From the NCBI GenBank assembly GCA_947385875.1, contig CANDMV010000013.1:1-44709 (forward strand): a DNA stretch of 44,709 nucleotides, read 5' to 3'. The translations under genes and the position numbers were made by a program. The stretch is from an uncultured Eubacterium sp. GTDB lineage: Bacteria; Bacillota; Clostridia; Lachnospirales; Lachnospiraceae. Below are positions 1-44,709 of the stretch, in pieces. Under the pieces are notes generated by a model. The model saw only the letters and a program-made list of their open reading frames with translations. It made no database searches and was not told the DNA's origin. How positions within the stretch are numbered: position 1 is the stretch's first letter; every line of letters begins with the position of its first letter.

Positions 1-52
1 GAGCAGAGGACTGAAAATCCTCGTGTCTCTGGTTCGATTCCGGAACTGGGCA
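1..52 (+). tRNA. tRNA-Phe (GAA), 5' end cut off by window edge
   Basis: The anticodon arm GAGGA-CTGAAAA-TCCTC carries a GAA anticodon, which reads Phe codons. The T arm TCTGG-TTCGATT-CCGGA and the 3' acceptor strand ACTGGGC plus discriminator A follow. The 5' acceptor and D arm lie outside the window. No CCA is encoded. Confidence 0.9.
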
Positions 53-65
53 TTAGAGGTAGAAG

Positions 66-110
66 TCCTTATAGTTATTCTATTTGTGATGATTATAAGG
101 ATTTTTGTTT
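66..110 (+). terminator. Rho-independent terminator after tRNA-Phe
   Basis: The perfect 8-bp stem TCCTTATA/TATAAGGA (66-73 with 94-101) is followed directly by TTTTTGTTTT. It lies 14 nt after the tRNA-Phe end. Confidence 0.75.
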
Positions 111-541
111 TGTAGGATTTTTACTTACTTTAATCTTTATCACCTTCCCTTCTGAGCAAGGGTATCTATAAGATAAACAGAACATTGCTGCTCTGACGTG
201 ACTCAACCGCCTCCGTCTTATCTAGCTAAAATAAAAAGTGGATGCTGCTTGCAAATTCTACAAAATATCCTATATATTGTCTATTAATTTCACCTATTGT
301 CAGTTAGTTTCATAGTTTTGAAATAAACACATATAAAGTAGATAAAATAGGGATTGACAGACAGACATTTTCATGGTATCATTTTAATCGTTCGTAAGCG
401 AGACCGACCAATGAAGGAGGATTTAAATGTGATTAGTCAGTATTTATTGGGTTTCACGAAATCTTTCCAAATAGTTGGCAGAGAAGAGATTTATTCTCGT
501 ATATTTAGCTCGATTCTAGAACTGGATAATTCTGAATATAT
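111..541. other. Intergenic stretch between two tRNA genes
   Basis: AT-rich DNA with no convincing gene. A 65-codon open frame from 354 to 551 runs into the tRNA-Lys gene and has no good ribosome site, so it is not called. No strong hairpin or promoter stood out. Confidence 0.5.
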
Positions 542-614
542 GGGATACTAGCTCAGGTGGTAGAGCACTTGACTTTTAATCAAGTTGTCGGGGGTTCGAA
601 TCCCCCGTGTCTCA
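542..614 (+). tRNA. tRNA-Lys (TTT)
   Basis: All four arms can be read. The acceptor GGGATAC pairs with GTGTCTC with GU pairs. The anticodon arm is CTTGA-CTTTTAA-TCAAG with anticodon TTT. The T arm is GGGGG-TTCGAAT-CCCCC and the discriminator is A. No CCA is encoded. Confidence 0.95.
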
Positions 615-616
615 TT

Positions 617-660
617 AAACCTTATGGATACTATTTGTGTGGTATCTATAAGGTTTTTTT
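617..660 (+). terminator. Rho-independent terminator of tRNA-Lys
   Basis: Long stem AACCTTATGGATAC (618-631) against GTATCTATAAGGTT (642-655) with one mismatch, followed by a run of T. It starts three bases after the tRNA. Confidence 0.85.
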
Positions 661-734
661 ATTCGTAAGATTACTGTGCAATCAGTAACCGCTATTTTGA
701 ATCATAACTGTTATTTTGTGTTTCTTAGAGCATC

Positions 735-763
735 TTGCCATTTTTTCATATTCGTAATATACT
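735..763 (+). promoter_or_regulatory. Sigma-A-like promoter for the SGNH hydrolase
   Basis: TTGCCA (735-740), 17-bp spacer, TATACT (758-763). The predicted transcript starts about 20 nt before the start codon at 792, leaving room for the AAAGGAGC ribosome site. Confidence 0.6.
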
Positions 764-791
764 ATAACAAAAAATAAAGGAGCTTTTTACA

Positions 792-2069
792 ATGAAGATA
801 AAAAGCAGAAAGAAGAGGCTGTCACATAAGAGATTATGTAGTATGTTAGCGTTGATGGTCTTTTTGGTAATTATGATGCATACTATACTATCAGATTTTA
901 TGACAGCAGCTGCGGCAGGGACTGGAGGTATAAAAGGTAATATTCTGCCGGCAGGATATGTTACAGAGAATCAGATGAAGCTTGCGAATCCGTGGTCTGA
1001 AGTGAATGATGGTCCTCTATACAGTGTCATGCGTAAGGCACAGGAAGGCCAGAAAGTTACGATTGCTTTTATCGGGGGTTCTATTACAAGAGGAACGATG
1101 TCAGTCGGCTCAAGAGATGATAGTATGAATAAAAAGCTGACATATGTTGATTATTTTACTGACTGGTGGTATAAGAAATATCCCAAAGCAGATCTGCATT
1201 TTGTGAATGCAGGAATTAGTGCCACAGACTCTTATCTGGGAGTTCACCGTGTGCAGAAGGATGTATTGGATAAAAAGCCAGATCTTGTGGTTGTAGAATT
1301 TGCGGTGAATGATAAAGAAACCTATTACCATAGACAGGCTTATGAAAATCTGATTCGAAAAATATTAGATTATGATACCAAGCCGGCAGTCATGCTTTTA
1401 TTTATGTCAAAGCTGAACGGATGGAGCTGTCAGATGCAGCAGGCGCAAGTAGGGCTGCAGTATAAGCTTCCAATGCTTAGTTACACAAATGTCATGCTGG
1501 ACATGATTAGGCAGGGAATCTATACGATCGAAGAGCTGTCTGGAGATGGTATTCATCCATCGGCGCTTGGATATGCGGTAGTAGGTGAAATATTGGTCAG
1601 GTATCTTGACGAAATCAGTGAAAAGACGGTGGGTCAGGTATCTTATGATAAGGTGACGAAATCCTATATTACATCTAAGAAATACAGCAATGCAAAAATA
1701 CTGACATGTAAAGATATTAAAATCAATAATTTTGGTACCTTTGAAGAAAGTCAAAAAAGCAGAACATTTAAAAATAATTTGACATGCAGCAGCGGAGACG
1801 GAGATCTGACATTTACTGTGACATGTAAGAACATAGGCATCATATATGCGAGACAGATTAATGGCAGAGGAGGGCAGTTTGATGTCTATGTAGACGGAAA
1901 AAAGACGGCAACTATAGATGCAGATCATTCACAGGGGAGAACGAATAATGCTGGTACTATTCCATGTTATTCATCAAATAAAAAGAAAAGCCATACAGTA
2001 AGAATTGTGCGCAGCCCAAAATCAACAGGCCGTGTTTTGACTATATATGGTATTTTAGTGTCAAATTAA
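792..2069 (+). CDS. Secreted or membrane-anchored SGNH/GDSL-type hydrolase
   Basis: A 425-residue exported esterase-like hydrolase, probably acting on acylated glycans outside the membrane; the substrate is not known. Residues 1-42 are a basic then hydrophobic export signal or anchor ending in an Ala-rich stretch. The SGNH blocks are visible: FIGGSITRG with Ser97 as nucleophile, NAGISATDS as block II, FAVND with Asn173 as block III, and DGIHPSALGY with Asp252 and His255 as the remaining catalytic residues. Roughly residues 300-425 form a beta-rich C-terminal domain that may bind carbohydrate. The ATG has a good site (AAAGGAGC, about 9 nt upstream) and its own promoter. It ends 14 nt before the promoter box of the next gene, so it is probably transcribed separately. 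The hydrolase fold is well supported; esterase rather than lipase activity is inference. Confidence 0.85.
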   Translation: MKIKSRKKRLSHKRLCSMLALMVFLVIMMHTILSDFMTAAAAGTGGIKGNILPAGYVTENQMKLANPWSEVNDGPLYSVMRKAQEGQKVTIAFIGGSITRGTMSVGSRDDSMNKKLTYVDYFTDWWYKKYPKADLHFVNAGISATDSYLGVHRVQKDVLDKKPDLVVVEFAVNDKETYYHRQAYENLIRKILDYDTKPAVMLLFMSKLNGWSCQMQQAQVGLQYKLPMLSYTNVMLDMIRQGIYTIEELSGDGIHPSALGYAVVGEILVRYLDEISEKTVGQVSYDKVTKSYITSKKYSNAKILTCKDIKINNFGTFEESQKSRTFKNNLTCSSGDGDLTFTVTCKNIGIIYARQINGRGGQFDVYVDGKKTATIDADHSQGRTNNAGTIPCYSSNKKKSHTVRIVRSPKSTGRVLTIYGILVSN

Positions 2070-2082
2070 TCGAATCGATGCA

Positions 2083-2111
2083 TTGAATTATACAAGAAAT
2101 TGTGGTAAAAT
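2083..2111 (+). promoter_or_regulatory. Promoter of the c-di-GMP protein gene
   Basis: TTGAAT (2083-2088), 17-bp spacer, TAAAAT (2106-2111). A longer reading frame opens at the TTG that is part of this -35 box, so the promoter favours the downstream ATG at 2146 as the real start. Confidence 0.6.
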
Positions 2112-2145
2112 ATTTACATATGCACTGAGAAAAAGAGGATTGGTT

Positions 2146-5100
2146 ATGTCTTATAATATGGAAAAAAGTACCATTCTTGTAATAAGTGATAATGAATCAG
2201 AACGTCAGACTTTAAATAGAATATTAAGTAATGAATATAAGCTGCTGCAGACAGGCAGCGGGAGAGATGCACTGCGTATGATGTGTCAGTATGACAGGCA
2301 GATTGCGGTAATTTATTTGGATTTAGATTTGAAAGCGGAAGCATCGCCTGATTTTGAACTATTATCTTATGGGAAAGAAATAGATCATATAGAGCTGTCT
2401 GACGATATAAATGGATACGAGTTATTGAAGCACTGGCATGAGGATTTGGCAATTAATCATATTCCTCTTATTGCTGCTGCACATAATCAAGATTTTCAAG
2501 CAGAATCTGACAGCCTGAAAGCAGGTGTGTGGGATTTTATCCATATGCCTTATGATGCTGATCTTATCCACTATCGTATTAAAAATGTAATTGGAAGAAG
2601 TGAGACACAGACAGCCAGGCATATGCGGTATCTTCATGAATTTGATGAAATGACAGGAATTTATAACCAGAGAATGTTTCTTCTCAAGACAAGTGAGATG
2701 CTTCGTAAATATCCAGAAAAACAGTTTGTGTTTGTGCACATGGACATTAATAATTTTCATCTGGTCAATGAGTTTTATGGTGTGCATGAAGGTGACAGCC
2801 TGCTGAAATATATAGCAGGCTTGCTTGTCGTCATGTCTGAAAATATAAAACATTTTAAATATGGAAGATATGCTGCGGATGTTTTCTGCTTTTGTATGCC
2901 TTATAAAGACAGAGGGAATGTGATTCAGCTGATCGAGCGCCTGAGGGAAGATATTAATCGGTATCATTTTGAACATGTACTTGTTCCGGTATTTGGTATT
3001 TATATTGCAGACCATAGTGTAAATAATACTCACACCATTAGTGATTATGCGCGTCTTGCGTCAAAGCACTGTAAAGACAATTATATACAAAATTATGCTT
3101 TTTATGAGCATGATATGAACGAAAAAATTATTTGTGAACAAAAGATCATTAACAGAATGAAGACAGCATTATCAAAGGAGCAGTTTGTATTATATATTCA
3201 GCCGAAATACGACCTTCATTCCAACCGGATCAATGGCGGTGAAGTGTTGGTGCGATGGGCAGTACCAGAAGAAGGGTTATTAAAGCCAGGGGAATTTGTG
3301 CCGTTATTTGAGCGTAACGGATTTATTACGGAGCTGGATTATTACATATGGGAACATACCTGCCAGGTGATCCGACGATGGCTGGATGAAGGAAAAAAAC
3401 CATTTCCGGTATCCGTTAATATATCGAGAATCAGCCTTTATAATCCGCAGCTGGCAGATGTTATTATGGAATTGGTAAATAAATATAATATTCCTACGAG
3501 GCTTCTGCATCTTGAATTGACTGAGAGTGCATGTACAGATAATGCAGAAGAAATAAAAGATACTATGCAGAAGCTGAGAAAATGCGGTTTCTGCATATTG
3601 ATGGATGACTTTGGCAGTGGATATTCATCGCTGAGCGTTTTAAAGGAAATACCGGTTGACATTTTGAAAATAGATATGCATTTTATCTCAGGGAATGATA
3701 TGTCGAGCAGAGGCAAGAATATTCTTGCTTCAGTTGTACGCATGGCAAAATGGCTGAATATGTCAGTGATTGTAGAAGGAGTAGAAAAAGAGTCACAGGT
3801 TGCATTTTTAAGAAGCATAGGCTGTGAATTTGTACAAGGGTATTACATCGCAAAGCCGATGCCGGTAGACGAATATGAAAGAGTGGCTTTTGGCGGGTTT
3901 AAAATACAAAAAGAGATAAAAAACAGCCTGAAAATGGAAACAGATATCGTATGGGATGCATCTCCTGAGACGGATCTGATATTTTCTAATATGCTTCAGG
4001 CAGTGGCTCTGTATGAATATGTACCAGGCAAAGAAACCATTGACCGGATACGTGCCAATGATGCCTATTATGATCTGATGGGAGATGATGATCTGGTACA
4101 AAACAGGAAAGGTATGCAGAACGCTGTAGATAAAGAATGCCGTAAGGAAGTCATTCAGGCATTTGAAGCGGTATCACGATCAAAAAAAGTCTCACAGTGT
4201 GTATATCACCGTACAAATGAAAACGGCAGTGTACAATGGATAGAAATGAAGTTAAAATACATTAACTCAGTCGCGAATCGAAATGTGATCTTTTCTTCCA
4301 TGTCTGACGTTACCGATCAAAAAGAAATCGAACGGGAGCTTCACAAGTACCGGAAAGCAATTATTGCGTCAGAAAATAAAGTAGAGACTATTTTAATTGT
4401 AGATGATATTAAAATGAACCGCCAGATTCTGCGTAGCATGTTTGAAAGTGAATATAATATCTTAGAAGCAGCTGACGGCAGGGAAGCATTAGACATCGTT
4501 TATAAAAATGGCAGTATGATTAATCTGATTTTATTAGATGTGGTTATGCCGGTTATGGACGGCAGAGAGTTTTTGGAGAGAAAGAGTGCGGATATTTCAA
4601 TCGCAGACATTCCTGTTGTAGTGATTACACTGGATGATTCTCCGCAGCAGCAGATCAACGCTCTTTCTCTGGGAGCGAATGATTATGTGGTCAAGCCGTT
4701 TATTCCAGAGGTCGTAATCCGCAGAGTGTGTAATGTCATGGAATCACAAAAGCGCGTGGGAGAGGTTCTTCAGAGTACGGAAAATAATGTAAATATAACG
4801 GAGCTGTACGATTATCCGACGGGTTTGTATAACCGGAATACGGCAGGAAAAATGATACGTGATTCAAGACGGAGCAGGCAGGGAATGCAGGCACTGCTTT
4901 TGATCAAGATCGGCAATTTTTATCAGGTAAATGAGCGTTATGGCCATACTGCGGTAGATAAGGCGATTCAGGATTTTGCGGCTAAGCTGCGCAGCTGTTT
5001 TAGAAAAGGAGATATTTTGGCACGATATGGCGGAGACGAGTTTGTAGTTTTTGTCTTAGATGTACCGTCATGGAAATTTATAGAAGAAAAATGCAATAAG

Positions 5101-5289
5101 CTGATGAAGGAAATTCATCTATTGGTTCAGGATGAGGCTGATTTAGAATGCTGGATCGGAGCTGCGGTAGCTTCTGAGGAGAATAAAGATCAGAACTTTT
5201 TTATGGAGCTTTTGGGGCAGGCAGATCAGGCTTTGAATCAGGCGAAGCAGAAAGGCAAAAATCAGTGGCATTTATATGAAGGGATATGA
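2146..5289 (+). CDS. Multidomain c-di-GMP signalling protein (REC-GGDEF*-EAL-REC-GGDEF)
   Basis: A 1047-residue cytoplasmic protein able in principle both to make and to break cyclic di-GMP. Domain order: a degenerate receiver (about 5-145; acidic Asp59 present, but HMPYD replaces the usual KPF), a degenerate GGDEF (about 165-310; AADVF at 243-247), an EAL phosphodiesterase (about 335-580), a PAS-like stretch (about 610-735), a canonical receiver (about 745-865, phosphoacceptor Asp798, KPF present) and a C-terminal GGDEF with intact RYGGDEF (962-966). The EAL domain keeps its expected residues: EVL in place of EAL at 366, the Asn of VSVNIS, the Glu of LELTES, DDFGSGYSS, the Lys of DILKID, EGVE and QGYY. 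The start at 2146 follows AAGAGG and an upstream promoter. The next gene begins 7 nt later. Which activity dominates cannot be read from sequence; the second receiver probably switches the C-terminal cyclase. Confidence 0.88.
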   Translation: MSYNMEKSTILVISDNESERQTLNRILSNEYKLLQTGSGRDALRMMCQYDRQIAVIYLDLDLKAEASPDFELLSYGKEIDHIELSDDINGYELLKHWHEDLAINHIPLIAAAHNQDFQAESDSLKAGVWDFIHMPYDADLIHYRIKNVIGRSETQTARHMRYLHEFDEMTGIYNQRMFLLKTSEMLRKYPEKQFVFVHMDINNFHLVNEFYGVHEGDSLLKYIAGLLVVMSENIKHFKYGRYAADVFCFCMPYKDRGNVIQLIERLREDINRYHFEHVLVPVFGIYIADHSVNNTHTISDYARLASKHCKDNYIQNYAFYEHDMNEKIICEQKIINRMKTALSKEQFVLYIQPKYDLHSNRINGGEVLVRWAVPEEGLLKPGEFVPLFERNGFITELDYYIWEHTCQVIRRWLDEGKKPFPVSVNISRISLYNPQLADVIMELVNKYNIPTRLLHLELTESACTDNAEEIKDTMQKLRKCGFCILMDDFGSGYSSLSVLKEIPVDILKIDMHFISGNDMSSRGKNILASVVRMAKWLNMSVIVEGVEKESQVAFLRSIGCEFVQGYYIAKPMPVDEYERVAFGGFKIQKEIKNSLKMETDIVWDASPETDLIFSNMLQAVALYEYVPGKETIDRIRANDAYYDLMGDDDLVQNRKGMQNAVDKECRKEVIQAFEAVSRSKKVSQCVYHRTNENGSVQWIEMKLKYINSVANRNVIFSSMSDVTDQKEIERELHKYRKAIIASENKVETILIVDDIKMNRQILRSMFESEYNILEAADGREALDIVYKNGSMINLILLDVVMPVMDGREFLERKSADISIADIPVVVITLDDSPQQQINALSLGANDYVVKPFIPEVVIRRVCNVMESQKRVGEVLQSTENNVNITELYDYPTGLYNRNTAGKMIRDSRRSRQGMQALLLIKIGNFYQVNERYGHTAVDKAIQDFAAKLRSCFRKGDILARYGGDEFVVFVLDVPSWKFIEEKCNKLMKEIHLLVQDEADLECWIGAAVASEENKDQNFFMELLGQADQALNQAKQKGKNQWHLYEGI

Positions 5290-5296
5290 TTGAATT

Positions 5297-6721
5297 ATGG
5301 CACAGGAAAAGAAGTATAAGCTTGGTGAATATGAGTTTAGAACAGAGCAGGAATATAGGGAAGCTGCAGCAGATCTAAAGCGGATTAAGGGGATTATGGA
5401 CAAATATGATGTGTCTAATCCAGAGCAGGCAAAAAAAATCCTTGCTACGGTAAAGGCACATCCTGAGTCACTCCGGTCCCCCTATGGCAGAAAATTTATA
5501 GAGAAGTTGGAGAATGCGGCAGGTGTATCTTCGGCTGCAGGATTTGATACGCAGAAGACGGCTAAACGGGAGGAGAGTAAGAAAAGAGAGAAAAAAATAA
5601 AAAAAGAAAAAGTTAAGAGAGAAAGAAAAAGAAATGCTGACGGGACTGAAAAAGAAAAATTTCAAATATTTACAGTCCGTAATTTTGTGGCAGGAATTAT
5701 TATTATTGCCTGTGTTGTCGTATTCAGCGTTTTTGCACCAAGAATATTTTCATTTAAAGGAAATGGGGAAAATAATGAAGATATACGGGCAAATATGATT
5801 AGTTCATACGCTAAGAATCAGGCGGAGCTGAAAGAAAAACTGTATACGTATTATTATAATGTAGTAGGTGAAACAGAAGAAGAAGCACAAAAAGATGCGC
5901 AGGAGGGCATGAGTCATTATGTGCTCGATTTATCTGAACGGACAATCAGCAGTATGACGGAATCTGAAATATCAGATGTATATCAGCAGCTGGTTGAAGG
6001 AGGAGATATTCAAAATAACAGTTTTGTTGAACCGGCAGAAATCACTGTGCTGAAAGAAAAGCTGCTTGCAGCAGGGCTTTCCGGCAATACCGGTAATGGT
6101 TCAGAGGGTGAGACAGCTGTAGTGGCAGCTATAAACAGCATGATGGATTATCAGCACCGCATGTATTATTCACTCTGTCATAATTATTCCCTGCTTGGTT
6201 ATGAAGAGGAACAGTATGAAGCATTTGCAGCGGAAGACATGGAGGCTTTGTTTGGAGATGTCATTTATTCTTTTAATATGACTGAAGAAGAAAAACAGGC
6301 ATATTTTGAAAGCTTTCAGAAAAAGGGATTGATTAAGGATAATCAGATCGTCCGCTTTTCAACAGATCCTACTGCATACAATCTGCCGGACCTGACTCCG
6401 ATGATTGATGTATCTTTGAAGGGAGAAGATACAGAATCTTTTGAGTGCAGTATGATTAGTTATGCACCGGCAGCAAGTGTATTTTATGAAATCCATTCGG
6501 GTGATAAAACCGGGTATATGTGCTTTCGAAATAATGGAGGGAATACAGAATATATCGAGGTGGATGAGGATACATCGGTAACAACTCAGGGAGATTTCTT
6601 TATTTATAAGGATTCAAAATTGACAGAAGGGAGATGGTTTTATAATCAGCAGCATATTGGAATTCTGCTGAATGGAGATTCTAGCAGCGCGGTCAGCTGT
6701 GTGTATGATTTGACATATTGA
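5297..6721 (+). CDS. Single-pass membrane protein, unknown, with sortase-type N-terminal domain
   Basis: A 474-residue protein of unknown function. Residues 1-75 form a soluble domain (KYKLGEYEF near the start, then EQEYREAAADL) that clearly resembles the N-terminus of the class B sortase at 21427. A highly charged Lys/Glu linker (about 90-118) leads to one membrane helix (about 128-148, FVAGIIIIACVVVFSVF). The rest, rich in acidic residues and mixed helix and strand, would lie outside the cell. By the positive-inside rule the N-terminal domain is cytoplasmic. It starts 7 nt after the c-di-GMP gene and is probably co-transcribed with it; the terminator at 6801-6868 closes the unit. No enzymatic motif is seen. 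It may be an envelope sensor or scaffold, but that is a guess. Confidence 0.75.
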   Translation: MAQEKKYKLGEYEFRTEQEYREAAADLKRIKGIMDKYDVSNPEQAKKILATVKAHPESLRSPYGRKFIEKLENAAGVSSAAGFDTQKTAKREESKKREKKIKKEKVKRERKRNADGTEKEKFQIFTVRNFVAGIIIIACVVVFSVFAPRIFSFKGNGENNEDIRANMISSYAKNQAELKEKLYTYYYNVVGETEEEAQKDAQEGMSHYVLDLSERTISSMTESEISDVYQQLVEGGDIQNNSFVEPAEITVLKEKLLAAGLSGNTGNGSEGETAVVAAINSMMDYQHRMYYSLCHNYSLLGYEEEQYEAFAAEDMEALFGDVIYSFNMTEEEKQAYFESFQKKGLIKDNQIVRFSTDPTAYNLPDLTPMIDVSLKGEDTESFECSMISYAPAASVFYEIHSGDKTGYMCFRNNGGNTEYIEVDEDTSVTTQGDFFIYKDSKLTEGRWFYNQQHIGILLNGDSSSAVSCVYDLTY

Positions 6722-6800
6722 TTATTTATGAGCGTCAGCTTTTTATAGCAGTTTATTCTGATGTGCGAGTATAGTGAAGCCGCAGACTGAGCTGTAACAT

Positions 6801-6868
6801 AGACAGTGCATTTATTTAGGGAATATGTGGACGTATACATATTACTTGGATAAATGTACTGTCTTTTT
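6801..6868 (+). terminator. Long hairpin terminator of the 2146-6721 operon
   Basis: A 15-bp stem (6801-6815 with 6850-6864, one GU pair) followed by TTTTT. The loop holds a second stem AATATGT/ACATATT. The DNA from 6722 to 6800 holds no gene. Confidence 0.8.
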
Positions 6869-6976
6869 ATGATGCAACAATGCAGACTGCTTGTTACTTT
6901 TCACACTATGATCAGACACCCGCTGTCTGGTCAGGGCTAAAGAATGCGGCTTGACAAGCATCTGGCCCCTTACTAA

Positions 6977-7354
6977 GGGCGAGTATGCTATGCAAATGCG
7001 GGTGAGCTGATTCGGGCAAAAGAGTATAACAGAAAAGATGGAGGGATTGATGTGTGTACGGCAATAAAAGAGATGATTGAAGAAGGAAGAAGAGAGGGAA
7101 AAGAAGAAGGAAGAAAAGAAGGAAAAGAAGAAGGAAAAGAAGAAGGAAGAAAACAGGGAAGAAAGGAGGGAATGAAGAGAGGCAGACGAAATGGATTGAA
7201 AGATGGAAGGCGGATAGAAAAGGTCAGAATAGTCCGCAGAATGATACAAAATAATATGTCAGATGAAGAGATCTGCGGCATTGCAGGATGCAGCAAGGAA
7301 TTTATACAGAAAGCACGCCAGAATAAGTTTGAACAAATGCCGTATCTTAAATAA
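6977..7354 (+). pseudogene. C-terminal fragment of an Rpn-family nuclease/transposase
   Basis: Only the tail of an Rpn (PD-(D/E)XK, recombination-promoting nuclease) gene is left. The frame is closed upstream by TAA at 6974-6976. From 6983 it reads VCYANAGELIRAKEYN, matching the copy near 10410 almost codon for codon. The nuclease core is absent. The tail holds a Lys/Glu/Gly/Arg repeat encoded by tandem GGAAGAAAA-like units (about 7079-7175), longer than in the other copies, and ends with a short helix-turn-helix-like segment (MSDEEICGIAGCSKEF). Homology with the neighbouring copies is obvious. Confidence 0.8.
7052..7354 (+). CDS. Candidate stand-alone RpnS-like protein (possible orphan antitoxin)
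   Basis: Within the Rpn tail fragment a GTG codon at 7052 sits 6 nt behind GGAGGG (7040-7045), a good initiation site, and opens a 100-residue frame to the stop of the fragment. rpn genes in enteric bacteria are known to make a short C-terminal product from an internal start that blocks the full-length nuclease. The same site occurs in the copies at 8905 and 10474. Translation here is inference. The protein would be a charged repeat (EGRKEG type) plus a C-terminal helix-turn-helix-like segment ending KARQNKFEQ. Confidence 0.4.
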   Translation: MCTAIKEMIEEGRREGKEEGRKEGKEEGKEEGRKQGRKEGMKRGRRNGLKDGRRIEKVRIVRRMIQNNMSDEEICGIAGCSKEFIQKARQNKFEQMPYLK

Positions 7355-7366
7355 TTTTTCCGCACC

Positions 7367-7550
7367 CTAGAGCGTGTTTGAAAAATCATTCCTGCGATCT
7401 GCACTCCCCACTTTGCGGATAATTCATCCCAAATTTAATCAACGTAGCCCGCTACGACTCATAAATTTGGGATAAATTCTCCACAAAGTGTGAAGCATAT
7501 CATGCCCTGTGGGTACATCTCGCAGAAAGCATTTTTCAAACACGCTCTAG
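7367..7550. mobile_element. 184-bp palindromic MITE-like element, family A, copy 1
   Basis: The ends are perfect inverted repeats: CTAGAGCGTGTTTGAAAAAT at 7367 and its complement ending at 7550. A second inner dyad (CCCAAATTTA / TAAATTTGGG) flanks the centre. No reading frame is present. It lies right after the Rpn tail fragment. A partial copy is at 24375-24400 and an internally deleted copy at 40684-40800. Palindromic CTAG at the tips would fit a TA- or CTAG-targeting transposase (IS5/IS427-like), but no such transposase is in the window. Confidence 0.75.
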
Positions 7551-7629
7551 CCAAAAAGCGGCTGCGCTGTAAATCTATATAAAAAGTTATTTTTTTACTG
7601 AATACATAAAGAAGAGGAGGGGAAAAGAA

Positions 7630-7767
7630 ATGATGCTTACAGCTTTTGGAGAGGAATTATTGTCATTTTTCATGGAAATATTTAAAGCGGCAAGTGCATT
7701 CGGCGTGGCATATATTATATATGTGATTTATCTATTTAAGACAAAAAAGATCATAATATCACGCTAG
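7630..7767 (+). CDS. Small hydrophobic 45-residue protein, copy 1
   Basis: Unrecognised small protein that starts MMLTAFGEELLSFFMEIF and continues through a likely membrane helix (about residues 11-36, with FGVAYIIYVIYLF) to a basic tail KTKKIIISR. A strong site (GAGGAGGGG) stands 7-10 nt before the ATG. The protein is identical to the copy at 10878. It lies downstream of an Rpn copy and ahead of a terminator. The size and shape are typical of small membrane peptides, including type I toxins, but no family is assigned. Confidence 0.6.
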   Translation: MMLTAFGEELLSFFMEIFKAASAFGVAYIIYVIYLFKTKKIIISR

Positions 7768-7802
7768 GGAATATGTTTTGACGTAAGAAAAGGTTTTGTT
7801 AA

Positions 7803-7865
7803 GACAGCGCTTTTATTTGAGAGTTATGCAGGTTCGGCCTGCTGCCCGGATAAAGGCGCTGTTTT
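7803..7865 (+). terminator. Terminator of the small ORF, copy 1
   Basis: Stem GACAGCGCTTTTAT against ATAAAGGCGCTGTT, an inner GCAGG/CCTGC stem, then TTTT. The same hairpin recurs at 9306, 11051 and, diverged, 11862. The DNA from 7866 to 8022 holds no gene. Confidence 0.75.
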
Positions 7866-8023
7866 AGCATTCGGCTTGTGTAAATGTATGCAGGCTGATC
7901 CAGACAAAAGATATTGCTAAATGAACAGTAGGATGGAAAGCGGAGGGCGGGGGATAGGAAAAAATGACAGTCAGACAGTCTGCCTGTTGTACTGTATCAG
8001 TCTGCAGGGAATGCAAAAATATG

Positions 8024-8052
8024 ATGTAAAATAAAAAGAAAGATGCTATAAT
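8024..8052 (+). promoter_or_regulatory. Probable promoter of the intact rpn gene
   Basis: A perfect TATAAT (8047-8052) with a weak -35 region. The surrounding leader (GATGTAAAATA... to CGGACAT) is repeated at 12118-12200 in a deletion remnant, so it belongs to the element. Confidence 0.45.
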
Positions 8053-8121
8053 GTTAAAAGCATTATTAAGACACGGACATAATTATGAATTAATATAAAA
8101 AGATCAGGATGAGGAGGAAAA

Positions 8122-9084
8122 TTGGGCAGAAAAGACACCGTAACAAAAGAATATATGCGCAATCCTGTCGTGTTTGCGGATGCATTCAATAAATACCTGT
8201 ACCGCGGCAGACAGGTGATAAAGCCGGAAAAATTAAAGAGGCTAGATACAGCGGAGATCTCTGTTCCATATGGGAGCGGCGATGCAGGGGTGCCCCAGCA
8301 GAGATATAGGGATGTGCTGAAAGCTGCAATGACTGACGGAAATATGGCGTACTGCATCCTTGGAATAGAAAACCAGTCTGATATCCATTATGCGGCTCCG
8401 GTAAAGAACGGCCTATATGATTTCATGCAGCTTGCACATCAGGTATCGGAGACAGCAGGGTCGCATAAGCGGGGAGAAGGGAAGAATGCGGGCGGAGAAG
8501 GCAGCAGGCCTTCACAGGGAGAGTATCTGAGCGGATTTTATAAGACAGACCGGCTGCTTCCGGTAATAACGCTGACCATATTTTATTCGGCAGAAGAATG
8601 GGATGGGCCGCTGACGCTGCGGGAGATGTATTCTGACTTGGATGATACAGCCGCGCAGTATGTGCCGGACTACCGGGTCAACCTGATCGCGCCGGGAAAT
8701 ATGACTGACGGAGAAATAGAGGAGTTTCAGTCAAGCCTGAAAGAAGTCGTGCAGTATATCAAGTATTCCGGGGACAGGGAAAAACTGCAGGAAGTGATAC
8801 AGAAAAATAAGAATTTCCGCAGGCTTGAGCGCCAGGCAGCGGAAGTGATCAATGTGACAACAAATTCAAAACTGAAATATGCAGAGGGACAGGAGGAAGT
8901 GGATGTGTGTGCCGCAATCGAAGAAATGAAAATGGACAGCAAAATAGAAGGCAAAATAGAAGGTTCTGTTGAAACCTATAGGGAAGTTGGTTATTCAATA
9001 AAGGATACAATTAAGCATGTGGCTGAGAAATTCAGTCTTTCCCTTCAAAAGTCAGAGGAAGAAGTCAGAAAATACTGGAAATAA
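8122..9084 (+). CDS. Rpn family nuclease/putative transposase, intact copy
   Basis: A 320-residue PD-(D/E)XK-type protein of the Rpn/YhgA group, annotated elsewhere as recombination-promoting nuclease or transposase. These are DNA endonucleases, some active in phage defence. The start is TTG at 8122, set by AGGAGG four nucleotides upstream and by the family-like N-terminus MGRKDTVTKEYMRNP. Key parts: FADAFNKYLYRG near residue 20, the core acidic residues around LDTAEI and GIENQSD (ExQ variant of the E-x-K motif, about 75-80), DYRVNLIAPG near 180, and a short EGKIEG coiled tail. No stop or frameshift is seen, making this the only complete rpn gene here. A candidate internal start lies at 8905. 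Confidence 0.82.
   Translation: MGRKDTVTKEYMRNPVVFADAFNKYLYRGRQVIKPEKLKRLDTAEISVPYGSGDAGVPQQRYRDVLKAAMTDGNMAYCILGIENQSDIHYAAPVKNGLYDFMQLAHQVSETAGSHKRGEGKNAGGEGSRPSQGEYLSGFYKTDRLLPVITLTIFYSAEEWDGPLTLREMYSDLDDTAAQYVPDYRVNLIAPGNMTDGEIEEFQSSLKEVVQYIKYSGDREKLQEVIQKNKNFRRLERQAAEVINVTTNSKLKYAEGQEEVDVCAAIEEMKMDSKIEGKIEGSVETYREVGYSIKDTIKHVAEKFSLSLQKSEEEVRKYWK
8905..9084 (+). other. Candidate intragenic short product of rpn (RpnS-like)
   Basis: AGGAGG at 8891-8896 stands 8 nt before an in-frame GTG (8905), giving a 59-residue C-terminal product starting VCAAIEEM. The same arrangement is found at 7040/7052 and 10462/10474. The initiation site is seen in the sequence; its use is inference. Confidence 0.4.
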
Positions 9085-9130
9085 TAAGAAAGCTAATTTT
9101 TTATTTTAAGACAAAACGGATTGTAAGATC

Positions 9131-9249
9131 ATGGATTGAAAGATGGGAGGCAGATGGAAAAAGAATAGTCCGCAGAATGTGTCAAAATAAAATGCCAGAG
9201 AAGGAGATCTGCCGCATAGCAGGATGCAGCAGAGAATTTGTACAGAAAA
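9131..9249 (+). pseudogene. Chimeric scrap: rpn 3' end inserted in a small-ORF remnant
   Basis: The DNA from 9131 to 9249 matches the last part of the rpn tail at 10544-10665 (rpn C-terminus, with deletions). On both sides lie pieces of the 45-residue ORF end (about 9094-9127 and 9246-9270, the latter with ATCATAATATCACG). It is followed by the usual terminator block. A rearranged dead copy. Confidence 0.65.
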
Positions 9250-9305
9250 CGAATCATAATATCACGTTAAAGAATATGTTTTGACGTAAGAAAAGGTTCT
9301 GTTAT

Positions 9306-9369
9306 GACAGTGCTTTTATTTGAGAGATATGCAGATGCGGCCTGCTGCCCGGATAAAGGCGCTGTTTTA
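9306..9369 (+). terminator. Terminator block, copy 3
   Basis: Diverged copy of the hairpin at 7803-7865 (ACAGTGCTTTTAT ... ATAAAGGCGCTGTTTT). It follows the chimeric scrap. Confidence 0.65.
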
Positions 9370-9406
9370 GCGTTCTAACAATAAAAATAATAATATCTAA
9401 AATAGT

Positions 9407-9435
9407 TTGAATATGCTTAGATCTTATGGTACAAT
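9407..9435 (+). promoter_or_regulatory. Promoter upstream of the frameshifted rpn copy
   Basis: TTGAAT (9407-9412), 17-bp spacer, TACAAT (9430-9435). It would give a leader of about 210 nt before 9653. The leader has a hairpin near 9590-9635 (CTGTCTGGAACAGGAGG region), but no known riboswitch was recognised. Confidence 0.55.
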
Positions 9436-9652
9436 ACATTTGAAGCATATTTTCTATATACAGTGTACTAAGACACTGCATGACAGCGGACATCCGTCCG
9501 GTCAATAGGGCAATTCTAATAAGCCATCATAAGTAGAGCTTATCAAAAGTCAGATCAGGAAAATCCATGCTGAACAATCATAAAATATAAGGCAGGGGTT
9601 TTCTGAAGGCTCCTGTCTGGAACAGGAGGAAGAACTGCCGGGGAGGCTCTGG

Positions 9653-10704
9653 GTGCTGAAAAGTCGAACCGGGCAGAATAAAGTTATGAGAAAAGACGAT
9701 GAATGGAAAAATTATTTATACGACAAAAGCCGCTATGCTGATGTAATCAACGGCACGGCGTTCGGCGGCAGGCAGGTGGTGTCTGCAGAAGACCTTGGAG
9801 ACTTGGACACGCAGACAGGATTTGTGAAAGAGCCCGGAGAAGGCCGGGGTGCGGGCAGAAGGAAAAGAAAGGAAAATAGAAAGACGAAATACCGGGATGC
9901 GCTACAAAGGACAGCATTCGGGGTAAACTATGCGGTATCGGCATAGAGCCGGAAGAGTATCTGGATTATTCGATGCCGCTGCGTGACATGTATTACAGCG
10001 TGGGCGAATATGAAAAGCAGGCAGCCGAAGTACGCAGCAGGACCCGTGCAGAGGGAAGGAAGCTAAAGGACGGGGAATATCTGTACCGGTTTCCGAAGGG
10101 GAGCCTTCTGCATCCCGTGGTGACAATCATACTATATATGGGAGAGGAAAAATGGGACGGGCCGCGGACACTGCATGAAATGCTGGACTTTGCGGGAATG
10201 CCGGAGGAAATCAGAAAGATGGCTCCGGATTACAGGATGAATATCATAGATGTAAGGAGAATGGAGGATACGGGAATGTTCCGCACAGACGTGCGGCATG
10301 TGCTGGACTTTATCCGGCTGTCGGAAGACCGCGAGGCACTGAGGAGGCTGGTGGAAAGCGAGCCGTATTATAAGGAGATGGATGAAGACGCCTTTGACGT
10401 GGCAGTATGCTATGCAAATGCGGGCGATCTGATCCGGGCAAAAGAGTATAACAGAAGGAATGGAGGGATTGATGTGTGTACGGCAATAAAAGAGATGATT
10501 GAAGAAGGAAGAAAAGAAGGAATGAGGAGAGGCAGGCAAAATGGATTGAAAGATGGGAAGCAGATGGAAAAAAACAGAATAGTCCGCAGAATGCTTCAAA
10601 ATAAAATGCCAGAGAAGGAAATCTGCCGCATTGCAGGCTGCAGCAGAGAATTTGTGCAGAAAGCACGCCAGAATAAATTTGAACAAATGCGGTATCTTAA
10701 ATAA
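9653..10704 (+). pseudogene. Rpn family nuclease of a second subtype, broken by one frameshift
   Basis: Two frames (9653-9946 and 9973-10704) join into one protein of about 350 residues if one base is restored near 9938. The first ends NYAVSA-stop, while the expected text NYAVIGIEPEEYLDY continues in the next frame. The start is GTG at 9653 behind GGGGAGG; the ATG at 9687 is an alternative. It resembles the 8122 gene in plan (ADVINGTAFGGRQVV, YRMNIIDVRRM, EGRKEG tail, C-terminal MPEKEICRIAGCS) but is well diverged. The nuclease half should be dead, though a sequencing error at the shift cannot be excluded. The tail after 10474 remains open. Confidence 0.8.
10474..10704 (+). other. Candidate intragenic short product of the broken rpn copy
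   Basis: GGAGGG (10462-10467) precedes an in-frame GTG at 10474 by 6 nt. The product would be 76 residues starting VCTAIKEMIEEGRKEG. It lies downstream of the frameshift, so it could still be made although the nuclease is not. Confidence 0.4.
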
Positions 10705-10877
10705 TTAAAATTGATTAAAATGAAAATGATTCTTGTAAAGTAAATGTATAGGACTGCCTGAAATGCTACATTTATTTAAAAATTTAAAGATTTTTATTTA
10801 CAAGCTGAATAAAAGTTGTTAATCTATATATATCGATATTTTTTTACCGAATACAAAAGAAGAGGAGGAGAAAAGCA

Positions 10878-11015
10878 ATGATGCTTACAGCTTTTGGAGA
10901 GGAATTACTGTCATTTTTCATGGAAATATTTAAAGCGGCAAGTGCATTCGGCGTGGCATATATTATATATGTGATTTATCTATTTAAGACAAAAAAGATC
11001 ATAATATCACGCTAG
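10878..11015 (+). CDS. Small hydrophobic 45-residue protein, copy 2
   Basis: Encodes the same 45 residues as 7630-7767; only one silent change was noticed in the coding region (TTG to CTG). The site GAGGAGGAG precedes the ATG. It sits 173 nt after the broken rpn copy, mirroring copy 1, so the rpn tail plus small ORF is a recurring unit. Confidence 0.6.
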   Translation: MMLTAFGEELLSFFMEIFKAASAFGVAYIIYVIYLFKTKKIIISR

Positions 11016-11050
11016 GGAATATGTTTTGACGTAAGAAAAGGTTTTGTTAA

Positions 11051-11113
11051 GACAGCGCTTTTATTTGAGAGTTATGCAGGTTCGGCCTGCTGCCCGGATA
11101 AAGGCGCTGTTTT
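11051..11113 (+). terminator. Terminator of the small ORF, copy 2
   Basis: Same hairpin and T run as at 7803-7865. Confidence 0.75.
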
Positions 11114-11233
11114 AGCATTCGGCTTGTGTAAATGTATGCAGGCTGATCCAGACAAAAGAAATTGCTAAATGAATAGTAGGATGGAAAGCGGAGGGCGGGG
11201 GATAGGAAACAATGACAGTCTGCCTGATGGACT

Positions 11234-11372
11234 GCTGACGCTGCGGGAGATGTATTCTAACTTATGATGATGCAGCTGCGCAGTATGTGTCTGATTATCG
11301 GGTCAACCTGATCGCGCCGGGAAATATGACTGACGGAGAAATCGAAGAGTTTCAGTCAAGCCTGAAAGAAGG
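11234..11372 (+). pseudogene. Internal fragment of an rpn gene
   Basis: Matches 8610-8748 of the intact gene (encoding LTLREMYS ... DYRVNLIAPG ... FQSSLKE), with an early frameshift near TTCTAACTTATGATG. Both ends of the gene are missing. Confidence 0.75.
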
Positions 11373-11381
11373 ATAGTCTCA

Positions 11382-11684
11382 GAGAACTTACAGATAAAAA
11401 ATATGGTAAAGAATCATCATTTAGCAAAATTAATATCAGATGTATTGTGGTATGAGCTGACAAGACAGTCAGAGTATAAGGCAAAATGGAATGGGAGGCA
11501 GTACATCAAAATAGATACATTCTATGCCGGCAGCTAGCTGTGTTCTAATTGCGGGTATCAAAATGCTGGTACAAAAGATTTAGCAGTAAGGGAATGGATC
11601 TGCCCTGTCTGTGGGGCAAAGCATGACAGGGATGTCAATGCTGCAAAAAATATTTTAGCAGAGGGATTACGACAAATAGCATAA
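11382..11684 (+). pseudogene. tnpB (IS200/IS605 OrfB) C-terminal remnant
   Basis: A 100-codon frame reads ENLQIKNMVKNHHLAK, then WYELTRQSEYKAKWNGR, then CSNCGYQN...[19 protein letters not shown] and stops at 11684. This is the RuvC-III and zinc-ribbon end of TnpB, the RNA-guided nuclease of IS605-type elements. An in-frame TAG at 11535-11537 stands where the family usually has Gln (SSQLCS becomes GS-stop-LCS). The N-terminal two-thirds is lost. No tnpA is present. The zinc-binding Cys residues survive, so decay is recent. Confidence 0.85.
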
Positions 11685-11849
11685 GGTATAAAATACAAAT
11701 AGGGACGGTTCAGCCCGAATTAACGCCTGTGGAGATAGTAGGGAGTAAAACGTCCAGTGGACGTTTGTCCTGCTCAGACCGGAGTGGAACGAAGAATGCG
11801 AGGTCGATGAAGCAGGAAGCCCATTGGCTTTGGACAATGGGCAGTTCAC
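11685..11849 (+). ncRNA. Candidate omega RNA / right end of the IS605-type element
   Basis: The DNA following tnpB ends in GAAGCAGGAAGCCCATTG, a hairpin GCCCATTG/CAATGGGC, and AGTTCAC at 11843-11849, as typical IS605 right ends do. A perfect 9-bp hairpin AAACGTCCA/TGGACGTTT lies at 11748-11766. In intact elements this segment forms the scaffold of the guide RNA, and the guide would begin at 11850. With tnpB dead, a living role is doubtful. Confidence 0.6.
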
Positions 11850-11861
11850 AAAGTTCTGTAA

Positions 11862-11923
11862 GAGCAGCGCTTTTATCTTAGTTATGCAGTTTAATCAGTT
11901 GCTAGATAAAAGAGCTGTTTTTG
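11862..11923 (+). terminator. Diverged copy 4 of the rpn-module terminator
   Basis: GAGCAGCGCTTTTATCT pairs with AGATAAAAGAGCTGTTTTT. Its place immediately after the tnpB right end suggests that the IS element inserted just upstream of this block. Confidence 0.55.
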
Positions 11924-12049
11924 CTGTCGTGCAGAATCTAATAACAGGAAGAATGGAAATAAATGTGCGTATGCCAGAAAAAGAAATGATTGTAGAAGGA
12001 AAAAAGAATGCAGAAAAGTATAGGCAGGAGGATGGAGAAGTGAAGGATG

Positions 12050-12226
12050 AGGAATAGAGGGAAAATGACAGGCGGACAGGCTGTCTGCTGTTCTGTATCA
12101 AACTACCAAGAATATAAAAAGATAATGTGAAATAAAAGAAAAGATGTTATAATGTTAAAGGCATTACTCAGATACGGACATGATTATGAAGTAATATAAA
12201 AGGTTAGAAAATACTGGGAATAATCA
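12050..12226 (+). repeat. Deletion derivative of an rpn unit (leader fused to last codons)
   Basis: 12050-12204 follows the leader of the intact rpn gene (7950-8104), including a TATAAT at 12148-12153. It then jumps directly to GTTAGAAAATACTGGGAATAA, equal to the last codons of the intact gene. The whole coding body is missing, leaving a short internal-deletion remnant. Confidence 0.7.
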
Positions 12227-12672
12227 TAATTAGAAAGGGCTGTAGTGCTATTATTTAACAAAAATATCCCAATATAAGGTTAAGATTTTGAGAAAAAAGC
12301 CGATATATTACTAAACTATCTAACGGGATAAGTGTGTGCGTTTAGCCTCATAAGCTGGCTGAACAAATATGCTTTCTCTGAATATAAATGATGCGTGCTG
12401 TGATGTATAACGGGCTGAGCGGTACGCTGAAGGCAGTATGCTGATTCTAGATCAGAGGAACTGACAAAATACCGTTCTTAATCCCCAGCATGAACAGAGT
12501 AAGGTTAAAGTATTTGTTTGTGTCGTGCTGCAGCAGTAAACAGCTGATGCGGCGGGATGTGAAGATGATGACTTGCAGATCTGTTCGGCAGAGCGGTGTA
12601 TGGCAGAATGTCTGGTATGGGATTGATGGCTGCTGTGATGGAGCATAATTGAAGTTTTTTGCTTGATGCATA
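12227..12672. other. Intergenic region, no gene seen
   Basis: Several short open frames on both strands show no ribosome site or recognisable protein. Presumably decayed DNA between the rpn cluster and the surface locus. Confidence 0.4.
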
Positions 12673-12781
12673 TATTATTGAAAACAAAAGCATTATTCAA
12701 TAATCATGTACTATTGAAAAACAAAAGTATTATTCAATCATCACATATTATTGAAAATAAGAGTGTTATTTCAATAATCAC
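12673..12781. repeat. Three tandem about 37-bp units, each an inverted repeat
   Basis: Each unit has the form TTATTGAA - 13 or 14 nt - TTCAATAA (the middle unit keeps ATTGAA/TTCAAT). The units start near 12673, 12711 and 12747. They lie about 340 bp upstream of the giant surface gene. The stretch 12782-13115 holds no gene that can be supported. Confidence 0.7.
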
Positions 12782-13115
12782 AGTTTGTGAAAATTCTTTT
12801 CTGGGCAGAGGGTGTATTAGATTATTTTTGTGCGGAAAAGGATTTTGCGGTGTGTTATGCAGAGTGTGGAAAAGAGTTTGCTTATGCCCTCAGAGCATGT
12901 TTGAAGCTGCTGTCCGTGTGAGGGCTTGCAGATTTTTGGAAGCAGTGCTTTTGGAAATGCGTTTTCAAATAGTTACGGTTTGCATGAAGGCTGTATTTGG
13001 GTAGGATGGAAAATCGGCTGATGTGGACAGTAATTTCAAATGTGCTCTGGGATGGAGTGGGCGATCCGGGAAATTTAGTCTTCATTAATTAGGTTGACGG
13101 AGAGGAAGGGATTTT

Positions 13116-16100
13116 ATGTACAAGGATGTGTGGAAGAGATTCGGAGTAAAAGTGCTTATCATATTGTGCTCCGTATTATTATTGGGAGGAGTGGCTATTG
13201 CTGCGCCAAGGTTGACGGCAGATGGCAGTAAGGAAGATCTGGCTGCGGCAATAACAGCAGGCAGGTTTAAAGTATCAGGTGATGTAGTATATTCCTTAGA
13301 TAGAAATCAATTTAATGCTGACGGAACTCCTAAAAATCCAAATGGTCCTGTGGGTAATGTAGCAATACCTGCATCGTTTCAATACCGAAAGGATGACACT
13401 AGCCCATGGATTGATGCAGGAAATATTGAAGTAAAAACAACAGGAGCTAATACAGATTCTTATAGAGATTATTCAGCAAAAAAAACGGTATATTTAGTAA
13501 TTAGCAGTGACAGTAGCAATGCTAATTTTAACAAAACACCTGATGAAGGAGTTGAATTTGAGTATGATGTAAAAAGAGGAGCTTTTACAAGCCTTTCAAA
13601 CATAAGTATTACACCTACGGAACATGAGGTGGAAGGAGCATATCCAGTATTAAAAGGTGAGGATCTTACTGTTAAGGTAACTTATAACGGAACAGAATAC
13701 ACGCTTCCAAAAAATGAAATCGTATTCGATTCATCAAAAGATCCGATTACTCAAGCAGGTCCGAAGACATATGATGTGGCATTTAAGAATTTTACTAGTG
13801 GAAATGTGGATGCAGAAGGCCGAGCATTACGTTCTGTAACGTTTACTATGAAAAAACATGTAAAAAATCTTAAAGCATATATAAATAATGTTGAAATTAC
13901 AAGTGAATCAACATTTAGTAAGGATGATCTTGCTGCTTTGACGAATAATGATATAGTGATTAGAGATGGGTTGGTAGAGTTATGGCCGGTATCTGGCGGA
14001 ACTCAAAAAGTAACTGCTGAGCTTACAATGGGTGGGCAAAGACCGTCAATTACTATAACAGAAAAAGACTCCTCAACAGGATATTATGGTGATCATACAA
14101 TAGAATTTAAATATACGCAAAGTGGAGATTCATTTGTACTTCCAAGAGACGGCTCTTTTCCAAGGATTATAGATTATAATGATAAGAAGACTTATATACA
14201 AAAACCAACAAAACTAGAAAGTAGGAAGAATCCAGGAAATTATTACTATCCTTCGACGCATTTTGAAGTTTGTGGCGATGATGGGTTTGAGTTTGTAGAA
14301 CAAAATAATAGTTCTGAGTTGGTTCCTAAAGAGTATAATCCTACGGCAGGCCGTGTAAGATTTACGGTAACTGGAGTGGGAGATATGGCAGGAAGCGGCG
14401 ATACATTAGAATATCGGGTATTTAGAAGGTTGGCTGCTCCTGCAGGCGATGACAATTCTAATGTAAGCACGAGTGCTGAAGTAAAGATATTAAATGAAGG
14501 TTATACGTATAATCCTAGAACAACATACGAACCGCAATTAAAGGTTTATTTTCCAGATGCAAGTGGAGAGTCTATACTTAGAGAAACCGATTATAAAGTT
14601 TCCTATAAGCGCTTTGATGAGACTGATTATGAAATGAAACCTATCACTGGAAAGCCTAAAAACGCTGGACAATATCAGGTGGTTGTGGAAGGAACAGGTA
14701 GTGATACTGATGGAGGATATATTGAAAGCGTAACTAAAAACTTTACAATTAACCCCAAAACATATGATGACGAAAATTATAAACTGTTGTTAAAAGGACA
14801 GTATCAAACTGAAGAGATTGCCGAATTTGATTTTACAGATGCTATACCAGATTTGAGCAGAGCAGTTGTTGTAAATAAAAATGATGATGTAATGGATGAT
14901 ATTAATCAAGAGAGAGGTAATTATGATATAGTTATTACTAAAAATGGTGTTGAAATGGATCCTAAGGGACAATTTCCTATAGGAAATGATTATGAGATAA
15001 CATATACTTTCCGAGGAAATTATAAGGGAACTTTAACAGCTCCATTTCATATTACTTCATATCCATTGAATAGATGTGATATTGTGTTTAAAGATTGTGA
15101 TCATAGAGATACTAACGGAAATAAAGATCATATATACGATGGTACACCGCATGATCCTGATATAGAAGTTTGGTATGGAGATAAAAAAATATCAGAGGGG
15201 GCGTATAAGAAAGAGTATAAAAGAAAGGATGGAACAAAAACAGATAATGTAAATGCAGGAAGAGTATATATAACAGTTACAAGCACAACGAATGATAAGG
15301 ATTTAACAGAGGCTAGTTTTATCATTCAGCCACGGACATTGAAGGATCCGAAATTATCGATTGAGGATTTTCCAAATAATAGCATTGATTATCAAGGGCC
15401 TAACTATCCGGACCTTAAAACTGTAACTATGAATGGAATAGAGAAACCATTAGAGAAAGATAAAGATTATACAGTAGGAGGTCTATATTATTGGGATGAT
15501 AATGCTGCGGCAGATGCAGATGGGAATAAATATGTAGCAGTTTCGAATGATACGTATCCTCGTAGCGATTTGAAATACGCATTTAAAATTAAAGGTGTAA
15601 CTAATTATCAGGGTGAGGCATTTACAAATCAATTCAGTATATTGCCTAAAGATATTGCAGATGCATCTGTAACACCAGAAATTGCTGATAAGCCAAAAAG
15701 CAATAAACACTCGAATGAGTATTATGTAATTACAGAAGGTGCTTTAAAAGTATATGATTCTAAGTTTGGCAGTAGTGGAAAAGGGACGCTGTTGATCAGG
15801 GACAAGGATTATGAAATAAAAAATATAAATCCGCAAGGTGAAGACAATTTAGATATTAATGGATTGGTAACAGTAACCATAAAAGGAATTGGCTGTTATA
15901 GAGGAGAAAGGAATATCACTTATCACTATGGAGATCCATTGTCTGGATTATCATTATATAGGAATGAGAAAGAACTCAAACCGAATGCGGATGGTTCTTA
16001 TACACTTCCGGGCAAATTTGTCAAAGTAGATAAGTCTGTTACAAATAGTGGCTATAGTGATATAAATTATTTGAAACGTGGTACATCAGGTGATTTTTGT

Positions 16101-19100
16101 GACAGAAGAAAGTCAATCTATTTGATGGATGGTAGGACAGTATTATATCATGGAGAGGATAAGGAAGATAATTTTACAGTAAGTGTTTTAGAAGAAGATT
16201 TGAATGATGGCGATGGAGAACGACTTGTTACATTAACAATTATAGGAAGGAATGGTTATTGGGGAGAAAAACGTATTACATTTATTGTCGAAAAGGATAA
16301 GATACAGAGCGCTGAAATAGCTCCTGGAATGGAATATCAATATACAGGATTTCCTATTTATCCAGAACTCGTAGTTAAAAATAATAAAAATGAACTACTG
16401 CAGGAAAATAGAGATTATACAGTTGTTGACTGGGGATCAAATACAAATGCAGGGACAACGACAATTACTATTGCAGGACGAGGTAACTATGAAGGAAAGA
16501 AAGAAATTCCATTTACGATCCAAAAACGTGATATAAAAGATGCGCTGACGAATGGTTTATTTGAAATTATCTATAATTCAAAAGTAGATTTTGCTTATAC
16601 TACGTTACACAATGAGCAAAAGCCAAATGGACAGCCAGATAATAGAGATGGAGCATGTCCGCATGTTGATATTGTATTTCGTCATAAAGGTAATTCATCT
16701 ACAGAGTCAGTAGAAATGAAAGAATATGAAGACTTCGAAGTGGCCTATTATAATAATGTCAATGCATGGGTTGTAGAAGACCATGAGAATGATACAAATG
16801 GACAACCGAACATTGTGGTTAAAAGTTTAATGTCTTCTAATTATACTGGCCAATTTAGATTGACTTACCAAATTGCTAAGATTCCTTTAGATCAGTGCGA
16901 CGTAACGCTGACACCTCCATATGCAACATTTAATGGCAGCGAAAGAAGGCCAGAGAAGGTTACAGTGAAGTATAAAGGGTTAACTCTCAAAGCTGAAGAA
17001 TATGAATGTAGTTACACAGATAATATTTATGTTCAATATGCTTTAGCGACAAGAGGAGTTGTTGAAATACTTCCTAATAAGAATAAGCAAGGAAATAGTA
17101 ATTGTTCTAGTAACAAGAAAGTGGATTTTATAATCAAAGGAAGTTTGAATCGTACAAATCCAGAATCAGGTGCTAAGGAAAATTCATATGTAGTAACAGA
17201 ACCGGGTACGGTTGCTTATGATAAATTGGGAAAAGAACCTTATCTTAGTGGTGCATCTTTTTATCAGAAAAAAGCCGGAGATCCAACGTTCATTCGGCGC
17301 GAGATGATACAAGATATAGACTATAGAGTTCGTTATAATCTTTCCGCAGCTACTGTTGGTAAACAGTATATCTCGATAGAAGGTATTAATGATTTTACTG
17401 ATATCTATAGTGGTGGGGAAGATAAAGATGGAAATATGCAAGAGTGTTATTTTTATCTGCAAGGTAATTTATCAGATCCATCTCAAACGACATATACGAA
17501 GCCTCCTGCTGTCATTACTTATGTGTCAGGGTCATCTCTTGATTTAAGTGAAATGATCTCTCCTGTTAGATGTGGCGGCAAGGTATTGGAATATGGAGTG
17601 GACTATGAATTTATTGGTGATCCAACGTTTTCAATAGGTCTGCATCAGGTTACTGTAATACCTGCAGGTGAGGGCAAGAATTATTTAACAGGGGAAATTA
17701 ATCTCGAATATGAGGTTAAACAAGGAATTGATGGTGTTAACATAAGCGTAGGAGATAGAGATACTTATGAATATAATCATGGCTTGCCGGTTGTGACTGA
17801 AAAGGATATTAAGGTAACAATGAATGGCAAACCGCTTACGCAGGGAGTACATTATAATGTATCTTTTAGAGATGGAAATAATGTAAATGTAACAGCTACA
17901 AGTGGTGCAGCAGTAATCATTGAAGGAATTGGTGATTATGGCGGTACGACTGAAAAGGAATTTACAATAAAACCATATGATTTAGGAGAGCATGAGAAAG
18001 CGGGAGATTTGGTTGTAGATGATGATCCTGCAGTATCATATACGGGAAGTGAAGTATTTCCGGCAATTAATCATATTAATGTTACAACAGTCAAGTATGG
18101 ACCTATTGATTTGACTGAAAAAAAACCTGATGTAGAGTATAGGCAGGTTGGTGCAGGTGATGGCGATCGGATTAATTATACCAGACCTAATGCAGTAAAG
18201 CCGCGGTATCAGATCCGCCCTGCAACTAATAATTATACGGGATATATCGAACGTGAATATTCAATTACTAAAAAGGATATTACTTCTGAAGGAGTAGATT
18301 TTGAGAAAATTACTGATCAGAAATATCTAAATGGTAGAGAAATAAAGCCGGTACCGAATATAACATATGCAGGCAGACAGCTGACAAAATTGCCTTACAG
18401 TATTGATACAGATTACAGTAATTCAGATGCTGATTTCACGTATGAGTATGAAACTGACTGCAGAAATGTAAATTCGCATACGATACGTATCCGTGGTATT
18501 GGTAATTTTACCGGAGATACAAGAATTGAATTTAATATCATACCAAAAAATATTGAGGAGGAGGATGTAGAACTAAGCTTTACGGGTGAACCGTTAGTCT
18601 ATAATGGGCAGAAGCAGATTCCTGCATTTGAGTTAAAATATGCTGGAGATACAATATTAAGCTATAATGGTACATCAGCTGCTTATCTCATTATGAAAGG
18701 GGCACACATAGATGCAGAGCATAACCAGAATGCAAATGATGGTGCAACGCTTACTATCGAAGCAGCAGATCCTAATTATACGGGCAGAAAAGTAGTTTCA
18801 TTTAAAATCAATCCTGCATCACTAGAAGAGCATACAAGATTTGTCTATCAACTGAACGCGGAAGAACGTGTAGATTTGAGCAGTTATAAGTTGAATCTGC
18901 CATTTGGTGATGATGAGGGTAATCCTGTAGCTAGAATACCAGAACATGCTGCAACAGCAGAAACTCTGGCGGAAAGTCAAATAGGTACTTATTATAGTGA
19001 TGTGAGAAGTGCAAATAATGGAGCATTTTTGAGTGAAATAGTTGATTATGATATTGAGCGTATGTATGTAGAACCAGATACAGAAGATGTAGAAATACGA

Positions 19101-21257
19101 GAAGAGTATAGGGCAGATAAACAAAAGCCACCATTTAGTTGGGCAGGCAAGGTCATGGTAACGATTACGGGTAAAGGTAACTATACTGGCAGTGCAAGGT
19201 ATTGGTATTATATAGGTACAGATATTAGTACAGATGCAAGTATTCGTATGGAACCGACATCAGTTGTTTACAATTCTCAGAAACAGGTTCCAGTAGTGAC
19301 TGTATCAGGTGTTGAAGAGGGACGTTATAATATTGCGAAATACAAAGATAAGGTTGATCTTAAGAATCTTATCCAAGACAAGGATTTTGTAAATGCAGGC
19401 ACTTATTATATACGTATTGAAGGAAATCCTTCTAAGGGAACCTATGCAACCAAACCACACACTCTTACGTATACCATCACTCCAAGGCCGATATCCAACT
19501 CAGTAGTTATCGACGGCTTCAAAAAGGAATACCCATACACAGGCTTGGAAATCCGTCCGGTAGGTATTTCTGTTACAGATTATATTGATAGAATTAAATA
19601 CCGTCTGACAGAAGATTTGGATTATACATTATCTTATTCCAACAATCTGAACGCAGGTACAGCATTCATCAATATAGAAGGCAAAAACAATTTCAAAGGT
19701 ACCGCAAGAGCAAACTTCCTGATTACCAGCTCCACGATCAGCAGCGGCTCAAGCACAACACCGAACACGCCGATCAATGGAGGAACCGGTGAGATTTCAG
19801 GTTCCAAGGCAATATCGCCTAGCGATGTCATACTGACAATGGATACAGCCAATGCAATGCATTATACCGGCAATCCGGTTTATCCGAAAGTATCGATTGC
19901 AGGCATGACAGAGAATGTAGACTACACGGTTACATTCAGCAACAATACAGAAGTAGGTACAGCAACAGTTACAATCACAGGTATTGGCAATAATAGAGGC
20001 ACAATCACAAAGACATTCAATATTATTGCACCATTATCGAATTGCAAGATTGCAGAGATTCCGGCACAGCAGTATACGGGTTCCGCAGTTGAGCCTACAC
20101 TGACCGTAACATGTGGTAAGAATATACTGATACCGGGAACGGACTACAATGTAACTTATGCGAACAACATTAACATCGGTACAGCGACAGCTACAATCCG
20201 TGCCGCAAGCAACAGCAAATATACTGGTTCTGCATCTGTCACTTTCAGCATTGCCAATGATGTAGGAGATTTTATCATCAGCGGTTACGCACCGACTTAC
20301 ACTTATACCGGCAACGCGATTACGCCGAGTGTAGTAGTTGAGACGGGCAGCGGCAGATTGACACAGGGTACAGATTATACCATCTCTTACTCGAATAATA
20401 TCAATGCCGGAAAGGCAACGATTACAGTAAAAGGTGTCGGCAGATATTCTGGTACTAAGACGGCGACATTTATTATTGAAGCTAAGAATATTCAGGGATG
20501 TACTACGACAGAGGTAGAAGACAGGACATATACGGGAGATGCTTACACACCGACGATAACAGTTACGGATGGCAATAAAGTATTGACAAGCGGCGTAGAT
20601 TATACGGTGACTTATACGAACAATACAGAGCCTGGTACAGCTTCTATTCTGATTCAGGGTATGAGCAATAACTATTCAGGTACAAAGGTTGTCACCTTTA
20701 AGATTGGTGCAGTGGCAGTCAAAGGCCTGAAAGCTACGAAAGTGAAGTATAACAGCCTGAAACTGAAATGGACGAAGCAGGGATACGCAGATGGTTATCA
20801 GATCTGTGATGCCCAGTCCAAGGTAGTAAAGAATGTAACAAAGAACAGTGTGACGCTTAAGAAGCTCGCGACAGGCAAGACTTATAGATATAAAGTAAGA
20901 TCCTATATCCGCAATGCAGATGGAACACGGTCTTATGGAGCATTTTCATCCGTTGTCAGTGCGACGACGAAGCTGAAGACGCCAGAGGTGGAGATCGTAT
21001 CCAAGAAGACGGGCCAGGCACGTATCACTTGGTCGAAGGTATCCGGTGCGAATGGTTATGAGATCTATTATAAGAAGTCTTCCGGTGAGACGTATCGTAA
21101 AGTGAAAACTGTAAATAATGCAAATGTACGGCTGTGTAGAGTACGCGGCATGAAGAGCGGCGACAAAGCATATTTCCGTGTCAGAGCATTTAAGAAGACG
21201 GGCAGCAAGAAGGTTTACAGCTCAATGAACAAATTAAAGGTTATAACGGTGAAATAA
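13116..21257 (+). CDS. Giant secreted repeat protein with MBG-like and FN3 domains
   Basis: A 2713-residue exported protein, probably a surface adhesin or fibre. Residues 1-30 are a signal peptide (basic start, then VLIILCSVLLLGGVAIAA). The body is a chain of about twenty MBG/Ig-like beta units with YTG or YNG near the start, a Pro four or five residues later, DYTVSYSNN-type turns, and GNYTG-like turns near the end. The last four units (about 19500-20710) are close to consensus. Two FN3-like domains (about 2535-2713) form the C-terminus, which has no LPXTG-type signal and no membrane helix. The start is supported by GGAGAGGAAGGGA. From about 19475 onward GC and C-ending codons (AAC, ATC) rise clearly compared with the AT-rich first three-quarters. 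It precedes a sortase and a sortase substrate. Anchoring must be non-covalent or by another route. Confidence 0.85.
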   Translation: MYKDVWKRFGVKVLIILCSVLLLGGVAIAAPRLTADGSKEDLAAAITAGRFKVSGDVVYSLDRNQFNADGTPKNPNGPVGNVAIPASFQYRKDDTSPWIDAGNIEVKTTGANTDSYRDYSAKKTVYLVISSDSSNANFNKTPDEGVEFEYDVKRGAFTSLSNISITPTEHEVEGAYPVLKGEDLTVKVTYNGTEYTLPKNEIVFDSSKDPITQAGPKTYDVAFKNFTSGNVDAEGRALRSVTFTMKKHVKNLKAYINNVEITSESTFSKDDLAALTNNDIVIRDGLVELWPVSGGTQKVTAELTMGGQRPSITITEKDSSTGYYGDHTIEFKYTQSGDSFVLPRDGSFPRIIDYNDKKTYIQKPTKLESRKNPGNYYYPSTHFEVCGDDGFEFVEQNNSSELVPKEYNPTAGRVRFTVTGVGDMAGSGDTLEYRVFRRLAAPAGDDNSNVSTSAEVKILNEGYTYNPRTTYEPQLKVYFPDASGESILRETDYKVSYKRFDETDYEMKPITGKPKNAGQYQVVVEGTGSDTDGGYIESVTKNFTINPKTYDDENYKLLLKGQYQTEEIAEFDFTDAIPDLSRAVVVNKNDDVMDDINQERGNYDIVITKNGVEMDPKGQFPIGNDYEITYTFRGNYKGTLTAPFHITSYPLNRCDIVFKDCDHRDTNGNKDHIYDGTPHDPDIEVWYGDKKISEGAYKKEYKRKDGTKTDNVNAGRVYITVTSTTNDKDLTEASFIIQPRTLKDPKLSIEDFPNNSIDYQGPNYPDLKTVTMNGIEKPLEKDKDYTVGGLYYWDDNAAADADGNKYVAVSNDTYPRSDLKYAFKIKGVTNYQGEAFTNQFSILPKDIADASVTPEIADKPKSNKHSNEYYVITEGALKVYDSKFGSSGKGTLLIRDKDYEIKNINPQGEDNLDINGLVTVTIKGIGCYRGERNITYHYGDPLSGLSLYRNEKELKPNADGSYTLPGKFVKVDKSVTNSGYSDINYLKRGTSGDFCDRRKSIYLMDGRTVLYHGEDKEDNFTVSVLEEDLNDGDGERLVTLTIIGRNGYWGEKRITFIVEKDKIQSAEIAPGMEYQYTGFPIYPELVVKNNKNELLQENRDYTVVDWGSNTNAGTTTITIAGRGNYEGKKEIPFTIQKRDIKDALTNGLFEIIYNSKVDFAYTTLHNEQKPNGQPDNRDGACPHVDIVFRHKGNSSTESVEMKEYEDFEVAYYNNVNAWVVEDHENDTNGQPNIVVKSLMSSNYTGQFRLTYQIAKIPLDQCDVTLTPPYATFNGSERRPEKVTVKYKGLTLKAEEYECSYTDNIYVQYALATRGVVEILPNKNKQGNSNCSSNKKVDFIIKGSLNRTNPESGAKENSYVVTEPGTVAYDKLGKEPYLSGASFYQKKAGDPTFIRREMIQDIDYRVRYNLSAATVGKQYISIEGINDFTDIYSGGEDKDGNMQECYFYLQGNLSDPSQTTYTKPPAVITYVSGSSLDLSEMISPVRCGGKVLEYGVDYEFIGDPTFSIGLHQVTVIPAGEGKNYLTGEINLEYEVKQGIDGVNISVGDRDTYEYNHGLPVVTEKDIKVTMNGKPLTQGVHYNVSFRDGNNVNVTATSGAAVIIEGIGDYGGTTEKEFTIKPYDLGEHEKAGDLVVDDDPAVSYTGSEVFPAINHINVTTVKYGPIDLTEKKPDVEYRQVGAGDGDRINYTRPNAVKPRYQIRPATNNYTGYIEREYSITKKDITSEGVDFEKITDQKYLNGREIKPVPNITYAGRQLTKLPYSIDTDYSNSDADFTYEYETDCRNVNSHTIRIRGIGNFTGDTRIEFNIIPKNIEEEDVELSFTGEPLVYNGQKQIPAFELKYAGDTILSYNGTSAAYLIMKGAHIDAEHNQNANDGATLTIEAADPNYTGRKVVSFKINPASLEEHTRFVYQLNAEERVDLSSYKLNLPFGDDEGNPVARIPEHAATAETLAESQIGTYYSDVRSANNGAFLSEIVDYDIERMYVEPDTEDVEIREEYRADKQKPPFSWAGKVMVTITGKGNYTGSARYWYYIGTDISTDASIRMEPTSVVYNSQKQVPVVTVSGVEEGRYNIAKYKDKVDLKNLIQDKDFVNAGTYYIRIEGNPSKGTYATKPHTLTYTITPRPISNSVVIDGFKKEYPYTGLEIRPVGISVTDYIDRIKYRLTEDLDYTLSYSNNLNAGTAFINIEGKNNFKGTARANFLITSSTISSGSSTTPNTPINGGTGEISGSKAISPSDVILTMDTANAMHYTGNPVYPKVSIAGMTENVDYTVTFSNNTEVGTATVTITGIGNNRGTITKTFNIIAPLSNCKIAEIPAQQYTGSAVEPTLTVTCGKNILIPGTDYNVTYANNINIGTATATIRAASNSKYTGSASVTFSIANDVGDFIISGYAPTYTYTGNAITPSVVVETGSGRLTQGTDYTISYSNNINAGKATITVKGVGRYSGTKTATFIIEAKNIQGCTTTEVEDRTYTGDAYTPTITVTDGNKVLTSGVDYTVTYTNNTEPGTASILIQGMSNNYSGTKVVTFKIGAVAVKGLKATKVKYNSLKLKWTKQGYADGYQICDAQSKVVKNVTKNSVTLKKLATGKTYRYKVRSYIRNADGTRSYGAFSSVVSATTKLKTPEVEIVSKKTGQARITWSKVSGANGYEIYYKKSSGETYRKVKTVNNANVRLCRVRGMKSGDKAYFRVRAFKKTGSKKVYSSMNKLKVITVK

Positions 21258-21259
21258 AT

Positions 21260-21341
21260 GTTGCAGTTCGGCTGGCACATTGCATTTATTGCAAAGTATG
21301 TAAGAATATGTGTATTTTGCCAAGCTGGAATCCGCTGTAAC
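21260..21341. mobile_element. IS66-type MITE-like element (family B), 82 bp
   Basis: Left end GTTGCAGTTCGG and right end CGCTGTAAC match the family-B termini (GTAACAGTTCNG). Flanks AAATAAAT and AAATAAGC share six of eight positions. An inner TTGCATTTATTGCAA dyad is shared with the copies at 31316 and 38702. It abuts the stop codon of the giant gene. Confidence 0.6.
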
Positions 21342-21352
21342 AAATAAGCGAT

Positions 21353-21396
21353 ACTCACGAGTGGTAAGATCTGCAATATGTCTGCTGCTCGTGAGT
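21353..21396 (+). promoter_or_regulatory. Hairpin in the sortase leader
   Basis: Perfect 9-bp inverted repeat ACTCACGAG / CTCGTGAGT with a 26-nt loop, ending 30 nt before the sortase start. No T run follows, so it is not a terminator. It may affect translation or processing. Confidence 0.4.
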
Positions 21397-21426
21397 TGGG
21401 TTCATCAGCTGATGGCAGGTATGAAT

Positions 21427-22572
21427 ATGAGTGGAAAATATAAAGTAGGCGATTATGAATTTAATACCTATGAAGAGTACCTTGCGGCACAGGAGGATGT
21501 GAAGAAGATTGACTTCATTACGAAGGAAGTGGACATCACAGATCCGGATGTTGCCGTGAGGCTCTACACTCTGATCAGGAACAAGGAAATCGTATTCCGC
21601 AGCAAGGTGGGGATTTCCTTTTCTTGGTATCTGACGGATGTATTGGCAAAGAATTCCCAGAATCTGCTAAAGGAAAAACGTAAGAAGGAAGAGCAGAAGA
21701 TGCAGGGGCAGAAGCTGCGTGTGGCGGGTATCTTATGTATCTGTGCTGCGGTAGTCTGTCTGGGATATTATAGCGCAACATTATGGCAGGAGCATTTAGA
21801 GAGTCAGGAATATGAAAGGCTTCAGGATATGCAGAACCTGACAGGACATATTATCAAGGATTCTTATGCAGATGAAGAGCACGGGCAGGAAGATCTGGCA
21901 CAGGCATCTGAAAGCTCGAAAAAGAAATCTAAGAAGAATAAATCAGACGAAACCGAAATTAAGAAAAAGAAAATTGATCCGGCAGATCTGACAGTTTTAA
22001 AGAAATATAAGGATCTCTACCATCAGAATAAAGATCTGGCAGGATGGCTGTCGATTGAAGGTACAAATATTAATTACCCGGTAATGCAGACGGGTAAGGA
22101 TAATCCTGATTATTATCTGCATTATGATTTTGAAAAGAAGGAAAATAACCACGGTTCGCTGTTTCTGGATGCCAGAAATGATTATGTGAACCGGGATACG
22201 AATCTGATCATATATGGGCATAATATGCGGGACGGCACGATGTTTGGCGGTCTCAAGAGTTTTATGAACAAGGAATATTTAGATCAGCATAAGAAAATAG
22301 TATTTGACACGATCTATGAAAAGGCGCATTATAGTATTGTAGCAGTGTGCTTGTCCAAGGTAAATTATCAGGACGACGAAGTTTTCCGGTATTATAATTT
22401 TATTAATGCTGGGAACAAACAAGAGTTCGAGGCATTTTTGGCAAATATTCAGCAGCTTACGGTATTTGACCAGACTATTGATATTTCGTATGGGGATGAA
22501 CTGCTGACATTGTCCACATGCAACAGTTATGTGCAGGATGGACGGCTGTTCCTCATAGCGAAGAAGGAGTGA
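21427..22572 (+). CDS. Class B-type sortase with extra cytoplasmic N-terminal domain
   Basis: Transpeptidase that joins surface proteins to the wall. About 381 residues. The sortase fold is at about 205-381, with IYGHN holding the catalytic His, TLSTC holding the catalytic Cys and DGRLFLIA holding the Arg. YPVMQTGKDNPDYYLHYDF is typical of class B. Before it come a soluble 80-residue domain (KYKVGDYEFNTYEEY), one membrane helix (VAGILCICAAVVCLGYYSA) and a charged Lys/Ser/Glu linker. ATG 21427 is chosen because GGCAGG lies 6 nt upstream and the N-terminus then matches the 5297 protein. A longer frame from 21310 would run through the mobile element and hairpin. The substrate gene follows after 5 nt, so both form an operon. 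Confidence 0.88.
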   Translation: MSGKYKVGDYEFNTYEEYLAAQEDVKKIDFITKEVDITDPDVAVRLYTLIRNKEIVFRSKVGISFSWYLTDVLAKNSQNLLKEKRKKEEQKMQGQKLRVAGILCICAAVVCLGYYSATLWQEHLESQEYERLQDMQNLTGHIIKDSYADEEHGQEDLAQASESSKKKSKKNKSDETEIKKKKIDPADLTVLKKYKDLYHQNKDLAGWLSIEGTNINYPVMQTGKDNPDYYLHYDFEKKENNHGSLFLDARNDYVNRDTNLIIYGHNMRDGTMFGGLKSFMNKEYLDQHKKIVFDTIYEKAHYSIVAVCLSKVNYQDDEVFRYYNFINAGNKQEFEAFLANIQQLTVFDQTIDISYGDELLTLSTCNSYVQDGRLFLIAKKE

Positions 22573-22577
22573 CGCAT

Positions 22578-24164
22578 ATGAAGAATTCAAAAGTAAAACG
22601 GAGATTTGCCATATTAATGGCAATGGCATTAGTAATGTTTTTTACACCGAATGAATATGTATTTGCTTCTAACAGAGCAAATATGACGATTAATAATGGT
22701 GTGCTGACCGCGTACAACGGGGGAGGCGGTGCGGTCACGATTCCTTCAGAGGTAACAGCGATCGGTGCCGGGGCCTTCTCAGGAAAGCCGATCAGCAGTG
22801 TATCGATACCGGGAAGCGTGCGCAGTATTGGTGACAATGCTTTCTCTAACTGTTCTGCATTATCGAATGTAACGGTTCCGGGAAGTGTTACGAGTATGGG
22901 CAGTGGTGTCTTTTCAGGCTGTACGGGACTTGGTTCTGTAAGTATGCAGGCATCGATTTCCTCAATTCCGCCTTCTACATTCAGCAACTGCCGTTCGTTA
23001 TCAAGCATAGCAATATCTTCTGGTATTACTAGTATCGGCAGTGGTGCTTTTTCAGGCTGTACGAATCTGTCTTCGATGGCTATTCCGTCAGGAGTGACTT
23101 CGATTGGCGATAGTGCTTTTGCGAATTGTTCGAATCTATCAGCGATTTCGATACCGGCCAGTACGACAAATATTGGAGGCAGCGCATTATCCGGCTGTTC
23201 GAATCTGTCTACGATTAACGTAGCTTCTGGAAATTCAGCTTATGCATCTGACGGCGGATGCCTATATAATTCATCATTAACCAGACTGATTATGGTGCCG
23301 GTCGGCAAGTCCAGTGTATCAGTTCATTCTAGTACAAAGATTATTGGCAGCGGTGCGTTGGCAGGATGCAGCAGAGTGACTTCTATCACACTGCCAAGCG
23401 GCTTGACAACGATCGAAGGTGGAGCATTTTCCGGCAGTGGAATCAGTTCTATTAAAATACCTAAGTCCGTGACATCCATAGGTTCTCAGTCTGGGTGGTC
23501 GCCGGACGTAATCACAGGGTATAGTAATTCGGCAGCTGAATCTTTTGCGGCTTCCGGCGGTTATGTATTTTCTAGTCTGGATGGCGGCAGTTCGTCCGAT
23601 AGTGATGATGACGACAGCTCTAGCTCTTCCTCTTCTTCGGCAGGAAGTACAAGCGTAAATGTCGGTGAAGATGATGACGACGACAACAGCAGTAATAACT
23701 CATCCGGCTCTGGTTCAGGTAACTCTGGCAGCGGAAGCGGAGGCAGTACCTCTATAGATTTGGGAGAATCAAACGGAGGTTCTGGAAATGGTTCATCAAA
23801 TAATGGCAGTTCAAAAGGCGATGCCAATGGCAGCTCAAACAATGGCGGCAGTGCTTCCAATGGCAGCTCCGGCGGCAGTTCGTCTGGCGGTTCGGCAGGC
23901 AGTGGAAGCGGCAGTTCGTCAAATGGCAGTTCTGGTAGTGGCGGTTCTAGTTCTAGCGGTGGTAGTGCAAGTATATCATCTGGCGGCTCTTCTGGTGGTG
24001 GTGCTTCATCTGGGGCATCTTCTGGAACAGTTTCGAACAGCCATACACTTGATGAGACACCGAAGACAGGGGATCTCTCTATTGACCCTAGGCTGTTTTT
24101 GATCTTTGGACTGGTCTTTATTGGATGCGGATTTATTATTGCAGGCAAGCGTAGAAGTGCGTAA
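22578..24164 (+). CDS. BspA-like leucine-rich-repeat surface protein with TPKTG sorting signal
   Basis: A 528-residue wall-anchored protein, the probable substrate of the adjacent sortase. Signal peptide at residues 1-31 (AILMAMALVMFFTPNEYVFA). Residues 40-330 hold about ten LRR_5 repeats of 23 residues (IPSGVTSIGDSAFANCSNL type). Residues 335-490 are a low-complexity Ser/Gly/Asn/Asp stretch, probably a flexible stalk. The C-terminus is a sorting signal: TPKTGD, hydrophobic helix (LFLIFGLVFIGCGFIIA) and KRRSA. The PKTG motif fits the class B variants known in clostridia. AAGGAG lies 8 nt before ATG 22578, so the longer frame from 22518 inside the sortase gene is not used. Ligand unknown. Confidence 0.88.
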   Translation: MKNSKVKRRFAILMAMALVMFFTPNEYVFASNRANMTINNGVLTAYNGGGGAVTIPSEVTAIGAGAFSGKPISSVSIPGSVRSIGDNAFSNCSALSNVTVPGSVTSMGSGVFSGCTGLGSVSMQASISSIPPSTFSNCRSLSSIAISSGITSIGSGAFSGCTNLSSMAIPSGVTSIGDSAFANCSNLSAISIPASTTNIGGSALSGCSNLSTINVASGNSAYASDGGCLYNSSLTRLIMVPVGKSSVSVHSSTKIIGSGALAGCSRVTSITLPSGLTTIEGGAFSGSGISSIKIPKSVTSIGSQSGWSPDVITGYSNSAAESFAASGGYVFSSLDGGSSSDSDDDDSSSSSSSSAGSTSVNVGEDDDDDNSSNNSSGSGSGNSGSGSGGSTSIDLGESNGGSGNGSSNNGSSKGDANGSSNNGGSASNGSSGGSSSGGSAGSGSGSSSNGSSGSGGSSSSGGSASISSGGSSGGGASSGASSGTVSNSHTLDETPKTGDLSIDPRLFLIFGLVFIGCGFIIAGKRRSA

Positions 24165-24221
24165 AGCAATTTAAAAATATGACAGCAGTATAAAAAATAC
24201 AAAGAGGGAGTGTTCTGGTCT

Positions 24222-24310
24222 AATGATTCTTTCTCATTTTTGGATATATGATTCAGTATCATTTGAAACACTGAAAGTGAAAAAATATCCAAAGTTAGGA
24301 AAGAATCATT
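24222..24310 (+). terminator. Large stem-loop after the sortase operon
   Basis: AATGATTCTTTC pairs perfectly with GAAAGAATCATT, and inside it TTTGGATAT pairs with ATATCCAAA. An inner TTCAGT/ACTGAA stem adds to it. A long T run is missing, so it may protect the 3' end or be mobile-element debris rather than a classic terminator. Confidence 0.5.
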
Positions 24311-24374
24311 TGGCGATAGAACGCTTCTTTTATATATATACGAGTCTCTATCCGGACAGAAATCAGACTCTATG

Positions 24375-24400
24375 GAAAGCATTTTTCAAACACGTTCTAG
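24375..24400. repeat. Partial family-A MITE end
   Basis: GAAAGCATTTTTCAAACACG followed by TTCTAG equals the right tip of the 184-bp element at 7367-7550 with one change. Only this tip is recognisable here. The rest of 24311-24473 has a TATAAT-like box near 24430. Confidence 0.6.
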
Positions 24401-24473
24401 TGAGCGAGTAGGAATAAGACATGTGAATCTTATAATAAAAACAAGTTAAATAGTCAGGAAAGGATACATTATT

Positions 24474-25037
24474 ATGTCAGCATTGCAAGTACAGTCTGAA
24501 AATTTTACCTTAGAGCAGTATGAAGCTCTTCCTGAAAATGTCAGAGCTGAGATCTTTGACGGACAAATTTATTATATGGCAAGTCCATCACAAATTCATC
24601 AGACAATATTACTCGAATTAACGATACTGATTGGTACTTTTGTGAAGAATAAAAACGGAAGATGCAGAGTGTTTCCTGCACCGTTTGATGTAAAATTATC
24701 AGATCATCCGCTTATTATCGTACAGCCGGATCTTATGGTTGTATGCGATGATGATAAGCTTGATGGAAAACGCTGCAATGGAGCGCCGGATTTTATTATT
24801 GAAATCGTTTCTCCCAGTCATCCGGAAGATGATTATATTCGGAAATTGTATTATTACAAAAATTATGGAGTGAGAGAATACTGGATTGTAGATCCAAAGC
24901 GAAAAAATGTATTTGTAAACTATTTTGAAGGAAATCTATTCAACGTACCTTATACGTTTGAATCCATCGTAAAAGTCAATATATATGATGATTTATATAT
25001 CAATTTTGCTCAGATTTCTCAATTACTTGATATATAA
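24474..25037 (+). CDS. Uma2 family putative endonuclease (DUF820)
   Basis: A 187-residue protein of the Uma2/DUF820 group, PD-(D/E)XK-fold proteins of unclear role, abundant in cyanobacteria and scattered in Firmicutes. The family plan is visible: FTLEQYEALPENVRAEIFDG at the start, QPDLMVV with the first catalytic Asp (about 83), DFIIEIVSPS with the Glu (about 106), and YYKNYGVREYWIVDP. Length is normal. AAAGG stands about 11 nt before the ATG. Probably single-gene, with the glutamate dehydrogenase promoter following. Partner and target are unknown. Confidence 0.8.
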   Translation: MSALQVQSENFTLEQYEALPENVRAEIFDGQIYYMASPSQIHQTILLELTILIGTFVKNKNGRCRVFPAPFDVKLSDHPLIIVQPDLMVVCDDDKLDGKRCNGAPDFIIEIVSPSHPEDDYIRKLYYYKNYGVREYWIVDPKRKNVFVNYFEGNLFNVPYTFESIVKVNIYDDLYINFAQISQLLDI

Positions 25038-25081
25038 CGCGGAAAAACTAATAAAATAAAGTCATAATCTCAAAAAATCCC

Positions 25082-25110
25082 TTGCAGAATCCATTATTTC
25101 ATAATAAAAT
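25082..25110 (+). promoter_or_regulatory. Promoter of gdhA
   Basis: TTGCAG (25082-25087), 17-bp spacer, TAAAAT (25105-25110), giving a leader of about 38 nt. Confidence 0.6.
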
Positions 25111-25112
25111 AA

Positions 25113-26489
<1,377 letters not shown>

Positions 26490-26544
26490 AATAAATAGGT
26501 GAAAGGCTTAATTTAGATTGAAAATAAGCGAAAACAAATAGAAA

Positions 26545-26623
26545 GGACTGCCGTACTAAGAAAATACTGCAAGATATTCTAATGTATCTTGTATGCGTTT
26601 TAATAAGTGCGGCAGTCTTTTTT
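26545..26623. terminator. Bidirectional terminator between gdhA and the small minus-strand gene
   Basis: GGACTGCCG (26545-26553) pairs with CGGCAGTC (26610-26617), with T runs outside on both strands. It separates two convergent genes. Confidence 0.8.
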
Positions 26624-26629
26624 ATTGGA

Positions 26630-26806
26630 TCACTCCTCAAAGAGAGATGGTTTCTGATAAAGCTTGCGATTAATCTGCTTACGCTTTTTTTCTATAAGCT
26701 TTAGAACATTTTCTGCTTTGTCAATTTCAGCGGCTTCTTGAAGATCTTCTAACAGATCGAGCAGGTCTAAAAGATGGCAGTTCAATTCTTTTTCGGTCAT
26801 TGGCAT
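26630..26806 (-). CDS. Small 58-residue charged helical protein, unknown
   Basis: A short gene convergent with gdhA. It starts MPMTEKELNCHLLDLLDLLE and ends KLYQKPSLFEE. The middle is a continuous amphipathic helix rich in Glu, Lys and Leu (AAEIDKAENVLKLIEKKRKQ), probably a coiled coil. AAAGGTGATG stands 7 nt before the ATG. It ends just before the shared terminator, a sign that it is a real gene. No family recognised. Confidence 0.6.
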   Translation of the reverse strand: MPMTEKELNCHLLDLLDLLEDLQEAAEIDKAENVLKLIEKKRKQINRKLYQKPSLFEE

Positions 26807-26935
26807 ATAATCATCACCTTTCTTAGTTTGGTATATTGTTTATCAACCAGTTTATAAATAGATCATATCAAATTGATTTGTGTGTGTAAAGGCAGAAATG
26901 TTCTTTTTTTAGGGAATGGCAATGAGCCGTTCTTT

Positions 26936-26992
26936 GTAATAGTTCAGTCCAGTATTTCGCATTTACTGCAAAGTACTGGACTGAACTATTAC
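26936..26992. mobile_element. Family-B element, 57-bp near-perfect palindrome
   Basis: The first 19 bp (GTAATAGTTCAGTCCAGTA) pair perfectly with the last 19. The core TTTCGCATTTACTGCAAAG matches the core of other family-B copies. The flanks carry a 16-bp direct repeat with two mismatches (26920-26935 and 26996-27011, CAATGAGNCGNTCTTT), longer than the 8 bp at other copies. Outside the element 26807-27086 holds nothing else. Confidence 0.7.
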
Positions 26993-27086
26993 TAGCAATG
27001 AGACGCTCTTTTGCAGAAGATATGGACATATGGGCCTTTATATGGTAATATATGCTTTATTATAACTAGCAGGATAGAGTTCAAGG

Positions 27087-27194
27087 ACAAAAGAAAATAG
27101 CCGTCACTACCACCAGTAATGACGGCTGACCCTTTTCGGAGGGTTTAAGATGTTATTAATGGAGTAGAGCCGCTTATGCGGTTTCATTTTTCTA
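27087..27194 (-). ncRNA. Candidate small RNA, type I antitoxin-like
   Basis: Reading the minus strand, a promoter at 27229-27201 is followed by small hairpins (ACCGCATAAGCGGC, CCCTCCGAAAAGGG) and a strong terminator AGCCGTCA...TGACGGCT ending in TTTTCTTTT. Length about 105 nt with no convincing ORF. Similar RNAs accompany short holin-like toxins in clostridia (recollection, not checked). No toxin ORF was found opposite it. Confidence 0.45.
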
Positions 27195-27200
27195 ACGAAT

Positions 27201-27229
27201 AATATAGCATATTTAAGCACAGGAAGCAA
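27201..27229 (-). promoter_or_regulatory. Minus-strand promoter of the candidate small RNA
   Basis: On the minus strand TTGCTT (27229-27224), 17-bp spacer, TATATT (27206-27201). Confidence 0.55.
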
Positions 27230-27268
27230 GAAATTTTTGTGATAGTTTAATAAAATCATGAAACAGGG

Positions 27269-27399
27269 CAACAGTTCAAGCAGTCCTGCACATTTACTGT
27301 GCAGAACGTAAGAAAGTGATTCAGGAGTGCAAAAATTTCATCGCGAATCGATTTTAAATGTATTTTTGCATGTAATCATCAGCCTGGCTGAACTGTTAC
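27269..27399. mobile_element. Family-B element, 131 bp
   Basis: Left end CAACAGTTCAAGC (first G lost or changed) and right end GCTGAACTGTTAC. The flanks AAACAGGG and AAACGGGG match at seven of eight positions, as an aged 8-bp target duplication. It lies 40 bp before the ABC exporter gene and may carry part of its upstream region. Confidence 0.7.
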
Positions 27400-27439
27400 A
27401 AACGGGGAGAGTATCGTACTGGATCAGAAAGGATGAAAA

Positions 27440-29203
27440 ATGAATACTTATTCAGAAAAAAAAGCAAGGCCTGCCAAAAGAAGTGTTTTACGCCGTCTTG
27501 CCGGTTACTATAAACCATACTTAAACGTATTTTGGACGGATATGTTTTTTGCATTTGTATCTGCTGCAGTTGCTTTGATTATTCCGCTAGTAGTGCGGTA
27601 TGTTACATCAAACATTGTTGGTATGGAGACGGTCAGGGCACAGGAGATGATTATCAGGCTGGGTATCATGATGTTTGTGCTGGTACTTGTGCAGTGGTAT
27701 AGCAATTATTATATTTCAAATCATGGACATGTGATGGGAGCGAAGATTGAGTATGATATGCGGGCACAGATCTTTGACCATTACCAGAAGATGTCTTTTG
27801 CATTTTATGATGAGCAGAAGGTCGGACAGCTGATGTCACGTGTGACGAGTGATTTGTTTGAGATCGTAGAGCTGCTGCATCATGGACCGGAAAATATCGC
27901 GATTTCATTTATAAAAATTATTGGTGCATTTGTGATCCTGATGTCAATCAATCCATATCTGGCGCTGGTGGCATTTTCGCTGATTCCGCTGATGCTGGTT
28001 TTTGCATATGTATGTAATAAGCGTATGAAGCTGGCTTTTAAGAAAAACCGGGAAAAAATCGCGGAGATTAACAGTCAGATTGAAGATAATCTGTCCGGTA
28101 TCCGTGTGGTAAAGTCTTTTGCAAATGAGAATATGGAAAATAAAAAGTTCCAGGTCGGAAATGACGGCTTCTTGGCAGCAAAAAAGAACAGCTATCATTA
28201 TATGGGACATTATCATTCAGGGCTGACGGCTTTTACGATGATGATTAATGTGCTGGTCATTGTGACAGGCGGGCTTATGGTGACACGGGATATTGTCAAT
28301 GTGAATGATTTTGTGACTTTTTTATTATATATTAATGTATTTACAGACCCGGTCAAGACGCTGATTGATTTTACGGAGCAGTTTCAGAATGGATATTCCG
28401 GCTATGAGAGATTTATTCAGATGCTGGATATTATGCCGGATATTGAAGATGCACCGGATGCAGCAGATCTTAAAAATGTGCAGGGAAATATTGCTTTTGA
28501 AGATGTATCGTTTCAGTATTCGAAGGAAAACGGAACGGTGTTGGAGCATATTAACCTAGAAGTGTCAGCCGGTGAATATGTGGCGCTGGTCGGGCCTTCG
28601 GGTATTGGAAAAAGTACGCTCTGCAGTCTGATTCCGCGTTTTTATGAGGTATCTGCCGGGCGGGTGCTCGTAGATGGTCAGGATGTGCGCAGCCTGCATT
28701 TAAAGAGCCTGAGGGATAATATCGGCATCGTGCAGCAGGATGTCTATTTATTTGCGGGGTCTGTATATGATAATATTGCTTATGGAAGGCCGGGAGCAGA
28801 CCGTGAGGCTGTGATTGCGGCTGCGAAGAATGCGAATGCGCATGAATTTATCATGGAGCTTCCGCAGGGGTATGATACGGATATTGGACAGCGCGGCGTG
28901 AAGCTGTCTGGAGGCCAGAAGCAGCGGCTTTCGATTGCGAGAGTGTTTTTGAAAAACCCGCCGATCTTGATATTTGATGAGGCGACATCTGCGTTGGATA
29001 ATGAAAGCGAGAAGGTCGTGCAGGATTCTTTGGAGAAGCTAGCGGCAAACCGTACCACATTTGTGATTGCACATAGACTGACGACGATAAGGAATGCGCA
29101 GAGAATACTTGTGCTGACAGAAAATGGAATTGTGGAACAGGGAACACATGAGGAGCTGTTAGAGAAAAATGGAATCTATGCGGGATTATACCATATGAGG
29201 TAA
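27440..29203 (+). CDS. ABC exporter half-transporter (membrane and ATPase domains fused)
   Basis: A 587-residue ABCB-type exporter that works as a dimer in the membrane to expel drugs, peptides or lipids. Residues 1-320 have six predicted membrane helices. The ATPase follows with GPSGIGKST (Walker A, about 377), LSGGQKQR (signature, about 485), ILIFDEATSALD (Walker B) and IAHRL (switch His). GAAAGGAT precedes the ATG. The two-component genes follow after about 130 nt; in that gap TATGAGG-like words recur near 29193, 29226 and 29273. Substrate not predictable. Many homologues act as heterodimers, but no second half-transporter is nearby, so a homodimer is more likely. Confidence 0.9.
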   Translation: MNTYSEKKARPAKRSVLRRLAGYYKPYLNVFWTDMFFAFVSAAVALIIPLVVRYVTSNIVGMETVRAQEMIIRLGIMMFVLVLVQWYSNYYISNHGHVMGAKIEYDMRAQIFDHYQKMSFAFYDEQKVGQLMSRVTSDLFEIVELLHHGPENIAISFIKIIGAFVILMSINPYLALVAFSLIPLMLVFAYVCNKRMKLAFKKNREKIAEINSQIEDNLSGIRVVKSFANENMENKKFQVGNDGFLAAKKNSYHYMGHYHSGLTAFTMMINVLVIVTGGLMVTRDIVNVNDFVTFLLYINVFTDPVKTLIDFTEQFQNGYSGYERFIQMLDIMPDIEDAPDAADLKNVQGNIAFEDVSFQYSKENGTVLEHINLEVSAGEYVALVGPSGIGKSTLCSLIPRFYEVSAGRVLVDGQDVRSLHLKSLRDNIGIVQQDVYLFAGSVYDNIAYGRPGADREAVIAAAKNANAHEFIMELPQGYDTDIGQRGVKLSGGQKQRLSIARVFLKNPPILIFDEATSALDNESEKVVQDSLEKLAANRTTFVIAHRLTTIRNAQRILVLTENGIVEQGTHEELLEKNGIYAGLYHMR

Positions 29204-29334
29204 CCGTGATGCAGGCGAAATTGTTATATGAGGTACATGCGAATGGTAGACAATGCAGTATAAGAAAATGTTATTTGAGGTGAATGTGAATAATAGAAAT
29301 AGATCAGCTGCGAAAGGATAATAAAATTAAGGGA

Positions 29335-30021
29335 ATGGGTAAAATACTTATTTTGGAAGATGAGCAGAGTGTAAACAGAGGTATTTCGTTTTCACTTGAA
29401 AAGGCAGGACATCAGACGTGCTCCTGTTATACAGTTGGGGAAGCAAAGATGCAGATCGTTTCGTTTCAGCCGGATTTAGTGATCTGTGATATTAATCTGC
29501 CGGATGGAAATGGGCTGGATTTTATGATCTGGCTGCGGCAGCAGGTGAATGCCTATACGATCTGTCTGACTGCACTGGGCCAAGAGATGGATCAGGTATT
29601 AGGCTATGAGTCAGGAGCTGACGATTATGTAACAAAGCCTTTCAGTCTGTCAATTCTGCTGTTAAAAATAGAGGCTTTTTTTAAGCGGAGAGCAAAGGAT
29701 GCTGGAACGGGTATCTTGTATTCAGGGAGTCTTAGTATTGATCTAAGCAAGATGAGATTATTGGCAGGGGACGTGGAGATCTCTTTGTCAAAAAATGAGT
29801 GGAGACTGCTCAGCCTGTTCTTAAATCATTCCAGGCAGGTCTTGTCTAAGCGGCAGATTTTAGAGAATGTCTTTGATCTGGAGGGAGAATTTGTAGATGA
29901 GAATACACTGGCGGTTAATATACGAAGGCTTCGGGAAAAGATTGAGGAAAATCCGGCAAAACCGGTGTATATTAAGAACATACGCGGTATGGGATATGTA
30001 TGGGATATGGATGTGAAGTAG
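29335..30021 (+). CDS. OmpR-family response regulator
   Basis: A 228-residue DNA-binding regulator. Receiver domain at 1-115 with acidic pocket LEDE, phosphoacceptor Asp52 in ICDINLPDGNG, Thr79 and Lys101 in VTKPF. The winged-helix domain is at 130-226 (LSKNEWRLLSLFLNHSRQVLSKRQIL ... RGMGYVW). The kinase gene follows after 21 nt. The ATG has only a close AAGGGA, so initiation may be weak. Likely targets are the ABC genes on either side, by analogy with peptide-antibiotic modules. Confidence 0.9.
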   Translation: MGKILILEDEQSVNRGISFSLEKAGHQTCSCYTVGEAKMQIVSFQPDLVICDINLPDGNGLDFMIWLRQQVNAYTICLTALGQEMDQVLGYESGADDYVTKPFSLSILLLKIEAFFKRRAKDAGTGILYSGSLSIDLSKMRLLAGDVEISLSKNEWRLLSLFLNHSRQVLSKRQILENVFDLEGEFVDENTLAVNIRRLREKIEENPAKPVYIKNIRGMGYVWDMDVK

Positions 30022-30042
30022 ATATATGATAGGGAAGCGAAT

Positions 30043-31305
30043 ATGAAAAAATATAGATCTATTATAAAATGGCTGCCAGTTTTATTTGCTATATTACTGG
30101 CCGTAAATGTGTATCTGGATCTATGCTTTTATAGAAATTATCAGGAAAAAATATATATATTAGGGCAGATCTTTGAAGCGGATGAACAGAGCAAAGTGGA
30201 TATAATGATCGGCTTATTGAAACAGAAAGACTTAGGGCAGCTGGATTGTGAAAAGATGAAGAATATATTGCAGGAGTATGGTTTTACAGATCATTCGCAG
30301 AATATTTATTATGTAACATTTGTGCAGCAGTGTGCAGCGTCAGCAGTATGTTCCATTCTTATTGCAGCGGCCGTGCTGCTTTTTGTGTATATGCAGGAAA
30401 AACGATGGTACAAAGTGCAGGAAACATATTTAAAAGAATTGGAGCAGTGTCTGATATTATTTCGTGAGAGTGAAATAATCAATCAGAAGCTTTCGTTTAT
30501 ACTAAATACTGACTCAGGGCTAGAAGATGCGGTGACGCGCGTGAATGACCAGCTGATGATGCTGGCAGAATATCTGTCGATGATGCGTGAACAATCGCAT
30601 AAAGAGAAGGAGGAGACAAAGGAGCTTGTCACAGATCTTTCACATCAGCTGAAGACGCCGGTTGCAGCGCTTGATACCTGTTTTTTTGTGATTGAGGAGC
30701 AGGAATTGAATGAGGAAGAAAGAGATGAATTTTACGAGAGGTGCAGGAATGAACTGGAGGGACTTAAGACGCTGCTAGATTCTTTGCTTCAAATATCACA
30801 GATGGAGGCAGGCATGATCCAGCTAAAATGCACACGGGAGCTGATTTTAGATACGATCGTGAATGCTGTCAATCGGATTTATCCGAAGGCATCTGACAAG
30901 CATATGGAGCTGGCATTTGATTATGAGCCGGAGATTGAGCAGCTGTCGATTGAGCATGATGCGAAATGGATGTGTGAGGTGTTTATCAATATACTGGATA
31001 ATGCGGTGAAGTATAGTCCGGCTGGCAGCGAGATCCGTATCAGTGTGCAGCAGTATTATAGTTTTGTGCGCATAGAAATTGCTGACGAGGGTATCGGCAT
31101 TCCGAAGAGCGATTATCATAAGATTTTTAAGAGGTTTTATCGGGGAGGAAGCAGTCTGGTGCAGAAAGAGAGTGGATCTGGAGTGGGGCTGTATCTGGCA
31201 AGGGAGATTGTGAACAGGCATCATGGGATGATTAGTGTGTATTCAGATTACGAAAAGCGTAAGGATAATCCAGGGAGCAGGTTTGTGGTGAAGATGCCGC
31301 TGTAG
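30043..31305 (+). CDS. Sensor histidine kinase
   Basis: A 420-residue membrane kinase partnered with the upstream regulator. Two membrane helices (about 9-29 and 97-117) enclose an external loop of about 65 residues, larger than the near-absent loop of BceS-type kinases. The phosphorylated residue is His201 in DLSHQLKTP. The ATP-binding region has FINILDNAVKYSP, ADEGIGIP and GSGVGLYLA. AGGGAAG precedes the ATG. The mobile element at 31316 follows ten bases after the stop. The signal is unknown; membrane-active peptides are a reasonable guess from the ABC neighbours. Confidence 0.9.
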   Translation: MKKYRSIIKWLPVLFAILLAVNVYLDLCFYRNYQEKIYILGQIFEADEQSKVDIMIGLLKQKDLGQLDCEKMKNILQEYGFTDHSQNIYYVTFVQQCAASAVCSILIAAAVLLFVYMQEKRWYKVQETYLKELEQCLILFRESEIINQKLSFILNTDSGLEDAVTRVNDQLMMLAEYLSMMREQSHKEKEETKELVTDLSHQLKTPVAALDTCFFVIEEQELNEEERDEFYERCRNELEGLKTLLDSLLQISQMEAGMIQLKCTRELILDTIVNAVNRIYPKASDKHMELAFDYEPEIEQLSIEHDAKWMCEVFINILDNAVKYSPAGSEIRISVQQYYSFVRIEIADEGIGIPKSDYHKIFKRFYRGGSSLVQKESGSGVGLYLAREIVNRHHGMISVYSDYEKRKDNPGSRFVVKMPL

Positions 31306-31315
31306 AATAAAAGAT

Positions 31316-31474
31316 GTAACAGTTTGGCCCAGTACTTTGCATTAACTGCAAAGTACTGGGCGGGCATGATATAAGAACGTGTGAATTGTGTCAAGAGGGA
31401 ATTCGGCTTTTCGTCAAAGGGGAGCTTACAATGAATCGGATTCCGTGCAGTGAAACCGAAGGCTGAACCGTAAC
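31316..31474. mobile_element. Family-B element, 159 bp, with perfect 8-bp target duplication
   Basis: Starts GTAACAGTTTGGCC and ends GGCTGAACCGTAAC. TAAAAGAT stands on both sides (31308-31315 and 31475-31482). An inner palindrome CAGTACTTTGCA/TGCAAAGTACTG lies near the left end. No ORF. The longest copy in the window. Confidence 0.8.
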
Positions 31475-31538
31475 TAAAAGATGTATTTAAATGGAGAAAT
31501 ATGTAGAAAATAAAAAGCTTTTGTGGTATGATTTAGAG

Positions 31539-31637
31539 ACTGTGAACCAATGGCTGGACAGAGACCGCAGTGACAGCCTGGACTAGCTCACCGCAACGAG
31601 CGAGAAAACCCCCGAAGTGCCAGCTTCGGGGGTTTTG
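31539..31637 (+). ncRNA. Candidate small RNA with strong terminator
   Basis: TATGAT at 31527-31532 (weak -35) precedes about 100 nt with no ORF that ends in CCCCCGAAG-TGCCAG-CTTCGGGGG and TTTT. The GCTCACCGCAACGAGCGAG stretch forms a small stem. It resembles RNAs that accompany holin-like toxin genes in clostridia (recollection). No toxin ORF is visible nearby. Confidence 0.45.
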
Positions 31638-31827
31638 CTGCATATGCAGTCATGGTAGATTTCTTAATCGATGTTCTTTAGACTTATCATCTGAAAGGAT
31701 TATAGCATATGCGGTTTTGAAATGCAATATTCCAGATAATAAAAAATGATTAGCAGTAATATTGCAAAACTGTAAGGTTGTTTTGTTATTCTGAAAGTAA
31801 GATGTAAGATGGATATGATAATATAGG

Positions 31828-31860
31828 ATTAATGAAAAAAAGCTGTTGTTTTTCATTAAT
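31828..31860 (+). promoter_or_regulatory. Inverted repeat before the ABC transporter genes
   Basis: ATTAATGAAAAA and TTTTTCATTAAT (12 bp, perfect), with AATATAGGAT repeated on both outer sides. It lies 44 nt before the ATPase start. It could be a regulator site or an attenuator hairpin. A TATGAT box lies at 31814-31819. Confidence 0.5.
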
Positions 31861-31904
31861 ATAGGATGATCCAAAAATAAAAGAAAGGATGAAAAGATAT
31901 TATT

Positions 31905-32579
31905 ATGAGTGCAATCTTACAGACAAAAGATCTATGTAAATATTATGGCAGCGGTGATAATCAAGTGAAAGCCGTAGATCATATGAATCTGGAAATCGAG
32001 CAGGGAGAATTTGTCGCAGTAGTAGGCAAGTCCGGCTCTGGGAAAAGTACGCTGCTGCATATGCTGGGCGGGTTGGATACGCCGACAGCGGGCAGTGTGT
32101 TCATCAGGGGAAAAGATATATCGAAAATGAAGGATGAGGAGCTGGCAGTTTTCCGCAGGAGAAAGATAGGGTTTATTTTTCAGTCATTTAATCTGGTATC
32201 TTCGATTAATGTATGGGAAAATATCGTGCTGCCTCTTGGGCTGGATGAGCAGTATGTAGATGAAAAATACATCAAAGATGTGATACGTATCCTTGGCATC
32301 GATAACCGCCTGCATCATCTGCCGAATGCACTGTCTGGCGGGCAGCAGCAGAGAGCTGCGATAGCGAGGGCACTGGCAGCAAAGCCGGATCTTGTCTTTG
32401 CGGATGAGCCGACCGGGAATCTGGATTCGCGTGCCAGTGAGGAGGTCGCTGCTCTTCTTAGAATGTCTGCGAAAAAATTTGGACAGACCATTGTGATGAT
32501 TACTCATGACGAAGAATTGGCTCAGGTAGCGGACAGGATTCTGGCTATTGAAGACGGACAGGTGGTGAAGATTTCATGA
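31905..32579 (+). CDS. ABC transporter ATPase (MacB/LolD type)
   Basis: A 224-residue ATPase energising the adjacent FtsX-type permease. GKSGSGKST (Walker A, about 40), VFRRRKIGFIFQSFNL (Q-loop), LSGGQQQR (signature), LVFADEPTGNLD (Walker B) and MITHD (His switch) are all present. AAAGGATG lies about 12 nt before the ATG. The stop overlaps the permease start by 4 nt (ATGA), so the two are translationally coupled. Confidence 0.93.
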   Translation: MSAILQTKDLCKYYGSGDNQVKAVDHMNLEIEQGEFVAVVGKSGSGKSTLLHMLGGLDTPTAGSVFIRGKDISKMKDEELAVFRRRKIGFIFQSFNLVSSINVWENIVLPLGLDEQYVDEKYIKDVIRILGIDNRLHHLPNALSGGQQQRAAIARALAAKPDLVFADEPTGNLDSRASEEVAALLRMSAKKFGQTIVMITHDEELAQVADRILAIEDGQVVKIS

Positions 32580-34987
32580 AGACGATACGGCTTCTTGCGA
32601 AAAGCAATAATAAGAAGAATAAAACACGCAGTCTGCTGATTATGCTTTCCATATTTCTTTCTACCATATTATTGACGGTAATCTGTACTTATGCTTATGG
32701 AATTATAAAGACGCAGAAAGCAAATGCTTCGATTAATTATGGAAGCTATTATGGAATATGTCGGTCTGTGACAGTGGAGCAGCTGAATGAGATGACCAGA
32801 CGGGGCGAGATTACTACGATTGGGCTGACCGCTTCTGCGGGTATGATTCATCATGAAGCGGATGTCACTTTTATGATGACAGACGAATATGCCAGAGAGA
32901 TGGGAAATCTGTCAGGCAGCCTGCAAGAAGGGAAATTTCCAGAGCAGGAACTAGAGATCGCGGCACAGCAGGAATTTTTTGAAAGCATTGGTTATGAAGA
33001 AGTAAGGGTCGGGGATACCGTGGAATTCAAATATAGAAAAGATCTGCAGCAGAAATATAAAAAACGCGAATTTGTCGTCAGTGGGATTATAAATACACGA
33101 AAATCTATGATAGGCAGAGAAGCTTATGTAGTATACGCATCTCCTGCTTTTTATGAAGCACAGTTTGACGCGCAGGAGAGACGCTATATGGTAATGTTTC
33201 AGCTGGATGACAGCGTAGAGATCACATATGATATGTCAGAAGAGGTTCTGATAGACCTTATGAAAAAATGCGGGATTCAGCAAAAAAATGTTTTGGTAAA
33301 CTCCGGCTATTTAATGTGGGAGCTTGATCCGGGATATGAGACGATGGCTGTGTGCGGAGTGATTGGCTGTATCGTCATTGTTTTATCCATGATTGTTATA
33401 TATAATATCTTTCAGGTCGGCATTGTGCAGAATATTAAGGAATATGGAAAGATTCGGGCAGTTGGGGCGACGAAAAAGCAGATGCGGCATCTGATTTATT
33501 TAGAAGGACTGATGCTTGCTGCAAAGAGTATTCCGGCAGGAGTGGCATCGGGATTTGTGATTGCATGGGGAAGCTTTGAATGGCTGCTGCGGCAGGGCGA
33601 TGAGTTAAGCGCGGATCTGGAGCGTGTAAGTGTGAATATATTTTCAGTTCCGGTTCTTTTGGCTGCTGCGGCACTGGCATTTGTAACTGTTATGATAGCA
33701 CTGCGCAGACCGATGAAAATTGTATCTGATATATCGCCTGTTGATGCGGTGCGTTATCAGGAAAATACCACTCGTAAGAATGCAGGCATACGCAAAGGCA
33801 GGACATTTGTGTCAGTAATTTCTCTGGCGGCTGCAAATATATCTGCAGACCGCAGGCGTACAATCAGCACAATCCTTACGATGGGTTTATCCTGTGTACT
33901 TTTTGTCGTGATAGCAAACTATGTAGGGAACATAGATACAGAATATGATGCAAGGAGAAATATCGAGCATGGGCAGTTTTTATTGGAGCTGGATTTTTCT
34001 ATGAATGATAAAGCTTATCCGGAAAACAATCTGGATGTGATATTGAAAAATAACCCGTTAAATAAGGAGTTGATTGAAAGGATCGAGGCAGTAAACGGTG
34101 TGACAGGTGTGCAGATTAGAAATATTCTGCTAGTTGAGATGGATGGCGAAAAACAGACAATGATGGTATTAAACGAAGAAGATTTCGATGCGCATGAGAG
34201 AGCAGGCTCAGAAGTCGGTGATCTGGATTATGATGAAAGTATTTATTACGGATGGTCGCATTTTATGGAAGATAACGGGTATAGACTGGGGCAGCAGCTG
34301 AATATGGAGGTTACAAATGGGCTGGATGTAAGTATAATAAGCGGAGTACTCAAAGGCAGCTTTGGCGGCATGGACGCAGAGTGGGTAATAACTCAGAAGA
34401 CGTATGAGCAGCTGAATCTGGCTGATCATGCATCTGCTGGATGGATGTGGGTAGATTGTGATCCAAAGGATGTGAATGCTGTGCGTATAGAGTTGGAAAA
34501 TCTGCTGGGAGGTATGGAGCATGTGGAAATGAGGACATTTGCAGACACAAAGAAAGTATCTGAGCTATCTTCGCTAGTAATGAAGCTAGGCTGTTATATG
34601 TTTCTTGGTATTATCGGACTGATAGGGTTTATGAATCTGGCTAATACGATGATTATCAATATTATAACCAAAAAACAGGAGTATGGTATTCTGCAGGCAG
34701 TGGGAATGACAAATAGGCAGTTGAATTTCTGTCTGCAGATACAAGGGCTGATTTTTACAGTCGGCACGGTGCTTGTGGCACTGCTTGTGGGTCTGCCGGC
34801 AGGTTATGGATTATTTGTTTACAGTAAAAATAATTCTCTTTTTGGAATCAATGTATATCATCTGCCGGTATTGGAGATTGTCTGTATGATTGCAGCAGTG
34901 GCGATTCTGCAGCTGGGATTGTCTTATCTGCTGAGTAAAAATCTGAAAAAAGAATCGCTGATAGACAGGATTCGGTATCAGGAATAA
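32576..34987 (+). CDS. FtsX/MacB-type ABC permease
   Basis: An 803-residue membrane subunit with two FtsX domains. Helices are predicted near residues 18-42, 258-282, 310-335, 352-375, 420-442, 655-690, 720-745 and 760-785, with large external domains after helix 1 (about 45-250) and helix 5 (about 445-650). It couples ATP hydrolysis to movement of or resistance to substrates at the membrane surface, as in antimicrobial-peptide systems. Together with 29335-31305 it resembles a two-component-controlled resistance module, though this permease differs from BceB in size and layout. Substrate not known. Confidence 0.88.
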   Translation: MKTIRLLAKSNNKKNKTRSLLIMLSIFLSTILLTVICTYAYGIIKTQKANASINYGSYYGICRSVTVEQLNEMTRRGEITTIGLTASAGMIHHEADVTFMMTDEYAREMGNLSGSLQEGKFPEQELEIAAQQEFFESIGYEEVRVGDTVEFKYRKDLQQKYKKREFVVSGIINTRKSMIGREAYVVYASPAFYEAQFDAQERRYMVMFQLDDSVEITYDMSEEVLIDLMKKCGIQQKNVLVNSGYLMWELDPGYETMAVCGVIGCIVIVLSMIVIYNIFQVGIVQNIKEYGKIRAVGATKKQMRHLIYLEGLMLAAKSIPAGVASGFVIAWGSFEWLLRQGDELSADLERVSVNIFSVPVLLAAAALAFVTVMIALRRPMKIVSDISPVDAVRYQENTTRKNAGIRKGRTFVSVISLAAANISADRRRTISTILTMGLSCVLFVVIANYVGNIDTEYDARRNIEHGQFLLELDFSMNDKAYPENNLDVILKNNPLNKELIERIEAVNGVTGVQIRNILLVEMDGEKQTMMVLNEEDFDAHERAGSEVGDLDYDESIYYGWSHFMEDNGYRLGQQLNMEVTNGLDVSIISGVLKGSFGGMDAEWVITQKTYEQLNLADHASAGWMWVDCDPKDVNAVRIELENLLGGMEHVEMRTFADTKKVSELSSLVMKLGCYMFLGIIGLIGFMNLANTMIINIITKKQEYGILQAVGMTNRQLNFCLQIQGLIFTVGTVLVALLVGLPAGYGLFVYSKNNSLFGINVYHLPVLEIVCMIAAVAILQLGLSYLLSKNLKKESLIDRIRYQE

Positions 34988-35022
34988 AGTGGGAGCTGGG
35001 ATGATTGTTACATGGAAACTGA

Positions 35023-35051
35023 TTGTGAAATGTATAGGCATGGGTTATAAT
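35023..35051 (+). promoter_or_regulatory. Promoter of the AAA-ATPase/nuclease gene
   Basis: TTGTGA (35023-35028), 17-bp spacer, consensus TATAAT (35046-35051). It lies about 30 nt before the start codon. Confidence 0.65.
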
Positions 35052-35080
35052 ATGAAAAAAAGTATCAGATGGGGGCAGTA

Positions 35081-36772
35081 ATGAAGAAGGCATTACCTGT
35101 TGGTATTGAAAATTTTGAAGATATAGTAAAATCTGGATATTACTATGTCGATAAGACAATGCTCATAAAAGAATTACTGGATTTAAAGGGGAAAGTAAAT
35201 CTGTTTACACGTCCAAGAAGATTTGGAAAGACATTGAATCTAAGTATGCTTCATTACTTTTTTGAGGATACAGGAGATGCGAAGAAAAATGAGGAGAACC
35301 AATCGCTCTTTCAAGGCTTTAAGATTATGGAGCAAGGCGAAAAATATACGCAGCATATGGGAGAATATCTGGTTATTGATTTAACGTTGAAGTCAGCCAA
35401 GCAGCCCACTTTTGAATCCTCGTATGAGAAGATGAAAAGAGCAATAGCAGACGAATTCCACAGGCATCAGTATATACTGGCGAATGAAAAATTGAATGAA
35501 GAGGATAAGAGGCTCTTTCAGAAGATTGCTGATCGGAAGGCAGAATATGATGATTATTCTGGTGCGTTGGAGTTCTTAAGTAAATGTCTTTATGAAGCGA
35601 CGGGTAAAAAGACGGTTATTCTGATAGATGAATATGATGTGCCGCTTGAGAATGCTTATTTCAGAGGATTCTATGAGCAAATGACGGATTTTATCCGTTC
35701 ATTATTTGAATCAGCGCTGAAGACGAATCATTATCTGCAGTTTGCTGTTATTACCGGGTGTCTGAGGATTTCAAAGGAAAGTATATTTACCGGACTGAAT
35801 CATGTGAATATGATATCTATACTTGATAAAAAATATAGTGAGCATTTTGGCTTTACAGAGCAGGAAGTGATCCAGATGATGTCTTATTATGAAGTGGAAA
35901 GCCGTTTTTCCACAATGAAAGAATGGTATGACGGATATTTGTTTGGAGACACAGAAGTGTATAATCCATGGAGCGTGATTAAGTTTTTATATGATCTATA
36001 TTCAGATGTGAATGCATTTCCGCATCCATACTGGATTAATACAAGTTCTAATGATATTATAAAAGACCTGATTACCAGAGCAGACAGGGAAACGAAGGGT
36101 CAGATTGAAACACTTTTAGGCGGCGGGATTTTAGAGATTCAGGTTTATGAAGAAGTTACCTACGAGGATGTGTACAGAAATGGTGAGAACTTGTGGAATT
36201 TCCTATATTTTACAGGATATCTTACAAAAGAGAGTGAATATTTTGAGGAATCCTCTATCTTTTTAAGGTCGCGTATACCTAATATAGAAGTAAAAACAAT
36301 TTATCAGAATACGATTCTGAACTGGCTGAAAGCCGCTATAAAGAAAGAAGATTTCCATGATTTGTACATGGCAATGGAAGAGGGGGATGCCCGGAGGATG
36401 ACGGATATATTAAATGGCCAGCTTTTCCGTACCATCAGCTTTTATGACAGTGCAGAGAACTTTTATCATGGATTCCTGACAGGAATATTAAGCCAGAGTG
36501 AGAATTATTTGGTGAAGTCTAACCGGGAGTCGGGGAATGGGCGTTCTGATCTTATGGTGAAAAGTCCGTCGTTGCGGGGAAGAGCGTTTGTTGTAGAAGT
36601 AAAGGTTTCGGATTCTGTGGATGATTTGGAAAATGATGCTAAGAAGGCACTGAAGCAGATTTATGATAAAAGATACATGGAAGAGCTGCGTGCGGAAGGG
36701 TATAAGAAGGTTGATTGTTATGGAATAGCATTTTTTCGGAAGGATTGTGAAGTTTGGTTTGGGGAAGGATAG
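35081..36772 (+). CDS. AAA-ATPase-like protein with C-terminal PD-(D/E)XK nuclease domain
   Basis: A 563-residue protein of a family very common in gut Bacteroidetes and Clostridia (AAA-ATPase-like plus PDDEXK_9). The N-terminus [15 protein letters not shown] and [15 protein letters not shown] is the family hallmark. Walker A is the variant RPRRFGKT (about 45-52) and Walker B is TVILIDEYD (about 182-190). The C-terminal nuclease core has the Asp in GRSDLMV and Glu-x-Lys in FVVEVKV (about 505), so catalytic residues are in place. ATG 35081 follows GGGGG; an ATG 12 nt upstream is an alternative. Biological role unproven; defence or mobile-element function has been suggested for relatives. Confidence 0.88.
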
Positions 36773-36782
36773 AAGTAAGATC

Positions 36783-36813
36783 GTAACAGTTCTGCCTAAG
36801 GCTGAACTGTTAC
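36783..36813. mobile_element. Family-B element, minimal 31-bp form with perfect 8-bp target duplication
   Basis: GTAACAGTTC ... GAACTGTTAC with a tiny centre (TGCCTAAGGCT): essentially two termini joined. GTAAGATC flanks it on both sides (36775-36782, 36814-36821). It lies ten bases after the AAA-ATPase stop and may act as its transcript-end hairpin. Confidence 0.8.
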
Positions 36814-36882
36814 GTAAGATCAGGGTTATTTTATATTTTTGGTTTCATATTAGAACATTCTATGATAAAATGATTTTATCTT

Positions 36883-36912
36883 TTGGAAAATGTTCAGTAG
36901 TATGTGTAAAAT
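36883..36912 (+). promoter_or_regulatory. Promoter of the 73-residue protein gene
   Basis: TTGGAA (36883-36888), 18-bp spacer, TAAAAT (36907-36912). The palindrome GATAAAATGATTTTATC lies just upstream at 36864-36880. Confidence 0.45.
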
Positions 36913-36990
36913 AAGTAAATGTAGAAATAGTATGCAATGGTATTAATTAGGCTAAAAGAAATTGCAGAAGATTTGAGGGAGGAAAAGCCG

Positions 36991-37212
36991 ATGATGTTAT
37001 TTCAGAAAAAGAAACAGGAAACATTAGATTATGATAAGGAGAATGAGAAGCCGATCTTAAGATGCAGTATCTGCAATGGGGAGAAGGTTGCTGGATTTAA
37101 GAATATAAATTCCGGTAAATTTCATGAAGTTATGTTTGTGCGTGATGAGAAAGATTTGGAAGAGTTTAGGGAGAAGTATGGTATCAGTGGTGAGATAATT
37201 AAAGAATATTAG
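36991..37212 (+). CDS. Small conserved-looking protein of unknown function (73 residues)
   Basis: Starts MMLFQKKKQETLDYDKEN and contains a single CxxC (RCSICNGEKVAGF), then an acidic helical end (DEKDLEEFREKYGI). GGGAGG lies 8 nt before ATG 36991, making this start much better than an upstream ATG at 36937. I have the impression of similar small proteins in Lachnospiraceae but no known function. The CxxC alone is too little to claim metal binding. Confidence 0.6.
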   Translation: MMLFQKKKQETLDYDKENEKPILRCSICNGEKVAGFKNINSGKFHEVMFVRDEKDLEEFREKYGISGEIIKEY

Positions 37213-37862
37213 CTCTTATAAAAAATATCTGTCACAATTAGATAGCGGCTGCTATTTTGGGAGTGTCAGGATTTCTGTAATCAAACTTAGCCCGAAAGTG
37301 GCTGTGATGTGTAAAGTAACGGCATCTAGCCCATTGGAAGCCCTGTTCACGTATTTTTTGAAACACATAACGATTATTTATTGTAATTTATACTTACTTA
37401 TGCTATATTATCAGACGAACGGTATTCTGAACAATCTAAAAGATCTGGAAGCGGATCATAGACAGAAATAAGAAACTGTATCAAAATGAACTATATCAAA
37501 ATAGTATAAGCTGTATGATGTATCACGCAGCCGGACAGCGGCAGATCATTGTGTCTGTGGAATTTTCACTATTAAAGTAACCTGCAATGGACAGTGCTTT
37601 ATAGCTGTCACTCCAAATAGCTGTATCAGGCAGGCACTTTTAAAGGCTTGACCATTGATGATGACAGCAGTGGATGACGCATTAAGATCACGGGTATTAC
37701 TTTATGCCGTTTATATTTTGTAATTTCAATATGCTTTTTCTAATCACAGCATATTATCATTTCGTTCATTTTCAAATCACAGCTGTAAGGTGCAGCTTGA
37801 TTTATCCAATGTTACCGTTCAGTAACAGATTTCATTATATATTAAGAAGGGAAAATTGGATT
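37213..37862. other. 650-bp region without a supportable gene
   Basis: Contains short scraps and AT-rich repeats (ATCAAAATGAACTATATCAAAATAG near 37470-37500). Immediately before panB lies GTTAC/GTAAC around 37810-37830. A frame reading into panB from 37704 lacks a ribosome site. No pan-type riboswitch was recognised with confidence. Confidence 0.4.
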
Positions 37863-38690
37863 ATGAAAAACACATCGGTTACATTTAAGGAAGCAAAGGC
37901 AAAGGGTATCAAGCTGTCTATGCTGACCGCATATGATTACACGACAGCGAAGCTGGTTGATGAGGCGGGAATCGACGCGATTCTCGTGGGAGATTCACTG
38001 GGTATGGTTATGCTGGGCTATGAGGATACGCTGTCTGTGACGATGGAGGATATGATACACCATACCGCAGCAGTGGCGCGGGGAGCTAAAAATGCACTGG
38101 TTATTGCAGATATGCCGTTTATGTCTTATCAGACTTCTGTGTATGATGCAGTCTTAAATGCCGGGCGCTTGATGAAAGAAGGACGCGCGCAGGCAGTAAA
38201 GTTAGAAGGCGGTCTGGAAGTATGTGAGCATATTAAGGCTATCGTAAGGGCATCGATCCCGGTCTGCGGACATATCGGCCTGACACCGCAGTCTGTCAAT
38301 GCATTCGGCGGATTCAAGGTGCAGGGCAAAGGAGAGGAAGCTGCACAGCGTATTCTGAATGAAGCACGGGCTATCGAGGAGGCTGGAGCATTTGCTGTTG
38401 TACTGGAATGTGTGCCGCAGGCACTGGCAGCTAAGATTACGCACAGCATAGGAATCCCTACGATCGGAATCGGCGCAGGTGCGGGCTGTGACGGACAGGT
38501 GCTTGTGTATCAGGATATGCTGGCAATGTATTCGGATATGGCACCAAAATTTGCAAAGCAGTTTGCGCAGGTCGGCAGCCAGATGAAAGAGGCTTTTGCG
38601 GTTTATAAGCAGGAAGTCTTAGACGGGACGTTTCCGGCAGCAGAACATACTTTTAAGATGGACGAAACAATTATTGATAAGCTGTATTGA
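37863..38690 (+). CDS. panB: 3-methyl-2-oxobutanoate hydroxymethyltransferase
   Basis: First committed step of pantothenate synthesis: adds a hydroxymethyl group from methylene-tetrahydrofolate to 2-oxoisovalerate, giving ketopantoate. At 275 residues it has normal length. The TIM-barrel landmarks are present: [28 protein letters not shown] with a metal-binding Asp, [24 protein letters not shown], and [20 protein letters not shown] precedes ATG 37863. It heads a panB-panC-panD cluster, interrupted by a small mobile element. A ketopantoate reductase gene (panE) is not in the window. Confidence 0.95.
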
Positions 38691-38701
38691 GTAATAAATA
38701 G

Positions 38702-38791
38702 TTATCATTCAGTTCGGTATTTTGCATTTCCTGCAAAATATGTAAGAAGATGTGAAGGGTACCAAGAGGGAATCGAAGGTTGTACTGTAGC
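38702..38791. mobile_element. Family-B element, 90 bp, inserted between panB and panC
   Basis: AATAAATAG is repeated exactly on both sides (38693-38701 and 38792-38800). The element contains CAGTTCGG near its left end, a TTTTGCA/TGCAAAA dyad, AAGAGGGAATCG as in the 159-bp copy, and ends TACTGTAGC. Its termini are more worn than those at 31316. It separates two genes of one pathway. Confidence 0.65.
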
Positions 38792-38827
38792 AATAAATAG
38801 GATTGATACGAAAAAGGAGATGAAAAA

Positions 38828-39673
38828 GTGGAGATCTGTAATAAAATAGAAGCAGTCAGAGAGCGTGTGCATGAATGGAAAAAAGAAGGTCTTTCTATTG
38901 GATTTGTGCCTACGATGGGGTATCTGCATGAAGGTCATAAAAGCCTGATTGATGCAGCCAGAAGCAATAATGACCGTGTGGTAGTCAGTATTTTTGTAAA
39001 TCCGATGCAGTTTGGGCCGAACGAAGACCTTGCGAGTTATCCAAGGGACTTGGATAAGGATGCGGGGCTGTGTGAAGCAGCTGGTGTTGACCTGATCTTT
39101 CATCCGCAGCCGGAAGAAATGTACGCGCCAGATTTTAGTTCCTATGTGGATATGAATGGGCTGACCGCACAGTTATGTGGAAAGAGCCGTCCGGGGCATT
39201 TTCGCGGTGTGCAGACAGTAGTATTAAAGCTGTTTCATATAGTAGCACCGGATCGGGCATATTTTGGACAGAAGGATGCGCAGCAGCTGGCAGTGATTAA
39301 GCGTATGGTCAGGGATCTGAATGTAGATGTAGATATTATCGGATGTCCGATTGTACGTGAAGAGGACGGGCTTGCAAAAAGCTCCAGAAACACATATTTA
39401 AACAAAGAAGAGCGCACAGCTGCGCTTGTGTTAAATCGCAGTCTGCAGGAAGGCAGAAGGCTGGTGGAATCTGGAGAAGATAATGCAGCAGTGATTAAGC
39501 AGGCAATTACGCAGGTGATTGAGAAAGAACCAATGGCAAAGATTGATTACGTAGAGATTGTTGATTTTGATACGATTACTCCGATTGAAAAATTGAAAGG
39601 TTCTGTGTTGGCTGCTGTTGCTGTATATATTGGAAAGACCAGACTGATTGATAACTTTATTGTGGAAAAGTAA
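38828..39673 (+). CDS. panC: Pantoate-beta-alanine ligase (pantothenate synthetase)
   Basis: Joins pantoate and beta-alanine with ATP through a pantoyl-adenylate. 281 residues, as usual. The HIGH-type motif is HEGH in [14 protein letters not shown] (about 35-38). The KMSKS-type loop is [10 protein letters not shown] (about 183-188). [13 protein letters not shown] and GRSRPGHF-like GKSRPGHF are further landmarks. GTG is the start at 38828, set by AAAGGAG eight nucleotides upstream. panD follows after 10 nt. Confidence 0.95.
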
Positions 39674-39683
39674 GGAGGATTTT

Positions 39684-40097
39684 ATGAATCTCACGATGCT
39701 GAAAGGAAAAATTCACCGTGCAGTTGTCAGGCAGGCGGATTTAAATTATGTGGGCAGTATTACAGTCGATACCGATTTGCTGGAGGCAGCAGGAATTCTT
39801 GAATACGAGATGGTGCAGGTCGTAGATGTAGAAAGCGGGAGCCGCTTTGAGACTTATACGATTGCAGGTGAAGCAGGTTCCGGTATGATCTGCTTAAATG
39901 GGGCGGCAGCCAGACAGGCGGCCGTTGGCGACCATGTAATTTTAATGAGTTACGCGCAGATGACACCTCAGGAAGCAAAAGAGCATAGGCCGAAGGTTGT
40001 TTTCGTCGATGAAAATAATAAAATCGTAAGGCTGACAAATTATGAGAAATATGGAAAGCTGACGGAAGAGTTTATTCAGCTGACGGACGATCATTAA
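39684..40097 (+). CDS. panD: Aspartate 1-decarboxylase precursor
   Basis: Makes beta-alanine for panC by decarboxylating aspartate with a self-made pyruvoyl group. 137 residues. Gly24-Ser25 in NYVGSITVD is the cleavage site producing the pyruvoyl-bearing alpha chain. [13 protein letters not shown] and [19 protein letters not shown] are family segments. ATG 39684 follows AAGGAGG. It is the last gene of the cluster, closed by the hairpin at 40156-40206. Confidence 0.95.
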
Positions 40098-40155
40098 AAG
40101 ATTCCTGTTTTTGCTGCATATAGTACGATTAATCATATAAATCTGCTGCACTGCT

Positions 40156-40206
40156 TATACCCGCGAATGAAAAAAGTTTTTCAAATTCATTGTGTTCGCG
40201 GGTATA
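40156..40206. terminator. Shared hairpin between convergent panD and PsiE-like genes
   Basis: TATACCCGCGAA pairs perfectly with TTCGCGGGTATA. The loop also carries AATGA/TCATT and AAAAA/TTTTT pairings. It lies between two convergent genes, so it probably works in both directions. Confidence 0.65.
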
Positions 40207-40233
40207 TATAGGCAGCAGCTTTGGCAGATCATA

Positions 40234-40665
40234 TCATTCTTTTGTATTTTCGTGCAGGGCAGCTGTGTGTAATTTGTCTTTTCTATAAGATACATGCAGG
40301 TATCTGCGGAGCAGGCATAACAGTACGATACTGATGACCGATACAAAATCTTCATATGGCGAAGTCTCGCCTACAATCATATGCCGTGCTACCAGGAAAA
40401 TCAACACTTGTATTACATTATCTGCATTTGGGCGGCAGAGCATTTCTAAAAATTCAATACCGATTACAATTATAAATATTTCTTCCAGATAATGTCTGAA
40501 AATCGATATATCATCTATAAGCGCCTGAAAAGTACTGAAATAGTCTTTTAAAAGGCTGAGGATAGATATTACAATCCCGATTAATACAAAGAATGCTGCG
40601 ATTAGTTCCAGCATCTCACAAAAGTACTGCAGTACTTTTTTCATCTTATGCATAATTTCTTCCAT
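40234..40665 (-). CDS. Small integral membrane protein, PsiE-like (tentative)
   Basis: A 143-residue protein with about four membrane helices (near residues 18-40, 60-80, 83-97, 104-122). The segment ARHMIVGE-TSPYEDFVSVISI-LLRRYL resembles the C-terminal part of PsiE, the phosphate-starvation-inducible membrane protein. The match is by eye and weak. GGAGG lies 4 nt before the ATG. The gene faces panD. No regulatory site recognised. It could equally be an uncharacterised Lachnospiraceae membrane family. Confidence 0.6.
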   Translation of the reverse strand: MEEIMHKMKKVLQYFCEMLELIAAFFVLIGIVISILSLLKDYFSTFQALIDDISIFRHYLEEIFIIVIGIEFLEMLCRPNADNVIQVLIFLVARHMIVGETSPYEDFVSVISIVLLCLLRRYLHVSYRKDKLHTAALHENTKE

Positions 40666-40683
40666 AACTCCTCCGTTTCTTAG

Positions 40684-40800
40684 TAGAACGTGTTTGAAAA
40701 AGCTTTCCGAAAAATGTATCCACAGGGCATGAACGGATTCACATTTCTGTGCAAAGTGAGGAGTACAGATTGCGGGAATGATATTTCAAATACGCTTTAG
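40684..40800. mobile_element. Family-A MITE, internally deleted 117-bp copy
   Basis: Begins TAGAACGTGTTTGAAAAA and ends TTTCAAATACGCTTTAG. Both arms align with the 184-bp element at 7367-7550 (read on the other strand; ATGTATCCACAGGGCATGA is shared with two changes), but the central 65 bp or so, including the inner dyad, is missing. Confidence 0.7.
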
Positions 40801-40862
40801 GGGGGTGCTGTTTCGTATAATGACTGCTTAATATAAAATATAAAGTGTAAGCAGGGTTCTTG

Positions 40863-42284
40863 TCAAGAATTTTTGCGTGCATCTTCAAGGCTGATTCGAA
40901 ACAGGCGGTGCAGAAGGTCTTTTCCATTGAATGGAATCAGCGGATAGAGATAACCAATACCTGAAAGAGTTTTATTTCCGGCAATGGCTGCAAAGCTGAA
41001 TAGAATACCTCCGATATATCCATATACTCCAAATAAGCCGGTTGTTACTAACAGGATGATGCGCATAAACTTTAACGCGTAGCCTAGTTCATAACTGGCC
41101 TGAGAATAATTTGCGACTGCTACAAATGCCATATACAGCATAGTTTCAGAATTAAACCAGCCGGATTCGGAAGCGAAATCTCCAAGTACAATTCCGGCTA
41201 TGACACTCAGCGGAGTACTCAGCATTTCTGGGGTATTCAATGCTGCGAGCTTCATGCCGTCAATCGCAAATTCTAAGATCAGAAGCTGCAGCAGGATAGG
41301 CACATTTATGGCATCCTCGACGACAATAAAAGACAGCGGCTGTGGAATCCATTCTGGATACTGCAGCAGCAGGAGCCAGGTCGGCGTCAGCAGCAGCGCG
41401 ATTATGTTTACAAGGAAGCGCGACAGACGCAGATAAGTGCCGGTAATCGGCGGGAGGTAGTAATCATTTGCTTCTTCTGTCAGTTCAAATAGTGTAGTCG
41501 GCAGTATAATGGCAGAAGGAGAGTTATCTACCAGCAGTACAATGCTTCCTTCTAAAATAGCAGAAGCTGCAGTATCAGGACGTTCTGTATATTTGTATTT
41601 TGGAAACGGGTTTATCCAGTGGTGGGGACAGAGTGTCTCTGCCAGGCTTTCGCAATTCATCGTCAGGGCATCTACAGATATTTCGGATATACGTTTCCTG
41701 ATATTTTCTAAAAAATGAGGATCAACACGCTGCTTCATATATGACAGGACAATATCCGTATGCGAGCTTTTTCCTGCGGAGGTTATCTCCATAACCAGAT
41801 CTGGATTGCGTATTCTGCGCCGGATCATAGAGGTGTTAAATACGATTGTTTCTACGAATCCATCTTTGGAACCGCGAAGCACTTTTTCTTTAGACGGTTC
41901 TTCTACACTCCGTGCCGGGTAAGTGCGAAAATCGATGGCAAGTGCCTGATCGTATCCGTCTATGATTAGGATGGGAACCCCAGACAGAAGAGAGGTGATA
42001 AGCTCGCTGCTGTCTTTGATAAGGTCGACCTCTCCATAGGGTATCATTCGTTCTGAGAATCTTTGTACATTCTGTGGCATTTTATCTGGAGTAATCGCAA
42101 AAAATCCTTCCATGATCTTTTCCAGGACATCATCTTTGTTCAGGCCGTCGATCATGTAAAAACAGGCTGATCTTTCAGCAACGATAAAATTGCGGGGGAT
42201 CAGATCATAGTTTAATTCAGGATGAAATAGATCATCCATCAGCTTTTGATTTTGAGTGAAACTAGAGGTTAATTGTTCATTCAT
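40863..42284 (-). CDS. GerA-family spore germination protein (GerAA/SpoVAF type)
   Basis: A 473-residue spore inner-membrane protein. The N-terminal half is soluble (about 1-240, with YGEVDLIKDSSELI and SGVPILIIDGYDQALAIDFRTYPARSVEEP). Next come ERPDTAASAILEGSIVLLVDNSPSAIILPT and four or five membrane helices. In this family the protein is part of nutrient receptor complexes or, as SpoVAF, of a channel-associated unit. No GerB or GerC genes adjoin, which favours a lone SpoVAF-like role, but this is inference. AGGAGA stands 7 nt before ATG 42284; the longer frame from 42383 is not supported. Expression in the forespore is expected. Confidence 0.87.
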   Translation of the reverse strand: MNEQLTSSFTQNQKLMDDLFHPELNYDLIPRNFIVAERSACFYMIDGLNKDDVLEKIMEGFFAITPDKMPQNVQRFSERMIPYGEVDLIKDSSELITSLLSGVPILIIDGYDQALAIDFRTYPARSVEEPSKEKVLRGSKDGFVETIVFNTSMIRRRIRNPDLVMEITSAGKSSHTDIVLSYMKQRVDPHFLENIRKRISEISVDALTMNCESLAETLCPHHWINPFPKYKYTERPDTAASAILEGSIVLLVDNSPSAIILPTTLFELTEEANDYYLPPITGTYLRLSRFLVNIIALLLTPTWLLLLQYPEWIPQPLSFIVVEDAINVPILLQLLILEFAIDGMKLAALNTPEMLSTPLSVIAGIVLGDFASESGWFNSETMLYMAFVAVANYSQASYELGYALKFMRIILLVTTGLFGVYGYIGGILFSFAAIAGNKTLSGIGYLYPLIPFNGKDLLHRLFRISLEDARKNS

Positions 42285-42562
42285 GATAAATATATCTCCT
42301 GTTATTATAATACAGTGGTTTACTGTGTGTGCAAGTATGAATATTGTATTTAGGGCAAAGATGACGAAACAATCTGTCATCATATTTATTATTGAGGTGA
42401 ATATATATTGTTAGTTTGAGGAATAGATGGAAAAATATACATGCTTACGCCGCTTTTTTGAATAAATGTATTAGGCGAACTTCCAATGGGACACAAGCCG
42501 TAACTTTTTACAGTATAGCCATGCACGTATCATTGAAGTACATAAGAAGGCGGGCAGTGCAA

Positions 42563-42721
42563 ATGACTGCTTTTGAAATCATTTTGATTTTTATTGGCAT
42601 ATGGGCTTTGACGATTGTCCTTGATAGTAATGGGAAAAAATCATCCGTGAAAAATCGCTTGACAAATATTCATATTGGGAATAAAATACATAGTAATCAA
42701 AACTACATAACAAAATATTAA
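42563..42721 (+). CDS. Possible degenerate holin-like toxin peptide (52 residues)
   Basis: Starts MTAFEIILIFIGIWALTIVL, the pattern of short holin-like type I toxins (MTAFE plus one membrane helix), then continues into an unusual polar tail (GKKSSVKNRLTN). AAGGCGGG lies upstream. The tail suggests a frameshifted or decayed toxin. A longer frame from 42416 has no better start. No antitoxin RNA is recognised next to it. Confidence 0.35.
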   Translation: MTAFEIILIFIGIWALTIVLDSNGKKSSVKNRLTNIHIGNKIHSNQNYITKY

Positions 42722-42809
42722 ATAACACATAATAAAGCAAGCGAATTCATAAATGGAAGAAATGAGTCAATATAAATATATCAAATAATGAAATGAAGGA
42801 GGAATCATT

Positions 42810-43460
42810 ATGGAAATAACAATTCGTGAACCGGGAAGTGCGATTACGCATTTTATAGGAATGATGCTGGCGGTATTTGCATCGGTGCCGCTTTTAGTTA
42901 AGGCAGGGCTGACTTCTGGAGGGCAGTGTTTTGCGGCAATGGTAGTATTTATGTGCAGCATGATCTTATTATATGGCTCAAGCGCTATGTATCATGCTGT
43001 CATAGTATCTGACAAAATATTAAAAGTATTTCGGAAGCTGGATCATATGATGATTTTTGTATTGATTGCGGGTTCTTACACGCCTGTCTGCCTGATTGTT
43101 TTAGGAGGCAGGCAGGGATATACACTTTTAGCTGTTGTATGGGGAATTGCGATCGCAGGCATGGTGATTAAAGCAGTATGGATTACATGTCCAAAATGGT
43201 TTTCATCTGTGCTTTATATTGCAATGGGCTGGGTATGCGTGGCAGTTTTTGGAACGCTGTTTCATACGCTTTCTGTAGAAGCGTTTTTATGGCTGCTTGC
43301 AGGCGGGATTATCTATACGATTGGCGGAGTTATTTATGCGCTGAAGCTGCCGATTTTTAATCAGAAGCATAAATATTTTGGGTCGCATGAGATTTTCCAT
43401 CTGTTTGTGATGGCGGGGAGTATCTGTCATTTTATATTTATGTATCAGTATGTAGCATAA
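42810..43460 (+). CDS. Hemolysin III family membrane protein (PAQR-like)
   Basis: A 216-residue protein with seven membrane helices. The conserved polar residues of the superfamily are present: SSAMYH in helix 2, LDHMMIF in helix 3 and HEIFHLFVMAGSICHF in helix 7, which together can bind a metal ion. E-x-GSAITHFIG at the start is typical. GAAGGAGG lies 8 nt before the ATG. Despite the name, hemolysis is not established for most members; a role in membrane or lipid homeostasis is likely. Confidence 0.92.
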   Translation: MEITIREPGSAITHFIGMMLAVFASVPLLVKAGLTSGGQCFAAMVVFMCSMILLYGSSAMYHAVIVSDKILKVFRKLDHMMIFVLIAGSYTPVCLIVLGGRQGYTLLAVVWGIAIAGMVIKAVWITCPKWFSSVLYIAMGWVCVAVFGTLFHTLSVEAFLWLLAGGIIYTIGGVIYALKLPIFNQKHKYFGSHEIFHLFVMAGSICHFIFMYQYVA

Positions 43461-43489
43461 TCAAATAATTTTAAAGGATGCGGGGCGCG

Positions 43490-43541
43490 GTTCCGTCTTC
43501 TGGTGACTTTTCCGGAATGCTAAGAATCCCTAAGTATTCTG
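43490..43541 (+). repeat. 52-bp direct repeat, left copy
   Basis: Matches 44399-44450 at 42 of 52 positions without gaps (TCTTCTGGTGAC and AGAATCCCT are the best conserved words). A piece downstream (GAAGCTAAAGG-GCCGC) also occurs inverted after the right copy. Confidence 0.65.
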
Positions 43542-43641
43542 CATCTGCATTGCGGCACCGGATGGTCACGACACATGGTCCGCCCCGGCCTAAGGCCTGA
43601 AGCTAAAGGTGCCGCCTATAATCTTGCAATAAAAATACTGA

Positions 43642-43798
43642 CTATGATATGCACTCGGTCACGCTGTCCCCATATAACTGCTTGAAGATCGCAGAGAGTT
43701 CCGCAATCCGCAGTTCTGCCGTTTCCAGTTTTTTCTTATTGGCGGCGTTTGCTACCGTCCTCGGCCTGTTCGGTCAACAGCTTGCTTTTCTGTTTTAG
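43642..43798 (-). pseudogene. Remnant of a serine recombinase C-terminus
   Basis: On the minus strand two frames give KQKSKLLTEQAEDGSKRR and KKKLETAELRIAELSAIFKQ-LYGDSVTE. This is the coiled-coil tail typical of large serine recombinases of integrative elements. It is frameshifted and lacks the catalytic domain. Confidence 0.65.
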
Positions 43799-43812
43799 AC
43801 AGAGTATTTTCT

Positions 43813-44021
43813 TTATAGCATCTTGTCAAAATACACTATCGCAAATAGTTCAATTAGATTACGTACACCAAAATAAATTAATCCAAAAATTGATATTCGT
43901 TGAAATGTGAAAGTAGCTTGACTATTTATAAATAGCGGTAAAATAGCAAGCAATAATATAGCCAAAAAGTTGCGCCTGATGCGATAATGAGAAAAGCTAA
44001 AATAATTATTTGTTCATTCAT
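43813..44021 (-). pseudogene. Membrane protein gene broken by a frameshift, coupled to the XRE gene
   Basis: ATG at 44021 overlaps the XRE stop (ATGA), and the AGGAGGG upstream lies inside the XRE gene. The first frame gives MNEQIIILAFLIIASGATFW and stops after 31 codons (43926). In the next frame the text continues as LAILLLAILPLFINSQ ... FVDKML-like FDKML to 43813. Restored, it would be a protein of about 68 residues with two membrane helices. It looks like the membrane partner often found beside small XRE regulators. Confidence 0.6.
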
Positions 44022-44233
44022 GATTTTTTGTCCCTCCTATACTCAAAAACTTTATCAATAGATACGTCAAAGGCTTCTGCAATCTTAAATGCTAATTCTA
44101 AAGATGGCGTATATTTATATTTTTCTATTGATATGACTGCTTGGCGTGAAATCCCAACTTTATCCGCCAAATCAACTTGCGTCCAATCTCGTTCAGCCCG
44201 CAATACTTTAATCCTGTTCCATATCAAAACCAT
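44018..44233 (-). CDS. XRE-family transcriptional regulator
   Basis: A 71-residue helix-turn-helix protein: IKVLRAERDWTQVDLADKVG-ISRQAVISIEKYKYTPSLELAFKIAEAF, the compact Cro/CI-like domain of small regulators in Firmicutes. The ATG at 44233 lies very close to AAAGGAG; the TTG 6 nt further in (same frame) has better spacing and could be the true start. A longer frame from 44287 would run through the operator, so it is not used. Two palindromes sit in its promoter, suggesting autorepression. The membrane gene downstream is translationally coupled. Confidence 0.88.
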   Translation of the reverse strand: MVLIWNRIKVLRAERDWTQVDLADKVGISRQAVISIEKYKYTPSLELAFKIAEAFDVSIDKVFEYRRDKKS

Positions 44234-44248
44234 CACTCCTTTCCAAAA

Positions 44249-44300
44249 TGTAATGAGGTGATTACATCTGGGGTGTAACAGGTTCATTACATTTTGTCAA
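44249..44300 (-). promoter_or_regulatory. XRE promoter with two operator palindromes
   Basis: Minus-strand TTGACA (44300-44295) with 17-bp spacing to TACACC (44277-44272). TGTAATGAGGTGATTACA (44249-44266) is a perfect 6-6-6 dyad. TGTAACAGGTTCATTACA (44274-44291), with one mismatch, fills the spacer. Centres are 25 bp apart. Confidence 0.65.
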
Positions 44301-44709
44301 GGGATGGAAACAAAAAATATAGGAGTGAGAAAGATTTCGGTAGCAGTTCAGATAGGGTGTTACATTTGTGGATAACCGGACGCCGGGTGAGGGGAGCTGT
44401 TCTGTCTTCTGGTGACGTTGGAAGAATGATTAGAATCCCTTAGTATTTTGTTCGATACACAGGCGGCGAAGCCGCAGCGGCGCCTTTAGCTTCCGGCGTT
44501 TCGCCAGGGCTGCTGATAAAATATAAAAAAAGATGTAAAATAGGATAAAAGGTGCTATAATACTTAGAAATGATTATTTCTGCAAAACCTATTTGAAATA
44601 ATGACAGTCGTTTTGTCTATAGGAAAAAATGGATAATGCAGGAATCATATGTTTTGGAGCTTCCTGTATAATTCAAATATAGGGAATTCCAAGAAGGGTG
44701 GTTGATAAA
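44301..44709. other. Terminal region with right direct repeat and a possible promoter
   Basis: Holds the right copy of the 52-bp repeat (44399-44450), a GC-rich stretch GGCGGCGAAGCCGCAGCGGC, a TATAAT box at 44556-44561 whose context (GATGTAAAATA ... GCTATAAT) resembles the rpn leaders at 8030 and 12130, and a hairpin ATTATTTC/GAAATAAT. A gene may start beyond the window. Confidence 0.45.
44399..44450 (+). repeat. 52-bp direct repeat, right copy
   Basis: Partner of 43490-43541 (42 of 52 identical). The 857 bp between them hold the recombinase remnant, the broken membrane gene and the XRE regulator. Confidence 0.65.

Follow-up and report, generated by a model that had tools for sequence, protein, structure and literature searches.

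The 44,709-nucleotide stretch of DNA analysed here (the window), from an uncultured Eubacterium sp. of the Lachnospiraceae, holds at 36783-36813 a 31-bp near-palindrome bracketed by two perfect 8-bp repeats, in the layout GTAAGATC-GTAACAGTTCTGCCTAAGGCTGAACTGTTAC-GTAAGATC (duplication match 8/8). The element consists of a terminal GTAACAGTTCTGCC that faces a second terminus, GTAACAGTTCAGCC on the opposite strand, across a spacer of 3 bases. An initial annotation had read it as two fused transposon termini with almost nothing between, set in a perfect 8-bp target duplication and making a hairpin right after a stop codon. This description proved accurate throughout. The fusion is literal, at 31 bp with a 3-base loop; GTAAGATC is found on both sides; and strong folds are predicted for the 31-mer as RNA (-17.2 kcal/mol, z -6.5) and as DNA (-11.7, z -8.0), beginning 10 nt 3′ of the stop, since the upstream 567-aa ORF ends at 36772. 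Two observations support reading the termini as transposon ends: the duplications are 8 bp long, and an IS66-type transposon with similar termini is present in the same genus. The relaxed duplication scan of the window, in which about 0.9 chance pairs at ≥7/8 are expected, listed two further pairs that resemble chance pairs (other features in Table 1).

Table 1. Features at and around the 31-bp element, in window coordinates.
Feature	Position	Strand	Basis
Neighbour gene, AAA-ATPase-like with PD-(D/E)XK nuclease domain, 567 aa; bystander	35069..36772	+	ORF and domain reading
8-bp target duplication GTAAGATC, left copy	36775..36782	+	sequence comparison of flanks
31-bp element, fused transposon termini GTAACAGTTCTGCC-TAA-GGCTGAACTGTTAC, near-perfect hairpin	36783..36813	+	sequence, genome copies, folds
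8-bp target duplication GTAAGATC, right copy	36814..36821	+	sequence comparison of flanks
159-bp, longer relative from the same MITE family, flanked by the duplication TAAAAGAT (8/8)	31316..31474	+	duplication scan
91-bp relative from the same MITE family, diverged and reduced in length, flanked by the duplication AATAAATA (8/8)	38701..38791	+	duplication scan

The 31-mer recurs in its own genome, which was searched as a draft of 4.65 Mb in 282 contigs (93% complete). At ≤3 mismatches, 13 forward and 16 reverse matches mark 26 distinct places, and the recurrence is not due to chance since the backwards-sequence control gave 0 matches under the same conditions. Eight of these copies stand alone, with eight different 8-bp duplications (seven 8/8, one 7/8). 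Nine others form the right-hand terminus of MITEs of 144-195 bp, whose left ends carry a matching duplication (≥6/8), and the remaining nine are partial, truncated, nested or unplaced. BLAST with a 144-bp MITE copy returned at least 44 matches, a lower bound from which 40 candidates were scored; 19 of the 30 loci examined could be delimited with duplications of ≥6/8, nine of them 146 bp long, five 144 bp and the others 145-198 bp. These elements are short, non-coding and multicopy, with inverted ends and a fixed 8-bp target duplication, as MITEs are. The loops of the standalone copies (solos) read GAA, AAA or TAA and mostly match those of the MITE ends, as expected if the solos had many independent origins; the TAA loop of the window copy is absent from every MITE end seen.

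Other repeats occur in the same genome. A second family has 24-bp ends, GTAACAGTTCAGATNNNGTGTTAC (e.g. L023:1919-2238), and a 320-bp element with such ends carries the perfect duplication TCAAAACG. At L016, L025, L031, L033 and L073, 31-mers often adjoin another repeat ending in TGTGAAAAGTAAC, which suggests nested insertion or target preference. A dispersed ~135-bp repeat, which occurs many times in same-genus genomes, has a standalone 31-mer at its left edge in one place (L023:1501-1531, G000:C37).

The structure of the MITE shows how a unit of exactly this size could arise. Its right end, GTAACAGTTCTGCC, includes a direct repeat of the left end, GTAACAGTTCAGCC; this inner copy and the left end are identical at 12-14 of 14 positions in eight delimited own-genome copies of the 31-mer-ended subtype, and an inner repeat matching the left end at ≥11/14 is kept in 13 of the 19 delimited MITEs. 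Direct repeats flanking the lost core, as expected of terminal-only elements, are present. Joining the left terminus to the inner copy anywhere within the shared 14 bases always yields 31 bp. Where the repeats differ, solos should carry either parental base in a legal order, and this was used as a crossover test, in which class counts were taken across solos regardless of kinship and are not independent events. At diagnostic position 11, five own solos carry the inner base T, three the left-end base A and none any other. Eisenbergiella solos gave 9 T and 0 A, which is also compatible with a clonal source. In G190, where the repeat has two mismatches and so two diagnostic sites, nine of ten solos fall into the three allowed classes (TT 4, GT 3, GA 2) and the forbidden TA was seen 0 times; the tenth is ambiguous in orientation and reads GT if reversed. 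The 12 solos of G087 show both parental junctions (ATGA 7, CTGA 4, one mutated). Long parents were read directly in both genomes: 187 bp and variants in G190 (11/13 regions) and 165 bp in G087 (1/7). In G190 the 187-bp MITE also occurs in intermediate sizes of 51, 81, 129 and 137 bp (L362-L365), as if it shrank stepwise. Elsewhere, a second direct repeat inside the 135-bp MITE, GGCAGAA / GGCTGAA, would fit a 69-bp form (L177, G015:C351).

Standalone loci were also compared with the same locus in other genomes. The comparison took in ten such loci of the Eisenbergiella group and related genomes, no close relative being known for the standalone hits L075, L080, L087, L099, L102 and L117; it was made mostly on draft metagenome assemblies, in which separate assemblies agree on sharp, base-exact states. 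Seven loci were readable, and the sister held a full MITE at three, a differently shortened form at three and an apparently empty site at one. The 31-bp form faces 135 bp in E. pullistercoris at L091, 152 bp at L103:5292 (flanks 99-100% identical) and 135 bp at L101 (flanks 97-98%). At L101 a third species has an empty, single-copy target, so that empty, full and 31-bp states are spread across three species; five further species carry no insertion at L103:5292, where the exact target is not conserved in them. Shortened counterparts were a 69-bp form at L071 (a remnant of 7 bp being left in a third species), a truncated 69-bp form at L073 and 58 bp, again a truncated 69-bp form, at L078. At L073 the solo is oriented in a way that simple deletion would not produce, whether from the 135-bp form or from the 69-bp one. 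L122:52, which looks empty in G014, is weakly readable (right flank only, the left not being alignable) and fits deletion and mobility alike. L104, L111 and L120 were uninformative because their flanks are rearranged or diverged in the compared genomes. A control pair, L100 and L107, has the full element in both genomes, with flanks of ~97%. For the window copy, no orthologous site spanning it was among the matches listed from 12 same-genus genomes; those listed for the eight own solos (13 genomes including their own), judged without aligning each, were one-sided or repeat-derived.

Based on these observations, we consider the window 31-mer to be the remnant of an earlier-inserted MITE that shrank via its built-in end repeats, with a probability of roughly 80%. 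Shrinkage after insertion is favoured because sister loci hold longer forms and the crossover classes are as this reading predicts. We propose that a non-autonomous MITE of ~144 bp whose ends are of the IS66 type (GTAAC...) landed after the stop codon, presumably moved by an IS66-type transposase and making an 8-bp duplication. Its left terminus would then have recombined with the inner copy, removing the ~110 bp between them together with one repeat. The likely route is slipped mispairing during replication, aided by the intervening hairpins; we infer slippage from what is known of deletion between short repeats. What remained would be a 'solo end' of 31 bp, still within the intact target duplication made at insertion, and the window copy itself probably took this path. 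The initial annotation had left the choice between transposition of the tiny unit and precise internal deletion; sister loci and crossover classes speak for deletion, and transposition is less favoured. It had also taken many identical 31-mers with different duplications as a sign of mobility. Eight such copies do exist, but they do not discriminate, because deletion at a built-in repeat gives the same picture. Conversely, a single copy with longer sister forms at its locus was to count against mobility: longer forms were found at several other loci.

Related short palindromes are widespread in the family. A search of the genome collection for the exact 31-mer pattern gave 63 stretches in other Lachnospiraceae, 14 of them standalone with duplications of ≥7/8, and short GTAAC palindromes of 20-50 bp occur in 58 of 299 Lachnospiraceae genomes; the backwards control never exceeded two per genome. 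This suggests that end-repeat deletion is a common route of MITE decay across the Lachnospiraceae. Among the places listed, palindrome lengths look genome-specific: 28 bp in G159, 29 bp in G112 and G190, 30 bp in G272, G233 and G126, and 42-44 bp in G087. All six palindromes inspected in G112 are ends of longer elements (shared flank); those of G272 and G233 are mixed or partly unassigned. Standalone rows with duplications of ≥6/8 number 9/12 in G190, 7/12 in G159 and 13/18 in G087, and a long partner was in place in 0 of these 42 rows, which deletion predicts for finished products and free movement predicts equally. Identical 29-mers were found at two loci.

Could the 28-31-bp unit itself be transposable, with a transposase acting in trans that pairs the facing ends and makes a new 8-bp duplication at each move? 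The eight own standalone copies with eight duplications would fit, as would the fixed, genome-specific lengths elsewhere (28, 29, 30, 31, 42 bp), the mostly standalone rows of G190, G159 and G087 and the identical 29-mers. However, at six of the seven loci that could be read in a sister, the same target is occupied by a longer form or by one shortened in another way, and the crossover classes are those predicted by deletion. In addition, synapsis by DDE transposases requires ends separated by some tens of base pairs, and we regard a mobile unit of this size as unlikely. A combined scheme, in which fused-end units of 28-31 bp formed repeatedly by core deletion in different Lachnospiraceae and were then amplified via IS66-type transposases in trans, is likewise improbable. 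If true, it would make them the smallest DNA transposons with target duplications known to us. Many related gut bacteria show this shrinkage as well, so the tiny form need not be able to jump by itself.

The core might also have been excised enzymatically, by a transposase or an excision enhancer such as IEE, and not by replication slippage. The product is exact at every locus, and IEE makes partial deletions within IS629, according to the portion of PMC9330008 that concerns it. The own genome has no IS66 transposase match, however, and the mixed crossover positions in imperfect repeats are easier to reconcile with homology-guided slippage than with a fixed cut, which leaves enzymatic removal with little likelihood. 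That the 31-mers are instead a dispersed regulatory hairpin, a terminator or operator, is barely credible. They have strong predicted folds, and seven of the eight solos in the own genome are not within an ORF of ≥240 nt, but a regulatory hairpin would not explain exact 8-bp duplications that differ at each site, the same 31-mer at the ends of longer elements or the empty site in G020. As a terminator, the window hairpin was rejected: it has no T-tract, and 0 terminator-like sites were detected in 36500-37200. An in-frame peptide role (31 + 8 = 39 bp) was rejected on the position of the own solos relative to ORFs and on the lengths in other genomes, which do not all keep frame.

For the parent MITE, the ends point to the IS66 family. 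The general rule for this family, an 8-bp duplication and ends beginning GTAA, is quoted in the part of PMC11946415 consulted, and both features are present here. The own draft genome (93% complete) gave 0 matches to PF03050, the IS66 transposase profile, and no parent with identical ends and such a transposase was found in it. Matches were obtained in nine of 20 other genomes searched, and the complete same-genus genome G001 has 72 IS66-family transposase matches. Its IS66 elements show at least three end types, GTAAGCGATGAA, GTAAACGGTA and GTAACTGTTCAG, the ends having been delimited for some copies from 20 wide stretches. One subgroup, of 1,803-1,804 bp with a single 481-aa ORF (read in one copy), has the ends GTAACTGTTCAG / GTAACTATTCAG, which are similar, not identical, to those of the MITE; its three delimited copies carry duplications of 8/8, 7/8 and 8/8. 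Given the similar ends and the same duplication length, an IS66-type parent of the MITE appears likely, if not proven.

These findings bear on how miniature elements are read. Many identical miniature copies, each in a different target duplication, would normally pass as proof of mobility, yet longer insertions that carry a direct repeat of their own end can give rise to such copies where they stand. Crossover position and sister loci offer a way to tell the two apart. No description of this MITE family was found in the literature searched, with most subscription journals outside its reach.

The closest precedent is the terminal-only PATEs of Haloquadratum walsbyi (HqIRS46, ISHwa23), as presented in the relevant sections of PMC3119063. 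There, too, the core is lost between near-terminal direct repeats, and at a given locus one strain may carry a short terminal-only form and another the full element; in those sections the authors likewise leave the mobility of the short form open. PATEs are described there as archaeal, IS605-type and 52 bp long, with 19-22-bp repeats and no target duplication. The elements described here are, in contrast, bacterial, 28-31 bp long and IS66-like at their ends, with 8-bp duplications and 10-14-bp repeats. When Tn10 is lost by nearly precise excision, the insertion site retains a scar. This excision resembles the process proposed here in being a deletion between short direct repeats within the transposon that inverted repeats help, as outlined in part of PMC12524634. 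Tn10, however, is a large composite transposon studied in the laboratory, whereas we describe recurrent natural products of a MITE family. With IS66-family ISs and their MITEs the elements share the 8-bp duplication and ends starting GTAA; unlike the ISs, the 31-bp element has no transposase, nor, by PF03050, does its own draft genome. Solo LTRs arise when recombination between the end repeats of a retroelement leaves one end between the target duplications. Here, similarly, solos are about as numerous as full parents (8 vs 9 in the own genome), although solo LTRs belong to an unrelated element class with far longer repeats and a different recombination route.
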